Part shown: in pieces, positions 1 through 61,611 of the stretch | Layout: every line of letters starts with the position of its first letter | Position numbering within the stretch: the first letter of the stretch is position 1 | From: Halothermothrix sp. | GTDB lineage: Bacteria; Bacillota; Halanaerobiia; DY22613 | Length of the DNA: 61,611 nt | Direction: 5' to 3' | Assembly: GCA_016841825.1 (NCBI GenBank) | Contig: JAENYK010000020.1 | Location: 1-61,611 of the forward strand | Notes under the pieces: generated by a model | What the model was told of the DNA's origin: nothing | The model's database searches: none | What the model saw: the letters and a program-made list of their open reading frames with translations, nothing else | Made by a program: the position numbers and the translations under genes

Positions 1-24
1 GTCGCTTATTGTCGCGACTCTCAT

Positions 25-53
25 ATCTTAACATTTCTTTTGGAGATTGTCAA
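25..53 (-). promoter_or_regulatory. sigma-A promoter P1 firing out of the left edge
   Basis: On the minus strand TTGACA (48-53) and TAAGAT (25-30) are separated by 17 bp. Transcription would leave the window at its left edge. It is the innermost of three tandem promoters downstream of lysS. In Bacillus an rRNA operon follows lysS, so an rRNA or tRNA operon to the left is the likely target (inference). Confidence 0.75.
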
Positions 54-156
54 GATCTTTTTTCATTTTCAAAATCAATTGTGGATTTTAAATTCTCTCC
101 AATTTGCGGTGCAAAACCTACAAACCAGAAATATTTCAAATTCCGACACCTTAGTA

Positions 157-185
157 ATTTTAGCAGATTCACGGATGACTGTCAA
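157..185 (-). promoter_or_regulatory. sigma-A promoter P2 (tandem)
   Basis: TTGACA (180-185), a 17-bp spacer and TAAAAT (157-162) on the minus strand, about 130 bp upstream of P1. Confidence 0.65.
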
Positions 186-268
186 GAGGTATTTACAGAA
201 TTTTTTGAATCCTATCAAATAAACCTTCAATCACCTTTCAAACAACTCTCAAAACAACAACGTTCACC

Positions 269-297
269 AGATTATCATAAAACAGTACTATTGTCAA
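269..297 (-). promoter_or_regulatory. sigma-A promoter P3 (tandem)
   Basis: TTGACA (292-297), a 17-bp spacer and TAATCT (269-274) on the minus strand, about 110 bp upstream of P2. The regular stacking of three TTGACA/N17 promoters is typical of stable-RNA operons. Confidence 0.6.
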
Positions 298-376
298 CTC
301 ATTATTTATATACTTACCTATCACATATAAAATATTCTCTAATACTAGACAAAATGGTGTATTTCTGTGAGTATAA

Positions 377-404
377 AAAGCGTCCTGCCTGAGCAAAACG
401 CTTT
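377..404 (-). terminator. probable terminator of greA-lysS
   Basis: Just downstream of lysS on the minus strand, AAAGCGT (398-404) pairs with ACGCTTT (377-383), with an inner TGC/GCA pair. The following tract is short and only partly T (TTATACT), so termination may be weak. Confidence 0.5.
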
Positions 405-414
405 CCATACATAA

Positions 415-1917
<1,503 letters not shown>

Positions 1918-1926
1918 CTAAAATAT

Positions 1927-2394
1927 TTAACCTAAACCTATTATCTCATACCGGATTATTCCGATTGGTGCATCAATATCAACAACATCCCCCACACGTT
2001 TACCCATTATAGCCTTGCCTAATGGTGATTCATTAGAAATTTTATAATTCAAGGGGTCAGCTTCTACAGAACCAACTAAAGAATATGTAATGTCTTCACC
2101 ATTCTCTAAATCTTTAAGTGTAACTGTCCTCCCTACATGAACTATATCTTCAGCAACTTCATCTTCTGCAATTCGTGCATTTCTTAGCAGATTCTCAATC
2201 TCTCTGATTCGACCTTCAACAAAAGCCTGCTCATTTTTGGCATCTTCATATTCGGAATTCTCACTAATATCTCCAAACTCTCTAGCTTGTTTAATCCTCT
2301 TGGCAACTTCTCTGCGACGTACAGTTTTGAGATGTTGAAGCTCATTTTCTAATTTGTCAAATCCTTCCCGGGTTAAGATAATATCCTCCGCCAT
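1927..2394 (-). CDS. greA: transcription elongation factor GreA
   Basis: Rescues backtracked RNA polymerase by stimulating transcript cleavage through the secondary channel. The N-terminal coiled coil carries the acidic tip (GDISENSEYEDAKNEQ, about residues 43-58) and is followed by the FKBP-like C-terminal domain (SPLGKAIMGKRVGDVVDI). The family length is about 158 aa. I prefer the ATG at 2394, which lies 10 nt after AAAGGAG; an in-frame GTG at 2400 lies only 4 nt after it. The gene is driven by a consensus promoter at 2522-2550, and its leader holds a terminator-like hairpin (2471-2495), which suggests attenuation. It is cotranscribed with lysS. Confidence 0.96.
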   Translation of the reverse strand: MAEDIILTREGFDKLENELQHLKTVRRREVAKRIKQAREFGDISENSEYEDAKNEQAFVEGRIREIENLLRNARIAEDEVAEDIVHVGRTVTLKDLENGEDITYSLVGSVEADPLNYKISNESPLGKAIMGKRVGDVVDIDAPIGIIRYEIIGLG

Positions 2395-2470
2395 GGGCAC
2401 TCGTCTCCTTTACTGTTTGTTTTTATCTTTGCTGTAGCGAAAAATCTAATTGGCAATACACAAGAAAATA

Positions 2471-2495
2471 AGTGTCAGAAACAATTCCTGACACT
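2471..2495 (-). terminator. hairpin in the greA leader (attenuator or upstream terminator)
   Basis: On the minus strand AGTGTCAG and CTGACACT form a perfect 8-bp stem with a 9-nt loop, followed by TTATTTTCTT. It lies between the greA promoter and the greA start. It could therefore stop readthrough from the upstream pair or attenuate greA itself. Confidence 0.6.
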
Positions 2496-2521
2496 AAGTA
2501 TACGTTTCTTGTTAATAACTT

Positions 2522-2550
2522 ATTATAATTTATTCTCTAAATTTTGTCAA
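2522..2550 (-). promoter_or_regulatory. consensus sigma-A promoter of greA-lysS
   Basis: TTGACA (2545-2550), a 17-bp spacer and TATAAT (2522-2527), matching consensus in both hexamers. The -35 box is one arm of an 18-bp palindrome (TGTCAAG-CCAT-CTTGACA, 2545-2562), which may be an operator. Confidence 0.8.
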
Positions 2551-2591
2551 GCCATCTTGACAGCCTTCCATAATGCCCAATCAATAACCTT

Positions 2592-3548
2592 TTATATACG
2601 TATAGGATTATTATCTATTATTTTAAATGTATTTACATCTAGATTATTCAAAATCTGAATATGTGGCTCAAACCCAATTCTGTCCAGAAGTTCATTATAA
2701 TCTTCAGTTTTTAATTCAGTAGGTTTTTTAGACGATAATGAGACGAGAACACCTTCCATCACATTGGTTCCAAATGATCTCCCATTAAGATGAGGAGTGG
2801 TAGTTATTAATAACCATGCCCCCCTCTCTTTTAACATCTGTATATCTTTTGTAGTAACAGTATTTGTCAAAATAGTTTTTCCTTTAATATCTCTTGGTAA
2901 ATATTTTTTTATGTAATGAAAATCCCCGGCTATAATATCTGCTTCATCATAAAACTTTTTGAATCTTTGCTGCCCCTCTATCTGCTGATTGTCCCCTGTA
3001 GGATATAATAATTTAAATGGAATCTTTGTCAAAATCGGGCATAGAGTTCTGGCGAGTTTACCCAAACTTTTTAGGGATTTCACAGGAATGGGAATTCCTA
3101 AAGTAAATATCACATCTCCAAAGGTAACATCACAACCTTCGGTTACTAAAGCTTCAGCCATTCCAAAGCGATCTACCGCACAGACTAATAAGACCTTTTT
3201 TCCTTTTAAATCATAGCCATATTCCCTTGCAAGATGCTGTACAGTCCGTCTTTCCAGGGTGTTTTTCAAACCACTTCCATCCACTACAGGTGTGTGCCGA
3301 ATATTTCTAATCATCTTTTTAGCATCTCTAAAAGTATAGCGTTTAGTACCAGCGTAGATATAAAGGTCTATTCCTCCTAATCCAAATGCATCAACTTTTC
3401 CATCAAGTTCTTCAAAAAGATTAATAGCTTTTTGCATATCTCCATCGGTACCCTGACGTTTAATTACAAACTTCTCACCTAATATCTCAGTTTCTACAAC
3501 ATGGTCTCTTTCTGATGAACCTAAACTTATACTGATTACCTGTTTCAT
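2592..3548 (-). CDS. conserved protein of the clostridial 'quinate 5-dehydrogenase' annotation group
   Basis: About 318 aa. The opening VISISLGSSERDHVVETEILGEKFVIKR and the run DAFGLGGIDLYIYAG resemble proteins that clostridial genomes often label quinate 5-dehydrogenase. I see no classical shikimate/quinate dehydrogenase lysine-aspartate pair, so the enzyme name is doubtful. A Rossmann-like segment is visible (KGKKVLLVCAVDRFGMAEAL, about residue 120), as is a second alpha/beta half (DIKGKTILTNTVTTKD). I chose the ATG at 3548, which has AAGGTG 6 nt upstream; the GTG at 3557 overlaps that site. It starts 1 nt after the stop of the HTH gene, so the two form one operon. The function is unknown. 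Confidence 0.75.
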   Translation of the reverse strand: MKQVISISLGSSERDHVVETEILGEKFVIKRQGTDGDMQKAINLFEELDGKVDAFGLGGIDLYIYAGTKRYTFRDAKKMIRNIRHTPVVDGSGLKNTLERRTVQHLAREYGYDLKGKKVLLVCAVDRFGMAEALVTEGCDVTFGDVIFTLGIPIPVKSLKSLGKLARTLCPILTKIPFKLLYPTGDNQQIEGQQRFKKFYDEADIIAGDFHYIKKYLPRDIKGKTILTNTVTTKDIQMLKERGAWLLITTTPHLNGRSFGTNVMEGVLVSLSSKKPTELKTEDYNELLDRIGFEPHIQILNNLDVNTFKIIDNNPIRI

Positions 3549-3549
3549 C

Positions 3550-4083
3550 TTATTCACCTTCTCTCTTTAAAAACTGTAAAATTACATTCTCTAAAACATC
3601 AATATCGACATACTGATCCTCAGTGATTGGGGATCTTCCTAATTCGATTCCTACGACTTTACCTTCCAGTAAGGTATCTGCGAGATCAATCCTCATATCT
3701 GAGCCTAAGAAGATCACCAGATCAAATTCCTGTAACTGTATCAATATCTCCATTAACTGATTAAATAATTGAAGACCATTCTTCTCCAAAAAGGACCATC
3801 GCTCATCTTCGGACAATAAAAAAACAAACTCTATCCCGATATTAATCGCCATCCGTTGAATCTCATCTTTGTTGGCAACAGGAAATCCTACTAAGGCTAC
3901 TCTCTTTCCTTTATGTACCTCCCCTATGCTCTCTAATCTAGAGATAAAAGTACGCTCCAAATTTAAAGCTTTAGCCACTTCGGTCTGAGATAATCCCTGA
4001 CTACGTAATTCCAAAATTTTTGTAATAGTACGTATTATTTTGTTTTTATTAATGACCTTGTCACCCACTCTTATTAATTCCAA
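3550..4083 (-). CDS. HTH protein with C-terminal regulatory domain
   Basis: 177 aa. An N-terminal helix-turn-helix (LRSQGLSQTEVAKALNLERTFISRLES, about residues 27-53) precedes an alpha/beta domain (KRVALVGFPVANKDEIQR, then FDLVIFLGSDMRIDLADTL) that looks like a ligand-binding Rossmann-type fold. It is probably a transcriptional regulator of its own operon with the downstream dehydrogenase-like gene. Three copies of AATTATGTG lie directly upstream and could be its operators (inference). It diverges from the MurE-like gene, which it may also control. Confidence 0.75.
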   Translation of the reverse strand: MELIRVGDKVINKNKIIRTITKILELRSQGLSQTEVAKALNLERTFISRLESIGEVHKGKRVALVGFPVANKDEIQRMAINIGIEFVFLLSEDERWSFLEKNGLQLFNQLMEILIQLQEFDLVIFLGSDMRIDLADTLLEGKVVGIELGRSPITEDQYVDIDVLENVILQFLKREGE

Positions 4084-4124
4084 TGTACTTCACCCCTTAA
4101 AAATAGAATATCCAGCAATTATAG

Positions 4125-4196
4125 AATTATGTGCACAATTATGTGTACACTATTATTGTATCAAAAAATCTAAATTACAACAATAATTATGTGAAT
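4125..4196. promoter_or_regulatory. direct-repeat operator candidate in a divergent promoter region
   Basis: AATTATGTGCAC (4125-4136) is followed immediately by AATTATGTGTAC (4137-4148), and AATTATGTGAAT recurs at 4185-4196. TGTGCACA and TGTGTACA are near-palindromic. The repeats lie between the HTH gene (minus) and the MurE-like gene (plus). Confidence 0.5.
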
Positions 4197-4201
4197 TACT
4201 G

Positions 4202-4231
4202 TTGCAATTTCTGAATAAAAATTATTATAAT
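4202..4231 (+). promoter_or_regulatory. promoter of the MurE-like gene
   Basis: TTGCAA (4202-4207), an 18-bp spacer and TATAAT (4226-4231), 60 bp upstream of the TTG start. It lies just beyond the third AATTATGTG repeat. Confidence 0.55.
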
Positions 4232-4291
4232 AATAATATAAATATAGAATAATAATAAAGACAAGTAGGAAAAGGTAAGGGGGCAGTACCA

Positions 4292-5719
4292 TTGACACTT
4301 TTAAACAATATCCTCGGGGTTACATGTGATTCACGAGAAGTTAAACCTGGATACGCTTTTGTTGCTATTCAGGGATTAAAAAAAGACGGACATGACTTTA
4401 TTCAAGATGCTCTACGGAGAGGAGCATCCTTTATTATTACTGAAAAACCTGTAACACTAAATACTAAGATACCTATTCAACAAGTGCAGGATGGACGCAT
4501 CGCTCTGGCTGAGATTGCTGCTGCAATTTCTGGTCATCCATCGAAAAGTTTAAGAACCATCGGTGTAACAGGTACTAATGGTAAGACTACTTCCACATTT
4601 TTAATCCACCATCTATTTAATACTAATCAGGTTGGATGTGGTTTAATTGGAACAGTCGATATAGACACCGGGCTAGAAAAACATAAAGCTTTATTAACTA
4701 CTCCAGATGCAGTACAACTTCAAAATTATCTTAAAGAGATGGTAAAAGCAGGGTTACAAGTGGTCTCCATGGAAGTCTCCTCCCATGGTATAGAACTCAA
4801 ACGTACCTATGGTATTAATTTTGATTTAGCTATTTTTACAAACATAACCCGGGATCATTTCGATTTTCATAATGATTTCGAGAACTATGTACGTATCAAG
4901 AAAGTTTTTTTTGAACAGTTATCTGAAAGGGGAATAGCCTTAATCAATGGTGATGATTCTCATGCTAGTTTTATCACCAAAAATCTGGCTGCCCAGGTTA
5001 TAACTTACGGTATCGAGAAAGATACAACTATCTCCGCAGAAAATATTACCCATGAAAATCTTACAACTTATTACGATCTAGTTATTCATCAACCCATTCA
5101 AACCCGATTTGTCAGAATACAACCTATAAGGGTACCCATAAAAATTAAATTAGCTGGACGCCATAATATCTATAATACTCTGGCTGCCTGTTCTGCTGGA
5201 CTACTTTTAGGCTTAAAAGCTGAACAGATTCAAAAAATTTCTGAGTTTTCCGGCATATGGCGACGTTTTCAAATAATTTATGATAATGAATACACCATCA
5301 TTGATGACTGTGCCCATAACCCAGGAAGTTATTCTGCTGTTTTTCAAGCTTTAGAGCATCTTACATATAAAAACCTTTATATCATAAATGCTATTCGGGG
5401 GAATCGGGGTGTACAGATCAATCAGGATAATGCAAGAACTATTGCTTCGTGGGTAAAACAACTGTCTAATGTCAAATTGTTAGTCACCAATTGTGCTGAC
5501 CTTGTCAAAAATGATGATATTGTTGCCCCAAAAGAAGAAGAAATCTTTTTAAATACTTTACAAGCCCAGGGACTAAAATATGAACATCATAGCACACTGC
5601 AATCCTGCTTTGATATAATTCTTCAGACAGTTCAATCTGACGACCTGGTTCTTTTACTGGGGGCTCATGCCATGGATCAGGCAGGCGAGTTAATCTTAAA
5701 AAGATGTGCTAACTCATAA
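4292..5719 (+). CDS. orphan MurE-like Mur ligase
   Basis: 475-aa member of the Mur ligase family (ATP-dependent amide-bond formation on a UDP-MurNAc-type substrate). The domain order is an N-terminal MurE/F UDP-binding region (DSREVKPGYAFVAIQG), the central ATPase with P-loop GTNGKTT at 94-100, MurE-type MEVSSHGIELKR and NITRDHFDFH, and a C-terminal domain with DDCAHNPGSY. The DNPR motif that reads meso-diaminopimelate in ordinary MurE is absent; the corresponding place reads VTNCADLVKND. It is not in a dcw cluster. The start is TTG with AAGGGGG 8 nt upstream. It may add another amino acid or act on a non-wall substrate; this is inference. Confidence 0.8.
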   Translation: MTLLNNILGVTCDSREVKPGYAFVAIQGLKKDGHDFIQDALRRGASFIITEKPVTLNTKIPIQQVQDGRIALAEIAAAISGHPSKSLRTIGVTGTNGKTTSTFLIHHLFNTNQVGCGLIGTVDIDTGLEKHKALLTTPDAVQLQNYLKEMVKAGLQVVSMEVSSHGIELKRTYGINFDLAIFTNITRDHFDFHNDFENYVRIKKVFFEQLSERGIALINGDDSHASFITKNLAAQVITYGIEKDTTISAENITHENLTTYYDLVIHQPIQTRFVRIQPIRVPIKIKLAGRHNIYNTLAACSAGLLLGLKAEQIQKISEFSGIWRRFQIIYDNEYTIIDDCAHNPGSYSAVFQALEHLTYKNLYIINAIRGNRGVQINQDNARTIASWVKQLSNVKLLVTNCADLVKNDDIVAPKEEEIFLNTLQAQGLKYEHHSTLQSCFDIILQTVQSDDLVLLLGAHAMDQAGELILKRCANS

Positions 5720-5757
5720 AGGAGAGATTAGATCCGATTAACATGTCTTACAAAATT

Positions 5758-5813
5758 AAAGCTACCTTTGCAGAAAATCTTTAAGTTTAAAGATTTCTCA
5801 AAGGCAGCTTTTT
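5758..5813. terminator. bidirectional terminator between convergent genes
   Basis: A long stem pairs AAAGCT-CCTTTG with CAAAGG-AGCTTT, with an inner AATCTTTAA/TTAAAGATT stem. It is followed by TTTTTATT on the plus strand and preceded by A-rich sequence for the minus strand. It separates the MurE-like gene from dusB. Confidence 0.8.
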
Positions 5814-5814
5814 A

Positions 5815-6795
5815 TTATATCTCATCTATACTTTTTAAATACTTCTCCAAGGTTCTAATAATCTCATCAGCATGATCAAGTTGAAAGATCGTTTCTTTTA
5901 TTCTAGTACAATTGGGTAAGCCTTTTAAATACCAGGCCAGATGTTTTCGCATCTGAGGAATACCCAGTTTTTCTCCTTTATATGCAATATGACGATGAAA
6001 ATGATCTATTGCACCTTCGATCTTCTCTTTAATAGATAACTCAGGGATGATGTTTCCAGTCTTTAAATAATTGGTAAGCTGCTTAAATATCCAGGGATTT
6101 CCTTGACAACCCCGTCCAATCATAATAGCATCACAATCAGTCTCTTCCAACATAAATCTGGCATCTTCCACCGAAAATATATCCCCATTACCAATCACCG
6201 GAACATCTACAGCATCTTTCACCTGACGAATAATCTGCCAGTCAGCCCTGCCTGAATAAAACTGTTCTCTCGTCCGTCCATGAATTGCTATAGCCTTTGC
6301 ACCATTTTTCGTACAGATCTGGGCAATTTCTACAGCATTAATCCTATTTTCATCCCAGCCTTTACGAATCTTAACAGTAATCGGAAGATCAACTGCTTCT
6401 GCCATCGCCCCCACAATTTTACCTGCTAAAATAGGATTTTTCATCAATGCAGAACCATCACCATTATTGACTATTTTAGGAGTAGGACAACCCATATTTA
6501 TATCTATAATAGCTGGTTTTCGTTGAGCTACAATTTTAGCAGCTTTAGCCATTACATCTGGCTCCGAGCCAAATAATTGAATGGCTACAGGAATATCATT
6601 ATTTACAAAATCTAAAAGATCTTCTGTCCGTTCATTGCCATAAAGCAAACCTTTGGCACTCACCATCTCAGTATATACAAGACCACAACCCATCTCTTTC
6701 ACAATCTGTCGGAAAGGCAAATCTGTTACTCCCGCCATCGGAGCTAGAACTACTGGATTATCAATAACTATGGAACCTATCTTCAACCTGATCAC
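5815..6795 (-). CDS. dusB: tRNA-dihydrouridine synthase (DusB type)
   Basis: FMN- and NADPH-dependent reduction of uridines in the tRNA D-loop. 326 aa. The TIM-barrel start VVLAPMAGVTDLPFR, the FMN site, DINMGCPTPKIVNNGDGSALM with the catalytic Cys (about residue 100) and IAIHGRTREQFYSGRADW are all clear. The C-terminal helical domain (RKHLAWYLKGLP) completes it. It is the last gene of birA-bioY-coaX-dusB, 8 bp after coaX, and ends at the terminator at 5758-5813. In B. subtilis dusB (yacF) lies just before lysS, and coaX lies nearby. Confidence 0.95.
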   Translation of the reverse strand: MIRLKIGSIVIDNPVVLAPMAGVTDLPFRQIVKEMGCGLVYTEMVSAKGLLYGNERTEDLLDFVNNDIPVAIQLFGSEPDVMAKAAKIVAQRKPAIIDINMGCPTPKIVNNGDGSALMKNPILAGKIVGAMAEAVDLPITVKIRKGWDENRINAVEIAQICTKNGAKAIAIHGRTREQFYSGRADWQIIRQVKDAVDVPVIGNGDIFSVEDARFMLEETDCDAIMIGRGCQGNPWIFKQLTNYLKTGNIIPELSIKEKIEGAIDHFHRHIAYKGEKLGIPQMRKHLAWYLKGLPNCTRIKETIFQLDHADEIIRTLEKYLKSIDEI

Positions 6796-6803
6796 TCCTA
6801 TGA

Positions 6804-7568
6804 TTAAGGATTCATCTTATCTAATACTAATAAACCCTGTAAAGTTAATAAAGGATTGACAATCTCTATGGTTTCAGAATCAGATCCAATAAGAGAAGCC
6901 AGACCTCCTGTCGCAACGACTTTAGCTTTCTCGCTTAATTCCTTTTTCATTCTTGACACTACACCATCTACTTGACCCACAAAACCAAAAATAATGCCTG
7001 ATTGCATTCCTGATACGGTATTTTTACCAATAACTTTATTAGGTTTGACCAATTCAATTCTTGGTAATTTAGACGCTCTGGCAATTAAAGCTTCTGTAGC
7101 AATTCCTATGCCGGGCGCTATAGCTCCACCCAGATAATCTCCAGCATCATTGACAGCACAGAAAGTGGTGGCAGTACCAAAATCAACAATGATCACAGGG
7201 CCACCATACAGATGATACGCAGCTACTGCATTAACAATTCTATCCGCCCCCACTTCCCTGGGGTTATCCATCTTTATATTCATCCCGGTTCTGGTCCCAG
7301 GACCAACTATATGAGGTTTAATGTTAAAATAGTTTTCAGATACCTGTTCCAATGTCGTTACCAGAGGGGGTACAACACTTGAAATAATAACTCGATTAAT
7401 CCCTTCAGGGTTAACTCTATCGTTTAACAGAAGCTGTTTAATAAGTATCCCATATTCATCTGCTGTTTTATGTCGATCACTGTTAATTCGCCAATGACCA
7501 ATTAATATTTCACCTTGATAAATTCCTAATACAGTATTAGTATTCCCCACGTCGATCACTAAAATCAT
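6804..7568 (-). CDS. coaX: type III pantothenate kinase
   Basis: Phosphorylates pantothenate as the first step of coenzyme A synthesis. 254 aa, the usual CoaX length. ASKHA-fold motifs are visible: [15 protein letters not shown] at the N-terminus, [21 protein letters not shown], the phosphate-2 motif [13 protein letters not shown], and [15 protein letters not shown]. Type III enzymes need a monovalent cation and are not inhibited by CoA (family knowledge). It lies between bioY and dusB. The pantothenate synthesis genes panBCD are about 6 kb to the right, so the window covers most of the route from ketoisovalerate to 4'-phosphopantothenate. Confidence 0.96.
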
Positions 7569-7631
7569 CTCATATCACTCCTTCACATAATGTGCCAGAA
7601 CCATTTTAACAAAGTTATTATTAAAAATCAA

Positions 7632-8171
7632 TTAATTCTTTGTTTGCATAAAGTCAGGTATCTTTTTACGTAACTGATCACTAAGTATAGCCGCTATTAG
7701 TACCTTTATTACATCTCCAATTAAAAACGGAATTACTCCCATGGCTAACGCTTTAGTCAAAGTTATATCTAAAACCCAATATAATATTAAAGTGCCGAAC
7801 AAATAAATTAGAATAAGACCAGTTACCATAGCAATTAAATCCATCTGCAGAGTTGATTTTTTTTCAGTAATTAAACCCACCACATATGCCGCCATAACAA
7901 AACCCCACAGATAACCTGCTGTCGGTCCCACCAAAAACTGAAATCCAGCATTGCCGCCGGCAAAAACAGGTAGACCGATTCCTCCTAACAATAAATATAT
8001 AATCTGACTTAATGCACCACCACGACTTCCCAGGATAACTCCAGCCAATAAAGTAAAAAATATTTGTAATGTTACCGGTACAGGACTGAATGGTAGTGGA
8101 ATTGTAAGCAATGCACCGATTGCTGTCAGTCCCGCAAATAAACCTATTAAAATTAGCTGACGTGTTTTCAT
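7632..8171 (-). CDS. bioY: biotin transporter BioY (ECF substrate-binding subunit)
   Basis: Membrane S-component that binds biotin and works with an ECF energy-coupling module. 179 aa with about six hydrophobic segments. The N-terminal MKTRQLILIGLFAGLTAIGALLTIPLPFSPVPVTLQ and GSRGGALSQIIYLLLGGIGLPVFAGGNAGF are the family signature, followed by GPTAGYLWGFV. No EcfA/EcfT genes are in the window. It lies 40 bp after birA in the same operon, so a BirA-repressed uptake unit is likely. Confidence 0.95.
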   Translation of the reverse strand: MKTRQLILIGLFAGLTAIGALLTIPLPFSPVPVTLQIFFTLLAGVILGSRGGALSQIIYLLLGGIGLPVFAGGNAGFQFLVGPTAGYLWGFVMAAYVVGLITEKKSTLQMDLIAMVTGLILIYLFGTLILYWVLDITLTKALAMGVIPFLIGDVIKVLIAAILSDQLRKKIPDFMQTKN

Positions 8172-8211
8172 GTTGATACCTCCTGATTCTTTTGCATTTT
8201 AAGTTAGCCTA

Positions 8212-9192
8212 TTACTGCGTATTATTTTCGATTTCCCCTGAAAAAACCGTAATTAACTGCCCAGTCGCGATTTTAAGAACCAAAGCACCATTAGGAGTAA
8301 GATCTATCGCTTCTCCATAAAGAGGGGGTTGATTGAACCTGGAAACTCTGGTCATTTTTCCCAAAGTACAGTTATACTCTTTCCATAGTCTCAAAATCGG
8401 CAGAAATCCCTCAGTGAGAAATTGAAAATACTTCTGCTCCAGTTCTAAGAGAATATCACAGATGAGTTGTACCCTATCAACCTGTTCCCCAACTTCCATC
8501 TCTACAGAAGTAGCGATTGAATGAAGTTCAGTTGGAAAATCCAACATCTGCTGTTTGACATTTAAACCAAAACCAATAACCAGATAGTTCATGCGATCCA
8601 GTTCCGCTCCCATCTCAGTCAAAATTCCACAAATTTTTCGCCCATGTACAAGAATATCATTTGGCCATTTGATTCTCGCTTCTACCCCATATTTACATAA
8701 GGTTTGGGCGATTGCCACTGCAGTGAGTAAGGGAAATTGACTGGCAACTGTCGGGCGCAAAGTAGGTTTTAACAGCACTGTACACCAGATACCCCTACCA
8801 GGTTCAGAACTCCACTGTCTGCCTAATCGTCCCCGCCCTCCTGTTTGAGTATTAGCGATAAAGATTGTACCTGCAGGATACTCCAGTGCCTTAAGTTTAG
8901 CCTGAGTATTAGTTGAATCAATAGTCTCAAAAAAGACAATCTCTTTGCCAAGCAAAGTCGTCTTCAAATTTCGATGAATTTCCTCGGGAATTAATCGATT
9001 AGGAGTATTTGTCAGACGATACCCCAAATTTGTTACAGATTCGATTTGGTATCCTTTGTCACGTAGTTTTTGAATATGTTTCCAGATGCTTGTCCTTGTT
9101 ACTCCTAGCTTTTCAGAAATTTCCTGTCCAGACAGATATGTATTTCGTTCAGATAACATCTTCAAAATAGTCTGTCGTATAGAGTGTGCCAT
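8212..9192 (-). CDS. birA: bifunctional biotin operon repressor / biotin-[acetyl-CoA-carboxylase] ligase
   Basis: Makes biotinyl-5'-AMP, attaches biotin to acceptor proteins and, when biotin is plentiful, represses transcription. 326 aa. N-terminal winged helix (LSGQEISEKLGVTRTSIWKHIQKLRDKGYQI, about residues 18-50); central ligase domain with ANTQTGGRGRLGRQWSSEPGRGIW and KWPNDILVHGRKICGIL; C-terminal SH3-like domain (GEAIDLTPNGALVL). The presence of the DNA-binding domain, plus a perfect palindrome over its own promoter, argues that it autoregulates. First gene of birA-bioY-coaX-dusB. Confidence 0.96.
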   Translation of the reverse strand: MAHSIRQTILKMLSERNTYLSGQEISEKLGVTRTSIWKHIQKLRDKGYQIESVTNLGYRLTNTPNRLIPEEIHRNLKTTLLGKEIVFFETIDSTNTQAKLKALEYPAGTIFIANTQTGGRGRLGRQWSSEPGRGIWCTVLLKPTLRPTVASQFPLLTAVAIAQTLCKYGVEARIKWPNDILVHGRKICGILTEMGAELDRMNYLVIGFGLNVKQQMLDFPTELHSIATSVEMEVGEQVDRVQLICDILLELEQKYFQFLTEGFLPILRLWKEYNCTLGKMTRVSRFNQPPLYGEAIDLTPNGALVLKIATGQLITVFSGEIENNTQ

Positions 9193-9230
9193 TTGAACAT
9201 TTGCTCCTTTCCAAGATATTTATGCTTTAT

Positions 9231-9258
9231 ATTATCATAAAAAAAAGAATAATGTCAA
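9231..9258 (-). promoter_or_regulatory. promoter of the birA operon
   Basis: TTGACA (9253-9258), a 16-bp spacer and GATAAT (9231-9236) on the minus strand. The -35 box lies inside the left arm of the palindrome at 9244-9290, so a bound repressor would block it. Confidence 0.65.
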
Positions 9259-9290
9259 CCTATTTCATATATGGGTTGACATTATTCTTT
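9244..9290. promoter_or_regulatory. BirA-type operator / perfect 17-bp inverted repeat
   Basis: The arms at 9244-9260 and 9274-9290 are perfect complements. Their inner parts, AATGTCAACC and GGTTGACATT, resemble known BirA half-sites (TTGTTAACC-like), with a 13-bp spacer. On the minus strand the stem is followed by eight Ts, so the same DNA could also act as an intrinsic terminator for the lipoprotein transcript. Confidence 0.65.
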
Positions 9291-9312
9291 GATTTCATTA
9301 ATTCAATAAAAA

Positions 9313-9354
9313 AACACCCTACTCCAATCTAAATATGATGAAGTAGAGCATCTT
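9313..9354 (-). terminator. probable terminator of the lipoprotein gene
   Basis: On the minus strand GATGCTCTACTTC pairs imperfectly (with G-U pairs) with GGAGTAGGGTGT and runs into TTTTTTT. It lies about 30 bp after the lipoprotein stop. Confidence 0.6.
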
Positions 9355-9382
9355 TTATATATAATTATTCTGGGCAATTAAC

Positions 9383-9877
9383 TTAAAATAAAAATTCGAC
9401 ATTCAACAGTTCTTGTGGAATAAACTGACTAAAATCAATCTTCCATTCTCCAAGATTGTCTTTAACCAAACTTAACATTTTATCCTGGAATAAACGGACT
9501 GAGAAAAGTTCTGCATTATCTTCATAGATTCTCAATACTGCAGAAATTTTAATCTCAGCTGATGTATCCATTAATGTGGCATCAGTAATCTCGTAAACAA
9601 TTCTCATAGTATAAGGGTCGTGATGAAGTACTTGCAAAAATTGATCTAAGATGGCCTGCATCTCATCTTTTTTACTCTCAGCTATATCTACTACATTCAT
9701 AATTTGGGCAGAATCATTCATAGCATAACCATCCAGATATCTACCAATAGTTTGTTCAATCTTCATGAGCTCTATCTCTTCTTCGCTCATTCCCAATCCA
9801 TAATCACAGGCAGCTAAAGCCAGTACTGTGATTAACATCACCGCCATTCCGATATACTTTTTGGTTCTCTGATTCAT
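9383..9877 (-). CDS. small secreted lipoprotein of unknown function
   Basis: 164 aa. A basic start (MNQRTKKY), a hydrophobic stretch (MAVMLITVLALA) and the lipobox LAAC (Cys 24) mark a lipoprotein signal, so the mature protein should be anchored outside the membrane. The rest is acidic and predicted alpha+beta. The length and the pattern 'IEQTIGRYLDGYAMNDSAQIMNVVD ... AVLRIYEDNAELFSVRLFQDKMLSLVKDNLGEWKID' resemble NTF2-like/SnoaL cone folds, but this is only an impression. It is monocistronic between two terminators. The function is unknown. Confidence 0.8.
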   Translation of the reverse strand: MNQRTKKYIGMAVMLITVLALAACDYGLGMSEEEIELMKIEQTIGRYLDGYAMNDSAQIMNVVDIAESKKDEMQAILDQFLQVLHHDPYTMRIVYEITDATLMDTSAEIKISAVLRIYEDNAELFSVRLFQDKMLSLVKDNLGEWKIDFSQFIPQELLNVEFLF

Positions 9878-9979
9878 CTCAATAATACCTCCCCTTTTAC
9901 TATAATCAATATTATGGTATCATCTTTTGTTTTTAATGTAAAATGTACATTCTACCATCAATTAAAATATAGTGAACTC

Positions 9980-10071
9980 GTTCAGCTAAAGCCGAACCTC
10001 GGGGCCTTCAGATGGGGATTCAACCCCACCTGAAATAAAAACAAGGCAGCTCTCCCACTTAGAAGTGGGGG
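9980..10071. repeat. three-hairpin element, probable IS200/IS605-type end remnant
   Basis: Three consecutive stem-loops: GTTC-GCT/AGC-GAAC (9980-9997), TTCAG-TGGGG/CCCCA-CTGAA (10007-10034) and CTCCCACTT/AAGTGGGGG (10052-10071). The last resembles the subterminal hairpins of IS200/IS605 elements. No transposase is present. The G+C-rich patch stands out from the A+T-rich spacer. The element boundaries are unknown. Confidence 0.45.
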
Positions 10072-10090
10072 TCATAGAACTTAGATATAA

Positions 10091-10116
10091 AAGCCAATCT
10101 GTCCCCAGACTGGCTT
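10091..10116 (-). terminator. terminator of nadABC
   Basis: On the minus strand AAGCCAGTCTG pairs with CAGATTGGCTT (11 bp with one G-T) around a GGGA loop, then TTTATAT. It lies 6 bp after the nadC stop. Confidence 0.8.
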
Positions 10117-10122
10117 ATCATC

Positions 10123-10992
10123 TTAATGTCGGCTATTCAATTCTTCGATCTTTTTCGGATTAATATTCAAGCTAATATCCATTGAGCGAATTGTATGAGT
10201 CAATGTTCCCATCGAAATTACATCAATTCCCGATGCAGCTTTAGATTGAATATTAGTTTCGTCAATATTTCCCGATGCTTCAGTTATCGCTCGCCCTGCA
10301 ATCAATTCTACAGCTTTTTTCATCAACTCAGGACTCATATTATCCAACATAATAATATCTGCACCAGCCTCGAGAGCCTCTTTAACGCCCACCAGGTCCT
10401 CCACTTCTACTTCAATCTTCATAGTATGGGGGATGGCTTTTCTGGCTTTCTCAATGGCAGTTGTAATGCTTCCCACAGATTCAATATGATTATCTTTAAT
10501 CATTACCGCATCATATAAACCCATGCGATGATTGTCACCACCACCAACTTTTACAGCATATTTTTCAAATATTCGTAATCCGGGTGTAGTCTTGCGAGTA
10601 TCCACTATCCTGACTGAATAATCCTTAATCAATTCTTTTAGATCAGCGGTTTTAGTAGCTATTCCCGACATCCGTTGTAAAAAATTCAGAGCCAGACGCT
10701 CACCTTTTAAGATAGATGCCGTTGAACCAGTAATCTTCGCCAGATGATCTCCATAAGTAACCTTGTCCCCATCCTGTTTCAAATATTCAAAACGAAGATG
10801 ACAATCAACAAATTCAAATATCTTTTTCACCAGCGGAAGACCTGCTATCACTCCTTCTTCCTTAGCAGTTATATAGGCTTCACTCCAGTGATCTTCAGGA
10901 ACTACTGATTCTGTAGTTACATCTCCTGAACCAATATCTTCACGTAAACAAGTTTTAATTATGTCGGTTACTACCTCATGATTCCAATTCAA
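10123..10992 (-). CDS. nadC: nicotinate-nucleotide pyrophosphorylase (carboxylating)
   Basis: Quinolinate phosphoribosyltransferase: converts quinolinate and PRPP to nicotinate mononucleotide, CO2 and PPi in de novo NAD synthesis. Motifs include LREDIGSGDVTTESVV, ERLALNFLQRMSGIAT, VDTRKTTPGLRIFEKYAVKVGGGDNHRMGLYDAVMIKDNH and ADIIMLDNMSPE. I place the start at the TTG at 10992 (MNWNHEVV..., 289 aa, normal for NadC), because GGGGGG lies 6 nt upstream. An in-frame ATG at 11013 or the extended ORF to 11097 would reach further into nadB. It overlaps the nadB end by 17 bp. Last gene of nadA-nadB-nadC. Confidence 0.93.
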   Translation of the reverse strand: MNWNHEVVTDIIKTCLREDIGSGDVTTESVVPEDHWSEAYITAKEEGVIAGLPLVKKIFEFVDCHLRFEYLKQDGDKVTYGDHLAKITGSTASILKGERLALNFLQRMSGIATKTADLKELIKDYSVRIVDTRKTTPGLRIFEKYAVKVGGGDNHRMGLYDAVMIKDNHIESVGSITTAIEKARKAIPHTMKIEVEVEDLVGVKEALEAGADIIMLDNMSPELMKKAVELIAGRAITEASGNIDETNIQSKAASGIDVISMGTLTHTIRSMDISLNINPKKIEELNSRH

Positions 10993-12607
10993 CTGAATCC
11001 CCCCTATGGTCATCTTGACTAAAGATAAAATGTCGTCCTTTATAGACCTCCAATGCTTCAGGATAATCAGATCGGAAGTGCGCTCCTCGGCTTTCATTAC
11101 GAATCAAGGCACTTTTCACTACCGCTTGAGCAATCAAAATCATATTCTGGGTCTCCCATTCTTCCATACTGGTAAACTCAAATTCCAGATATTTAGAGAA
11201 CTCCTGCAGTTGAAGCAATGCACTACTTAGATTTTTTTCGTCTCGAATAATCCCGACTTTTTCAGACATCAACTGTTGTAATTTTTTGCGATATCTCCTG
11301 TCTAAAGAGCGCCTATTCTGACATTTAGCTTCTGGTATAAAGAGTGGAATCTTGCTAAGATCTTCTTTAAACTCTTTAAATTCCGGAATAACTTTTTCAA
11401 AAACCCGATAACCAAACACTAATCCATCTAACAAAGAATTACTGGCCAGACGATTAGCTCCGTGAACACCATTACAAGCCACTTCACCACAGGCATACAG
11501 GCCAGGTACTTTTGTAGCAGAATATAGATCAGTCCTGATCCCTCCCATCATGTAATGAGCAGCTGGTGTAACCGGTACCCAATCATGTGCCATATCAATC
11601 CCGTTCTTCAGACAAGTACTATAAATAGTTGGAAATCTCCTTTTCACAAATTCAGCATCTTTTTGAGTAATATCCAACCAGACATGCGGCATGTTATCTT
11701 TTTTCATCTGATCAAAAATGGCTCTTGCTACTACATCACGAGGAGCTAATTCTGCCAGGGGATGATACTCAGGCATAAAACGTTCACCCTGAGCGTTCCG
11801 TAAAACTGCCCCTTCACCTCTAACAGCCTCGGAAATTAAAAATCCCGGTAAACCTGCAATGTAGAGCGTAGTTGGATGAAACTGAATAAATTCCATATCC
11901 ATTAACTCTGCGCCAGCCCGATAAGCAAAAGCCATACCATCTCCTGTAGCTACATCCGGGTTACTGGTAGTCTGATAAAGCTGACCACATCCCCCAGATG
12001 CCAGGATAGTACAAGGTGCTAAATATGCGATGAACTTTTTATAATGATGGCAATAGGCCAATGCACCAAAGCAACGACCCTTATGAACAATCAAATCCAA
12101 AATAAAAGTATTCTCATGAACAGGAATATTTTCATTAACTGCAACCCTGGTCAAAGCCCGACGTACCTCTTCACCGGTAGCATCTCCACCAGCATGTAGA
12201 ATTCGTCTTCTACTATGTGCACCTTCCCGGGTAAGGGCAATCTTATCCAGGTCACGATCAAAATTAGTTCCCATCTCGATTAATTCCTGAACCCTTGCAG
12301 GACCCTCACCAACTAATACCTTTACTGCTTCTCGATTACATAACCCTGCTCCAGCAACCATGGTATCCTCAAGATGTAATTCTGTGCTATCTTCTTTATC
12401 AAATACAGCAGCTATACCACCCTGAGCATGTTCAGTATTACTATCTTCTAATTTTTCTTTAGTGACAATTCTGACATTCTTAGACCATTTACTGGCATGG
12501 ATTGCGGCTGTAAGTCCCGCAATGCCTGTTCCGATAATTAAAAAATCAGAATAAACCTTCTCAAATTGAACATTTGAATAATCCATCAAATATCGCGGTG
12601 TTTTCAT
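10976..12607 (-). CDS. nadB: L-aspartate oxidase
   Basis: FAD enzyme oxidising L-aspartate to iminoaspartate, the substrate of NadA. In anaerobes fumarate or another acceptor replaces oxygen (family knowledge). The dinucleotide-binding motif FLIIGTGIAGLTAAIHA lies near the N-terminus. HAQGGIAAVF, REGAHSRRRILHAGGDATG, FIQFHPTTL, RDVVARAI and HGANRLASNSLLDGLVFG are the NadB/succinate dehydrogenase flavoprotein signatures. The ATG at 12607 is preceded by AGGTGGT at 7 nt; the upstream GTG (12619) lies inside that site. It is about 30 bp after nadA and overlaps nadC. Confidence 0.96.
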   Translation of the reverse strand: MKTPRYLMDYSNVQFEKVYSDFLIIGTGIAGLTAAIHASKWSKNVRIVTKEKLEDSNTEHAQGGIAAVFDKEDSTELHLEDTMVAGAGLCNREAVKVLVGEGPARVQELIEMGTNFDRDLDKIALTREGAHSRRRILHAGGDATGEEVRRALTRVAVNENIPVHENTFILDLIVHKGRCFGALAYCHHYKKFIAYLAPCTILASGGCGQLYQTTSNPDVATGDGMAFAYRAGAELMDMEFIQFHPTTLYIAGLPGFLISEAVRGEGAVLRNAQGERFMPEYHPLAELAPRDVVARAIFDQMKKDNMPHVWLDITQKDAEFVKRRFPTIYSTCLKNGIDMAHDWVPVTPAAHYMMGGIRTDLYSATKVPGLYACGEVACNGVHGANRLASNSLLDGLVFGYRVFEKVIPEFKEFKEDLSKIPLFIPEAKCQNRRSLDRRYRKKLQQLMSEKVGIIRDEKNLSSALLQLQEFSKYLEFEFTSMEEWETQNMILIAQAVVKSALIRNESRGAHFRSDYPEALEVYKGRHFIFSQDDHRGDSVELES

Positions 12608-12650
12608 TTTTAATACCACCTACCACCCATTTATAAGCCATAGTTGCTTG

Positions 12651-13565
12651 TTAATTAACTTTAATGGCCAACATTCTCTCCAATGCCTGTTTTGCTTTAA
12701 CCCTAACGTCTTCATCAACATGAATCTCTGGACTTAAAGTCTCTAAAGCCTGCACAACATGCGCCAAACGAGTTTTTTTCATATTGACACATACTAACTT
12801 TGGCGTCAAAATATAAAACTCCTTATCTGGATTTTCTTTCTTCAACCTGTACATGATTCCCATCTCGGTTCCAATAATAAATTTCTTATGATTACTTTCG
12901 CGAACATAACGCAAAATTCCTGCTGTGCTATCTGCATGATCTGCCAGGGCAACAATCTCTGGTCTTGTTTCTGGATGAACTAAAATTAATGCATCAGGAT
13001 GCGCTTCCCTAACCTTTCGAACTTCTGCGGGTGACACCCGGTGATGAGTAATACAATAACCTTCCCAGAGGATAATTTTTTTATTAGTTTTATTAGCAAT
13101 ATAAGACCCTAAATTCTGATCTGGTGTAAAGATAATAGTATCAGAATCCAGTGATTCCACAACCTTTACAGCATTAGAAGACGTACAACATATGTCACTC
13201 TCAGCTTTTACTGCTGCCGAAGAGTTAACATAAGTCACTACCGGTACTCCCGGATGTTGAGCTTTAAGTTGTCTCAATCCTTCAACATCAACCATATCAG
13301 CCATCGGGCAACCTGCTTCTAAAACCGGAAGGATAACCTTCTTATCTGGGGATAAAATCTTTGCACTCTCAGCCATAAAATGAACTCCGCAGAAAATTAT
13401 AACATCTGCATCAGTCTCGGCTGCAATCTGACTTAGCCCAAAAGAGTCACCAATATAATCTGCAACCTCTTGTACTTCGTCTGACTGGTAGTTGTGAGCC
13501 AAAATTATAGCATTATGCTGTTTTTTTAGTTCCTCTAGTCGCTTTTTAACCTCATCAGTAGGCAT
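12651..13565 (-). CDS. nadA: quinolinate synthase A
   Basis: Condenses iminoaspartate with dihydroxyacetone phosphate to quinolinate using an oxygen-sensitive [4Fe-4S] cluster. 304 aa. The likely cluster ligands are in AGCPMADM (Cys 86), DICCTSSNA and [10 protein letters not shown]. Also visible are [20 protein letters not shown] and the HPETRPE loop. The start is the ATG at 13565 with GGGGGG 6 nt upstream; the ORF extends 11 codons further without a better site. First gene of nadABC, driven by the promoter at 13603-13631. No NadR- or NiaR-type gene is in the window. Confidence 0.95.
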
Positions 13566-13602
13566 ATTAAACCCCCCATAAATATTTGTTGTTAACACTC
13601 AC

Positions 13603-13652
13603 ATTCTAAACCTTTTAAATGAATTTGTCAAGTTATGTCAATGAGTTGTCAA
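13603..13652 (-). promoter_or_regulatory. nadABC promoter with helically phased repeats
   Basis: TTGACA (13626-13631), a 17-bp spacer and TAGAAT (13603-13608) on the minus strand. Two further TTGACA copies lie upstream at 13636-13641 and 13647-13652, spaced 10 and 11 bp, as expected for protein binding on one DNA face. The array abuts the panD stop. Confidence 0.65.
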
Positions 13653-14003
13653 TCAAGACAAAACCTTATTTTTTTCATTTACGAAGATTACCTTTGGTTG
13701 CCACTCTTTTGCTTCTTCTGAGGTCATATAAGCATATGCAATGATGATAATTTCATCACCAGGCTGCACTAAACGAGCCGCTGCTCCATTTAGACAGATA
13801 GTTCCTGTCCCTCTTTCACCTAATATAACATATGTCTCAAAACGAGCTCCATTATTATTATTTACTACCTGAACCTTTTCATTCGATAGTATTCCTGTGA
13901 CTTCTAACAGATCTTGATCAATAGTAATGCTCCCCATATATTTTAGGTTAGCATCTGTTACCCTTGCCCGATGAATCTTGGCTTTCATCATTTCTAAAAA
14001 CAT
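13653..14003 (-). CDS. panD: aspartate 1-decarboxylase proenzyme
   Basis: Pyruvoyl enzyme making beta-alanine for pantothenate. 116 aa, typical length. [25 protein letters not shown] carries the Gly-Ser self-cleavage site (Ser 25), from which the pyruvoyl group forms. [26 protein letters not shown] and the Tyr within YVILGERG complete the fold. Its start lies 1 bp after the panC stop. Last gene of the panG-like-panB-panC-panD operon. The stop abuts the repeat array that serves nadABC. Confidence 0.96.
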
Positions 14004-14004
14004 C

Positions 14005-14853
14005 TTATGCCACCTCCAACATTATGTTATCAATTAAACGAGTTTTTCCAATAAAAACGGCTAAAGCGATTAAAACCTGACCTTCTAAATGGGATATCTT
14101 CTCTAATGTAACTCCAGAGACTACAGAAACATAATCAATAATAACAGAAGGCTCTTTTGCAATCATTTGAATAATAATTTGCTCAATTAACTCAGCTCTT
14201 CTCTCACCGGTCTGAATCGCTTCTCTGGCTATAGTTAATGCTTTAAATAATACCAGAGCAGCTTGCCTCTCCTCTGATTTTAGATATTTATTTCGGGAAC
14301 TCATCGCCAATCCGTCCGCTTCCCGAACAATCGGACCTGCTATGACTTCTACAGGGATATGCAAATCTTTTACCATTTGACGGATTATAATAACCTGCTG
14401 AGCATCCTTTTGACCAAAATATGCTCTGTCTGGCTGGACAATATTAAATAATTTGGTCACCACTGTGCAAACACCCTTGAAATGACCCGGTCTTGTAACC
14501 CCACATAGACTTTGACTTAAATCAATAACTTCGACAATGGTTTTATAGTTTTCCGGATAAATTTCTTCTGCTTCCGGAGCAAATATCAGTTCAACACCTA
14601 CTGATTTTGCCAACTCTACATCTCTCTGCAGATCCCGGGGATATGTAGCCAGATCTTCATTTGGTTCAAACTGAGTTGGATTAACAAAAATACTAATGAT
14701 GACAAAATCGTTTTCTTTTCTCGCTTGTCTCATCAGTGACAGATGTCCCTCATGCAGATATCCCATTGTTGGTACAAAACCAACAGTTTTACCTTCATTT
14801 TTGATTTCTTTTATCTTCTTTTTTAACTCTGCGATTGTTTTACAAATTTGCAT
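14005..14853 (-). CDS. panC: pantothenate synthetase (pantoate-beta-alanine ligase)
   Basis: Joins pantoate and beta-alanine with ATP cleavage to AMP and PPi. 282 aa. Class I nucleotidyltransferase motifs are clear: [20 protein letters not shown] (HxGH-type), [40 protein letters not shown] and the KMSKS-like [15 protein letters not shown]. The start is the ATG at 14853 ([10 protein letters not shown]), preceded by AGGGGGT. The 14-codon ORF extension lies in panB, and the real genes overlap by 14 bp, consistent with translational coupling. Confidence 0.96.
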
Positions 14854-15709
14854 CGTCACCACCCCCTGAATAAAGTTTGGTTGGTGAATCACCATCTATT
14901 TTTAAAGTATCAAAACTTTCATCTACGTTTGGAAACTGCATATTTTTTACATCAACAATGTATTTTTGAACAGCCTCAGTGATTACTTGTTGAAGATTTG
15001 CATATCTCCGGACAAATTTCGGTTTAAAATCAGTATCCATTCCTAAAAGATCCTGAATAACAAGAATCTGTCCATCACAATCTGAACCTGCACCAATTCC
15101 TATAGTCGGAATCTTCAATTTACGGGTAATCTCTCTGGCTAAAGTAACAGGAATACATTCCAAAACCAGAGCAAAAATACCTGCTTTTTCCAATTCCAAT
15201 GCCTCTGTTAGAATTCGCTCTGCCTGGATATCTTCTTTACCTTGAACTTTAAAACCGCCTAATTGATGAACTGATTGTGGTGTCAAACCCAGATGGCCCA
15301 TAACCGGAATTCCCGCATCAACTAGTGCCCTAATTTGCGGTAAAATACTTCTTCCCCCTTCTAATTTTACACCCTGAACACCTGCTTCTTTCATGAATCT
15401 TGCGGCATTAATCATTGCATCATTGACTCCAGTTTGGTATGACATAAACGGCATATCAGCAACCACTAAAGATCTATTAACTCCACGGGTAACCGCTCTA
15501 GCATGATGAAGCATCTCTTCCATAGTTACAGGTAATGTATTCTCATACCCCATAACTACCATACCCAGAGAATCACCAACCAATATCACTTCAATTCCTG
15601 TACTATCCAACACTCTGGCTGTCTGAACATCATATGCTGTGAGTGCCGTAATTTTATTCGATTTATTCTTCATCTCTTTTAATTGTGTAACTGTAATCTT
15701 ACTCCCCAT
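14840..15709 (-). CDS. panB: 3-methyl-2-oxobutanoate hydroxymethyltransferase
   Basis: Transfers a hydroxymethyl group from 5,10-methylene-THF to alpha-ketoisovalerate, giving ketopantoate. 289 aa (usual about 270), TIM barrel. Signature segments are ITALTAYDVQTARVLD, VILVGDSLGMVVMGYENTLPVTMEEML, VVADMPFMSYQ, VKLEGG, PVMGHLGLTPQSVHQLGGFKVQG and IGIGAGSDCDGQILVIQDLLG. The ATG has GGGAGG 7 nt upstream. It overlaps the preceding PanG-like gene by 11 bp. The C-terminal tail of about 20 residues beyond the core carries the panC start region. Confidence 0.96.
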   Translation of the reverse strand: MGSKITVTQLKEMKNKSNKITALTAYDVQTARVLDSTGIEVILVGDSLGMVVMGYENTLPVTMEEMLHHARAVTRGVNRSLVVADMPFMSYQTGVNDAMINAARFMKEAGVQGVKLEGGRSILPQIRALVDAGIPVMGHLGLTPQSVHQLGGFKVQGKEDIQAERILTEALELEKAGIFALVLECIPVTLAREITRKLKIPTIGIGAGSDCDGQILVIQDLLGMDTDFKPKFVRRYANLQQVITEAVQKYIVDVKNMQFPNVDESFDTLKIDGDSPTKLYSGGGDDANL

Positions 15710-16589
15710 TTTTATCCCTCCCAGTTAAAATTCTAGCTAATTCATCTCGCGCTTCGTCCGATAGAGGCGCAAACTCAAGGGTTACTCTGCCCAATACTTG
15801 ATATATCTCTCGCCACTGTGGGTTGAACACCTCTAACGCCTGTAAGTGTTTTTCTATGGTTTGATAATCGCATCTTGCTATTGGCCCTGTTAAAGCAGTC
15901 TCTGGATTCTTTTCCCGCAGATTATTAATAGTCCCATTAAGTAATGGATAGAGTGCTTTCTGAGCCACTTCCGGTGCAAGTCCTAATCCTTTTAATAATT
16001 CCAACCCGATGTGAGTAATAGTTACTAAATAATTGGAGACGATACAGGCAGCTGCATGGTAGAGAGGTTTATCCTCTTCACTAATTCTTATCCATTTTGC
16101 AGCTAAACTGATCAATATTTCTTCACCGAGACTTACAGCCTTTTCGTCTCCTTCCAGACTCCAGATAGCGTCAGAAAGACTACCAATCCCGCTCTTAATG
16201 TCAGAGATAGTCTGCAAAGGATGAAGCGCTAAACGACCAATTCTTTCCATCCCTTCCCTATGACCAATTTTGGAACTGTGAACACCACTCAAATGGATTA
16301 GAATCTGTTCATCTCTAATCAATTTTTGTGCCCACAAATTTTTTACTAAATCCTCAATCTGATCATCTCTAACTCCCAGAAGAACAAAATCTGATTCTCT
16401 CATCCCTTTGTTTAATTCCGTAGAATAGACCACATCTTTTCCTAAAAATAATCTGGTCTGCTCTAAACTTTTCGAAGAATGACCAATCACCATATCTATC
16501 CGATAACCTCTGTGTTGCAAAAGATATGCTAATCCTGTTCCTACTCTGCCAGGGCCAATAAGGGTAAAGCTTTTTAAAACCAGTTCCAT
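15699..16589 (-). CDS. Rossmann-DUF2520 protein, candidate PanG-type ketopantoate reductase
   Basis: About 296 aa from the ATG at 16589 (an ATT directly before it is a weaker option). Residues 1-140 form a Rossmann domain (FTLIGPGRVGTGLAYLLQHRGY, then DFVLLGVRDDQIEDL), and the C-terminal half is all-helical, like DUF2520 (LYHAAACIVSNYLVTITHIGLELL). This architecture is that of PanG, an alternative NADPH ketopantoate reductase. It sits first in an operon with panB, panC and panD, overlapping panB by 11 bp, and no panE is present. That context supports the assignment (inference). GGAAGGGAG lies upstream at a rather long spacing. Confidence 0.8.
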   Translation of the reverse strand: MELVLKSFTLIGPGRVGTGLAYLLQHRGYRIDMVIGHSSKSLEQTRLFLGKDVVYSTELNKGMRESDFVLLGVRDDQIEDLVKNLWAQKLIRDEQILIHLSGVHSSKIGHREGMERIGRLALHPLQTISDIKSGIGSLSDAIWSLEGDEKAVSLGEEILISLAAKWIRISEEDKPLYHAAACIVSNYLVTITHIGLELLKGLGLAPEVAQKALYPLLNGTINNLREKNPETALTGPIARCDYQTIEKHLQALEVFNPQWREIYQVLGRVTLEFAPLSDEARDELARILTGRDKNGE

Positions 16590-16649
16590 AATATCGTCAC
16601 ACTCCCTTCCTAAAAATAAAAAATGCCTTCCCGGGATATAGAAAGACAT

Positions 16650-17240
16650 GGAGAAAACATAATTAAACTATCCAATATTTTTAAAAAATATAAGATAAGA
16701 TCAATTATGATTCAAATATTCTCCCGTCCCGGTTTACCTGCCATTACACAAATTAAATCCAGGCGTATGAATTAGATTAAAAAGCGATAGAATAACCTCT
16801 CTTAACGAGTAGATTTCCATCTATTATAATATCACGGTCTGCTACCAATTGCAAACTAATTGTTTCATTCTTACTGTTAATAGTATCGAATTTTTATCCA
16901 TAGTTTCGACAGGCACCAGCATAATAAGAAAATATAATAAGTAAATCCTGAAAAAACTTGACAGTAAGCTATTGGCAGTTATAAAATATTTTTAGTAATT
17001 ATTCCTACATTTGTATTCAAATTTGAAAAATACTTTTTAATTAAAAATATAACTAGTTTTCATAAATAGTACTAATACTTTATGTCTCTTTCTTTACTGC
17101 AAAAAAAATAAATTAAAATATTACTAGTTAAAGGAATTTTTGAGAAACTGGCGAAATAATCTAATTGTAAGTTTTTTTGAATGGATGAATTCCTTTAGTT
17201 TTATTTATATTATTCAATATAATTTTAAGGGGGTAAAACT
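16650..17240. other. divergent intergenic region (about 590 bp)
   Basis: A+T-rich spacer between the pan operon (minus) and the histidine kinase (plus). For the minus strand I see a TATAAT at 16823-16828 but no clear -35 box. For the plus strand a promoter lies at 16958-16985. I find no convincing coding region, riboswitch or long repeat. Confidence 0.6.
16958..16985 (+). promoter_or_regulatory. promoter of the histidine kinase operon
   Basis: TTGACA (16958-16963), a 16-bp spacer and TATAAA (16980-16985), implying a leader of about 250 nt before the kinase start at 17241. Confidence 0.5.
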
Positions 17241-18974
17241 GTGAAACAGTTATCGTTAAGGGCTAAATTATACATTCTGATCATGACAGTACTGATTCCA
17301 TTATTAATACTTCAACTGGTTAATCTCTTAACTAGATACGAAACGGCCATGGAAAATGAACTTCAAGCTAGTAAAGATTATGCAGATACTCTAAGCATTT
17401 CTTTTACCCATCACTTTCAATATTTATGGAATGCAGAATTAGCTATAGGTAACCACCTAATTAATTCTAAATACAGTTTTACTCCTGAAGATATAGACAA
17501 ATATCTACGTCAATTTCTAAATCTCCACCCGGTTATCCGGGAATTTTCATGGATAAGCCCTGATGGCCAGGTCATTGCCAATACTTATTCTAATACTGCT
17601 AAAAATACCCAGGATTCAGACTACTATCAACATATTATCTCTGGAGAAGAAATTTATATTTCAGATTTATATACCACCAATAGCGGAGAATTATCTATTG
17701 CTAGCGCCAGAGGTATTAAGCGTAATGGCAATCTGGTAGGAATTATTGTCGCCTATATAGATATCGACAAAATTGGTATGCTTCTCCCAAGTCAAAAGCG
17801 AAATGATACTGTTTCTTTTGGCCTCATTGATTCCCAAGGGAAGATTATATATCAAAATACTAATCTCGGTCTCACTATTGAACAGCGAGATATACCAGAA
17901 GATTCTCCAGCCTGGCTGTCTTTGCAGGGGCAACCTGTTACCTCTCAAGACTACAATGGACAGGGACGTATTGGAGCCAGTGTCCCAATCAATGGATTTG
18001 GGTGGGCTGCATTTACTACTACATCTGTCAATGAAGTTTTAGAAGGAGCCAGAGCAGACACTAATCGAGATATTATTGTTCTTATGTTAATCGGAATTAT
18101 TATTACTTTAGTCTATGGATTGTTAATTGGTGACCATTTTTTAAAACCACTAATGAGATTACAGAAAGCTGCCTTAGCCATCTCCAAGGGTGATCTCACT
18201 GCCAGAGCTAATTTGGAAGGTAATGATGAATTAGCCACTACGGGCAAGATCTTTGATCAAATGGCTGACCGAATTCAACATCTGGAAGTCAGTAGAACCC
18301 GTTTCCTTCAGACTGCTGCTCATGAATTGCGTAATCCAATGGCAGGAATTAAAGGCATCCTCTCTTTGATCTTACGCAGATTCCAAACCGGCAAACCACT
18401 GACAGACATGACTAATATGTTTGAGATTATGGAGCGGGAGATTGATCGTTTATCTGACCTCTTAAATCAAATTTTGGAGGCTTTTCGTACCCAAAGGGAA
18501 AATGGTATGTTAACTCTTGATCTAAAACGGGTTAACCTCCTGGACATTATAGATTCTGCCATGAAGCCTTTCCAAATCTCAAAAAGTTGCAAATTAATAA
18601 CTGACTCGAATATTGATAAAACAATATGGATATTGGGGGATTTTATTCGTTTAGAAGAAGTTTTCCGTAATCTTCTCAGTAATGCTATAAAATATTCTCC
18701 CGATGATAGTGAAGTATTTGTAACAGTGCAGGTAGAAGAAGATCATGCTTTAGTTACGGTTCAAGATCATGGAATTGGAATTCCAAAAGAACAACTCGAG
18801 GGTATTTTTGAATGTTTCTATCGAGCCAGCAATCTGGAAAAACGTGATCCTGGTGGTATGGGTTTAGGTTTATATATCTGCAAAGAGATTATCGACTCCC
18901 ATGTCGGTAGTATCTGGGCTGAAAGTGAAGAAGGTGTTGGAAGTACCTTTTATGTTAAGTTACCATTATATTAA
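17241..18974 (+). CDS. membrane sensor histidine kinase (Cache-HAMP-HisKA-HATPase)
   Basis: 577 aa. TM1 at about residues 9-30, an extracytoplasmic Cache-type sensor (about 35-272, with HPVIREFSWISPDGQVIANT and YYQHIISGEEIYISDLYTT), TM2 at about 275-296, HAMP (KPLMRLQKAALAISKGDLTARA) and a HisKA domain with the phospho-acceptor His 361 in AAHELRNPMAGI. The ATP domain shows the N box FRNLLSNAIKYSP, G1 VQDHGIGIP and G2 GMGLGLYICKEI. The ligand is unknown; dCache domains bind small molecules such as amino acids or carboxylates. GGGGGT precedes the GTG start. The receiver gene follows 23 bp later. Confidence 0.92.
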   Translation: MKQLSLRAKLYILIMTVLIPLLILQLVNLLTRYETAMENELQASKDYADTLSISFTHHFQYLWNAELAIGNHLINSKYSFTPEDIDKYLRQFLNLHPVIREFSWISPDGQVIANTYSNTAKNTQDSDYYQHIISGEEIYISDLYTTNSGELSIASARGIKRNGNLVGIIVAYIDIDKIGMLLPSQKRNDTVSFGLIDSQGKIIYQNTNLGLTIEQRDIPEDSPAWLSLQGQPVTSQDYNGQGRIGASVPINGFGWAAFTTTSVNEVLEGARADTNRDIIVLMLIGIIITLVYGLLIGDHFLKPLMRLQKAALAISKGDLTARANLEGNDELATTGKIFDQMADRIQHLEVSRTRFLQTAAHELRNPMAGIKGILSLILRRFQTGKPLTDMTNMFEIMEREIDRLSDLLNQILEAFRTQRENGMLTLDLKRVNLLDIIDSAMKPFQISKSCKLITDSNIDKTIWILGDFIRLEEVFRNLLSNAIKYSPDDSEVFVTVQVEEDHALVTVQDHGIGIPKEQLEGIFECFYRASNLEKRDPGGMGLGLYICKEIIDSHVGSIWAESEEGVGSTFYVKLPLY

Positions 18975-18997
18975 TCAACTAATAAAGGGGGAATTCG

Positions 18998-19357
18998 ATG
19001 GCACGCATATTAATTATTGAAGATGAGCCTACAATTAATATGATACTTCGGGAAGTTTTAACCGATGAAGGATACGAGGTTGACACTGCTCCTGAAGGTA
19101 GATCTGGACTAAATATTCTTCGGGGGAATTCCAACTTTAATCTGGTGATTGCTGATTTAAGAATGCCAGATTTGAGTGGAAAAGCTGTTGTAGAAGCGAT
19201 GCGTTCTGATGCTAATCTAAAAGATATTCCGGTAATTATAATCACTGGCGCAGTTCCAGATTCTGACGAATTTCCAGCACCGGAAAGTTATCAAGCAACC
19301 TTTGGTAAACCCTTTGATTTAATGGATATTCTAGCAAAAGTCGAAGAATTAGTTTGA
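18998..19357 (+). CDS. stand-alone response regulator receiver (CheY-like)
   Basis: 119 aa: only a receiver domain, no output domain. Acidic pocket Glu 8/Asp 9, phospho-acceptor Asp 53 (IADLRMPDLSG), Thr 83 (IIITGA) and Lys 104 (FGKPFD) are all in place. AAGGGGG precedes the ATG. It is cotranscribed with the histidine kinase and is its likely partner. With no DNA-binding domain it must act through protein contacts, for example in a phosphorelay (in spore formers a Spo0F-like role is conceivable) or a motility/adaptation circuit. Confidence 0.9.
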   Translation: MARILIIEDEPTINMILREVLTDEGYEVDTAPEGRSGLNILRGNSNFNLVIADLRMPDLSGKAVVEAMRSDANLKDIPVIIITGAVPDSDEFPAPESYQATFGKPFDLMDILAKVEELV

Positions 19358-19376
19358 TTCCACATAACAACACTAC

Positions 19377-19398
19377 AGCCACTATTATTCAAGTGGCT
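19377..19398 (+). terminator. probable terminator of the kinase-receiver operon
   Basis: AGCCACT (19377-19383) pairs with AGTGGCT (19392-19398); the downstream sequence TCTCTATTTTG is only moderately T-rich. Confidence 0.55.
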
Positions 19399-19437
19399 TC
19401 TCTATTTTGTATTCTATTACATTTTGTTCAAACACAC

Positions 19438-19474
19438 AAAAGGGGCTTCCGAAAATAACCTCCAGAAGCCCCTT
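19438..19474 (-). terminator. terminator of the hut-fhs operon
   Basis: On the minus strand AAGGGGCTTC pairs with GAAGCCCCTT (10 bp), followed by TTGTGTG. It lies 12 bp after the fhs stop. Confidence 0.75.
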
Positions 19475-19485
19475 ACTATATCTAT

Positions 19486-21162
19486 TTAGAATAACCCTGT
19501 AATTTTTCCATCATTATCAATATCAATATTAATCGCAGCAGGTTTTTTAGGCAGACCCGGCATAGTCATAACATCACCAGTCAACGCAACAAGGAACCCA
19601 GCACCAATAGATGGATTAATCTCACGAACAGTTAATTGGAAATTCCGTGGACGCCCTAACAATGTTGGGTCATCAGAGATAGAATTCTGGGTCTTAGCCA
19701 TACAGATCGGCATTTTATCAAAACCTTGTTCTGTCAACTGTTGAATCTGCTTTTCGCACGATTTAGAATAAGTAACACTATCAGCACCATAAATCTCTTT
19801 TGCGATAGTCTCTATCTTCTCTTTAATCGACAGGTTAGCATCATACAGGGGTTCAAATTGAGTTGGTTGTGTCTCCATAACCTTTAAGACTTTCTCAGCT
19901 AGCTCGAGACCTCCCTCGCCACCTTTCGCCCATACTTCAGAGAGAGCAACCTCAACACCTAGAGCTTCACAACGTTCTCTGATCAATTTATGCTCTTCTG
20001 CACTATCAGTTGGAAATGCATTAATCGCAACAACTACAGGTAACTTGTACTTTTTAACATTCTCGATATGTTTTTCTAAGTTTTCAATACCATTACTCAA
20101 TGCTTCTAAATTCTCCACAGTCAGGTTATTCTTTGGAACACCACCATGCATCTTCAAAGCACGAGCTGTAGCAACAATTACTGCACAATCGGGTTTTAAA
20201 TCGGCAAAACGACATTTGATATCAAAGAATTTCTCAGCACCTAAATCAGCACCAAATCCTGCCTCAGTAATCACATAATCAGAAGTCTTCATCGCTAATT
20301 TAGTAGCCATGATACTATTACAACCATGGGCAATATTAGCAAATGGCCCACCATGGATGAATGCAGGGGTATTTTCTAATGTCTGCACCAGATTGGGTTT
20401 GATTGCCTCTTTCATCAATGCAGCCATAGCACCATGAACCTGCAATTCTTTAGCCCGTACCGGACGCTTATCGTATGTATACCCAATTACGATATTACCA
20501 AAACGTTCTTTTAAGTCATCTAAATCTCTTGCCAGACAAAGAACAGCCATAATCTCAGACGCTACAGTGATCATATAACCATCCTGACGTGGTACACCAT
20601 GTGCAGGGCCACCAAGGCCAACAACAATATTCCTTAAAGCACGATCATTCATGTCAACAACCCGTTTCCAGGTAATTCTGGTTGGATCAATTCCTAATTC
20701 ATTACCTTGCTTTAAGTGATTATCCAGGGCAGCAGATAATAAGTTATGTGCCGTACCAATTGCATGAATATCACCAGTAAAGTGTAAGTTAATATCCTCC
20801 ATTGGTACTACCTGGGCATAACCGCCGCCAGCAGCTCCACCCTTAATGCCGAAGCATGGCCCCAACGAAGGCTCTCTTAAGGCAACAGAACACTTTTTGC
20901 CCAATCTGTTCATCGCCATACCTAAACCCACAGTAGTAGTAGATTTACCTTCACCTGCTGGTGTAGGAGTGATTGCAGTCATCAAAATCAACTTGGCATC
21001 AGCTGCATTTTCCAAACGTTTGTAAACATCTAGGGAAATCTTACATTTGTACTTACCATATAAATCCAGGTCATCTTCAGACAGATTCAACTTAGCTGCG
21101 ATATCTTTTATCGGCAGCATTTTTGCTTCTTGAGCAATTTCAATGTCACTCTTGTAACTCAT
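19486..21162 (-). CDS. fhs: formate-tetrahydrofolate ligase
   Basis: Interconverts formate + THF + ATP and 10-formyl-THF + ADP + Pi. 558 aa, the normal size. P-loop [17 protein letters not shown] near residue 65, [57 protein letters not shown] and [30 protein letters not shown] are family signatures. Here it is the last gene of hutH-hutU-ftcD-hutI-fchA-fhs, so it probably runs in the ATP-forming direction, releasing formate from histidine-derived formyl-THF. FolD, which would hydrolyse methenyl-THF, is not in the window. Confidence 0.97.
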
Positions 21163-21275
21163 GTAGATTTTCAGCCCCTTTACATAGATTTTTGATCCTC
21201 AAAAGAATGCTTTTTAACTGTCATTTAATAATTCGCGATTTTTTTAAGAAGTCCTGCGGCAAATTGCCAAAAAAT

Positions 21276-21893
21276 TTAGACACCTATGCCTTTCTCCACA
21301 GTATCTTCAATCTCTTTGTTTAATTCATGGGCTTTTATGTTCATCTGGTTCAATCTGTCCCCAATCTCTCGTTTAAAATCTTCATCTTTGATGCTCAATA
21401 GATTGATTTGTACATTATATGCAGCACCTTTTACTGCTGCATAGCCCATTAAACCCGCAACTCCAGCATCTGTTATGGCATTAGGGTTACCCAAATTAGC
21501 AATCTCACTGGCCATCTCCATTGCAGTAATACTTTTCTCCATTACTGTCAGAGGAATAAGTGCTGCTTCTTTCATTGCCATCTGGATTCCTTGACTTCTG
21601 ATAGTCTTCTCCTCATCAGTCATCTTTGGCAGCTTATAAGCTGCCATAACCTTGTTGAAAGCTTCAGTATCTTTCTGAATCAGCTCTTTCAATTGAAGGC
21701 CCAGAGCATCACCCAGCTTAACAATCTCCTGAATTCTCCCTTTATTCTCAGACTTAGTCGAAAGTCTCCCAACCATTGCAACCAGTGCTGCAGACAGAGA
21801 CCCCGCCAGAGCAGCAACACTTCCACCACCTGGTGCTGGACTATTTGAAGCCAGTTCACCAATAAATTCACTTACTTTCAATTCATATAACAT
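21276..21893 (-). CDS. fchA: formimidoyltetrahydrofolate cyclodeaminase
   Basis: Releases ammonia from 5-formimino-THF, giving 5,10-methenyl-THF. 205 aa, all-helical FTCD_C/FchA family. SNSPAPGGGSVAALAGSLSAALVAMVGRLS (residues 16-45) is the conserved folate-site loop, and NPNAITDAGVAGLMGYAAVKGAAYNVQINL the second conserved part. It lies 17 bp after hutI and 113 bp before fhs. In animals this domain is fused to FtcD; here the two activities are separate genes in one operon. Confidence 0.95.
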   Translation of the reverse strand: MLYELKVSEFIGELASNSPAPGGGSVAALAGSLSAALVAMVGRLSTKSENKGRIQEIVKLGDALGLQLKELIQKDTEAFNKVMAAYKLPKMTDEEKTIRSQGIQMAMKEAALIPLTVMEKSITAMEMASEIANLGNPNAITDAGVAGLMGYAAVKGAAYNVQINLLSIKDEDFKREIGDRLNQMNIKAHELNKEIEDTVEKGIGV

Positions 21894-21910
21894 CTTTTAC
21901 ACCACCTTCA

Positions 21911-23170
21911 TTAATTGTTTATTACAATTTTTCCTTTTTTGATTACCATTTTAACTAGATTAACTCCATAGAAATAGGGAATTTTCCGATAACTATCTAC
22001 ATCAAATATTACTATATCTGCCTGTTTCCCGGATTCAATACTCCCTAGCTTATCAGCTATTCCCAGAGAGTGTGCTGCATTAATTGTTACTGCATGGAAA
22101 GCTTGCTCTGGTGTCAACTTCATATACAGACAACCAATAGTCATCGCCAGAGGTATTGAAGGCGTCGGTGAAGATCCAGGATTAAAATCTGTCGCTAATG
22201 CAAAAGGTAATCCCTCTTCTAACATCTTTTGTGCCGGTGCATAGGGTTTCATTAAAGTAAAAGCAGTAGCAGGTAATAATACAGCAATTACACCTTTCGA
22301 CCGCATATCCTTAATTCCCTGGTCAGAGATCATCAACAAATGATCCGCAGAAACTGCCTCTAACTCTGCAGCCAGTTCTGCTCCTCCTAATTGATGTATC
22401 TCATCTGCATGCATCCGCAAATCGAAACCTAACTCCTTTGCTGCCAACATAATCTCTCTTGTCTCCTCAATAGAAAATACTCCCTTTTCGCAGAAGACAT
22501 CACAGAAACGGGCCAGTCCCCTCTTCTTAACCAGTGGTAACATCTCGGTGATAATCTGCCTAATATATGCAGAGTGATTATCTTTATACTCTTCAGGCCA
22601 GGCATGGGCACCAAGAAATGTGTTAATGATATCTATGGGATGTTCCTGGCTAAGTTCATAAGATGCTTGCAGTTGTTTTAGTTCAGTCTCTACGTCTAAA
22701 CCATAACCACTTTTGGATTCGATTGTGGTAGTACCCATCTTTAGCATCCAATCTAAGCGTTTACGGCCAGATTGTTTCAACTCTTGCAAAGTAGCCTTTC
22801 TGGTAGCTGTAACAGTATTTAAAATACCTCCACCAGCCTCCATAATCTCCATATATGACGCTCCCTGAATCCGCATAACAAATTCATCTTCTCGAGAACC
22901 GCCGAAGATCAAGTGCGTATGGGGATCAATCAAGCCAGGTGTGATAGTCTGACCCTCTGCATCAATGATCTGAGTATTCTCAGTGATCTCCACCTGAGCC
23001 AGTACCTCTGGTTCGCGACCAACTGCTGTAATCGTATCACCAGCAATGGCAATACAACCTGTTTCTAGAACCTGTAACTCATTCATCTTCGCACCTGCCA
23101 CAGGTTCTTCATGCCCTCCAGCAGTGACGATTTGACCATTTTTAATCAAAATATCTATGGTTTGCATCAA
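21911..23170 (-). CDS. hutI: imidazolonepropionase
   Basis: Hydrolyses 4-imidazolone-5-propionate to N-formimino-L-glutamate, the third step of histidine breakdown. 419 aa amidohydrolase. Metal ligands are visible in GLIDPHTHLIFGGSRE (HxH), DLRMHADEIHQLGGAELAAE and ATDFNPGSSPTPSIPLAM. ESKSGYGLDVETELKQL is the HutI-specific loop. It lies 23 bp after ftcD and 17 bp before fchA. Confidence 0.96.
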   Translation of the reverse strand: MMQTIDILIKNGQIVTAGGHEEPVAGAKMNELQVLETGCIAIAGDTITAVGREPEVLAQVEITENTQIIDAEGQTITPGLIDPHTHLIFGGSREDEFVMRIQGASYMEIMEAGGGILNTVTATRKATLQELKQSGRKRLDWMLKMGTTTIESKSGYGLDVETELKQLQASYELSQEHPIDIINTFLGAHAWPEEYKDNHSAYIRQIITEMLPLVKKRGLARFCDVFCEKGVFSIEETREIMLAAKELGFDLRMHADEIHQLGGAELAAELEAVSADHLLMISDQGIKDMRSKGVIAVLLPATAFTLMKPYAPAQKMLEEGLPFALATDFNPGSSPTPSIPLAMTIGCLYMKLTPEQAFHAVTINAAHSLGIADKLGSIESGKQADIVIFDVDSYRKIPYFYGVNLVKMVIKKGKIVINN

Positions 23171-23193
23171 GCTACACCACCTATGTTATGGTT

Positions 23194-24087
23194 CTATTTC
23201 AAACGGTTCTCCAGTACCTGTTCAGAATTAAATTCCTCAACCTGCAAATACCATTCTGCCACATCAATCAATGCCTGTTGTGGAACTAAGCCAATAACCT
23301 CACTACCAACTACACTGACACCATAACGGGCAGCTTCCCGTTTGATGGTCTCAAAGACCCGATAAATTGGTGTTTTGATGTAATTCTCCAGGTTCATCGA
23401 CACTTGAACCTGATTCCGCTCTTCCAATAACAGTCCCATACCTTTAACATTCTTATAACCGCCACTGCTCTCGCGGACAGCCCTGGCAATCTTATCAGCA
23501 ATCCATTTCTGATCTGTAGCCAGGTTCACATTAAACGCAATTAAAGGCATTCTGGCTCCAACCACAGTAGCACCAGCACTTGGATGGATTACAGGTTGAC
23601 CAAAGTCGGGATGACGCTCTTCATTGCCAATCTCCATCTTCAGAGCTTCATATTGACCTTTTCGAATATTTGACAAGTTATGTCTTTCTGGATGCTGAGC
23701 TGCTTCTCCATACAGATAAGTAGGCACCTGTAACTCAGTATTAATCCGTTCAGCTACCTCTTTAGCTGCATTCACGCAGTCTTCCATCTCCACCTCTTTA
23801 ATTGGGATAAATGGAATAACATCTACCGCACCGATCCGGGGATGGCCGCCTGTATGCTGCTCCATATTAATCAATTCCACTGCTTTTTTTGTTAACCTAA
23901 AAGCAGCCTCTTTAACCGGCTTCATCTCACCGATAAATGTAATAACTGTTCGATTATGATCTGTATCTGAAGAATAATCTAATAATGCTACTCCGGGAAT
24001 TTGACGAACTTCATTAACCACAGCCTCTACTACTTCTGGACGTCGTCCCTCACTAATATTTGGTACACATTGAACAACTTGTGCCAT
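23194..24087 (-). CDS. ftcD: glutamate formimidoyltransferase
   Basis: Moves the formimino group of formimino-glutamate to THF, yielding glutamate. 297 aa, corresponding to the transferase half of eukaryotic FTCD. VQCVPNISEGRRPEVVEAVVNEVR at the N-terminus, LDYSSDTDHNRTVITFIGE, QHTGGHPRIGAVDVIPFIP and LLEERNQVQVSMNLENY are family motifs. Its placement between hutU and hutI, with fchA downstream, means this organism uses the THF-dependent branch rather than HutG hydrolysis. Confidence 0.95.
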   Translation of the reverse strand: MAQVVQCVPNISEGRRPEVVEAVVNEVRQIPGVALLDYSSDTDHNRTVITFIGEMKPVKEAAFRLTKKAVELINMEQHTGGHPRIGAVDVIPFIPIKEVEMEDCVNAAKEVAERINTELQVPTYLYGEAAQHPERHNLSNIRKGQYEALKMEIGNEERHPDFGQPVIHPSAGATVVGARMPLIAFNVNLATDQKWIADKIARAVRESSGGYKNVKGMGLLLEERNQVQVSMNLENYIKTPIYRVFETIKREAARYGVSVVGSEVIGLVPQQALIDVAEWYLQVEEFNSEQVLENRLK

Positions 24088-24123
24088 TTATATACAGCGC
24101 TCCTTTCTGATCACCCTCTATAT

Positions 24124-25776
24124 TTATTCCGCTAACATTGGAATATTCACACCTTTTTCTTTCGCAGTCTCGATCGCAATCTCATAACCTGCATCTGCAT
24201 GACGGGCAACACCAATCCCCGGATCGGATGTGAGAACTCTTTGTAAACGTTCTGCAGTTTCATCAGTTCCATCGGCCACTATAACCATACCAGCATGCTG
24301 AGAATAACCGATACCAACACCACCACCATGATGTACAGAAATCCAACTAGCTCCCGCACAGGTATTAACCAGAGCATTCAAAATCGGCCAATCAGAGATA
24401 GCGTCGCTTCCATCTTTCATCCCTTCAGTCTCTCTGTTTGGAGAAGCTACTGAACCAGTATCCAGATGATCACGACCGATAACAATTGGGGCTTTGAGTT
24501 CACCATCCTTAACCATTTGATTAATGATCTTACCAAATTTAGCTCTTTCTCCATAACCTAACCAACAAATTCGGCTTGGCAGACCCTGAAATTTAACCTT
24601 TTCGTGAGCCATACGAATCCACCGAACCAGACGCTCATTATCAGCAAACTCTTGACAAAGACGCTCATCAATTTTATAGATATCTTCTGAATCTCCAGAA
24701 AGAGCCGCCCAACGGAAAGGACCTTTGCCTTCACAGAAAAGCGGACGAATATAGGCGGGTACAAATCCCGGAAAATCAAAGGCATTATCAACTCCCGTCT
24801 TCTTCGCCTGTTGTCTAATATTATTGCCATAATCAAAGACAATGGACCCAGCTTTCTGCAGATCTAACATCGCCTGAACATGTACTGCCATAGATTCCAT
24901 AGATTTTTTAATATACGTATCAGGATCAGATTCTCTTAAAGCCTGAGCAGCTGCCAAGCTCATCCCAGCAGGCACATAACCATTCAACGGATCATGAGCA
25001 GAGGTCTGATCTGTAACCACATCAGGAATAATCCCCCGTTTGACAAATTCCGGAAAGACCTCAGCAGCATTTCCCAATAGACCAATAGACAAAGGTTTTT
25101 CTTCTTCCAGAGCTTTTTTAGCCAGCGCAATAGCTTCATCAAAAGATTCAGCCATCACATCGCAATACTTATGATCGATACGACGTTGAATTCTACTCTT
25201 ATCAACCTCAACAACAATGGCTACACCTTCATTCATAGTAACAGCTAATGGTTGAGCACCACCCATTCCACCCAGACCTGCTGTTAAAGTTAATTTACCT
25301 CTCAAACTACTACCATAATGCTTCTCTGCTAATTCTGCCAGAGTCTCATAAGTACCCTGTAAGATTCCCTGGGTACCGATATAAATCCAACTTCCAGCAG
25401 TCATCTGACCATACATAATCAGACCTTTCTTTTCCAGATCCCAAAAATGTTCCCAGGTCGCCCAGGCTGGAACCAGATTGGAATTAGCGATCAACACCCG
25501 GGGAGAAGTTGGGGTAGTTTTAAACACAGCCACAGGTTTGCCAGACTGAACTAATAAAGTCTCATCATTTTCTAACTTTTTTAGAGTTTTGACAATAGCA
25601 TCAAAAGCTTCCCAACTACGAGCTGCTTTTCCACTACCACCGTACACTACAAGGTCTTCTGGCTTTTCTGCCACTTCAGGGTCAAGATTATTCATTAACA
25701 TCCGTAACGCCGCTTCCTGATGCCAACCCTTACAGTTTAATTCACTTCCTCTTGGAGCTCGAATTTCTCTAGCCAT
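24124..25776 (-). CDS. hutU: urocanate hydratase
   Basis: Adds water to urocanate to form 4-imidazolone-5-propionate, using NAD+ as electrophile. About 550 aa. [101 protein letters not shown] and [26 protein letters not shown] are typical. The ATG at 25776 is preceded by AAAGGAGG at 7 nt; the ORF runs 10 codons further with no site. It lies 123 bp after hutH. Confidence 0.96.
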
Positions 25777-25899
25777 TGCTATACCTCCTTTTAAAATTTT
25801 GTCCATATATTCAATTTACAAAATAAATTTAAACCCAATATAATATAGAACATCTACACATTAGAAATTTGTGCTACAAATACAGTCTCAGTATAAATT

Positions 25900-27420
25900 C
25901 TATGACAATTGTCCTACCACCTGCTCTACAGCTTGAATTATTTCCCCTGACCTAATCAGATCATGAACCTGATGAATCTCAGGAGCAATCAACCTATCTT
26001 TCGTCAAAGGCGGAATAACTGACCTGATCAGATCGTATACAGCTTTAGTAGCCGAAGCCATCTTCTCCCGTTCTCTAAATTCCAATGCCTGTACTGCAGT
26101 CAATAATTCAATCGCCAGAACGTTTTCTGCATTGGTCAAAATGTTACTCATCTTTCGGGCGGCAATAGTACCCATACTTACATGATCTTCCTGGTTGGCT
26201 GAAGTGGGAATCGAATCCACAGATGCCGGGTGAGCCAGTACTTTATTCTCAGATACCAACGAAGCCGCAGTATATTGAGCAATCATATATCCAGAGTTAA
26301 TTCCACTATCAGTAATCAAAAATGGAGCTAATCCACTCAATGCCGGGTTAATCATTCGTTCAATACGTCTTTCAGAGATATTCGCCAGTTCAGACAGGGC
26401 AATCCCCAGAAAATCCATTGCTAATGCCATCGGTTGTCCATGAAAATTACCCGCAGAGAAGATTTTTCCTTCTTCAGGAAAGATCAATGGATTATCGGTA
26501 GCAGAATTAATCTCTCTGATAACCACATCTTTAACATAATTGATGGCATCTTTAGATGCTCCATGCACCTGAGGAGTACACCTTAAAGTATAAGCATCCT
26601 GAACTTTATCTCTTTCAGCACGATATACCAAACCACTACCTTCAAGTAATGAACGAATATTTTGAGCAGCTATCAGCTGTCCTGGATGAGGTCTCAACTG
26701 ATGAATCATCTCCTGATAGGCATCAGGTATCCCCATTAACGCCTCCATACTCATAGCTGCACAGATGTCACTAACTTTAGCCAGATTCAAAGAATCATAG
26801 ATTCCGAGAACACCAATTCCAGTCATACACTGAGTACCATTAATTAGAGCTAAACCCTCTTTAGCACCTAATATAATGGGCTTTAACCCTGCATTTGCCA
26901 GAGCTTTACCTCCAGACATCTGCTCCCCCTTATAGTATGCTTCACCATATCCTAACATAACCAGTACCATATGAGACAGTGGAACAAGGTCTCCACTGGC
27001 CCCTACAGAACCTTGTGAATAAACCAGAGGAACTACATCAGCATTAAGCATATTTACCAATAACTTCAAAGTCTCCAATCTAATCCCAGAATAACCTTTA
27101 ACCAGAGCATTAGCCCGTAAAAGCATCATTGCTCTTACTACTTCCACAGGCAAGATATCACCCACCCCACAGGAATGACTCAAGATCAGATTCTCCTGTA
27201 ACTCTTCCACCTTTTCCTGAGAGATCATAATATCAGCAAGCTTGCCAAAGCCAGTGGTAATACCATAAACTACCTCCTGGCGTGTCAAAAGTTCTTCAAC
27301 CATCTGTCTGGAAGCCTGAACCTTCTCAACAGCTCCAGGATCTAGCCCAACTTTTCGAAAATTACGTACCACATCAATAACTTGCTGTAAAGATAGATTT
27401 TCTCCATTGATGTATAACAT
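25900..27420 (-). CDS. hutH: histidine ammonia-lyase
   Basis: Deaminates histidine to trans-urocanate, the entry step of the hut pathway. 506 aa. The Ala-Ser-Gly triad that cyclises to the MIO cofactor is present in VGASGDLVPLSHM (about residue 142). YGITTGFGKLAD, NGTQCMTGIGV, QDAYTLRCTPQVHGA and DSIPTSANQEDHVSMG complete the signature. AAAGGGGT precedes the ATG. First gene of the hut operon; the leader has a strong hairpin (27464-27485) that may control it. No hutP is present. Confidence 0.96.
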   Translation of the reverse strand: MLYINGENLSLQQVIDVVRNFRKVGLDPGAVEKVQASRQMVEELLTRQEVVYGITTGFGKLADIMISQEKVEELQENLILSHSCGVGDILPVEVVRAMMLLRANALVKGYSGIRLETLKLLVNMLNADVVPLVYSQGSVGASGDLVPLSHMVLVMLGYGEAYYKGEQMSGGKALANAGLKPIILGAKEGLALINGTQCMTGIGVLGIYDSLNLAKVSDICAAMSMEALMGIPDAYQEMIHQLRPHPGQLIAAQNIRSLLEGSGLVYRAERDKVQDAYTLRCTPQVHGASKDAINYVKDVVIREINSATDNPLIFPEEGKIFSAGNFHGQPMALAMDFLGIALSELANISERRIERMINPALSGLAPFLITDSGINSGYMIAQYTAASLVSENKVLAHPASVDSIPTSANQEDHVSMGTIAARKMSNILTNAENVLAIELLTAVQALEFREREKMASATKAVYDLIRSVIPPLTKDRLIAPEIHQVHDLIRSGEIIQAVEQVVGQLS

Positions 27421-27463
27421 TTTTCTTTCACCCCTTTACAATGTTAAATTAGCAAAATTTAAA

Positions 27464-27485
27464 GGAGCATCTATATTGATGCTCC
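27464..27485 (-). promoter_or_regulatory. hairpin in the hutH leader (attenuator candidate)
   Basis: A perfect 8-bp stem GGAGCATC/GATGCTCC with a 6-nt loop, followed on the minus strand by TTTAAATTTT, 43 bp before hutH. The B. subtilis hut operon is controlled by a terminator read through with HutP; here no hutP is seen, so the control factor would be different or encoded elsewhere. Confidence 0.5.
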
Positions 27486-27675
27486 CACAGAATAAGAAAA
27501 ATTATTTACTTTGTGTTTAAAATATTTAATCATTTATCTTCACCTCTTGGTATTTGACAGAAAACTTCCTGGTGATAACATTTTTCTCTACCTGACTATA
27601 TATTCTTGTTCGATTTCTAAAAATCCTTCTTCAGTAGTAGGATATTTTTACCTAATGTCAATTATCAATAAAAAA

Positions 27676-27696
27676 ACCCGCCAGATTTTGGCGGGT
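27676..27696 (-). terminator. terminator of ftsH
   Basis: On the minus strand ACCCGCC pairs with GGCGGGT around a 7-nt loop, then TTTTTTATT: a textbook intrinsic terminator 22 bp past the ftsH stop. Confidence 0.9.
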
Positions 27697-27717
27697 CACC
27701 ATTCTTGTTTTTGAGTT

Positions 27718-29598
27718 TTACTCTTCCTCAGGTTCTGTTTGTGTATTCTCCTGACGGTTATCGTCTTCTTGTTCAGGGGTGTACACAGCATCCTTTTCTA
27801 TTGGTTCACCATTAAGCAATCTCTTAAATTGTTCTGCATCGAGAACTTCGTATTTGAACAATGCCTGAACAATTCGTTCAACGGTATCTTTGTTCTTTGT
27901 CAGCATAGCCTTAGCCTGTGCATAACAATCACTAACAATCTTTTTAATCTCCTGATCGACCATTGCAGCCACTTCTTCACTATAGTTGCGGTCACGGGAA
28001 ATGTCTCTTCCCAGAAAGACCTGTTCAGTATGACGGTGACCAAGGGTGATATGACCCAACTTTTCACTCATACCATACTCAGTAACCATTGCCCGGGCAA
28101 TAGCAGTAGCTTTTTCCAGGTCATTTTGAGCACCTGTACTGATCTCATCTAAAAAGACTTCTTCAGCAGCACGGCCACCCATTATCGCCACTATCCTGTT
28201 TATCAGATCCTTCCTGGTAATCATCATCCGCTCTTCTTTAGGAATTGGAATAGTATAACCACCAGCCCGCCCTCTAGGAATAATCGAAACTTTATGGGTC
28301 TGTTCCACACCATCTAATAGCTCATTTATCAGAGCATGACCTGTCTCATGATAAGCAACAAGCTTGCGTTCTTCCTGATTAATCTTCCGTCCACTTCGCT
28401 CAATACCAATAGTAACACGATCTATAGCATCATCAAAGTCACGCATACTAATCATCTTTTGTTTACGACGTACGGCAAGAATAGCTGCCTCATTGCTCAA
28501 ATTCTCCAGATCAGCCCCAGTAAAACCAGGTGTTCGCCTGGCAAGAGCATCTAAATCTACATCTTCAGACATTGGTTTTTTATGTGTGTGAATCTTTAAA
28601 ATTCCCAAACGCCCTTGATAATCAGGTGCATCAACCACTACTTGACGATCAAACCGCCCCGGACGTAATAAAGCCTGGTCTAAAACATCCGGTCTATTAG
28701 TAGCAGCCATAACAATAACACCTTCATTACCTTCAAAACCGTCCATCTCAACTAATAATTGGTTCAGAGTCTGTTCGCGCTCATCATGACCGCCGCCCAA
28801 ACCTGCCCCTCTTTGACGACCCACAGCATCCAACTCATCAATAAAGATAATACATGGAGCACTGCGTTTCGCCTGTTCAAAGAGATCCCGTACCCGGGAA
28901 GCACCTACACCAACAAACATCTCGACAAAATCAGAACCACTGATAACAAAAAATGGTACTCCAGCTTCTCCTGCCACAGCACGAGCCAGCAAAGTCTTAC
29001 CTGTACCGGGAGGACCCACCAGAAGCATCCCCCTGGGGATCTTAGCCCCCATCTCTGTAAATTTTCGCGGATCTTTCAAAAACTCAACAACTTCTACTAA
29101 TTCTTCTTTAACTTCTTCATAATTAGCTACATCTTTAAAAGTAACTTTCTTGTTAGCATCATCTAATAACCTGGCTTTACTTTTACCAAAAGTCATTACC
29201 CGATTACCGCCTCCCTGCATCCTCTGCATAAAGAATATCCAGGCAGCTATCAAAATAACCATAGGTAAAAGATAACTTAACACTGCTGTCCACCATGGTG
29301 CACTAGGCTCAGGTTCTGTCTCGATAATTATATCCTTTTCAGTCATCAAAATCATAATCTCATCCAGATATTCAGGTGGAACATTTAAAATAAAGTCTTT
29401 ATTATTATAAGAACCTCTAATCTCTCTGGATCCCACAATTGTCACTTTATTAATTTTCTCATTCTCAACCAAATTACGGAATTCACTCAGATTCAGATCT
29501 TCCTGGACATTTCCCTGTGGCATTATAAAATTAGCCAACAAGATAGCAATAGCAATAATAATTACATAAAAACCTATATTTCTAGAAAAACTATTCAA
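27718..29598 (-). CDS. ftsH: ATP-dependent membrane zinc metalloprotease FtsH
   Basis: Membrane-bound AAA+ protease that degrades unneeded membrane and regulatory proteins. 626 aa. TM1 at about 7-25, a short extracytoplasmic domain (30-100), TM2 at about 105-124, AAA domain with Walker A GPPGTGKT at 195-202 and Walker [16 protein letters not shown], and the SRH region [20 protein letters not shown]. The M41 zinc site HETGH lies near residue 420. The C-terminal tail is acidic ([19 protein letters not shown]). Promoter at 29646-29674, so it can be expressed apart from hpt. Same gene order (tilS-hpt-ftsH) as B. subtilis. Confidence 0.97.
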
Positions 29599-29645
29599 CT
29601 CTAAACCTCCCCTCTCCGCAGAGCAATTAATAATATACGAGGGTT

Positions 29646-29674
29646 ATTATACCACACTCCTCGTTAAATGGCAA
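29646..29674 (-). promoter_or_regulatory. ftsH promoter with extended -10
   Basis: TTGCCA (29669-29674), a 17-bp spacer and TATAAT (29646-29651), preceded by TGG, giving a TGnTATAAT extended -10. It lies 48 bp upstream of the ftsH start. Confidence 0.7.
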
Positions 29675-29715
29675 ACACCGTGTAGGCCTTGATCGGCCGT
29701 AAATATATCATAAGT

Positions 29716-30261
29716 TTATTCATACATTTCCGGTTTTAATACTCCAATAAATGGTAAGTTGCGGTATTTTTCAGCAAAATCCAATCCATAACCTACGACA
29801 AACTTATCTGGAATCTCAAAACCATTGAAGTCAGGAATAATATGTTTTTCAGTCCTCCGATTCGGTTTATCCAACAAAGTACATACCTTTATGCTGGCAG
29901 GTTCTCTGGTCTGTAAAATCTCAATGACTTTTTTTAAAGTAAGACCAGTATCCACAATATCTTCAACAATTAAAACATGTTTTCCTTTAATGTCTTCTTC
30001 CAAATCTTTGTTGATTCGAACAGAACCAGAAGATTCAGTGTCACCACCATAACTGGACACATCCATAAAGTCAAAAACGACTTGACGTTTGATTTGACGA
30101 ACCAGGTCAGCTGTGAACATCAGAGCACCTTTTAAAATGCAGACAACTATTAAATCTTCCAATTTGTCTTCATAAAGATTATTTAGTTCACAACCTAATT
30201 CGACAATCCGTTTTTGGATCTGTTCTTCTGTTAAAATAATCTCTTTTAGATCATCACGCAT
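29716..30261 (-). CDS. hpt: hypoxanthine phosphoribosyltransferase
   Basis: Salvages hypoxanthine (and guanine) to IMP/GMP with PRPP. About 181 aa. The PRPP loop VLIVEDIVDTGLTLKKV, the flexible loop DVSSYGGDTESSG and the substrate region DKFVVGYGLDFAEKYRNLPFIGVL are standard. The ATG at 30261 is 9 nt from AGGAGG; another ATG at 30267 is only 3 nt away. It overlaps the end of tilS by 8 bp, as tilS and hprT do in related bacteria. Confidence 0.95.
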   Translation of the reverse strand: MRDDLKEIILTEEQIQKRIVELGCELNNLYEDKLEDLIVVCILKGALMFTADLVRQIKRQVVFDFMDVSSYGGDTESSGSVRINKDLEEDIKGKHVLIVEDIVDTGLTLKKVIEILQTREPASIKVCTLLDKPNRRTEKHIIPDFNGFEIPDKFVVGYGLDFAEKYRNLPFIGVLKPEMYE

Positions 30262-31654
30262 CTTCATTCCCCTCCTTTAAAATAGTAAATATACATGTTT
30301 TCTTCGTTGTAGTATCAACTTTATATCTATCATCCAATCTGTGACCACCAATCCAGATTATATCATCCTGAATGGTAGTAATAATCGGAATCACATCCCG
30401 TTCTAAACGATCGATTTTTTGATCTATCAAAAAATCTTTTACTTTTTTCCTCCCCTGTAATCCTAAAGGATAGAAATAATCTCCAGGTTTTCGGGCGCGA
30501 ACAATGACCTCATCATCTAACAAATCAGCATCTACCGCCGCCTGTTCTCCCTTAACTAACACTTTTCCTTCCAGCAGTTCTGCATTAAGCATTATATCTA
30601 ACTCTTCAAGATATACCTGACCTGGAATACTTAATCGATACTCCGTAAAGGAATTGTGCAAAAGCTCTGTTCTTTTGCCCAATTGTAACTTTGTATAACC
30701 GCGATAAAGAATATAACCATCGGGCAAGTAAAACATTTTTCCCGGAGAGCCGTTTAAAATCAAATCCTGCATACCGATATAGTGGTGATAATAGATATTT
30801 TTTTTATCTCCTTTTAATTTTTCCATTCCTATACGAATAATCCTTCTTATTATTGCCGTTTTTTTCGCTGCAAGAAGTTTAATGTTAAAAATAATGACAT
30901 TAGACCTCTCTTCAATCAGAACTTCCCGATAAGACTCTGCTGCATATTCTTCCAAAAACATATTCTCTTCATTCAATAAATGAGACATCTGCACGAGTTG
31001 CTGACGCAGGTTAGGGTTGTAATCTTCCTCTAATTGTGGCAATAGTTCAAGTCTAATTAGATTACGCAAATACACAGTTTTCATATTAGATTTATCATAA
31101 CAGGGACTCAAACCTGCTTGCGCACAAAAATCTACAATCTCTTCTCTGGTCACATGAATTAACGGTCTAATCAGATTGCCACGACTCTGAGCCGTAAAAC
31201 CAACTAAACCTTCAAGTCCTGAACCACGTAAAAAACGCATAATAATCGTCTCGGCCAGGTCATCAGCATGATGACCCAGGGCAATCTTGGTAGCCATAAC
31301 CTCACTGGCAACCTGAGAGAACAGTTCATAGCGAACTTCCCGGGCTACCTCCTGTAAAGAACCACCTTCACTGTCCAGCAAACATGATATATCCTTCTCC
31401 AAAATAGTTACCGGGATAGAAGATTGCTCAGCATATTGTCTAACAAATTCCGCTTCAGCGTCTGCTTCCCGACGCAATTTATGATTTAAGTGTACCACAT
31501 GTAGTCGATAGTTAAACTCAATCTGCAAGCGATTTAATATTGTTAACAACGCCAGAGAATCTGGACCACCAGAAACTGCTGCTAAAATCACGTCTCCTGG
31601 CTGAATAAGCTTATATTCCTTAATGGTAGTTTTTACTTTCTCTAAAATATCCAT
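30254..31654 (-). CDS. tilS: tRNA(Ile)-lysidine synthetase
   Basis: Converts the wobble C of tRNA-Ile(CAU) to lysidine using ATP and lysine, so that it reads AUA. 466 aa. N-terminal PP-loop SGGPDSLALL (about residue 30), HLNHKLRREADAEAEFV, KIALGHHADDLAETIIMRFLRGSGLEGL, then the TilS substrate-binding and C-terminal domain ending in KVKDFLIDQKIDRLERDVIP. Typical Firmicutes length. It follows spoIIE and overlaps hpt. No obvious sigma-A promoter; a TGTCGAA on the minus strand at 31744-31750 resembles a Spo0A box but may be chance. Confidence 0.95.
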   Translation of the reverse strand: MDILEKVKTTIKEYKLIQPGDVILAAVSGGPDSLALLTILNRLQIEFNYRLHVVHLNHKLRREADAEAEFVRQYAEQSSIPVTILEKDISCLLDSEGGSLQEVAREVRYELFSQVASEVMATKIALGHHADDLAETIIMRFLRGSGLEGLVGFTAQSRGNLIRPLIHVTREEIVDFCAQAGLSPCYDKSNMKTVYLRNLIRLELLPQLEEDYNPNLRQQLVQMSHLLNEENMFLEEYAAESYREVLIEERSNVIIFNIKLLAAKKTAIIRRIIRIGMEKLKGDKKNIYYHHYIGMQDLILNGSPGKMFYLPDGYILYRGYTKLQLGKRTELLHNSFTEYRLSIPGQVYLEELDIMLNAELLEGKVLVKGEQAAVDADLLDDEVIVRARKPGDYFYPLGLQGRKKVKDFLIDQKIDRLERDVIPIITTIQDDIIWIGGHRLDDRYKVDTTTKKTCIFTILKEGNEDA

Positions 31655-31787
31655 ATTTTAATCCCCAATCTATAGGTTAAACCTAACCTGTGAAGATTAT
31701 TCATATAAGGTGAGGGTTCTGAAAAGACGCATAAATGTATTTATTCGACATTCCCCCGGAATTGTCCTGCTGATTAATAAAAAACAA

Positions 31788-31826
31788 GGGTGAAACCTTT
31801 TCTGATCCTTTGAAAAGATTTTACCC
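31788..31826 (-). terminator. terminator of spoIIE
   Basis: GGGT-AAA-CTTTTC (minus) pairs with GAAAAG-TTT-ACCC (two mismatches) and is followed by TTGTTTTTT. It lies about 70 bp after the spoIIE stop. Confidence 0.7.
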
Positions 31827-31896
31827 ATTTTGGCAAAAATATATTGAATTTTAAAAACTATTTTATGCGTAAAATACTTTGATCTTTTAACTCAAC

Positions 31897-34284
31897 TTAA
31901 TGAACAAGCTTCTCCTCTTCTAATTTTAACACAACTACGGTCATATCATCTTCAGGTTGTCCATTGCTCAAAGCCTGATCATAAATATATTTGGCCAGAT
32001 CATCTGGAGAATCAAAAGAACACTGGCGTAACAGACGCACCATCCAATCCTCCTTATTAGAAATATTAACTGCGTCTAAAATGCCATCAGTCATCATTAT
32101 CACAAAGTCCCCCACCAGCAAACGCCGCTTAAAAGATGCAGGTTCAACATTTTGTAATATTCCAACTGGAAGTGAACTACCTCTAACCAGATTGACCTCA
32201 TAACCTCGTTTGATAAAGCTGGCAGAAGCCCCTATTTTGATTAATTCAAGCTCCCCATTAAAAAGATCTATTAGAGAAATATCCACTGTTGCAAAACATT
32301 CTTCTGTGGAACGACTCAGTAGAGCTGTATTAACAGTTCGTACCGCTAAATTATGATCAAAACCCGCCCGAATAATTCTCTGGATTAATCTAGTGGCACT
32401 TCGACTCTCCCGGGCAGCTTCTTCACCTGTTCCCATCCCATCACTCAAGATTGTCATAAATTTTCCTGATTTTAGTTGTTGATAAATAAAAGTATCTCCA
32501 GAAATAACTTCTCCAGCTTTTTGTTTGCCATAAAAACCCACTTTTACATTAAAATTTCTTGCAGGACAAAATTTTAGATAACAGACACCAGTACCATCTT
32601 CTAATCCACAGGAGCGTTCATAATTGGTCATTGTCTGAGGAATCATCTGGTTGATTATCTTAAAAATTCGGCGACATTCACTATCATCGGAACAGTTTTC
32701 TTTAGTGACAATAATATTTAACTGTTCATCTCCCACTTCTCCCGTCAACCGACAGGAGATAATCTTCAATCCTTCTTCCATTAATCTACTATTTAATCTT
32801 TGTTCAAGGTCTTCTTTCTTAACATTACAAATATCCAATTCATGTGAAAAACCTTCAATTACCCTTGCTACCTCTGTTAGCTGATCTCCTACTATAGCTT
32901 GCTGATTTTTCAACATCTTACTCCAATGACGATGTAATTGATAGATTTCTAATGAACCATCGACAGAATCTTTAAGCCTGTTTAAATTTCGACAATGCCC
33001 TTTTAAGAGTCGAACAAAATCTTCACCTTGCGCCTGTCCTTTATTCTCTAATACAGAAAGCAATTTAAAGATTTGGGTATAAGTTTGATAAAACTGTTTT
33101 TCCCAGCAATGGGATTCATAATCACACCCCTTACAGACCCTATTGGATATTATATATAAAAAATAACTCATATCATCTTCCTCAACTTCTTCAGCAGCCG
33201 TAACTTCCTTAAATGTACTCCCCAATTCTGCAAAAACCTGGGCAAACTCATCCAATTTTTCGGTGAATCTATGTTGTAATTCTTGCTGATAATTTTCTTC
33301 ATGAACTAATAATTCACCTGTTCCGGGCAAATATCTCTTCAGGTTGGTTATAACCGAATTGGGCAGCATAAAAAAGATAACTCCCACAAGCAAACTTTGT
33401 AAAAAAATCTCATGAAGTTGATAATCTACCATCCCTAGCCCAGCAAAAATAAGTGAAACTAATGTCAATCCCAGTATTGAAGCAAACTTACCGTATTCTC
33501 GAAAATAACCTATGGTCAATCCAGCGAATCCATAAATTCCGATAATCACTGGATTATGGAATTCTGTCAAAGCCAGAGACAGTCCCAGAAACATCCCCAA
33601 AATCGTCCCATGAGTAACTCCTCCGGCAACAGCTGCAACCAATATCAAACTCTGGATTACAACCTGCAGTAAGTTAATTCCCACTAACTCAATAGTCGGC
33701 AAGCCGATAATAACACCTGACATCATAAAAAGAATTGCCAGAAGATTAATCCTCTCAAATCTCTTTTTTGACCCTGCAAAAATACTCATTCCTCCTTCAG
33801 CAAAAAGCCAACCCAAACAAAGAATAAATAGTGCTTCTAAAACACCCATTAATAACTGATAAAAGTTAGCCGGTTGAAATGAATATATCAGTAGATGAAA
33901 ACCTAAAACTGCCCCAGAGATAATGATTCCTTTCACTGAGTCATGAGGAATCCTTCCTTCCCACAATTTTATCAAATATATGCCCAACAGTGCAGCTACC
34001 ACTACCCCCAGGCCTATCCAACCATCCCGAATAAAGGCACCCAAGCCAACTCCCAGACTAATCAAAGTCAGCCTTTGAGGGTGATATTTTGTGAAAATAA
34101 CCAAATACCCTGCTCCAAAAGGTGCCAGACCTTTTAATAAAACTGCCTGTCCCAAAAAAAATCCCAAGACCGCTGCCAGGAAATCAATTAATTTTATTTT
34201 TACCTTTCCACTTTCCTGAGCCTTCGGTTGAGTAAAAGATTTTTGCTTGTTTGTGTACATTGATGCCGGAACTACAACATTCAT
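31897..34284 (-). CDS. spoIIE: stage II sporulation protein E (PP2C-type phosphatase)
   Basis: Dephosphorylates SpoIIAA to release sigma-F in the forespore and acts at the polar septum. 795 aa (B. subtilis 827). The N-terminal half has about ten hydrophobic segments (about residues 35-310). The middle part carries a Cys-rich stretch (RVCKGCDYESHCWEKQF, near residue 380) also known from SpoIIE. The C-terminal PP2C/SpoIIE domain has TILSDGMGTGEEAARESRSATRLI and VIMMTDGILDAV with metal-binding Asp residues. It starts with ATG after a GGGGT site. The promoter region shows a Spo0A box and long-spacer promoter (34324-34358). Its presence marks the organism as a genuine spore former. Confidence 0.95.
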   Translation of the reverse strand: MNVVVPASMYTNKQKSFTQPKAQESGKVKIKLIDFLAAVLGFFLGQAVLLKGLAPFGAGYLVIFTKYHPQRLTLISLGVGLGAFIRDGWIGLGVVVAALLGIYLIKLWEGRIPHDSVKGIIISGAVLGFHLLIYSFQPANFYQLLMGVLEALFILCLGWLFAEGGMSIFAGSKKRFERINLLAILFMMSGVIIGLPTIELVGINLLQVVIQSLILVAAVAGGVTHGTILGMFLGLSLALTEFHNPVIIGIYGFAGLTIGYFREYGKFASILGLTLVSLIFAGLGMVDYQLHEIFLQSLLVGVIFFMLPNSVITNLKRYLPGTGELLVHEENYQQELQHRFTEKLDEFAQVFAELGSTFKEVTAAEEVEEDDMSYFLYIISNRVCKGCDYESHCWEKQFYQTYTQIFKLLSVLENKGQAQGEDFVRLLKGHCRNLNRLKDSVDGSLEIYQLHRHWSKMLKNQQAIVGDQLTEVARVIEGFSHELDICNVKKEDLEQRLNSRLMEEGLKIISCRLTGEVGDEQLNIIVTKENCSDDSECRRIFKIINQMIPQTMTNYERSCGLEDGTGVCYLKFCPARNFNVKVGFYGKQKAGEVISGDTFIYQQLKSGKFMTILSDGMGTGEEAARESRSATRLIQRIIRAGFDHNLAVRTVNTALLSRSTEECFATVDISLIDLFNGELELIKIGASASFIKRGYEVNLVRGSSLPVGILQNVEPASFKRRLLVGDFVIMMTDGILDAVNISNKEDWMVRLLRQCSFDSPDDLAKYIYDQALSNGQPEDDMTVVVLKLEEEKLVH

Positions 34285-34765
34285 CCTTTAACCCCCTCTA
34301 AATCTTTAATTTTGATTGCTTCCATTATATAGGATTGTCCAGGAGAAATGTTGTCGAATTATACAAAATGCAGTTCTAAAAATTTACCAATTTTATTCCA
34401 TATTTTTATGTTTTGCCGACTTCTCTCTCTTACTTTTACTCTCTTCCCGAAAAAAAGTCTATTTTTCGCCATAATTTTAGGTATAAAGCCGCAGATTAAA
34501 AGAATTTTTACACATATCAACTACCACAAAATGTAATTTATATAATATATACCTATGTTTTTATGCACGACAGTTAGCTAGTTCTATTTTTCAGGGTAAA
34601 CATAGCTTATACCTTATACTCGACAAACAGAATTTAATCTATATCTACACCAGGTAGGCAAATCAATTAGGTACCCCACTATTTTATTTCCACCTAATAG
34701 CAGGTTTTTTGGGATATTCCACGAATTGTATATTAGTGAATTTATTCTAATAGGAGGCGTATTTT
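34285..34765. other. divergent intergenic region, spoIIE to MBL gene
   Basis: About 480 bp, A+T-rich. It holds the spoIIE promoter (34324-34358) and an 8-bp inverted repeat CTATGTTT/AAACATAG (34553-34560, 34598-34605). I see no convincing small gene; short open frames here have no ribosome binding sites. No clear promoter for the plus-strand gene was found. Confidence 0.6.
34324..34358 (-). promoter_or_regulatory. spoIIE promoter with Spo0A box and long spacer
   Basis: On the minus strand TATAAT lies at 34324-34329. A -35-like TCGACA (34352-34357) is 22 bp away, inside TTCGACAA (34351-34358), the Spo0A-box sequence (TTGTCGAA on the plus strand). B. subtilis spoIIE and spoIIG promoters have the same odd 21-22 bp spacing and Spo0A boxes at -35. 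Confidence 0.65.
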
Positions 34766-35536
34766 ATGCTAAAGACTCGATTACTTGACGACTTTTATAT
34801 CTACACATTTACCGGACAAGAAGAGTTAAATATTTTGATTTTAGTGAACAATGGGAAAGTATTGCTGATTGACACCGGTTATCCAGAGATAGCCAGAGAA
34901 CTCCGCACAGAATTAGAGAAAGATAATCTCATACCTGAAATTATAATTAACAGCCATTATCATCCGGATCATATCAATGGCAATTATGTCTTTTCCGGGT
35001 GTGAGTTCATGGGTAGCGAATTCTATAAACAAAATTTTGAACTCTTTGAGGCTCTTAACCCTGATGTAGAATATATCAAACCTAAGATTCTTCTCAAAGA
35101 TAGCCAGATTTTGCACTATGGCCTATTTGAATTGAAATTCCTTAACCTCAAAGGACATTGTCAGGATTGTCTAGTTACGATTATCAAACATCCGGAATTA
35201 AAAAATCCGCTAGTTCACGCAGCTGATCTGATAATGTTTAGTAACGATGGCAAACACTCAATCCCCTATCTTAGCTATGACGGTGATATTGAGGAACATA
35301 TTCAAAGCCTGGAGACTTTAAATTCCATAAAAATCGGCATTTTACTCCCATCTCACGGAATAATCCTCAAAGATGATAATGCAATTGCTGAAGCACTCAA
35401 GATAAGAATTTATTATCTGCAAAAACTACGGGAATTAGGTAAGAGTGCAAAAGTTGACGACTGCCTATTAAAAGATAAAAGTCTATACAATCAAATCAAA
35501 CTTCATGACAAGAATCTGAAAAACATCTTTGGCTGA
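34766..35536 (+). CDS. metallo-beta-lactamase fold hydrolase
   Basis: 256 aa. The metal motif reads SHYHPDHINGNYVF (HxHxDH, about residues 72-77). Further likely ligands are the His of LKGHCQDC (about 131), the Asp of VHAADL and the His of LPSHGIIL (about 209). The VLLIDTGYPE loop is typical. The substrate is unknown; glyoxalase II-like and many other hydrolases share this fold. AGGAGG lies 8 nt before the ATG. It is a single plus-strand gene set between spoIIE and the ZipA-like gene, interrupting the otherwise conserved minus-strand block, so it may be a later insertion. Confidence 0.85.
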   Translation: MLKTRLLDDFYIYTFTGQEELNILILVNNGKVLLIDTGYPEIARELRTELEKDNLIPEIIINSHYHPDHINGNYVFSGCEFMGSEFYKQNFELFEALNPDVEYIKPKILLKDSQILHYGLFELKFLNLKGHCQDCLVTIIKHPELKNPLVHAADLIMFSNDGKHSIPYLSYDGDIEEHIQSLETLNSIKIGILLPSHGIILKDDNAIAEALKIRIYYLQKLRELGKSAKVDDCLLKDKSLYNQIKLHDKNLKNIFG

Positions 35537-35613
35537 TTTACTTTCCATTTGGTCCACAGATCTTAATCTCTTATTCCAATACACAGTGAAAGATTTTTCA
35601 TTTCTTCAATAAA

Positions 35614-35653
35614 AAAGACCGTCAGCACCTATTGATAATATGCTACGGTCTTT
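35614..35653. terminator. bidirectional terminator between MBL gene and ZipA-like gene
   Basis: AAAGACCGT (35614-35622) pairs with ACGGTCTTT (35645-35653). Minus-strand readout continues into TTTTTTATT; the plus strand gives CTTTCTTC. Confidence 0.8.
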
Positions 35654-35663
35654 CTTCATACTA

Positions 35664-36728
35664 TTAATAATCAAAAATCCAGAGTGCCCGATCGTGCCCA
35701 GGTTTTATTCCGTAATCCTCCATCTCCTGAGTCATATCACTAACTACCTCTCTGATTCGCTTAAGGCTATCACTATTCATAACCTGACCTTGCGAGTTAA
35801 CAATAGTTCCACCTAAACGTCCCATAAGATACATCAATGTTGTAATCAAGTTATCATAAATCTCTACAGGTGCCGGACAGGTAGGCAGATAGTAACCAAC
35901 AATTATTCCTGATGTAGTATAGTCTTCCTGTATCATCTCCTCTGGGATAAACTCACCTTCATAATCATAATTACCTACAGATAAGAGATATTTATATCCC
36001 ACATAATCATCTGGATTAATCCAGTGATAATTGTTAAACTCACCCCATCTAAAACCCAAACCAATTAATGCATCATGAAGTTCACGACCTGTATAAGGTT
36101 TGTCCTCAGTGGCCAATAAATTGAAAGTAATCCACTGATCATATTCATAGAAAAAATCACTAAGATCTTTAGCTCTGCTTACCGCCTCTTCTACCGTCTC
36201 CCGGTATTCTAGAGTCAGATTAAATTCAGCTGCCAATTGTTCTGCTGCAGCATTAATTTTTTGAATCTCTGCGGCAGTAATCGGATTCCCCTGATATGTA
36301 ACCAAAGTTGCTGCTACAACTAATTGGTCATAGAACACTGTAACATTAACATCATCACCAGCAAATAACCAGCGGTTATCCCTTTTCCCATAGACATAAA
36401 ACCATTGATTTAATTCTTCATACAGCCTATCGAGTTCCTTAACAACTTTACGATTATTTATATTTTTACCGTCTTTCAAATAAATTAAATATTCAATATC
36501 GGATTTTGGTTGTAGAGGATAATTATATAAAGGTAAATCAGGTCGTGGAAGTAAATATCTAACATCTTCACCTGGATTCCATCCTAATGTATTAGCAATC
36601 CTTTGATCATATTCACTTAAATCTGGTAAATACGTGTTATCTGCTGCATCTTTGGTAATCATCGTATAAGTCAACCCCACTGCAGCAGCAACCATCACAG
36701 CTAAGATAACATAAATCGCTTTTTCCAT
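35664..36728 (-). CDS. membrane-anchored ZipA-C-like protein (two ZipA-like domains)
   Basis: 354 aa from the ATG at 36728 (GGAGGTG 4 nt upstream; the ORF extends 10 codons more without a site). A single N-terminal TM segment (YVILAVMVAAAVGLTYTMI, about residues 6-24) is followed by a linker. Residues 198-332 match by eye the FtsZ-binding domain of ZipA: WITFNLLA, YTGRELHDALIGLGFRWGEFNNYH (ZipA: [20 protein letters not shown]), a LLSVGN strand (LFSLAN), DYTTSGIIVG (DFTTPGVTIF) and MGRLGGTIVNSQGQVMN (ADEVGGVVLDDQRRMMT). Residues 77-190 look like a degenerate second copy (YLIYLKDGKNI, FYVYGKRDNRW, ITAAEIQKINAAAEQLAAEFN). The anchor plus FtsZ-binding layout is that of ZipA. It lies 37 bp after the DUF501 gene and near divIC. 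A division role is inferred. Confidence 0.7.
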   Translation of the reverse strand: MEKAIYVILAVMVAAAVGLTYTMITKDAADNTYLPDLSEYDQRIANTLGWNPGEDVRYLLPRPDLPLYNYPLQPKSDIEYLIYLKDGKNINNRKVVKELDRLYEELNQWFYVYGKRDNRWLFAGDDVNVTVFYDQLVVAATLVTYQGNPITAAEIQKINAAAEQLAAEFNLTLEYRETVEEAVSRAKDLSDFFYEYDQWITFNLLATEDKPYTGRELHDALIGLGFRWGEFNNYHWINPDDYVGYKYLLSVGNYDYEGEFIPEEMIQEDYTTSGIIVGYYLPTCPAPVEIYDNLITTLMYLMGRLGGTIVNSQGQVMNSDSLKRIREVVSDMTQEMEDYGIKPGHDRALWIFDY

Positions 36729-36765
36729 ATGACACCTCCAGATTAAATAATAATGCACATAAGTA

Positions 36766-37323
36766 TTAGGTCAGATTACATTGATCACATTCTTCCTTCA
36801 TCTTATCGCCTAATCTTTCGGCAACCAGACGTCCGACAGGATTTTTCCCGTGTACAAGGTAATCTGCAAAATGAGCATGCAAGCACTTTACTCCCTGATT
36901 CATAATTCCACCCACACCTGAGTGAATCAAAACCTCATATTGGGCTGGATGTCCTTCTTTTAACAACTTCAAAGTAGGATCTTTAACCAGGGCCAGTCTT
37001 TCATCCGCATAATCCTGATATGCTTGATCCAAATCCTGCTTTAACTGTTCATCTCCGAAGACCTGTTCTTGAATCTCTTCAATCACTCCCATACCTTCCA
37101 AACGCGAAATCTCCTTCACCAACCTTGGACAAGACAACCAATATAAAGTGGGAAAGACTTCAGGGAATTCTCCATGAAAAATAACAGGATGGGTAACGAT
37201 AACCTGTGGTTCACCTGTACTACACCTGGCAGCGATTCCCATCAAATTGCGTGGAGGACGTCCAATCTGATTTTTAATAATCAACTTATCTCCGTCTTTT
37301 AAAGGTTCATATTTGTTAGCCAT
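36766..37323 (-). CDS. DUF501 family protein
   Basis: 185 aa from the ATG at 37323, which follows AAAGGAGGGG. NQIGRPPRNLMGIAARCSTGEPQVIVTHPVI, FPTLYWLSCPRLVKEISRLEGMGVI and GVKCLHAHFADYLVHGKNPVGRLVAE are the DUF501 signature; conserved Cys and His residues (KCLHAH) suggest a metal site. The function is unknown. In actinobacteria DUF501 genes commonly lie beside divIC/ftsB, and here too divIC, yabR and a ZipA-like gene are close. That suggests a link to division or septal wall work (inference). Confidence 0.85.
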   Translation of the reverse strand: MANKYEPLKDGDKLIIKNQIGRPPRNLMGIAARCSTGEPQVIVTHPVIFHGEFPEVFPTLYWLSCPRLVKEISRLEGMGVIEEIQEQVFGDEQLKQDLDQAYQDYADERLALVKDPTLKLLKEGHPAQYEVLIHSGVGGIMNQGVKCLHAHFADYLVHGKNPVGRLVAERLGDKMKEECDQCNLT

Positions 37324-37373
37324 AAAATCCCCTCCTTTGACGTGTATTCTTTCCAAACATTAATAATGAAACA

Positions 37374-37396
37374 CCCTCAAATTTTAATTTTGAGGG
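37374..37396 (-). terminator. hairpin after yabR
   Basis: CCCTCAAA pairs with TTTGAGGG (8 bp); the following minus-strand sequence TGTTTCATTATT has few Ts, so it may only attenuate transcription into the DUF501 gene. Confidence 0.45.
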
Positions 37397-37427
37397 CGAG
37401 ATCAATGTCAGTTTAAAATTATAACTT

Positions 37428-37808
37428 CTAATCAGTTCTGCGCCGACTACGCTTATCAAGATTGCGCTTAAGAGCTGATTGTCGCTCTTCGCTGTCTTTT
37501 AAGAACTTGGCGAGTTGATCTTCAAATGAAACCTTCGATTGCCTGGGGCGATTATGATTTCGACTCTCTTTATTAACACTTAATGCTTTAATAGATAAAC
37601 CTATCTTACCGTCATCATCGACAGAAATAACTTTAACTTTGACCAACTGATCAAGTTTTAAAAAGTTATTTATATCTTTGACATAGGTATCTGCAACTTC
37701 AGAGATATGAACTAATCCCGTTTCACCCCCATCAAGTTCAATAAAAGCGCCAAAATTAGTAATGCCAGTAACTTTTCCTTCCACTACACTGCCAACATCA
37801 ATGGCCAT
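37428..37808 (-). CDS. yabR: S1 RNA-binding protein, YabR type
   Basis: 126 aa. A single S1/OB domain fills residues 1-72 (VGSVVEGKVTGITNFGAFIELDGGETGLVHISEVADTYVKDI...LKLDQLVKVKVISVDDDGKIGLSIKA). The basic tail (KRNLDKRSRRRTD) should bind RNA. In B. subtilis yabR follows divIC and precedes spoIIE, the same relative position as here apart from the inserted tex, DUF501, ZipA-like and MBL genes. It has a consensus promoter at 37859-37887 and probably heads the yabR-DUF501-ZipA-like transcript. Confidence 0.92.
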   Translation of the reverse strand: MAIDVGSVVEGKVTGITNFGAFIELDGGETGLVHISEVADTYVKDINNFLKLDQLVKVKVISVDDDGKIGLSIKALSVNKESRNHNRPRQSKVSFEDQLAKFLKDSEERQSALKRNLDKRSRRRTD

Positions 37809-37858
37809 GCGAACAAAATTCCTCCTTTGAATAATCTATAACACATTCTAATATTAAA

Positions 37859-37887
37859 ATTATACCCTACAATACTCCCGTTGTCAA
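37859..37887 (-). promoter_or_regulatory. consensus sigma-A promoter of yabR
   Basis: TTGACA (37882-37887), exactly 17 bp, and TATAAT (37859-37864) on the minus strand: a perfect consensus, 51 bp upstream of yabR. Confidence 0.85.
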
Positions 37888-38040
37888 ACAGTCCTTTCAC
37901 TTTAAAGCTCTGAGTGAATACTACTTTTTTGAATCCTGGAGCACTTGTATCCAAGCCTATCCCGAATACTTTTAGTCTTATTTTATATAAATAATATATT
38001 ATGTGTGACTGATTTTTCAAAAGTTGAATCCAAAAGGCAA

Positions 38041-38073
38041 AAACACAAGGTAGCAATAATCAACCTTGTGTTT
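38041..38073 (-). terminator. terminator of tex
   Basis: An 11-bp perfect stem (AAACACAAGGT/ACCTTGTGTTT), followed on the minus strand by TTGCCTTT, about 60 bp after the tex stop. Confidence 0.8.
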
Positions 38074-38132
38074 GAAATATCTCCATAAACAAAAATATTC
38101 AGTTAGATATCAGAGAGAGAATGACGAAAGAA

Positions 38133-40292
38133 TTAAAGTTTCATCGTTAAAGAGATTCGGCCTCTTTGCCGGTCCACATTCAATACCTTAACTTTAACAA
38201 TGTCTCCGACAGATACCACATCTAATGGGTCTTTGACATATTTATGGCTTAACTCAGAGATATGTACCAGACCGTCTTCCTTAACCCCAATATCTACAAA
38301 TGCACCAAAAGGCACAACATTGCGGACTGTTCCCTGTAAAATCATCTCAGGTTGAAGATCTTCCATACTTAAAACATCTGTTCTGAAGATAGGTTTCTCT
38401 AACTCTTCTCTAGGATCACGACCTGGACGCATTACCGCTTGAGCTATATCATGTAATGTTGGGAACCCAGCTTCTAATTTCTCTGCCAGTTCTCTGATAT
38501 TGAGACCATTTATTGCCTCTCTAATCAGAGTTAGTTTCTCTCTATCTACAAGATCCTGAGGTGTATAACCTACTTCAGTCAACATCTTTTCTGCCAGATT
38601 ATATGATTCAGGATGAATTGGAGTATTGGCAAAAGGATCATTCAGACTATCAGGAATCCGTAAAAATCCTGCTGCCTGAACAAAAGTCTTCTCTCCCAAA
38701 CGGGAAACCTTTTTGATTTCATCTCTAGTTGTAAATTTACCATTCTCTTCACGGTATTTTAAAATATTCTTAGCTACACCAGCATTAATCCCGGATACAT
38801 AGCTTAAAAGAGCAGGAGAAGCCGTGTTCAAATCTACCCCTACATAGTTAACTGCAGACTCTACAACAGCCTTTAAAGAATCTTCCAGACGGCTCTGGTT
38901 CACATCATGTTGATACATCCCCACACCAATAGATTTAGGGTCAATCTTCACTAATTCAGCCAGAGGGTCCTGTAAACGACGAGCAATGGAGATAGCCCCT
39001 CTCATTGATACATCCAAATCCGGAAACTCTTCTCTCGCCAGTTTAGAAGCAGAATAGACAGATGCACCTGCTTCACTGACAACAATAAAATGCACTTCTC
39101 CTGAAATCTCAGCAATTAATTCCGCTGCCATTTGTTCAGTCTCTCTGGAAGCTGTGCCATTACCAATAGCAATTATATCTACATGATGCTTAGCGATCAT
39201 CTCTTTAATCACAGCTTTAGCCTTATCCATCTGTTTTTGAGGTGGATGCGGATAGATAGTTACTGTTTCCAAGAGTTTACCTGTATCATCAACGACCACT
39301 ACTTTTGAGCCTGTCCGGAACCCTGGATCTATCCCCATGACGATCTTATCTCTGACAGGTGGTTGCAAAAGTAAATTCCGTAAATTAGTTTTAAAGATCT
39401 CAAAGGCATATTCTTCTGCCTGTTCTGTCAAATGAGATCTAACCTCTCGCTCGATAGAAGGAGCGATTAAGCGATCATAACTATCATTAAATGCTGTTTT
39501 CAGATATTCCAGAAAAATACTCTGCGGATTAGTTATCACCCGTTTCTCCAATTCAGCAATAATTCTCTCCACAGGAGCAATAACCTTAACCTTTAATACC
39601 TCTTCCTTTTCACCTCGATTAATAGCTAATACTCGATGTGGTGGAATTACTTTGACTGCTTCTTTATAATCATAGTACATCTCAAACTTAGTAATCTCTT
39701 CTGTTCTGGCTTCAGACTCTAAAATACCCTGATTGAAGGTATATTTTCTGATAAATTTTCTGATATCAGCATCGTCAGAGATCATCTCTGCAATAATATC
39801 TCTAACTCCCTGCAAGACATCTTCAATAGTCTCCAATTCCTTCTCGGGGTCAATATAATCCCGGGATAATTCCTCAATATCACCAGTAGTTAACTCTTGT
39901 CCCCAGAATTGTAAAGCCAATGGCTCTAAACCACGTTCTTTAGCCTTGGTTGCTCTTGTGGTTCGTTTTGGTCTATATGGGCGATACAGGTCTTCAATCT
40001 CTTGCAAGACTTGAGCTGCTCTGATAGCTTCTTCCAATTCTGGAGTTAACTTCTCCTGTTCTGCAATTAGTCGAATAACTTCTTCTCTGCGAGATTCTAG
40101 ATTCCGTAAATAATTCAACCTTTCCGACAGGTTGCGCAACTGTTCTTCATCGAGAGAACCTGTCATCTCCTTACGATAACGGGCAATAAATGGGATGGTA
40201 TTCCCTTCATCCAAGAGGGCTACTGTACGTTCAACCTGAAAAAGTTTTAAGTTTAGTTCCTCAGTTATTCGTTGATAGATCTGAATATCCAT
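38133..40292 (-). CDS. tex: Tex-family RNA-binding transcription accessory protein
   Basis: 719 aa, the usual Tex length. N-terminal helical Tex domain (TVALLDEGNTIPFIARYRKEMTGSLDEEQLRNL), a YqgF/RNase H-like domain (VMGIDPGFRTGSKVVVVDDTG), helix-hairpin-helix repeats (VGVDLNTASPALLSYVSGINAGVAKNI) and a C-terminal S1 domain (GTVRNVVPFGAFVDIGVKEDGLVHISELS). Tex binds nucleic acids and influences transcription; its exact role is unsettled. It is inserted between divIC and yabR, which are adjacent in B. subtilis; both neighbours on its left and itself carry S1 domains. GGAGGAG precedes the ATG. Confidence 0.95.
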   Translation of the reverse strand: MDIQIYQRITEELNLKLFQVERTVALLDEGNTIPFIARYRKEMTGSLDEEQLRNLSERLNYLRNLESRREEVIRLIAEQEKLTPELEEAIRAAQVLQEIEDLYRPYRPKRTTRATKAKERGLEPLALQFWGQELTTGDIEELSRDYIDPEKELETIEDVLQGVRDIIAEMISDDADIRKFIRKYTFNQGILESEARTEEITKFEMYYDYKEAVKVIPPHRVLAINRGEKEEVLKVKVIAPVERIIAELEKRVITNPQSIFLEYLKTAFNDSYDRLIAPSIEREVRSHLTEQAEEYAFEIFKTNLRNLLLQPPVRDKIVMGIDPGFRTGSKVVVVDDTGKLLETVTIYPHPPQKQMDKAKAVIKEMIAKHHVDIIAIGNGTASRETEQMAAELIAEISGEVHFIVVSEAGASVYSASKLAREEFPDLDVSMRGAISIARRLQDPLAELVKIDPKSIGVGMYQHDVNQSRLEDSLKAVVESAVNYVGVDLNTASPALLSYVSGINAGVAKNILKYREENGKFTTRDEIKKVSRLGEKTFVQAAGFLRIPDSLNDPFANTPIHPESYNLAEKMLTEVGYTPQDLVDREKLTLIREAINGLNIRELAEKLEAGFPTLHDIAQAVMRPGRDPREELEKPIFRTDVLSMEDLQPEMILQGTVRNVVPFGAFVDIGVKEDGLVHISELSHKYVKDPLDVVSVGDIVKVKVLNVDRQRGRISLTMKL

Positions 40293-40400
40293 GCTTCTCC
40301 TCCTAACTATTTCTTATATTAGATATACTTGTCAACATATTTTTGATCCAAAACCCGGTTTTACACAAAAAAAAATAAAGCCAATTTGGAAATTATTTAT

Positions 40401-40724
40401 TTATTCTAAAGGGATAATTAGTATCTCTCCTTTTTTCACCAATCCTAGTTGTTCCCTGGCAATTCTCTCTATATACTGTTGGGAATCAACATCTTCAGAA
40501 AGGGCAATCAATCTCTGAAACTCGGCTTCCGATGCTTCAATCTGTGTCTGAATCTCCGAAATTTGGCTTTCTTTCATATGTATAATCTTATATCCGCGAT
40601 AAAAATGGCTAATAAAAAAAAGAATAAATCCTATCACCAGAACTAAGCAGACCCTGGTCAATGAAAAATACTTAGTTATTTTCTTTAGAAATACTGGCTT
40701 GCTCAGCGGAATCTTAGAAACCAT
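40401..40724 (-). CDS. divIC: septum formation initiator DivIC (FtsB-like)
   Basis: About 107 aa. A basic N-terminal cytoplasmic part, one TM segment (RVCLVLVIGFILFFISHFY, about residues 25-43), a coiled coil (MKESQISEIQTQIEASEAEFQRLIALS) and a short C-terminal domain (DSQQYIERIAREQLGLVKKGEILIIPLE), the FtsB/DivIC pattern. It acts in the divisome with FtsL and DivIB to activate septal wall synthesis. I prefer the ATG at 40724; the upstream TTG abuts the AAAGGA site. The position after yabQ is as in B. subtilis. Confidence 0.92.
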   Translation of the reverse strand: MVSKIPLSKPVFLKKITKYFSLTRVCLVLVIGFILFFISHFYRGYKIIHMKESQISEIQTQIEASEAEFQRLIALSEDVDSQQYIERIAREQLGLVKKGEILIIPLE

Positions 40725-40832
40725 AACGAACAAATCCTTTCTGCTTTAAAAAGTTACAAATTTAGTCTGTAAGTAATTATGTATTCTACAAGATGTCCCC
40801 AATCTCCTTCTTGAAAATACACAAACAACCAA

Positions 40833-41120
40833 TTATTTTAAGCGAAAATAATTTATCATTAATTTTATAACTTTAAAGTAAGTAAAAATCCCAAACCCTA
40901 TCCCGAAAAATATATATAAACGCAATTCAACCCAGTTACTATAAAAAAGTAAGCTTAAAATTAATCCGGAAGCCAATAACGAAAAAGTTATATCACCAAT
41001 ATGTTTCCGCCAATTTCGATTGTGTCTCTTCAGCCAGAGCGAACGATACAGATCATAGAATATTCCGATAATCAATCCACCGACAAGCATGATTAAAAAT
41101 GTTCTAATTTCAATGAACAC
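40833..41120 (-). CDS. yabQ: spore cortex biosynthesis protein YabQ
   Basis: 95 aa from a GTG at 41120 with AAGGAGG 8 nt upstream; the ORF extends 18 codons further without a site. Several TM segments (FLIMLVGGLIIGIFYDLYRSL, DITFSLLASGLILSLLFYSNWVELRLYIFFGIGFGIFTYF) fit YabQ, a membrane protein of the outer forespore membrane needed for cortex formation. A CATATAAT lies about 30 bp upstream, matching a sigma-E -10 (or a sigma-A TATAAT). It is separated from yabP by a terminator. Confidence 0.88.
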   Translation of the reverse strand: MFIEIRTFLIMLVGGLIIGIFYDLYRSLWLKRHNRNWRKHIGDITFSLLASGLILSLLFYSNWVELRLYIFFGIGFGIFTYFKVIKLMINYFRLK

Positions 41121-41213
41121 TCTGTTTTCCTCCTTTCCAGACTCCAACAACTTATTATATGTGAAACATAGCATAAGTGTGTCTCATAATGTAACTTTTG
41201 AATCAATAAAAAA

Positions 41214-41250
41214 GACGAACAAGTCCTTTAATCATTAAACCTGTTCGTTC
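41214..41250 (-). terminator. terminator after yabP
   Basis: On the minus strand GAACGAACAG and CTTGTTCGTC form a long stem with inner TTTAAT/ATTAAA pairing, followed by TTTTTTATT. It separates yabP from yabQ, which are cotranscribed in B. subtilis. Confidence 0.7.
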
Positions 41251-41303
41251 ATCTCAAAAATCACAATAATTTTCTCAAACAATCCATATTAGTTCTTCAA
41301 AAT

Positions 41304-41594
41304 TTACTTAAATATTCTGTTCATGAAATTTTTCTGTCCCCTTACGTTGTAACTAATTGATGTAACCAATCCATCAACAACTAGTTTCCCATTCTCTAAA
41401 TTCAACTGTTGAATGTTCAGATCTTCTCCCTCAACCATACATGGCCCGTGAACTGTCTCCACCTGTATCTGTCTTTCATTAAAAGCAACTACCTCTTTAA
41501 CTCCACTCATAGCAAGTCTTTTCCGATCTAACAGATTCATCTCATGCGGTTCTCCAGTATATTCAGGCCTGGACCCTTTGTCCTTACCATCCAT
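41304..41594 (-). CDS. yabP: sporulation protein YabP
   Basis: 96 aa from the ATG at 41594 (MDGKDKGSRPEYTGEP), preceded by AAAGGGGCG. The open frame runs 54 codons further, but that part holds a terminator and promoter and is not coding. EPHEMNLLDRKRLAMSGVKEVVAFNERQIQVET and LNIQQLNLENGKLVVDGLVTSISY are the YabP/YqfC signature of beta-rich proteins that bind the forespore surface. In B. subtilis yabP is sigma-E controlled. Confidence 0.92.
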   Translation of the reverse strand: MDGKDKGSRPEYTGEPHEMNLLDRKRLAMSGVKEVVAFNERQIQVETVHGPCMVEGEDLNIQQLNLENGKLVVDGLVTSISYNVRGQKNFMNRIFK

Positions 41595-41631
41595 CTGCAA
41601 ACGCCCCTTTCCATACCTAATCTTATTATGA

Positions 41632-41660
41632 TATTTATGATGGTCAAGGGTTAAATATGT
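41632..41660 (-). promoter_or_regulatory. candidate sigma-E promoter of yabP
   Basis: On the minus strand ACATATTT (41653-41660) and CATAAATA (41632-41639) are 13 bp apart, close to the sigma-E pattern (GCATATTT and CATACAAT). An overlapping sigma-A reading, TTGACC-N16-TAAGAT (41620-41647), is also possible. Confidence 0.4.
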
Positions 41661-41663
41661 CAG

Positions 41664-41693
41664 ATAAAAAACAGCACCCTCAATGGATGCTGT
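41664..41693 (-). terminator. terminator of the small acidic protein gene
   Basis: ACAGCA/TGCTGT stem with inner TCC/GGG pairing, followed by TTTTTTATC on the minus strand, 20 bp after the stop. Confidence 0.75.
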
Positions 41694-41712
41694 CCTAAAC
41701 TCTGATAAAGTT

Positions 41713-41940
41713 TTATCTCTTTTCATCTCTAACATCTCTGGTAAACCAATGATCATATCTCTCTTCAGATCTTAGATCATCCCAATCGTTCCAATCATTA
41801 GACCACCACCCATGAGCACCCCGCTCGTCATACTCGGCAGCAATCTCAATATCATAAATACTCTTCTTACCCAAAAACTTGTGCAGACTCTGTAATTCCT
41901 GTTCATCGGGAATCTTATCTGGTTTGTTTTTGTCGGTCAT
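41713..41940 (-). CDS. small acidic Trp/Asp-rich protein of unknown function
   Basis: 75 aa from the ATG at 41940, with GGAGGGAG upstream at about 12 nt; the frame stays open 21 codons further. Highly charged. The C-terminal half is striking: AAEYDERGAHGWWSNDWNDWDDLRSEERYDHWF, with many Trp and Asp residues. No TM segment or known motif. It lies between a TIM-barrel gene and the sporulation gene yabP and has its own terminator. I do not recognise it; a spore-related role is only a guess from position. Confidence 0.6.
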   Translation of the reverse strand: MTDKNKPDKIPDEQELQSLHKFLGKKSIYDIEIAAEYDERGAHGWWSNDWNDWDDLRSEERYDHWFTRDVRDEKR

Positions 41941-42020
41941 CTTATTTTTCTCCCTCCGCACTAATTTTGTATTAGTATGTGTATCCCCTATTATTTTAAA
42001 CACGGAAGGAAAAACTATTA

Positions 42021-42851
42021 TTAACCGACTTTGTAAATATTGTCTGCCAGTTGTTCACTAGACTCAGAAGTCTTCTCATCTCTGAAGATGAAAGCACCTG
42101 GATAATCAACTTCCAATAAAGTTTGTGCAATATTTTCGTAATTCAAACTATTGGATTGCTCTAGAGTCATGCCGTGAAAACGAACATGGAAGATCTTGTC
42201 GCCTATCTCACGAATAAAGTTACTTAAAGATTCAGTATCCATACCGTTCAATTTAGCCATCTCTTCATTAATGTCCAAACAGACTCCCAAATAAGGTGAA
42301 TCGATTTGTGCTATAGAGTGCTGTAACATAGAAATGTTAGCGAAATGTTCACAACATTCAACTGCAACTTTAACCTGCCGCTCTGCTGCATAGTCGGCCA
42401 CTTCGGTAAGCAGTGTAAATAATAATAAACTTACAACTCTCTCGTCCATACCTTCCCGTGCAACACCAGGATGAATAATAACTGGACTCAAATCCATCTC
42501 ACTTGCAGTATTAATAGCACACTTAATCTGTTCTAGAGTTGTCTCTCTAAGCACTGGATTTAGAGTCAAAAAGTTTAGACCTGCAAACGGAGCATGATAA
42601 GCCTTAAAACGAAATGAAGCCAACATCGGTTTAACCACATTCCATAATTGTTCCTCCCATGGCCACAACCCACGCAGCCCCATGTCAGATAAAGACTCAT
42701 CCCCCAGAATCTCTACTGCTGGATACTTGCGTTCCATAGCTATTCGCAGACCTTCTTCCACCTCAACATCAACAAGACAACCCAAATCCCAACCAATCTT
42801 CTCGCCTACTCCCACTGAAAACCCCACCTTTCCCATGTGTTTTGTTCTCAT
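42021..42851 (-). CDS. TIM-barrel sugar isomerase/AP endonuclease-2 family protein
   Basis: 276 aa. The xylose isomerase-like TIM barrel shows FKAYHAPFAGLNF, LSPVIIHPGVAREG, VAVECCEHFANI, LGVCLDINEEMAKLNGM and FHVRFHGMTLEQSNSLNY. The metal-binding Glu, His and Asp residues at the strand ends (VECCEH, CLDIN, HVRFHG) are present. The reaction is unknown: such proteins isomerise sugars or cleave abasic DNA. The start is uncertain, as there is no good ribosome binding site; an ATG five codons in is equally possible. Confidence 0.8.
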   Translation of the reverse strand: MRTKHMGKVGFSVGVGEKIGWDLGCLVDVEVEEGLRIAMERKYPAVEILGDESLSDMGLRGLWPWEEQLWNVVKPMLASFRFKAYHAPFAGLNFLTLNPVLRETTLEQIKCAINTASEMDLSPVIIHPGVAREGMDERVVSLLLFTLLTEVADYAAERQVKVAVECCEHFANISMLQHSIAQIDSPYLGVCLDINEEMAKLNGMDTESLSNFIREIGDKIFHVRFHGMTLEQSNSLNYENIAQTLLEVDYPGAFIFRDEKTSESSEQLADNIYKVG

Positions 42852-43523
42852 TTTCTAGAGTTTTAATTGCAACCTACTGATTACTCTTAATACACTTATG
42901 TACACAGTATATATTTCTAGGTCAAGGTTAAAATTCCTGTCGGCAATATCAATTTTTTAAAAAAAATAAAGGAATACCATATCCTTTACCATTGTTTTAG
43001 TTTTATTCCCATTTTATAGTATTAATTTTGAATGCAGGGAATTGTAGCGTTTATTAGAAGATTAACCATCACAAATAAAAGTTTATTTTATGTTTTAACT
43101 ATAGAATTTAAAAAAGCGGTTTTAGTCATAATATTTGATTGATTTATCACTTGAATATTTGATAATTTATTTAGCTATTTAATAGCTTTTTGATTTAGAA
43201 AATAATATTGTTTAGATTATTTTATTTATTCTATTCTAATATCTTTTATTGTAACGATTTTTAATTATTTCCTCTATATATTATAGTTAATAAATAATAT
43301 TTTTCATCTTTCCAGAATTCTTCTCTTTAAAGGCAAGCTAAAGCTCTACAAAGAAGTTAAATTTATGACAAACACAAAAGTTCAAAATATATTCCGATCA
43401 GTATTTTAACTTTTTATAAACAAATTGTTCTATCGCTCACCTTTCCATAAAATATCTAAATCATAAACAAAATAAAAAGATCTTTGGCGACATTTATCAC
43501 CAAAGATCTCCTAATATCTTTAT
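42852..43523. other. long A+T-rich gap
   Basis: About 670 bp with very few G or C between 42950 and 43460. I find no open frame with a ribosome binding site, no tRNA and no riboswitch. Near its left end is a weak minus-strand TTGACC (42921-42926); its right end holds the ugpC terminator. Confidence 0.6.
43479..43509 (-). terminator. terminator of the sugar ABC ATPase gene
   Basis: Perfect 10-bp stem AGATCTTTGG/CCAAAGATCT followed by TTTTATTTTG on the minus strand. Confidence 0.85.
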
Positions 43524-44636
43524 TTAGAATATAGCTACTTCAGTCTCAGCATCAAAAATATGCATTTTAGAAATATCCATTGTGACCTTGATCGAATCAC
43601 TAACTCTGGCTTTACTACCAGCATCAACTTTGGCAACAACACTCTGGCCATCAATATTGATGTATAAATTGATTTCCGCACCCATCGGCTCAACAACTTC
43701 TACATCGGCAGTGACACTATTATCAGCAGTCACTTCAAGATCAGTTACAGAAGAATCATTTATATCCTCCGGACGAATACCAAAAACAACTTCTTTATCA
43801 ACATAGTCTTTAATCCTGGCATGCTTCTGAACCAGATTAGCAGGAATTTTAACTCTAAAAGATTCCCCACTTACAAAATAGTTTTCTCCTTCTTTCACCA
43901 CTATACCATTAATAAAGTTCATCGGTGGTGTACCAATAAAGCCTGCAACAAACATATTAGCTGGCTTATTATATAAAGTTAATGGATCATCAACCTGTTG
44001 GATAACACCATCCTTTAAGACAACGATTCTATCGCCCATAGTCATCGCTTCAACCTGGTCATGGGTAACATAAATAATGGTAGTTTGCAAACGATCATGA
44101 AGTTTAGATAACTCAGTACGCATCTGAACTCTTAATTTTGCATCCAGGTTAGACAAAGGTTCATCCATCAAAAACACCTTCGGCTCGCGAACGATAGCAC
44201 GACCTAAAGCCACACGCTGACGCTGACCACCAGAGAGTTGTTTGGGGCGACGGTCTAAAAGATTCTCAATACCCAAAATTTGAGCAGCTTCTTTAACACG
44301 ATGTTCAATATCTTCTTTGGGAAATTTACGTAGTTTTAGACCAAAAGCCATGTTATTGTACACATCCATATGTGGATACAAAGCATAGTTCTGGAATACC
44401 ATAGCAATATCTCTATCCTTTGGAGGAATATCATTAACGATAGTTTCACCAATCTCAATAGTACCATCAGAAATCTCTTCCAATCCAGCTATCATTCTCA
44501 AAGTAGTAGATTTACCACAGCCAGAAGGACCTACCAATACTAAAAACTCCTTATCGCGAATCTCTAAATCAATACCTTTAACAGCTACAACGTCACCAAA
44601 CCTTTTGGTTAAATCTTTTAATGTTACTTTAGCCAT
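43524..44636 (-). CDS. sugar ABC transporter ATP-binding protein (UgpC/MsmX type)
   Basis: 370 aa. Walker A GPSGCGKST (about residues 37-45), Q-loop VFQNYALYPHMDVYNNMAFGLKLRKFP, signature LSGGQRQRVALGRAIVREPKVFLMDEPLSNLDAKLR, and switch His in IIYVTHDQVEAMTMGDRIVVL. The C-terminal MalK-like OB/TOBE domain is present. No permease or binding-protein genes are nearby, so it is probably a shared ATPase serving several sugar importers, like MsmX in B. subtilis. AAGGAGG precedes the ATG. The LacI gene lies 51 bp upstream in the same direction. Confidence 0.94.
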   Translation of the reverse strand: MAKVTLKDLTKRFGDVVAVKGIDLEIRDKEFLVLVGPSGCGKSTTLRMIAGLEEISDGTIEIGETIVNDIPPKDRDIAMVFQNYALYPHMDVYNNMAFGLKLRKFPKEDIEHRVKEAAQILGIENLLDRRPKQLSGGQRQRVALGRAIVREPKVFLMDEPLSNLDAKLRVQMRTELSKLHDRLQTTIIYVTHDQVEAMTMGDRIVVLKDGVIQQVDDPLTLYNKPANMFVAGFIGTPPMNFINGIVVKEGENYFVSGESFRVKIPANLVQKHARIKDYVDKEVVFGIRPEDINDSSVTDLEVTADNSVTADVEVVEPMGAEINLYINIDGQSVVAKVDAGSKARVSDSIKVTMDISKMHIFDAETEVAIF

Positions 44637-44687
44637 GCTTACAGCCTCCTTAGAATTTTTTGAAATATATGTTCAAAACCTGATTAA

Positions 44688-45677
44688 TCAGGTCGATTGA
44701 CGCCTGATCACTTCGGGTAAGAGTATTATAAAGGGATCTTCGACATTCCCCTCTATCGCCTTCATTAATTGGTTAACAGCCCCTTCACCCAGAGCCTTCC
44801 AGGGTAACTTTATAGTTGTCAGTGATGGATGTATAATCTCAGTTACCATGGTGTCACCATAACCTATTACAGCTAACTCTTCAGGAATCAAATATCCCCC
44901 GGTTTTAATCGCTTCTACAACTCCCACTGCCAGATAGTCACCTGCTGCAAAGATCGCAGTCGGCGGATTATCCAGTTCCAGAAGATGCAGCAATCCATTA
45001 TAACCACCTGTTCTGCTGTTTTCGACTTCGACCACTAAATTGGGATCAAAAGTCAGATCAGCTTTATTCAGAGCTTCCTGATAACCTTCATAAAGCTGAA
45101 AATTAGTTAGTTCATCCAGGATACCGATCACTAAACCAATGGACTGATGGCCTAACTGAATTAAGTGATCACCAGCCATTTGTGCTCCTTGCTGGTGGTC
45201 TAGCAACAAAGTAGGAAGAGCCAATTCTTCCAAAAGTTTGTTTACCAGAACAAGGGGATACTTATTTAAACCCAATTTAAGAATCTCTTCTTCTGCCAGA
45301 GAACCTCCAACAAAAATAATACCATCACAACGGTTTTGGGTAAACAGTGTCAAATAACTTATCTCTTTCTCGCGACTCCCACCTGTATTCGCTAAAATCA
45401 AATGATAACCTAACTCACTTGCCCTTTCTTCAATCCCTTTCACTACCTGGGTGAAGTATGGATCAGTAATATCTGGAAGGAGTAATCCCAGAGTATGAGT
45501 TTTTTGGGATGCCAAACCCTGAGCTAAAACATTGGGCTGGTACTGATATTCTTTGACCAATGTTAAAATCTTCTCTCTGGTCTTTTGTCCAACTCCAGGT
45601 TGACCATTAATTGCCCTCGACACTGTGGACTCCGAAACTCCAACCATTTTGGCTATGTCTTTCATCGTTAGTGCCAT
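44688..45677 (-). CDS. LacI-family transcriptional regulator
   Basis: 329 aa. N-terminal HTH and hinge (MKDIAKMVGVSESTVSRAINGQPGVGQKTREKILTLVKEYQYQPNVLAQGLASQKT) precede a periplasmic-binding-like sugar domain (LGLLLPDITDPYFTQVVKGIEERA, DGIIFVGGSLAEEEIL, TAIFAAGDYLAVGVVEAIKTGGYLIPEELAVIGYGD). Two LacI-type operators (45696-45711, 45730-45745) overlap its own upstream region, so it very likely represses itself and the downstream ABC ATPase. The effector is unknown. Confidence 0.93.
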   Translation of the reverse strand: MALTMKDIAKMVGVSESTVSRAINGQPGVGQKTREKILTLVKEYQYQPNVLAQGLASQKTHTLGLLLPDITDPYFTQVVKGIEERASELGYHLILANTGGSREKEISYLTLFTQNRCDGIIFVGGSLAEEEILKLGLNKYPLVLVNKLLEELALPTLLLDHQQGAQMAGDHLIQLGHQSIGLVIGILDELTNFQLYEGYQEALNKADLTFDPNLVVEVENSRTGGYNGLLHLLELDNPPTAIFAAGDYLAVGVVEAIKTGGYLIPEELAVIGYGDTMVTEIIHPSLTTIKLPWKALGEGAVNQLMKAIEGNVEDPFIILLPEVIRRQST

Positions 45678-45695
45678 TAGTCAGCCACCTTTTTT

Positions 45696-45711
45696 ACGCA
45701 ACCGCTTGCGT
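45696..45711. promoter_or_regulatory. LacI-type operator O1
   Basis: ACGCAA-CCGC-TTGCGT, a symmetric LacI-family operator 18 bp before the regulator start. Confidence 0.75.
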
Positions 45712-45729
45712 ATCTTGCAGAAAAATATA

Positions 45730-45745
45730 ACGCAAGGGCTTGCGT
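45730..45745. promoter_or_regulatory. LacI-type operator O2
   Basis: ACGCAA-GGGC-TTGCGT, same half-sites as O1, centre 34 bp away (about three helical turns). Confidence 0.75.
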
Positions 45746-45831
45746 TTTTACTCTATTAATCAATATTCGTGCTCCACAAAAAATATCCTGCATACTTTCA
45801 AAAATTTTTAACAAAAATTTAACCCACAGGA

Positions 45832-45923
45832 TTATCCACAACTTGACTCCTCAATTTGCCGACAAACTCGGTTATCCTCAAAGTTATCCACATTATCCAC
45901 AATTTTTTATCCACTTATCCACA
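45832..45923 (+). promoter_or_regulatory. cluster of six DnaA boxes
   Basis: Perfect TTATCCACA at 45832-45840, 45884-45892, 45893-45901 and 45915-45923, plus one-mismatch copies TTATCCTCA (45872-45880) and TTATCCACT (45907-45915). All are on the plus strand, some abutting. The density is that of an origin or a DnaA-titration/regulatory cluster. No dnaA, dnaN or gyrB is in the window. Confidence 0.85.
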
Positions 45924-46141
45924 TAAAAACTGATAAAATAGTTCTGAGTGAGCATAATCTCGCTCTCAATCGTAATATTTCTGAAACTTAAGTATGTTTA
46001 TTTCTCATCTTTTATATCCAACCTTCGGTAAATTCAAAAAAGTAGTTAACATAGTTAATTATTAAATTAACATTCTCATTCACATAGAACTCATTTATCT
46101 AGCGAATGAATCGGGAAGTAGTTTAGATTTAAACATACTAA

Positions 46142-46167
46142 AAGGTATCCGCAAAAACGGATACCTT
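46142..46167 (-). terminator. terminator of arcC
   Basis: AAGGTATCCG/CGGATACCTT, perfect 10-bp stem, then TTAG on the minus strand; the T tract is short. Confidence 0.65.
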
Positions 46168-46177
46168 ACACACCAAT

Positions 46178-47122
46178 TTAATCAGAAATTATGACAGTGC
46201 CTTTACCATTTTCCAGGCCTTCCAAAGCATTCTCCAGAGAAGTAATAATCGCTTTCTCGCCACCATTTTCCACAAATTTAATGGCAGAAGCTACTTTCGG
46301 ACCCATACTCCCGGCTTTAAAATGTCCTTCGTCAAAGTATTTTTTAATTTCTGACAATTTAATGGTCTCAACATTCTTCTGTTCCGGAGTCCCATAATTG
46401 ATAGCAGCATAAGGTACATCAGTCAGAATCATCAATACATCGGCTTTAACCTCTTCTGCTAACACTTCCCCAGCACGATCTTTGTCAATAACTGCTTCTA
46501 CACCAGAATAAGTACAGTCATCATTAACGATTACAGGGATACCCCCACCCCCAGATGCTACTACCATAAATCCTGCACTTACTAGAGATTTAATAGCTTC
46601 AATCTCCACAATTCCCTTTGGAATAGGAGAAGCTACAACTTTACGCCAACCGCGACCTGCATCTTCAATCCAACTCTCACCTTTCTCAATCATCATCTTT
46701 TTGGCATGTTCCTCATCAAAGAAAGGTCCCACAGGTTTACGCGGGTTTTTGAAAGCCTCATCATTCTTATCAACAACCACCTGAGTTACCACAGAGACAA
46801 CAGTTTTATCAATACCAGCAGACTTAAGTTCATTCCCCAGAGATTGCTGGATCATATATCCAATCTGACCTTGAGTTTGAGAACCACAAATATCCAGAGT
46901 CATTGGCGGTACCTGTTTACTACCTGCTTCTTGCTGAATCAAAATCGTTCCAACTTGTGGACCGTTACCATGAGTAACAATCACCTTATAACCTTTTTTG
47001 ATCATTTTAGCAATCTGTCGGGTGGTATTTTGCACATTAGTAAATTGCTCTTCAGCTGTACCTTTCTGCCCTGGTTTGTTGATAGCATTTCCTCCTAAAG
47101 CAACTGTAATCACCTTTGGCAT
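46178..47122 (-). CDS. arcC: carbamate kinase
   Basis: Makes ATP from carbamoyl phosphate and ADP, the energy-yielding last step of arginine deiminase-, agmatine-, allantoin- or purine-degrading routes. 314 aa. TVALGGNAINKPGQKGTAEEQ, VTHGNGPQVGTILIQQE, VVASGGGGIPVI, EAVIDKDRAGEVLAEEVKADVLMILTDV and FKAGSMGPKVASAIKFVENGG are family signatures. No arcA/arcB or other carbamoyltransferase is nearby, so its source of carbamoyl phosphate is unclear. Confidence 0.96.
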   Translation of the reverse strand: MPKVITVALGGNAINKPGQKGTAEEQFTNVQNTTRQIAKMIKKGYKVIVTHGNGPQVGTILIQQEAGSKQVPPMTLDICGSQTQGQIGYMIQQSLGNELKSAGIDKTVVSVVTQVVVDKNDEAFKNPRKPVGPFFDEEHAKKMMIEKGESWIEDAGRGWRKVVASPIPKGIVEIEAIKSLVSAGFMVVASGGGGIPVIVNDDCTYSGVEAVIDKDRAGEVLAEEVKADVLMILTDVPYAAINYGTPEQKNVETIKLSEIKKYFDEGHFKAGSMGPKVASAIKFVENGGEKAIITSLENALEGLENGKGTVIISD

Positions 47123-47303
47123 ACCATATCACCTAACCTTTCTGAATTTACTTAATTATCAAATTTTTTTAACCAGATAAAGCATAATAAATTGGTTACC
47201 TGATAAATATTCAATTTTTATCCCTAAATACCTTCTTTTATTTTAATCAAATTTAAATTTTTTGTCTACTTTTGTATCAAAAATCAACTATAAGAGAGAA
47301 AAA

Positions 47304-47328
47304 GGCCTTTTATCAAAAATAAAAGGCC
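47304..47328 (-). terminator. terminator of the P-loop/Asp23 gene
   Basis: GGCCTTTTAT/ATAAAAGGCC (10 bp) with a 5-nt loop and TTTTTCTC on the minus strand, about 85 bp after the stop. Confidence 0.8.
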
Positions 47329-47411
47329 AAAAAAAACAACTTTTTTTAAATAATACTTAAATTCATTTGTGAATATTTTATTCGTTTAACGAGTTACAGT
47401 AACAAATATTT

Positions 47412-48227
47412 CTATACAGGTTTTAATCTAATCAGAATAAAATGAATGTTTACCTGTAAAACATTAAGTCCTGTAGAAGTTTCAAGAGTTGTTTTAACCA
47501 ATTCCTGCAATTCTTCCCCTACAGTTGGTAGATGACGCCCATAATAAGATTCCACATATGCAGTAATTTTTAAACCATCCTCTGATTTATTAATATCTAA
47601 ATAACTTGAACGAACCAGTTCGGGGTGTTGTTTTAAAGCATAGATAGCTAATTGACTTAATACATTATCATGAATCAAAAGTTTCCCATAATAACTAAAT
47701 CGTGGGCGAATAATAGTCTTTTCTGTTTTGGTCTGGTGATCTTTAATTCCTAAAACTAGTTCCAAAGATTCCATCAAGTAACCAGAAAATTTGGGTTTGA
47801 CCTCAATAACTGGAACCGGAATAACATGTTTACCCTGTTTAGAGCGATATTCAAAAGCTAAATCCATCTCTTCTGTTGTAGCAATATCTTCAATTTTAAT
47901 AATACGATAAATCCTGGGTAGGTGTAGTTCTTTAACAATTCGCTCTACCATATTAAGAGATGTCCCCAGAATTAAAATTCTCTGATCCGGTAATTTTTCT
48001 AAGACTTCTCTAACCTCTCTGGAATGTTCTGAGTCAATGAAAATAGCTCGTCTAACTGCTGCTATCTTGCTGGATTCCCGTTTAGCAGATTTTCCAGCCA
48101 AAATCTTATTACCTTTAATTAGTAGACCGTCATCAATTACCAGAGATATATTGAGGTCATGGGCTACAACTAATGCCCGGTGACTTTTTCCTGTTCCACT
48201 TGGACCTATTAGAGCAAAAACTTCCAT
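47412..48227 (-). CDS. P-loop NTPase fused to an Asp23/Gls24-like domain
   Basis: 271 aa. Residues 1-165 hold a nucleotide-binding fold with Walker A GPSGTGKS (8-15), then IDDGLLIKGNKILAGKSAKRESSKIAAVRRAIF and a strand RILILGTSLNMVERIV. Residues 180-268 (IHDNVLSQLAIYALKQHPELVRSSYLDINKSEDGLKITAYVESYYGRHLPTVGEELQELVKTTLETSTGLNVLQVNIHF) read like an Asp23/Gls24 (alkaline-shock/envelope stress) domain. I know no characterised member with this combination. It is monocistronic. Cytoplasmic, no TM or signal peptide. The substrate could be a nucleotide or a phosphoprotein; unknown. Confidence 0.75.
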   Translation of the reverse strand: MEVFALIGPSGTGKSHRALVVAHDLNISLVIDDGLLIKGNKILAGKSAKRESSKIAAVRRAIFIDSEHSREVREVLEKLPDQRILILGTSLNMVERIVKELHLPRIYRIIKIEDIATTEEMDLAFEYRSKQGKHVIPVPVIEVKPKFSGYLMESLELVLGIKDHQTKTEKTIIRPRFSYYGKLLIHDNVLSQLAIYALKQHPELVRSSYLDINKSEDGLKITAYVESYYGRHLPTVGEELQELVKTTLETSTGLNVLQVNIHFILIRLKPV

Positions 48228-48362
48228 TATTTCACCTCAGTTCTGCTTTCTCTTCTCTATTATAACGCAATAATTGGATATTTACAAAAGAAAAAACATC
48301 TTTCCTTTAGAATTATTACCTAATTAACTCTAAAGAAAATACTAAATTTATAAAATTCCCCC

Positions 48363-48391
48363 TTGACTAACTAACCTAAGTCTGATAAACT
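48363..48391 (+). promoter_or_regulatory. promoter of the uracil permease transcript
   Basis: TTGACT (48363-48368), a 17-bp spacer and TAAACT (48386-48391), just upstream of the PyrR attenuator. Confidence 0.6.
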
Positions 48392-48397
48392 ACCCAC

Positions 48398-48532
48398 AGA
48401 TGATAAAAGCAGCCTTTAATTTGGTCCTGTGAGGCCAGGAAGGTAATGAAACCTGTAAACCAGTGTTATGTAGCACTGCTTTTAGGCGAACATACAAACC
48501 TTCCGCAGCACAGCGGAAGGTTTTATTTTTTC
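48398..48532 (+). ncRNA. PyrR-binding attenuator leader
   Basis: The leader contains GGTCCTGTGAGGCC (48423-48436), matching the PyrR-binding loop consensus ARUCC-N-G-N-GAGGYU. GGAAGGT (48438-48444) can pair with ACCTTCC of the downstream terminator, giving the antiterminator. The terminator is AACCTTCCGC (48497-48506)/GCGGAAGGTT (48513-48522) with TTTTATTTTTT. An outer AAAAGCAG/CTGCTTTT helix encloses the PyrR hairpin. UMP-bound PyrR would favour termination. Confidence 0.85.
48497..48532 (+). terminator. regulated terminator of the pyrP leader
   Basis: 10-bp stem AACCTTCCGC/GCGGAAGGTT with loop AGCACA, followed by a T-rich tract, 48 bp before the permease start. Confidence 0.85.
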
Positions 48533-48579
48533 CGGGCTGTTTTATCAAAATAAAAACACCAAGGAAAGGATGACTAATA

Positions 48580-49827
48580 ATGCAAAACAATACTGTAATG
48601 AAAAAACTTACTAAACCTCAGTTTGTAATTTTAGGTTTTCAACACGTATTTGCTATGTTTGGTTCAACAATTCTGGTTCCTACACTAACTGGTCTTAACC
48701 CATCTGTAGCTTTGTTTACATCTGCTGTTGGTACACTCATATTCCATCTGATTACCGGTGGTAAAGTTCCTGCTTATCTCGGATCTTCCTTTGCTTTTAT
48801 TCCACCAATTATTGCTGCCTCTAATGCTTACGGCGTACAAGGCGCTATGTTGGGATGTGTAATTGCAGGTCTGATATATGTAGTGATGTCTGGTTTTATA
48901 CGCGTGATTGGTTCTGATTTTATTAATCGTTTTTTGCCACCAATCGTCATCGGCCCAGTTATCATGATTATCGGTTTAAAACTGGCTCCAGAAGCTAATA
49001 ATATGGCTTCAGGTCATCTGTTGACTGCCCTATTCACTCTGGCTGTAACCATTACTGTAAGTATTTTCGCCCGGGGTATCTTTAAAGTAATCCCAATCCT
49101 GATTGGAATAATTTCAGGATATATTTTTGCAATGTTTTATGGACTGGTTGATTTGACTCCAGTATTAGAAGCTAAATGGTTTGCAGCTCCAAGTTTTACT
49201 TTTCTAAATCCAGCACAGATTGGCGATAATTTAGGCGCTATTCTTATAGTAGCTCCAATTGCTATGGTTACAATGGTAGAACACTTAGGTGATGTACTGG
49301 CTATTAGTAAGACAACTAATCAAAACTTCATGAAATCCCCAGGTTTACACCGTACTCTCCTGGGAGATGGTATTGCTACTGCACTGGCTGGTATTTTTGG
49401 TGGACCACCTAACACCACTTATGGTGAAAATGTTGGTGTTCTAGCCATAACCAAAGTGTACAATCCTGCTATTGTTCGTCTGGCTGCCACCTTCGTACTA
49501 TTCATGAGTTTTATGCCCAAAATTGGTGCCTTAATCCATTCGATTCCGATTCCAGTCATGGGCGGTATCGTCATCCTCCTCTTTGGGATGATCTCTGCCA
49601 TCGGTATGAGAACATTAATCGAAAATTCTATAGATTTGAGTGATACTCGCAATCTAATTATCATCTCTACCATCCTGGTTATCGGTTTGAGTGGTATTGA
49701 GATTATGATTAAAAGCGTACCAGTAAGTGGTATGGGATTGGCAGCGGTGGTAGGTATCTTTTTAAATCTAATACTGCCTAAAACTAAGCAGGAGAGTCCT
49801 ACTGAAGATTCAGAGACTGCGGCTTAA
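48580..49827 (+). CDS. pyrP: uracil permease (NCS2 nucleobase:cation symporter)
   Basis: 415 aa, about 12-14 TM segments. KPQFVILGFQHVFAMFGSTILVPTLTGLNPSVALFTSAVGTLIFHLITGGKVPAYLGSSFAFI at the N-terminus and GGPPNTTYGENVGVLAITKV with the substrate-binding Glu are typical of UraA/PyrP. NCS2 also includes xanthine and uric acid carriers, but the PyrR attenuator in the leader argues for uracil. AAGGAAAGG precedes the ATG; an internal ATG (residue 7) is an alternative. No other pyr genes are adjacent. Confidence 0.93.
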   Translation: MQNNTVMKKLTKPQFVILGFQHVFAMFGSTILVPTLTGLNPSVALFTSAVGTLIFHLITGGKVPAYLGSSFAFIPPIIAASNAYGVQGAMLGCVIAGLIYVVMSGFIRVIGSDFINRFLPPIVIGPVIMIIGLKLAPEANNMASGHLLTALFTLAVTITVSIFARGIFKVIPILIGIISGYIFAMFYGLVDLTPVLEAKWFAAPSFTFLNPAQIGDNLGAILIVAPIAMVTMVEHLGDVLAISKTTNQNFMKSPGLHRTLLGDGIATALAGIFGGPPNTTYGENVGVLAITKVYNPAIVRLAATFVLFMSFMPKIGALIHSIPIPVMGGIVILLFGMISAIGMRTLIENSIDLSDTRNLIIISTILVIGLSGIEIMIKSVPVSGMGLAAVVGIFLNLILPKTKQESPTEDSETAA

Positions 49828-49843
49828 TTGAATAGTAATATCC

Positions 49844-49873
49844 CCCTGTGTTGTTTACCGCACAGGGTTTTTT
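49844..49873 (+). terminator. terminator of pyrP
   Basis: CCCTGTG/CACAGGG stem followed by TTTTTTATTTT. Confidence 0.85.
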
Positions 49874-49968
49874 ATTTTAATTAAAAAAGGAATTTCATCT
49901 AATAAGTAAAATAATATATTGAAGGCTATACTATCACCAAATCTACAATCAGGGAGTGCAACCTAATC

Positions 49969-50709
49969 ATGCGTAATTACAAACTTACTATAGAATACGA
50001 TGGCAGTAGATATAACGGTTGGCAAAGACTCGGTAATACTGAGAATACCATTCAGTTTAAGATCGAAAATGTTCTCAGTCTAATGACTGGCGAAGAGATC
50101 AAAATTATCGGATCTGGGCGCACTGATGCCGGGGTTCATGCTTTCAATCAGATTGCTAACTTTAAGACGTATTGTACAAAGTCTCCATTAGAGATTGAAA
50201 ATTATTGTAACCAATACTTACCACAAGATATTGTAATCAAAAAAGTCACTGAAGTAGATGAACGATTTCATGCCAGATATAATGCTGTGAGCAAAATTTA
50301 TCTCTATCGAATATGGAATCAACAAACCCCCACAGCTTTTAAACGCAAATATTCTTACCATATTCCTCATCAGCTTGATATTCAGGCCATGCGCCAGGCT
50401 GCCAACTATTTTGTTGGCGAGCATGATTTTAAAGCATTCTCCTCAGCTAAATCCAAAAAAAAGTCCAGTGTCCGAACAATCTATTCTATCAATCTCAATG
50501 TGAATGGACCTGAATTGGACATCTACTTTCACGGTAATGGGTTCTTATACAATATGGTTAGAATCATGACAGGTACTTTAATCGAAATCGGTGAGCATAA
50601 GCAAAAACCTCAGAATATTGAAGATATCCTACAGGAGAGATCCCGGGAAGAAGCCGGAGTAACTGCTCCTGCTCAGGCTCTCTTTCTGTACGATGTATTT
50701 TATGAGTAA
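49969..50709 (+). CDS. truA: tRNA pseudouridine synthase A
   Basis: Makes pseudouridine at positions 38-40 of tRNA anticodon arms. 246 aa. YKLTIEYDGSRYNGWQR, then IIGSGRTDAGVHAFNQIANF with the catalytic Asp (about residue 52), KIYLYRIWN, HDFKAFSSAKSK and FHGNGFLYNMVRIMTGTLIEIG are the TruA signatures. It is here as a single plus-strand gene 141 bp after pyrP, not in the usual ribosomal protein/ecf cluster, so it could be a second copy. Confidence 0.95.
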   Translation: MRNYKLTIEYDGSRYNGWQRLGNTENTIQFKIENVLSLMTGEEIKIIGSGRTDAGVHAFNQIANFKTYCTKSPLEIENYCNQYLPQDIVIKKVTEVDERFHARYNAVSKIYLYRIWNQQTPTAFKRKYSYHIPHQLDIQAMRQAANYFVGEHDFKAFSSAKSKKKSSVRTIYSINLNVNGPELDIYFHGNGFLYNMVRIMTGTLIEIGEHKQKPQNIEDILQERSREEAGVTAPAQALFLYDVFYE

Positions 50710-50736
50710 GATCCCCATTTATACTCCAGAAACCAC

Positions 50737-50761
50737 AAAAAGGCAATCCGTCCGGAATGCC
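50737..50761 (-). terminator. terminator of the selB-xdhC-yqeB-moeA-like operon
   Basis: GGCATTCCG pairs with CGGATTGCC (one mismatch) and is followed by TTTTTG on the minus strand; it lies about 90 bp after the last stop. Confidence 0.7.
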
Positions 50762-50850
50762 CTTGTAAATCGTATTATACTAATTAGTCATTATATCCAG
50801 GATTAATGTATCCATAATCATAATATCCCAATTGGTGAAGGTCTTACAGT

Positions 50851-51873
50851 CTATGCTTTCCCTAATGGACAGTCAGGATAGTGACACACTTGACAGTTCA
50901 GACATAGTCCACCATGTCCCAATTTAATGATATCCTCAACTTCTACCTTTTTACCTACCAAAATATATGGGAATATTATATCAAAAATCGTAATCTTGTG
51001 AAACATGGCGCAGGCAGGTACTCCGACTACTGGTATATTATCCAAATAGGCCAGCAAAAACATGGCACCGGGCAAAACAGGTGCACCGTATTTAACAATC
51101 TCAGCACCAGTCTGCCGAATTCCCTCAGGCGTCACATCATCCGGATCAACAGACATTCCACCTCCTGTGACTATTACATCTACACCGATCTTTTTTAGAT
51201 CCAAAATCGCTTCTTTGATCTTTATGGGATCATCGGCTGCATAGGTTAATTCCTGTAATTCAACTCCATATTCATTAAATTTTTCAACAAAGATGGGACC
51301 AAACCTATCTTCAATTCGCCCATAATAAACCTCATTACCAGTGATGATTACCCCGACTTTTAAAGATTTCTGCGGTATTATATTCAAAATCTTGCCGTCT
51401 CTGGCTCCTATCTCTTCCACCTGACAGATAGGATCTTCCTCAATTACCAGAGGATTTATCCTGGTAGCTGCTACAACTTGACCAGTTTTGACCAATCTTC
51501 CTGTATGCAGAGTTGCTAATACTACGTATTCAATTCCATTAATCGCATTTAAGCGTTCTACATCAATATCTAACATTCCATCAGATTCAGCTACATAGCT
51601 GACTTTACCTTCTGATGGTTCAGTTAAACGTAAGCCTACACCTGCCGTAGCCTGGGCTATTCTTATTGCAGCCTCGTTTTCATGAAGAATTCCTTCTGTT
51701 AATTCTAAAATATAAATATGATCTTTACCCATGCTTTTTAAGATAGGAATATCCTCAGCCTTAACCATATGCCCTTTTTTGAATTTTGGCCCTTTAAATT
51801 GTCCCGGAATTATCTGTGTTAAGTCATGCCCTAGAATCATTCCTATAGATTCTTCAACAAGTACTTTTTTCAC
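50851..51873 (-). CDS. molybdopterin-binding MoeA/CinA-like protein
   Basis: 340 aa. The N-terminal part resembles the MoeA entry domain (VEESIGMILGHDLTQIIPGQFKGPKFKKGHMVKAEDIPILKSMGK). The MoCF-binding domain follows (VGVIITGNEVYYGRIEDRFGPIFVEKF, DVIVTGGGMSVDPDDVTPEG, GAPVLPGAMFLLAYLDNIPVVGVPACAMFH). A Cys-rich tail (CLNCQVCHYPDC) could bind metal. It probably helps insert or modify the molybdenum cofactor for the hydroxylases served by the neighbouring yqeB/yqeC/xdhC genes. It follows yqeB by 31 bp. Confidence 0.88.
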   Translation of the reverse strand: MKKVLVEESIGMILGHDLTQIIPGQFKGPKFKKGHMVKAEDIPILKSMGKDHIYILELTEGILHENEAAIRIAQATAGVGLRLTEPSEGKVSYVAESDGMLDIDVERLNAINGIEYVVLATLHTGRLVKTGQVVAATRINPLVIEEDPICQVEEIGARDGKILNIIPQKSLKVGVIITGNEVYYGRIEDRFGPIFVEKFNEYGVELQELTYAADDPIKIKEAILDLKKIGVDVIVTGGGMSVDPDDVTPEGIRQTGAEIVKYGAPVLPGAMFLLAYLDNIPVVGVPACAMFHKITIFDIIFPYILVGKKVEVEDIIKLGHGGLCLNCQVCHYPDCPLGKA

Positions 51874-51904
51874 TCTTCTCCCTCCTCACTAGATAATTAA
51901 CTAT

Positions 51905-52729
51905 TCAGATTCCTATTAATTCAATATTACTATGAATAGCTGTCATAATTGCTTCCAGAACCCCTCCTCCGACGGCTAATGCTTTGTCAGAGATAGTTGT
52001 AAAACTGGCATCCTTACGAGGATCAATATCACCAATCTTTACCCCATCTTTTACCCAAATTCCAGGCTTTAAAAGCCCACGAATACAACCACTGATCTCA
52101 GCATATACTGGTTCCTCTGCTACATAACCAAAGATCTCTCCTGCAGTAATCCAATCACCAATCTGTCTTTTTGAGCTGAAAATTCCCGTTCTATTAGAAT
52201 AGATCACTCTTTCTCTGCCAATTCCCTGAACTATCCCGGGAATTCCCGAATTTGGTGCAGCCTGACCAGCATAAAGTACTCTTCCCAGAGAATGCCCTCT
52301 CTTAGTCTCAATTACTGCATGGACGTCTATTCCGACTGTAAAACCCGGCCCTAAACCGATCACAAATTCAGCATCAGAGATTGTGGTTTTCGCAAGATTA
52401 CGTTTCGCCATAATAGCATCTACTATCACCATAGGCTGCCAGTATTTTATGATCTCTCCTTCCGGATCCACTACCACTGGTACTAACTCAGACTGACCTG
52501 CTTGCAGAACAGCTGTCTGCAAATTATCTGCGTAAATTCCACAGAGACCTTCTAATTCTATCTTCCTGGCGTATATAGTTTCTCCAAAGGATACGGTTCT
52601 ACGTACTACTAAAGGCTGAGCAACCTCAGTAACTATCACCTGAAATCCAGAACGCTTTAACCTGTAGGTAACACCGCTAGCCAGATCTCCACCACCTCTT
52701 ACCACAACTTTCACTTCATTAATTCTCAC
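51905..52729 (-). CDS. yqeB: EF2563/YqeB-type selenium-dependent Mo-hydroxylase maturation protein
   Basis: 274 aa. VVVRGGGDLASGVTYRLKRSGFQVIVTEVAQPLVVRRTVSFGETIY and IGLGPGFTVGIDVHAVIETKRGHSLGRVLY are characteristic of the YqeB (EF2563) family. That family co-occurs with selenium donor genes and molybdenum hydroxylases that need a labile selenium atom (comparative-genomics knowledge). The C-terminal part (GDWITAGEIFGYVAEEPVYAEISGCIRGLLKPGIWVKDGVKIGDIDPR) resembles a biotinyl/lipoyl-like sandwich. It overlaps the upstream mocA-like gene by 11 bp. Confidence 0.88.
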   Translation of the reverse strand: MRINEVKVVVRGGGDLASGVTYRLKRSGFQVIVTEVAQPLVVRRTVSFGETIYARKIELEGLCGIYADNLQTAVLQAGQSELVPVVVDPEGEIIKYWQPMVIVDAIMAKRNLAKTTISDAEFVIGLGPGFTVGIDVHAVIETKRGHSLGRVLYAGQAAPNSGIPGIVQGIGRERVIYSNRTGIFSSKRQIGDWITAGEIFGYVAEEPVYAEISGCIRGLLKPGIWVKDGVKIGDIDPRKDASFTTISDKALAVGGGVLEAIMTAIHSNIELIGI

Positions 52730-53339
52730 TATTAGATTTCCCTCCCATAGTAGTATTCAATTCCGCAGATAACCGCCGATAATCCTCTGGATAATCTAAA
52801 TCTATAGTTATACCAGGATCACAAACTTCAACTATTTTCACCTGATCATTATGAGCTTTGATTACATCTCTCCCCCCATAATCCCCTTCCACTTCTAACA
52901 GTTCCGGGAAGAATTTATAATGAAAAAAGACAGGATTACCACGCTGGCCCAAATATGTAGGTAACAAAATTCCAGATCCAGCAGCTTTGAAAACTTTAAT
53001 TAAATAATTATATGTCTCGACTTTAATTAGTGGTTGATCACCGAGAACAAATGCTGCACCTTCAATACTATCAGTGTACCCTTCGAGTCCTGCCTTTAAC
53101 GATGTACTCTGGCCCAGAGAATAATCTGGATTAAAAACTATTTTCACTCCCAGGTCAGATAAAAGTGGCCGGATTCGATCTGCATATGCCCCAAGCACCA
53201 CTGTTATCAGATCAAAATTACTGGCCTTTACCTGTTTTACTACCCGACGGATTATTGGTTCACCTTCCAGAGTTAATAACTGTTTAGATACTCCCATCCT
53301 GTCAGCCTTCCCTGCTGCCAAAACGATCCCTTGAATCAT
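52719..53339 (-). CDS. mocA: molybdenum cofactor cytidylyltransferase-like protein (MocA family)
   Basis: 206 aa nucleotidyltransferase. The start GIVLAAGKADRMGVSKQLLTLEGEPIIRRVVKQV is the NTP-binding loop; VLGDQPLI carries the metal-binding Asp, and RGNPVFF and GDYGGRDVI are family features. MocA adds CMP to Mo-molybdopterin for xanthine dehydrogenase-type enzymes. It overlaps yqeC by 4 bp (ATGA) and yqeB by 11 bp. Confidence 0.88.
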   Translation of the reverse strand: MIQGIVLAAGKADRMGVSKQLLTLEGEPIIRRVVKQVKASNFDLITVVLGAYADRIRPLLSDLGVKIVFNPDYSLGQSTSLKAGLEGYTDSIEGAAFVLGDQPLIKVETYNYLIKVFKAAGSGILLPTYLGQRGNPVFFHYKFFPELLEVEGDYGGRDVIKAHNDQVKIVEVCDPGITIDLDYPEDYRRLSAELNTTMGGKSNSEN

Positions 53340-54094
53340 TCACAAACCCTCCAATTTACCTGTTCTTCAGTATATGATGTAAGTAACACCTGATCTATCT
53401 CTGATTTCATAAAAAGCTTACCCAATTGCACACCTAAAGCTTCCCGCAAACTATCATCTGCCTGATTTAAAATAAGCGTTACCCTCATCTTTGAAAGATA
53501 TTGAGCTAAAGCATAACCTTTCGGATGGAAAAAGACCCTATACAGGTCTTCAGGTCTAACATTCTCTCCAGCCTTCAAGCCAGTCAATCGAGCAAATATC
53601 TCAAATCTATGAACTGATTGATCATCTAGAGGTTGTCCAACCCCCCGTAAACCGATTATAGGTAAAAGCAGAGTTGTAGACTCTGGAATGACAGGTTCTT
53701 GTCCATGGGGAGCTTTTAAAGGTTTTCGAGCTGAACCATCACCTTCTACCAATATTAAATCAAAAATCCCCGTCAATGCCAGTTGATCTACCCATCCGAG
53801 AGGTACTCCGATTACCTTTCCTCTCTCTATTTTCCATCCAGCTACCAGATATTCTCTTATTGCCAGGTCTAACACTCTAGTTCTTAGTTGCCTCTCCCAA
53901 TGAAGATAATTCTCTGCCTGGATAAACCGCTCCCGATCCCCGGGTAAATAAAAGATCCTGGTGGTTGTTGTAATCAATACCTTTTTTCCTTTCGCCGCAT
54001 ATCTCTTTGCCAGATGATACATCGTCGTCGTTTTGCCACCTGATCCGATCAAAGTTACCACTTTTTCCTGATTCAACTTTAATATGTTAATCAT
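53336..54094 (-). CDS. yqeC: YqeC-type selenium-dependent hydroxylase accessory protein
   Basis: 252 aa. A P-loop is visible near the N-terminus (VVTLIGSGGKTTTMYHLAKRYAAKGKKVLITTTTRIF), followed by DLILVEGDGSARKPLKAPHGQEPVIP and NQADDS, matching the YqeC family. Its exact reaction is unknown. It belongs with YqeB in genomes that have selenium-dependent molybdenum hydroxylases. It is tightly coupled with mocA. Confidence 0.86.
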   Translation of the reverse strand: MINILKLNQEKVVTLIGSGGKTTTMYHLAKRYAAKGKKVLITTTTRIFYLPGDRERFIQAENYLHWERQLRTRVLDLAIREYLVAGWKIERGKVIGVPLGWVDQLALTGIFDLILVEGDGSARKPLKAPHGQEPVIPESTTLLLPIIGLRGVGQPLDDQSVHRFEIFARLTGLKAGENVRPEDLYRVFFHPKGYALAQYLSKMRVTLILNQADDSLREALGVQLGKLFMKSEIDQVLLTSYTEEQVNWRVCE

Positions 54095-54109
54095 AATCAG
54101 TCAGATCCT

Positions 54110-54451
54110 TTACCGGTCATGTATAATAGCCTCCTTTGCTGTTACTGGTTCAATAAACACCTCCATCTTTCCTCCACAGACCATTCCTTCATCAGCTGCC
54201 ACTTCTCCCAATAATGAAATCAGACAGAGCTCAGATATACAGGTATCAATTATAATTCTCGCCCGATTTTTGACTTCTCCTTCACTACATCCACCCCCAA
54301 TAGTTCCGATAGTACGGCCATCAGGACAAATTATCATCCTGGCTCCCGCTTTTCGCGGTGTTGAACCCCAGGTTTGGACTATAGTAGCCAGAGCAACAAT
54401 TGGGAACTCATACATAATGTCGATAATTGCCTTAACCAATTCATGATTCAC
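54110..54451 (-). CDS. XdhC/CoxI N-terminal-domain protein
   Basis: 113 aa, only the N-terminal part of the XdhC family (ALATIVQTWGSTPRKAGARMIICPDGRTIGTIGGGCSEGEVKNRARII, then DEGMVCGGKMEVFIEPV). The two conserved Cys (GGGCSE and GMVCGG) are kept. In standard XdhC this part is fused to a C-terminal Rossmann domain; here that part is carried by the separate upstream gene, with an 11-bp overlap. XdhC loads sulfurated cofactor into xanthine dehydrogenase. Confidence 0.86.
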   Translation of the reverse strand: MNHELVKAIIDIMYEFPIVALATIVQTWGSTPRKAGARMIICPDGRTIGTIGGGCSEGEVKNRARIIIDTCISELCLISLLGEVAADEGMVCGGKMEVFIEPVTAKEAIIHDR

Positions 54452-55247
54452 TACAATGTACCCCCTTCCTTATAATCTGAATAATTTCAGCCATGATGCT
54501 GACTGCAATCTCAGCCGGGGTCTCTGCCTTAATATCCAGACCTATGGGAGAATGTACACCACTCAACCAATCTGGATCTATTCCCTCTCTGATTAGATCA
54601 CTCATTAATTCTTTAACTCGCCGCTTGCTGCCAATCATCCCGATATAGATCAATTTAGTTCCAGCTAAAGTCTCCAGGCATAAACGATCATAAGAATGAC
54701 CTCTGGTAACTATCACAATCAGATCTGTCTCGGTGGGAACAAGATCTCTTACTGCCCGATCAAAATCATCACAGATAACCCGAGTACCTTGCGGAAAGTT
54801 CTGAATGTTCGCAAAAATTGGACGATCATCCACTACTATCGCTGGTATTTCCACAATATTGGCCAGTTTTGCCAATGCTTGACCCACATGTCCGCAGCCC
54901 AAAATAATCAATCGAGATGGTGGTAAGATTGGTTCCAACATCATATCAACCCATTCTTCAACCAAATTCAATTTCTGTCGGTAAAATACCCCCTCTGCCA
55001 ACACCTTTTGACAGAGGGCATTTAAATTATCCTGAAAATATTTTCGTTTTTCCGATTTGAAACCCGAAAAAATGTTCTTCAAACGATATTTCTCTATATC
55101 TTCTCTGAGTGTCAGAGGATCGTCCGCGAACCAGAGTCCATGTTTTTGAGGAAGATCCAAAAATAATGGCGAACCATCTAAAATCGTAATCAACACTCCT
55201 CTTTTTTTTTCTTCCAACATCTTTAGTACGATTTTGAAAATCTCCAT
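54441..55247 (-). CDS. XdhC-family protein with Rossmann domain
   Basis: 268 aa. The C-terminal two thirds form the XdhC Rossmann domain (PPSRLIILGCGHVGQALAKLANIVEIPAIVVDDRPIFAN, TDLIVIVTRGHSYDRLCLETLAG, YIGMIGSKRRVKELMSDLIREGIDPDWLSGVHSPIGLDIKAETPAEIAVSIMAEII). The N-terminal 90 residues are a short XdhC-like part. The XxHSPIGLDIxAxTPxEIA stretch is the family hallmark. It lies 17 bp after selB. Confidence 0.88.
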   Translation of the reverse strand: MEIFKIVLKMLEEKKRGVLITILDGSPLFLDLPQKHGLWFADDPLTLREDIEKYRLKNIFSGFKSEKRKYFQDNLNALCQKVLAEGVFYRQKLNLVEEWVDMMLEPILPPSRLIILGCGHVGQALAKLANIVEIPAIVVDDRPIFANIQNFPQGTRVICDDFDRAVRDLVPTETDLIVIVTRGHSYDRLCLETLAGTKLIYIGMIGSKRRVKELMSDLIREGIDPDWLSGVHSPIGLDIKAETPAEIAVSIMAEIIQIIRKGVHCSES

Positions 55248-55264
55248 ACTACTCCACTCCTTAA

Positions 55265-57157
55265 TTAGGCCAAAATCCGCACATTCTCTTTTCGACGAGT
55301 AAGGTTAATCTCATCTAAATATTCTAAAATTGGTAAAGTATATTTTCTACTGGAGTCTAAAAGATCTCTAGCTTCTGCTAAAGTTATCTCCCCTCTCTCC
55401 TGCAGGAATAGTATAATATTATCTTTTATCTGCTCGAAGACTCCACTCAACAAATAGTATCCTTCCGTAATCTGAACCACTTCCTGAAGATAGATTAAGT
55501 ACTCAAGATAGGTTTTCACCTTTTCAGGATCCAATTGCAAATCTTGAGCCAATTCAGTTGGGGATGGTGTCTCTATACTTTCATCTATAAATATCTGACG
55601 AATATTTTGCAAATACTCCACTTCTGACTCTGTCGGAAGTGGCTGAAAAGATGCCACAGCCACCATATGCTGCTCTAATCTAAGCTCTTTTTCTTCAATT
55701 AATCTGTCTAATAATAGGTCATATTTTTGAACACTTAATTCTTCGGGCAGAACATATTTTAACTCAGCTTTGGAAATTCCAGGTTTCAGATGATATTTCT
55801 TATGAAATGCTTGAGCTGTGTTTAAAAGACGTTCTTTCCATTCACGATATTTTGCAAAACTTATTAGATAACCTTCTCCAAGTTCAAAGATCATCTCTTC
55901 AGATAATAATTGCCCAATTAATTCAGTCATTGTCTCTTCAGCCAGTTTGGCTTCCTTGATTAGTTCTGTATGGGAAATAATTCCATAATGTAAAATACGC
56001 TGTAACACCAGATCTTTTTGACTACCTCCAGCCAGTAACCTCAATTCCGCCATCTGTGGCTCCCGATATTTACGATAAAAACCTGGATTAACGTTTAAAA
56101 TCCTACCACCTCCCATAGTTCTCACAGGAGAGTAGAATCTAATAATAAACAAATCCTGAAAATGAGCTACAATTTCTTCAGCTAATTCCAGTTGAGCCAA
56201 ACCCTTCTCTCCGGGAAGTAACTCCTTTTTAGTCAGCAGAAATACTTTAGCTAAAACCTCACTGGTTCCCAGATGAAAGTGAACCCTACTGGCATGTTTT
56301 AACAGATGGGGGAAATCAGGTAGAAGTTCTAGCTCAACATCCAGACGATTGGTTGGTTTAAAAAATCCAGGTTGAACCACAATACTCCCCCGGGAGACTT
56401 CATCTTTTTCAATCCCTGCCAGATTTAAAGCAACCCTTTGACCTGCATAGGCTTTCTCAACATTTTGATTATGTACCTCAATATTTCTGATCCTGGTGGT
56501 TAATCCCTGGGGAAGAATCTCTACATGTTGATCCTTTTTGACTGTTCCCGTTAAAAGTGTTCCGGTGATAACTGTACCGAATCCTTTAATTTTGAAGGAT
56601 CTATCAATAGGAAGGCGTAATGGTGCACCACTATCTTTCGCTTCTAAAGTCTCCACAATTTCCATAATCTTTTGCTTCAATTCATCAAGACCAATACCCT
56701 TAAGTGCAGATACTCGAACTATATCTGAATCACTATATCTGGTGTCTGCCAACTCTTCTCTAATCTCTTCTTCCACCAGATCAAGCCATTCAGGATCGAC
56801 TGTGTCAATCTTGGTCAAAACAACTATCGCTTTTTTGATCTTTAATAAACTAATGACCTCCAGATGTTCTCTAGTTTGCGGCATAAACCCTTCGTTAGCA
56901 TCAATCACCAATAAAACCAGATCAATACCACCAATTCCAGCTAACATATTACCCATAAATTTCTCATGACCGGGAACATCAATCACGCCTACTCGCCGTC
57001 CATTAGGAAGATCAAAAGGGGCAAATCCCAAATCTATAGTCAGTTCTCGTTCTTTCTCTTCGCGTAAACGATCAGTGTCAACTCCTGTTAAAGATCTGAT
57101 CAAAGTAGTTTTCCCATGGTCTACATGACCTGCAGTTCCAACTATTACTGGACGCAC
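55265..57157 (-). CDS. selB: selenocysteine-specific translation elongation factor SelB
   Basis: Delivers selenocysteinyl-tRNA to UGA codons marked by a SECIS hairpin. 630 aa. The GTPase domain carries VGTAGHVDHGKTTLIRSLTG (G1), DVPGHEKFMGNMLAGIGGIDLVLLVIDANEGFMPQTREHL (G3) and VLTKIDTV (G4). EF-Tu-like domains II/III follow (DRSFKIKGFGTVITGTLLTGTV), then four C-terminal winged helices that read the SECIS. No selA, selC or selD is in the window. It heads the molybdenum-hydroxylase accessory genes. Confidence 0.96.
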   Translation of the reverse strand: MRPVIVGTAGHVDHGKTTLIRSLTGVDTDRLREEKERELTIDLGFAPFDLPNGRRVGVIDVPGHEKFMGNMLAGIGGIDLVLLVIDANEGFMPQTREHLEVISLLKIKKAIVVLTKIDTVDPEWLDLVEEEIREELADTRYSDSDIVRVSALKGIGLDELKQKIMEIVETLEAKDSGAPLRLPIDRSFKIKGFGTVITGTLLTGTVKKDQHVEILPQGLTTRIRNIEVHNQNVEKAYAGQRVALNLAGIEKDEVSRGSIVVQPGFFKPTNRLDVELELLPDFPHLLKHASRVHFHLGTSEVLAKVFLLTKKELLPGEKGLAQLELAEEIVAHFQDLFIIRFYSPVRTMGGGRILNVNPGFYRKYREPQMAELRLLAGGSQKDLVLQRILHYGIISHTELIKEAKLAEETMTELIGQLLSEEMIFELGEGYLISFAKYREWKERLLNTAQAFHKKYHLKPGISKAELKYVLPEELSVQKYDLLLDRLIEEKELRLEQHMVAVASFQPLPTESEVEYLQNIRQIFIDESIETPSPTELAQDLQLDPEKVKTYLEYLIYLQEVVQITEGYYLLSGVFEQIKDNIILFLQERGEITLAEARDLLDSSRKYTLPILEYLDEINLTRRKENVRILA

Positions 57158-57203
57158 TTAATATTCACTCCTTTTACAGCACACTAATAATTAGTTTTTT
57201 CTT

Positions 57204-57212
57204 ATTATATCA
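57204..57212 (-). promoter_or_regulatory. extended -10 promoter element of selB
   Basis: TGATATAAT on the minus strand (TGn-TATAAT), about 47 bp before selB; the -35 region (TTTTCA at 17 bp) is weak. Confidence 0.5.
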
Positions 57213-57270
57213 TTTTTTTCGAATTTTGAAAACAAATCTAGACCGTTCACCTATCCAGATTCCATATACA

Positions 57271-57292
57271 AAAAGGCCACAATTGGCCTTTT
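57271..57292 (-). terminator. terminator of the ABC-cobO operon
   Basis: AAAAGGCC/GGCCTTTT with loop AATTGT; TTTTTG on the minus strand. It lies about 12 bp after the cobO stop. Confidence 0.75.
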
Positions 57293-57304
57293 ACTATCAA
57301 AAAA

Positions 57305-57898
57305 TCAGTACTCTATCCCCCAACGACTATCAATACCTTTCTCAAAGGGGTGTTTAATCATTTTCATCTCTGTTACAAGATCAGCTATCTCTTTTATCTC
57401 TTGAGGTACATCCCGACCAGTGAGAACGATCTCTACCAATTTTGGCTTATTTCCCACAATGGTTTCTAACTGCTCAATAGTAACAAGATTATAATGTAAT
57501 GCATTCACTACTTCATCCAGAATAACCAGATCATACTCATCACTCATTATCACCTTTTCAGCTAACTCTATAGCTAAATTAGCTGTTTTGACATCGCTTT
57601 CGCTAGTCTCTCCCGGTTTGATAAAACATTCCCCACAACCGGTGCATTTAGAATAGCCACTTCGAATCGCTGCAGCATGTGGACACCCTCTGCCAAAACT
57701 TTTTATCTTAATAAATGGAGCTAATCTTGGTATTGAAAGTAATTCTCCAGAGTAACTAACTCCTTTCATAAACTGAATAATAAATACGTTCAGTTCATGA
57801 CCTGCAGCTCGTAAAGCTAGACCTAAAGCAGCTGTGGTTTTGCCTTTACCATCACCACTATATACCTGAACTAAACCTCTTTCTAAACGCTGTCTCAT
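57305..57898 (-). CDS. cobO: cob(I)yrinic acid a,c-diamide adenosyltransferase
   Basis: Attaches the adenosyl group to corrinoids, making adenosylcobalamin. 197 aa from the ATG at 57898, with GGAGGT upstream. P-loop GLVQVYSGDGKGKTTAALGLALRAAGHE is the BtuR/CobO signature; LVILDEVVNALHYNLV and VLTGRDVPQEIKEIADLVTEM complete it. An insert with Cys residues (RGCPHAAAIRSGYSKCTGCGECF) is notable and may bind metal. It overlaps the ABC ATPase gene, pointing to corrinoid as the substrate of the transporter. Confidence 0.93.
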   Translation of the reverse strand: MRQRLERGLVQVYSGDGKGKTTAALGLALRAAGHELNVFIIQFMKGVSYSGELLSIPRLAPFIKIKSFGRGCPHAAAIRSGYSKCTGCGECFIKPGETSESDVKTANLAIELAEKVIMSDEYDLVILDEVVNALHYNLVTIEQLETIVGNKPKLVEIVLTGRDVPQEIKEIADLVTEMKMIKHPFEKGIDSRWGIEY

Positions 57899-59162
57899 TA
57901 TCTTTGCTACCTCCATCTCTCAAAAAATTTGTCAATTCATCGAAATTAGTAGCCACCTCTGCACCTGCAGCAGTTAGTTGTCGATAGATCTCGACTGCTC
58001 TCCCATGGGTGAAATCTCTATCTTCAATTCTGGTTTTCTCTATCAAATAAACGGTTTTGCCTCTCAGACACATCTCTAATGCTGCCTCTAAGTTTGGAAG
58101 ATTACCCTGTCCAAAGGGTAGATCGGCCACGATGATCTGATCGGATCTATCCATCATCTGAAGCAGTTCAGCATAGGTTGCGTCAGATATTGCAGAAAAA
58201 GGTCTCTCTTCCACTACAGGCCGATTATTCTGTACTAGCACTTGCCAGTCAGAGTCGCCCTGATTTAGTACACCACCTGATATATGATACCCCTCTTCTA
58301 AAAGCCAGCTGATGATCTCTTGCCCAGATCCTCCACCGCAGATCAGATGGATTTTTGGAAGATCTCCTCTCAACTCAGGTAATCTACGTTGCGAGAGCAA
58401 AGATACATAAGGGCGTCCACTATATTTATAGGAGATAACCACTGCTGTATTATACACTTTCTGAATATTTTGCACAGTAATAACTTCATCCGGAGTTCCA
58501 TATTGATAAATTTTACCTTGATGGAGCATTGCCAGGTGTTCACAATATTGAGAAGCCAGATTTAAATCATGAAGAACAGCCACAATAGTTACTCCCTGGC
58601 TATTTAACTCCTGAAGTAGGTCAAAAATCTCAATCTGATAATTTATATCCAGATTAGAAGTAGGTTCATCCAAAAGAATTAACTCTGGTTCCTGAGCCAA
58701 AGCTCTGGCAATCACCACACGCTGCCTCTCCCCACCACTTAGTTCTTGAATTCCCCGCTCTCTAAACTGCCAGGTTCCGGTCTGTTCCATCACTTTTTGA
58801 ATAATCTCCCGATCTGTTATCCCTTCCTTATTCCATCGTCCCTGATGAGGATAGCGTCCCATAGCTACTACCTCATAGGCAGAAAAATTATAAATTGTCT
58901 CTGTGCTCTGAGGTACTACAGCCATCTGACGAGCCATTGCTTTTATAGAAATCTTCGATATTAGTTGATTATTAAGACATATCTCTCCATTCTGTGGGAT
59001 TAATACTCCTGTAATTAACTTAAGTAGAGTTGATTTACCGGAACCATTGGGTCCAATAATTCCAACAAAATCTCCCCGGGGAATCGTCAGATTTATTCCT
59101 TTCAATAATAATTCTGAACCATACCCAAATGAAATATCCTTACACAATAACATTCTGTCCAT
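57858..59162 (-). CDS. FecE/BtuD-type ABC ATPase with C-terminal extension
   Basis: About 434 aa; a normal FecE/BtuD ATPase is about 260. The ATPase has Walker A GPNGSGKST, Q-loop AVVPQSTETIYNFSAYEVVAMGRYPHQGRW, signature LSGGERQRVVIARALAQEPELILLDEPTSNLD and the switch His in VLHDLNLASQ. The extra 180 residues (from HLICGGGSGQEIISWLLEEGYHISGGVLNQGDSDWQV to DELTNFL) form a second Rossmann-like domain. I choose the ATG at 59162 (GAGGG 5 nt upstream); a GTG at 59195 directly after the permease stop is an alternative. Likely substrate: corrinoid. Confidence 0.88.
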   Translation of the reverse strand: MDRMLLCKDISFGYGSELLLKGINLTIPRGDFVGIIGPNGSGKSTLLKLITGVLIPQNGEICLNNQLISKISIKAMARQMAVVPQSTETIYNFSAYEVVAMGRYPHQGRWNKEGITDREIIQKVMEQTGTWQFRERGIQELSGGERQRVVIARALAQEPELILLDEPTSNLDINYQIEIFDLLQELNSQGVTIVAVLHDLNLASQYCEHLAMLHQGKIYQYGTPDEVITVQNIQKVYNTAVVISYKYSGRPYVSLLSQRRLPELRGDLPKIHLICGGGSGQEIISWLLEEGYHISGGVLNQGDSDWQVLVQNNRPVVEERPFSAISDATYAELLQMMDRSDQIIVADLPFGQGNLPNLEAALEMCLRGKTVYLIEKTRIEDRDFTHGRAVEIYRQLTAAGAEVATNFDELTNFLRDGGSKDNETAFRKRFSSGI

Positions 59163-59195
59163 CAAATCCCTCATTTCCGCATATCCATGTTCCAC

Positions 59196-60200
59196 TTAAA
59201 TCTTTCGACTAGTCCGCAATTGATAGAGGAAAAATGGTCCTCCAAAAAGTGCTGTAATCACTCCTACAGGAATCTCCAGAGGTGCTGCAGCTATTCTCGC
59301 AATAGTATCACTCAACATCAAAAATCCTCCACCAAAGATACTTGCTGAAATGACTAATTTGCGATGATCTGGCCCGATTAACAATCGGACTATATGTGGA
59401 ATAATCAAACCTACGAAACCAATAACCCCACTAACAGATACAGCTGAGGCTGTTAATAATGCTGTAGTAATCAAAGAAATGCGTTTAGTTCTCTCCACGT
59501 TAACTCCAAGATTATGAGCGGTCTCCTCACCTAAGAGAATTAAATTTAAATCCTTGGCAAGATAGATTGCTGTTGACAAACCTATCAATAAATAAGGCCA
59601 GATAATCTTCACTTCAGACCAACTTCCCTGAGCCATGCTGCCCATCATCCAATAAACCACTTTATAATAATCCTTGACTCCCAGAACCATTAATAATGAA
59701 GTCAGAGCACTTAATAAAAACCCAACAGCCATTCCCGCTAACAGGAAATGAACAACTGGTATTCTCCCATTATGTTGAGACACCTTATATACCATAAAGA
59801 CCGTTACCAAAGCTCCAATAAAGGCAAAGAGTGGGACTGTGCTTAAGCCTAGAAAATTTAAATTTAAATTAAGTATCATCGCAATAGTAGCACCCAAACC
59901 AGCACCCGCTGAAGTACCAACAATATATGGATCTGCCATCGGATTACGAATCAATCCCTGCATCAAAACTCCCCCAGTAGCCAGGGCAGAACCAACTAAA
60001 AAACTTAAGATAATCCTTGGCAAACGAATTCTAAATAAAATAACTGCAAATAAATTATTAGCATCCTCCGCTCCGGTAATAACCTTCCATAAATCAGGAA
60101 GAGCTATTCCCGCCGGACCCACGGTAACAGCGATAATTCCAATTATTAATACCGTTATAATTAAGACTAACAACCAGATACGAAAATCACCTTTATTCAT
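59196..60200 (-). CDS. FecCD-family ABC permease
   Basis: About 334 aa from the ATG at 60200 (GGAGGATAAT upstream). Around nine or ten TM segments. RIRLPRIILSFLVGSALATGGVLMQGLIRNPMADPYIVGTSAGAGLGATIAM and VSVSGVIGFVGLIIPHIVRLLIGPDHRKL are the FecCD/BtuC signatures, and EETAHNLGVNVERTKRI is the cytoplasmic coupling loop. Family members import vitamin B12, haem or ferric siderophores. The cobO neighbour favours B12. No binding protein (BtuF) is in the window and no B12 riboswitch is seen upstream. Confidence 0.93.
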   Translation of the reverse strand: MNKGDFRIWLLVLIITVLIIGIIAVTVGPAGIALPDLWKVITGAEDANNLFAVILFRIRLPRIILSFLVGSALATGGVLMQGLIRNPMADPYIVGTSAGAGLGATIAMILNLNLNFLGLSTVPLFAFIGALVTVFMVYKVSQHNGRIPVVHFLLAGMAVGFLLSALTSLLMVLGVKDYYKVVYWMMGSMAQGSWSEVKIIWPYLLIGLSTAIYLAKDLNLILLGEETAHNLGVNVERTKRISLITTALLTASAVSVSGVIGFVGLIIPHIVRLLIGPDHRKLVISASIFGGGFLMLSDTIARIAAAPLEIPVGVITALFGGPFFLYQLRTSRKI

Positions 60201-60395
60201 ATTATCCTCCATTATTTCAATTATTACATAGTCACTACCAGACACATCTGTTAAATATTCTAGAGATTAAGAACAAATTCCTTTAAACCACCTACATAAA
60301 ATTCTTCCAATCAAAAAAACTAACTGTAGACCTATTGTTAATCTTAGCTTAAATTTTAATTAGATTTGTTAACTCAAAATAGGAGGCTGGCATTC

Positions 60396-61412
60396 ATGAA
60401 ATTATTTCAACCAAAAAGAGTGTTTATTGAAGAAAGAGCATTGGATTATCCACTTGGGCAAGAGATCAAAGAAAGGTATGAGCTATTGGACATCCCAGTA
60501 AAAATTATCGAATCTCACAATCGAATTGATTGGGGAAAAAAAGAACTGTCCAAAAAAGAACTATTTGACCTGGCCAAAAGCACTCTTGTGGCAGGAGTCA
60601 AAAAAACACTAAAATTCCAACCGTGTTATCCCTCTGCTGATTATCGCCTGGTTACCAGTACCAGTTGTCCTGCCAGATGTGAATATTGCTATCTTTCTGC
60701 AACACTGGGGTCTGCTGTCTATATAAGAGTATACGTAAATATTGAAGAACTATTGGCAGCTACTCAAAAACATATTGATAAAAGCAATAAACAGATCACT
60801 ACTTTTGAAGCCAGTTCTTCTTCTGATCCACTGGCTGTAGAACATATTACCGGTCATCTTCAACAGTTAATACCCTTTTTTGCCCAACAGCCTAACGCTC
60901 GCTTAAGAGCAGTTACTAAGTTTGCCAATGTAGATCCTATTCTCAACCTCAAACATAATGGTCATACCCGCTTCCGTTTTAGTCTCAACTCTGATTATGT
61001 AATCAACAATTTTGAACAGGCTACTGCTTCTATGAGAGAAAGGATAGAAGCAGCCGGAAAGATTCAACGTGCAGGATATCCTATGGGGTTTATCCTGGCT
61101 CCACTAATGATTTATGAAGGGTGGAAAGATGGTTATACAGAAATGTTAGAACTATTACATAAGACCTTGTATAATCCAGAAACTGTAGAATTAACTTTTG
61201 AGTTAATCATGCATCGATTCACAACCAGGGCGAAAAATATCATTCAAGCACGATATCCGGAAACTAAACTTAGTTTTAGCATGAAAAACCGGGAACACAA
61301 AGGATTTGGTAAATATGTATATGATTCTGACACAGCATATGAATTAGAAAATTTTTTACGGGATAAGATTGAAGAGTTATTTCCACAGGCAAAGATTGAA
61401 TATTTTACATGA
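60396..61412 (+). CDS. splB: spore photoproduct lyase-like radical SAM protein
   Basis: 338 aa from the ATG at 60396 (AGGAGG 9 nt upstream), B. subtilis SplB being 342. The radical-SAM motif CPARCEYC gives Cys 91, 95 and 98, the same numbers as in B. subtilis. Also conserved: RALDYPLGQE, STLVAGVKKTLKF, LGSAVYIRVYVNIEE, KHNGHTRFRFSLNSDYVINNFE, FELIMHRFTTRAKN and the end KIEYFT. The enzyme reverses the 5-thyminyl-dihydrothymine lesion in germinating spores. The hydrogen-donor Cys 141 (FEASCTSD in B. subtilis) is Ser here (FEASSSSD), so activity or mechanism may differ. Single gene with its own terminator. Confidence 0.92.
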   Translation: MKLFQPKRVFIEERALDYPLGQEIKERYELLDIPVKIIESHNRIDWGKKELSKKELFDLAKSTLVAGVKKTLKFQPCYPSADYRLVTSTSCPARCEYCYLSATLGSAVYIRVYVNIEELLAATQKHIDKSNKQITTFEASSSSDPLAVEHITGHLQQLIPFFAQQPNARLRAVTKFANVDPILNLKHNGHTRFRFSLNSDYVINNFEQATASMRERIEAAGKIQRAGYPMGFILAPLMIYEGWKDGYTEMLELLHKTLYNPETVELTFELIMHRFTTRAKNIIQARYPETKLSFSMKNREHKGFGKYVYDSDTAYELENFLRDKIEELFPQAKIEYFT

Positions 61413-61434
61413 GAATAATGCCTACTCTAATAAA

Positions 61435-61466
61435 AAAGCAACCCTATTCGTGTTAGGGTTGCTTTT
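61435..61466. terminator. terminator after splB
   Basis: AAAGCAACCCTA/TAGGGTTGCTTT (12 bp) followed by TATT. The preceding AAAAAA lets it act on minus-strand transcripts from the tRNA genes as well. Confidence 0.85.
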
Positions 61467-61475
61467 ATTCGGCAT

Positions 61476-61550
61476 TGGAGCGAAAGACGGGACTTGAACC
61501 CGCGACCCTCACGTTGGCAACGTGATGCTCTACCACTGAGCTACTTTCGC
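61476..61550 (-). tRNA. tRNA-Gly (anticodon GCC)
   Basis: On the minus strand the acceptor GCGAAAG pairs with CTTTCGC, followed by discriminator T and an encoded CCA. The D-arm AGCTCAGTGGTAGAGC, anticodon loop TTGCCAA in a TCACG/CGTGA stem, and T-loop GGTTCAAGTCC are intact. Confidence 0.95.
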
Positions 61551-61557
61551 ACATATA

Positions 61558-61611
61558 TGGTGGGCGCAATAGGACTTGAACCTATGACCTCCTGCTTGTA
61601 AGGCAGATGCT
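61558..61611 (-). tRNA. tRNA-Val (anticodon TAC), cut by the window edge
   Basis: The 3' part on the minus strand shows GCATCTGCCTTACAAGCAG (anticodon loop TTACAAG), T-arm GGTTCAAGTCC, acceptor 3' strand TGCGCCC and encoded ACCA. The 5' half lies beyond position 61611. Confidence 0.9.

Follow-up and report, generated by a model that had tools for sequence, protein, structure and literature searches.

A conserved DnaA-box cluster outside oriC, upstream of a lacI-family gene in Halothermothrix, and its probable role in restraining replication initiation

DnaA-box clusters away from the origin

Clusters of DnaA boxes outside oriC (DnaA-box clusters, DBCs) are known from Bacillus subtilis (Okumura et al. 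2012, cited in PMC5295017 and PMC13220808). Cells lacking six of them initiate replication early (PMC5295017, PMC13220808), and the role of the clusters is described as inhibitory, by sequestering DnaA (PMC11019786). The strongest in vitro DnaA sites of B. subtilis include one "downstream of gcp and ydiF", gcp being tsaD; purified DnaA binds it at ~0.15 µM, with a 16-fold preference for ATP at low concentration (PMC4447404). In E. coli, DnaA is tuned by the loci datA, DARS1 and DARS2, which are short non-coding box clusters outside oriC, as is the array described below. These loci require partners, for example IHF at datA. According to a review, B. subtilis has no datA, DARS, Hda or IHF (PMC13220808).

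The array described here lies upstream of a lacI-family gene in a 61,611-nt stretch of the Halothermothrix sp. genome, which we refer to as the window. It belongs to an already known kind, the extra-oriC DnaA-box cluster: several boxes are clustered beyond chance, away from dnaA and oriC. Like the B. subtilis DBCs, it consists of several intergenic boxes away from dnaA on the origin-proximal part of the arm, a likeness in location and clustering. The genome resembles B. subtilis also in having a cluster at the tsaD (gcp) address. The lacI address, in contrast, is not among the top in vitro sites of B. subtilis (PMC4447404, Table 1).

The array upstream of lacI and its conservation

A box scan agreed with the earlier note, which had reported four perfect and two one-mismatch boxes on one strand within this stretch of 92 bp (Table 1). 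The perfect boxes start at 45832, 45884, 45893 and 45915, and the one-mismatch boxes at 45872 (TTATCCTCA) and 45907 (TTATCCACT), all on the plus strand. As had also been seen before, two boxes abut (45884/45893) and two share 1 bp (45907/45915). This overlap looks like a 1-bp indel, because the sister genome keeps an abutting pair in the best alignment register.

The four perfect boxes are the only ones in the whole window, and the genome contains 109 in 5.08 Mb. At the genome's own box rate, four perfect boxes in 92 bp would be expected ~1.3e-7 times per genome, and dinucleotide shuffling of the 500-bp intergenic region, repeated 20,000 times, produced at most one perfect box. Counting such clusters across the genome had been suggested in the earlier note; among the 100 boxes listed of the 109, we found no second group of four within 92 bp.

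We downgraded the shared orientation as strong evidence. It partly reflects a genome-wide strand bias: base composition predicts a 2–3 fold orientation bias of the boxes, and an orientation of 6/6 in one direction is therefore weak evidence alone. On each replichore of the sister genome, most perfect boxes point one way, and overall they outnumber the reversed control word ~2.4-fold.

The intergenic region that carries the array is A+T-rich, and the array lies 155–246 bp upstream of the lacI start codon. An RNA element at this position was considered and rejected, since no Rfam match was found at the cluster. Elsewhere in the window, a PyrR-binding RNA leader (RF00515, 48409-48530) precedes a uracil-permease-like gene (48580-49827).

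Table 1. Positions in the window of the DnaA-box array and of the neighbouring genes and elements
Feature	Position	Strand	Basis
Extra-oriC DnaA-box cluster, six boxes	45832..45923	+	Box scan
Perfect DnaA box	45832..45840	+	Box scan
Three-box module TTATCCTCA-AAG-TTATCCACA-TTATCCACA	45872..45901	+	Bacillota-wide geometry, starts 0, 9, 21 bp on the lacI strand
Second box pair, 1 bp overlap (abutting in the sister genome)	45907..45923	+	Box scan and sister alignment
lacI-family regulator, 74% identity to that of the sister genome	44688..45677	-	ORF and comparison
arcC-like carbamate kinase, 3' end towards the cluster	46178..47122	-	Named by eye from sequence
LacI-family operator, proximal, lacI strand CGCAAGCGGTTGCG	45697..45714		Kept in the sister and some other families
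LacI-family operator, distal, AACGCAAGGGCTTGCGTT	45729..45746		Sequence comparison
Hairpin AAGGTATCCG/CGGATACCTT directly 3' of arcC, probable terminator	46141..46166	-	Identified by eye; no call in the terminator scan

Conservation inside the family was assessed against one complete sister genome, the only other family member compared. There, lacI is preceded by six perfect boxes, and the gene order arcC, cluster, lacI, ugpC is kept. This is part of a longer common order of molybdenum-hydroxylase accessory-like genes, an ATPase-like gene, arcC, the cluster, lacI, ugpC, an isomerase, yabQ and divIC (names by eye). In the arcC-lacI intergenic region, two islands align well between the genomes, the DnaA array (E 3e-15) and the two LacI operators (E 9e-16), while the rest has diverged. 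The four-box core of the array matches the sister in 39/42 columns. A second alignment register of the array scores 6e-12, because the array is internally repeated.

The earlier note had regarded absence of the cluster beside conserved flanking genes in close relatives as evidence against its reading. Absence is seen only outside the family, where no box cluster was found upstream of LacI homologues (up to 49% identical) in other families of the class and where, in the cases read, a different gene lies upstream; the sister genome keeps both the cluster and its flanks. The same operator occurs in several of these homologues. A LacI-linked regulation conserved across the class was rejected, as the homologues lack the box cluster. 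Since the cluster and its gene order are kept in the sister and LacI homologues of other families lack the cluster, the family has a conserved extra-oriC DnaA-box cluster. The restriction of the lacI site to this family, represented by two genomes, means that it is dispensable over longer times, a point against the reading as a brake on initiation given below.

The replication origin lies elsewhere. We found dnaA on a separate contig (C17), followed by dnaN, recF and gyrB (names from sequence), and the DnaA of this genome carries the canonical box-reading signature GGRDHTTV. The upstream flank of dnaA holds a dozen mostly one-mismatch boxes in mixed orientation, and further boxes follow after dnaA. 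Bacillota oriC, with its bipartite box clusters around dnaA, shares 9-bp boxes and DnaA with the lacI array. Unlike the oriC of this genome, which adjoins dnaA, the array has one orientation, mostly perfect boxes, no DnaA-trio run in the 40 bp after its last box and no switch in GC skew. It has neither dnaA nor dnaN as a neighbour, and gene polarity does not change here, as had been noted previously (lacI and arcC are both on the minus strand).

GC skew, which the earlier note had proposed as a check, is negative throughout the window (-0.06 to -0.26). In the sister genome, where it was sampled in stretches, one switch coincides with dnaA (2.98 Mb) and another falls between 1.1 and 1.25 Mb; the stretch that includes the orthologous cluster (3.37 Mb) has a skew of +0.256. 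That cluster is 389 kb from dnaA. At the level of sequence, the earlier view that the array is not the active origin is borne out by the separate dnaA, the uniform skew, the missing trio and this distance. The description "oriC-proximal" is correct for the complete sister genome, where the cluster lies at ~22% of the replichore; a corresponding location is inferred for the window's draft genome.

A three-box module across Bacillota

Two further clusters are common to both genomes. One is located 3' of tsaD (C22:653276-653316 in the genome of the window, 88802 in the sister) and the other at hpf-comF (C43:188934 onward and 2404855-2404941, respectively). The lacI, tsaD and comF-hpf clusters of the sister lie 389, 666 and 576 kb from dnaA. 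In the genome of the window, the hpf-comF cluster shows the spacing 9-43 twice in succession. In the same genome, a zinc-dependent phospholipase C-like gene (name assigned by eye) is preceded by an extra-oriC box group of two perfect boxes and one one-mismatch box (C27:153466-153536).

We surveyed 46 tsaD loci over the phylum, a set made up of the best-scoring loci and 20 hand-picked ones and not a random sample. At least three boxes were found within 430 bp spanning the tsaD 3' end in 31/46 loci. Box density was 9.2 per kb at the 3' end against 0.45 upstream and in the gene, and 165/181 boxes at the 3' ends pointed one way. The distances between boxes on the same strand peaked at 9, 12, 21, 42–44 and 88–89 bp. 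The tsaD cluster is missing from most relatives in the window's own class.

The 18-bp double box TTATCCACATTATCCACA has 86 exact matches in 63 of 149 Bacillota genomes (reversed control: 0). Forty-one of these sites, in 39 genomes, are located 66–355 bp past a tsaD match, and 41/41 have the same orientation. Twenty other double-box sites were read; ~9 adjoin comF or hpf (names by eye from sequence), and several more seemingly share the same flagellar neighbourhood. The comF/hpf location is a second recurring address of the double box in several Bacillota families.

A third box accompanies the pair. It was tallied at 45 sites outside the window's family, some of them closely related, with a match threshold of at least 7/9, and was found at +21 from the pair start in 80% of these sites (consensus TGTtnATAAct) and in 0% at +20 or +22. 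In the module of the window, the third box matches in 8/9 positions, and the flank score has p = 0.00025 against random window positions. A fourth box often follows ~42–45 bp on from the second box of the module.

Spacing as constant as this suggests that DnaA assembles in a specific way. We consider the chances evenly balanced that Bacillota carry an undescribed composite DnaA element, in which two abutting boxes are joined by a third 3 bp on (starts 0, 9, 21) and often by the fourth. Such an element would have been kept for long at addresses 3' of tsaD and beside comF/hpf and placed beside lacI in the window's family, and its geometry would reflect a specific initiation-regulating DnaA complex and not passive titration scatter. 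For the 18-mer and the three-box module with conserved addresses, we found no description in the openly searchable literature, although an earlier one is possible.

Candidate roles of the array

The array is kept in the nearest relative, and its module recurs beside the same other genes; it is therefore probably a sponge or brake on the start of replication. We think it likely that DnaA binds this chromosomal cluster outside oriC and that initiation is thereby restrained. The earlier note had suggested a DnaA-titrating or regulatory cluster of the kind found near the B. subtilis oriC, and at the level of sequence this gains support from the origin being elsewhere, the uniform skew, the conservation in the sister and the cluster at the tsaD (gcp) address.

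In this reading, the abutting pair and the third box would seed the loading of DnaA on the high-affinity TTATCCACA boxes, and a one-directional oligomer would form. Because the site sits in the origin-proximal part of the arm, the array should be duplicated early after initiation. Each new copy might capture DnaA otherwise available for reassembly of the initiation complex, and free DnaA, perhaps specifically ATP-DnaA, would be lowered by this sequestration until more is made.

Alternatively, the array could mediate DnaA-dependent transcription control of lacI (and ugpC), which would tie sugar uptake to replication status while LacI autoregulates at the proximal operators. The position of the array in the lacI upstream region is conserved, and B. 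subtilis DnaA acts as a transcription factor at some sites (PMC4447404). However, the distance from the distal LacI operator up to the nearest box is ~85 bp, and none of the boxes overlaps a clear lacI promoter, the promoter scan giving one weak 9-of-12 match inside the array. Moreover, LacI homologues in other families retain the operator without a box cluster, and the module is also found 3' of tsaD, where a role in the tsaD promoter is impossible. We regard this explanation as possible but unlikely.

It is rather improbable that the array is a datA- or DARS-like locus that converts DnaA activity, its box geometry promoting ATP hydrolysis or nucleotide release beyond the action of a passive sponge. 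The stated absence of datA, DARS, Hda and IHF from B. subtilis (PMC13220808) argues against such a locus. In its favour, a geometry shared over the phylum (0, 9, 21, often ~+42–45 bp from the second box) points to a nucleoprotein complex of defined shape, and ATP-DnaA is strongly preferred at the B. subtilis tsaD site (PMC4447404).

A chance accumulation or low-complexity repeat without function is very improbable. A 9-mer can spread by short tandem duplications, and the site is confined to one family, but the array is conserved in register between two genera despite diverged flanks, and the module geometry is common to unrelated loci. Least probable of all is a second or relic replication origin, which dense DnaA boxes in A+T-rich intergenic DNA might suggest and which we rejected on the skew, the absence of a DnaA-trio and synteny, the origin lying separately with dnaA.

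As a probable brake on initiation, the array bears on the question of how Bacillota, without the known DnaA switches of the E. coli type, keep initiation to one event per cycle. A module of fixed geometry at fixed addresses throughout the phylum would provide a short, defined DNA for in vitro study and defined sites to delete. The lacI array indicates that a site of this type can arise at a new address and then be conserved.

Follow-up and report, generated by a model that had tools for sequence, protein, structure and literature searches.

A spore photoproduct lyase with serine in the column of the Bacillus donor cysteine most likely uses Cys77 as its hydrogen donor

The DNA analysed here is a 61,611-nucleotide stretch from Halothermothrix sp. 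(assembly GCA_016841825.1, contig JAENYK010000020.1; hereafter the window), in which a splB-type gene encodes a spore photoproduct lyase (SPL) with serine in the column of the Bacillus H-atom donor Cys141. Comparison with related proteins makes us confident that this protein is a genuine and probably functional SPL of the Cys77 (clostridial) type, with Cys77 as the putative H donor in place of Cys141. The donor appears not to be missing but relocated, most likely to Cys77, and the apparent paradox of an SPL without an H donor is thereby removed. The Cys77-type SPL is an already known kind; the remaining interest lies in a strict either/or rule for the two cysteines, in the linked column 84 and in the tip-less hairpin of the subtype that includes the window protein. 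The features of the gene are listed in Table 1.

Table 1. Position of the SPL gene in the window and of the residues discussed in the text
Feature	Position	Strand	Basis
GGAGG ribosome-binding site before the ATG	60382..60386	+	read from sequence
splB-type gene, SPL with Cys77/Ser141 arrangement, 338 aa (ATG at 60396, stop at 61412)	60396..61412	+	ORF, profile matches
Cys77 (TGT), proposed H-atom donor; column of the engineered S76C in Geobacillus SPL	60624..60626	+	alignment, structure title, counts
Arg84, third position co-varying with the place of the cysteine	60645..60647	+	alignment columns
CX3CX2C radical-SAM motif: Cys91, Cys95, Cys98	60666..60689	+	sequence, alignment
Tyr97-Cys98-Tyr99, both tyrosines forming the radical relay	60684..60692	+	alignment; roles from PMC3742179
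FEASSSSD motif; Ser141 (TCT, 60816-60818) in the Bacillus Cys141 column	60804..60827	+	alignment
Lys302-Gly303 junction, four hairpin-tip residues ([WYF]G[QKR][FYW]) absent	61299..61304	+	alignment

The product scored 421.3 bits against TIGR04070 over residues 4-338 (equivalog cut-off 400) and 414.9 bits against the Pfam SPL family PF20903 (cut-off 27), which it matches over its full length, and it fell below the cut-off of TIGR03886 (128.8 versus 437.55 bits). Geobacillus SPL chains in the PDB are sequence matches of the protein. A fold search confirmed the SPL fold and nothing beyond; the AlphaFold model of the protein is mediocre, with a mean pLDDT of 70.1 and values below 50 at residues 91-96, 99-108 and 288-308, and is too weak there to yield a distance between Cys77 and the lesion. 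We defined a near-invariant column as one in which a single letter fills at least 97% of the rows covering it, some terminal columns being covered by few rows, and the window SPL departs from the family at none of the 50 such columns.

The only cysteines of the protein are at positions 77, 91, 95 and 98, and Cys77 is the sole one outside the cluster motif, a point overlooked in the first-pass annotation of this DNA. That annotation was right in placing the cluster cysteines at 91, 95 and 98 and a serine in the Bacillus donor column, and its concern that the register might be wrong is answered by a HMMER alignment, which sets Ser141 on residue 140 of Geobacillus SPL and FEASSSSD over FEAAATSD and FEAASTSD in two chains. 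Its further concern, that another cysteine might occupy the donor site, was probably well founded, with Cys77 as that cysteine. The Ser141 codon is a single base away from the Cys codon TGT. The serine is lineage-wide and not an error, since FEASSSSD occurs in 15 of the 21 SPLs in the sample of the window's class (the window counted) and position 141 is serine or alanine in all 21. A second splB with Cys141, which the annotation had thought worth seeking, was not found in the genome: PF20903 gave a single match at E <= 10, and a search with TIGR03886 returned only the same gene.

SPL sequences were drawn from the window's class (21 of 41 genomes), four named Bacilli, a phylum sample of 398 genomes and a Bacilli sample of 299 genomes. 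In the phylum sample 204 genomes had any match; all 150 listed places were examined first, and a second round took in weaker matches from a further 29 genomes (30 of 34 listed places); the remaining 25 genomes, whose matches were 6.6e-28 or weaker, lay outside the count. In the Bacilli sample 95 of the 133 listed places were examined (85 new, 10 already in the set). Exactly one of Cys77 and Cys141 was present in 269 of 269 SPLs covering both columns (171 at 77, 98 at 141), although these proteins are related and hence not independent trials, and the trees need just a handful of state changes. The same had held in earlier rounds of the count, in 165 of 165 proteins of the first set and 250 of 250 once Bacilli were added. 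The column states were Cys77/Ala141 in 136, Cys77/Ser141 in 35 and Ser77/Cys141 in 98, so that serine stands at 77 in every Cys141-type SPL, and Cys77 was the only conserved cysteine outside the cluster among Cys77-type SPLs (152/152). In the phylum sample Cys77 is commoner than the textbook Cys141, which is nearly restricted to Bacilli. This strict rule supports, from sequence alone, a need for exactly one donor cysteine.

One row (L273) lay outside both columns, and ten distant SPL-like proteins (L272 and L275-L283) were counted separately from the 269. These ten carry Asn77/Ser141 and neither cysteine, and the either/or rule therefore holds only for SPL proper. Two of them were tested and fell under both NCBIfam cut-offs, with TIGR04070 scores of 226 and 203.5 bits where 400 is required. 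They come from other genomes of the phylum, their motif is mostly FEIGSNSD, and their hairpin ends in GKYCY in nine rows and GKYWY in one. Two further observations concern individual genomes: besides a Cys77-type SPL, G289 and G341 each contain another, weaker match whose score is similar to those of the distant proteins, and G071:C12 and G122:C2 may be broken genes, since the SPL match at each is split in two, one with an internal stop.

The genome also encodes Spo0A and has seven places matching the SASP family PF00269. In the class sample of 41 genomes, 21 of the 23 that have SASPs also have SPL, against none of the 18 that lack SASPs (Fisher p 9e-10, kinship ignored), and Spo0A was present in all 41. 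In two genomes of the class (G001 and G039) SASPs are present without any SPL match. The co-occurrence of SPL and SASPs fits repair of a SASP-dependent lesion, and the window SPL most likely repairs spore photoproduct. Spores of C. difficile from which spl has been deleted survive UV about ten times less well (PMC8452069). No sigma-G promoter stood out from shuffled sequence ahead of the SPL gene, either in the window or in the relatives tried, and forespore expression is thus unsupported at the sequence level. On the minus strand of the window lie selenium and molybdenum-hydroxylase maturation genes (50851-57157; YqeB, YqeC, MocA-like and XdhC-like, adjoining selB), corrinoid genes divergent from the SPL gene (57305-60245; cobA-like adenosyltransferase, ABC ATPase and BtuC-like permease) and, at 61476-61611, a tRNA-Gly gene, followed by an apparent second tRNA cut by the contig end.

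The first-pass annotation had offered three explanations for Ser141: that another residue takes over, that the product spectrum differs, or that the protein is a SplB relative with another job. We find the last very unlikely. The missing hairpin tip and Arg84 could be taken to favour it, but the TIGR04070 score lies above the equivalog cut-off, no near-invariant column departs, and this is the sole SPL in a genome with SASPs and Spo0A, in a class in which the presence of SPL tracks that of SASPs. Decay to an inactive SPL, for which loss of the textbook donor might speak, is hardly credible at all: the frame is open, the near-invariant columns are kept, and the motif is clade-wide in 15 members of the class. 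The protein might instead be a leaky enzyme in which Cys77 is a poor donor, yielding mixed products in vivo, and to that extent a changed product spectrum is weakly possible. With its smallest substrate, a dinucleotide, C. acetobutylicum SPL is cited as giving about 80% TpT and about 20% TpT-SO2- in vitro in the presence of dithionite (PMC5368176). However, the adduct forms only when dithionite is added and the substrate is a dinucleotide, which binds weakly, and the Cys77 arrangement, the commoner one in the phylum sample, is invariant within its type, which makes a leaky enzyme rather unlikely.

It is also conceivable that the H atom comes from Ser141 itself, from Tyr97 or Tyr99, or from solvent or a small thiol, with Cys77 serving a structural role. 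The old donor site is lined by four serines in a row and both tyrosines are kept in 165 of 165 SPLs. However, a serine O-H is a poor H-atom donor by general chemistry, and serine is not required in column 141, where alanine outnumbers it among the 171 Cys77-type SPLs, while Cys77 is invariant among SPLs without Cys141. For the tyrosines, TpT-SO2- is the main product of the B. subtilis C141A mutant and appears without a lag phase, which has been read as speaking against donation by a tyrosine (PMC3742179). We regard donation from any of these sources as quite improbable. This leaves the first of the three proposals, that another residue takes over, as the one we adopt, with Cys77 as the probable residue.

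In the catalytic cycle that we infer for the window SPL, the [4Fe-4S] cluster on Cys91, Cys95 and Cys98 would cleave SAM, and the 5'-deoxyadenosyl radical would abstract the C6 proR hydrogen of the lesion, after which the dimer would fragment. The 3'-thymine allylic radical would then receive an H atom from Cys77, not Cys141, and the Cys77 thiyl radical would be quenched via Tyr99/Tyr97 back to 5'-deoxyadenosine, with regeneration of SAM. Ser141 would mark the vacated donor site, which holds alanine or serine in relatives. The radical path is unsettled, because the account in PMC5368176 places C74 of C. acetobutylicum SPL, the likely counterpart of Cys77, opposite the relay tyrosine and invokes a collapse of the pocket.

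Column 84 varies with the place of the cysteine. It holds alanine or serine in 98 of 98 Cys141-type SPLs and glutamine, arginine or glutamate in 170 of 171 Cys77-type SPLs, and residue 84 also follows the cysteine position in L065 (Ala84), L196 and L197 (both Gln84). Arg84 is limited to the window's clade. The four residues missing between Lys302 and Gly303 are absent from 16 proteins and present in 247 of 247 other SPLs covered, with six rows not covering the place. Fifteen of the 16 are the FEASSSSD proteins, which all belong to the window's class; the other, L270 (FELSSSGD), comes from outside that class but within the phylum. Its presence rules out a deletion confined to FEASSSSD proteins. 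In other SPLs the tip is mostly aromatic-Gly-polar-aromatic and corresponds to Geobacillus SPL 302-305 in the numbering of the sequence alignment; Benjdia in 2012 reportedly described the hairpin at these residues as facing the lesion. The tip as an SPL feature is empirical, derived from the present comparison and not from a published criterion. Our literature search found no report of the column-84 covariation or of an Arg84, tip-less Ser141 clade, and among the papers listed by a search on the hairpin none has a title on SPL structure.

Lesion binding may differ in the tip-less clade. A more tentative proposal, which we consider possible but doubtful, is that Cys77, Arg84, Ser141 and the tip loss define a distinct SPL subtype in which radical path and DNA grip changed together, with columns 77, 84 and 141 acting as a coupled switch. 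If so, evolution would have used this switch to shift the catalytic cysteine from one side of the active site to the other, and the tip-less subtype would differ from all SPLs studied to date in how it opens or holds the lesion. For probing how radical path and lesion grip are tuned, specific residues are available in column 84 and the hairpin tip.

In one of the trees, Cys141-type proteins form one group (support 88/70, unstarred) inside a starred Bacilli group that also holds L196 and L197, two proteins of one family in that class with Cys77/Ser141/Gln84, placed just outside the Cys141 group. If Cys77 is taken as the outside state, one reading of this unrooted tree is that Cys141 arose inside Bacilli. 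A switch back to Cys77 within Bacilli, as a reading of L196 and L197, was set aside, as the support for their position is only 88/70 and unstarred. L065 (Cys141/Ser77/Ala84, FDGSCTSD) lies among Cys77-type rows in the larger tree; a single origin of the Cys141 type nevertheless passes the AU test (p 0.976; p 0.753), and convergence is not claimed.

Among known proteins, those of TIGR03886 and the ten distant proteins share with the window SPL the character of SPL-like radical-SAM proteins; the ten also share Ser141, but unlike the window protein they have neither Cys77 nor Cys141. Bacillus subtilis SplB has the family, cluster motif and relay tyrosines in common with the window protein (PMC3742179) and differs in its donor at 141: the Bacillus type combines Cys141 with Ser77 and Ala/Ser84, whereas the window protein has Ser141 and Cys77, the clostridial arrangement. 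The closest engineered likeness is Geobacillus thermodenitrificans SPL in PDB 4rh0, titled as a C140A/S76C mutant, in which a cysteine stands opposite Cys77 of the window and alanine at 140, while column 77 is serine in the two other Geobacillus chains aligned. The interval of 64 between chain positions 103 and 167 matches that between residues 76 and 140. This man-made protein resembles the window SPL in having a cysteine at column 77 and none at 141, but it was built in a Cys140 enzyme and retains the hairpin tip of four residues as well as alanine in column 84. The natural counterpart is C. acetobutylicum SPL (Yang et al. 2017, as cited in PMC5368176), in which, as probably in the window protein, the donor cysteine lies off the Bacillus site and ahead of CX3CX2C; its conserved C74 is described as lying on the opposite side of the pocket, projected opposite a conserved tyrosine. 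The core explanation, a donor cysteine elsewhere, is therefore already in print for another species, and a full-text literature search for C74 of SPL found no source besides PMC5368176. C74 most likely corresponds to column 77 of the window, the only conserved candidate column. Most sampled Cys77-type SPLs combine this cysteine with Ala141, Gln84 and a full hairpin, in contrast to the window SPL, which has Ser141, Arg84 and no tip.
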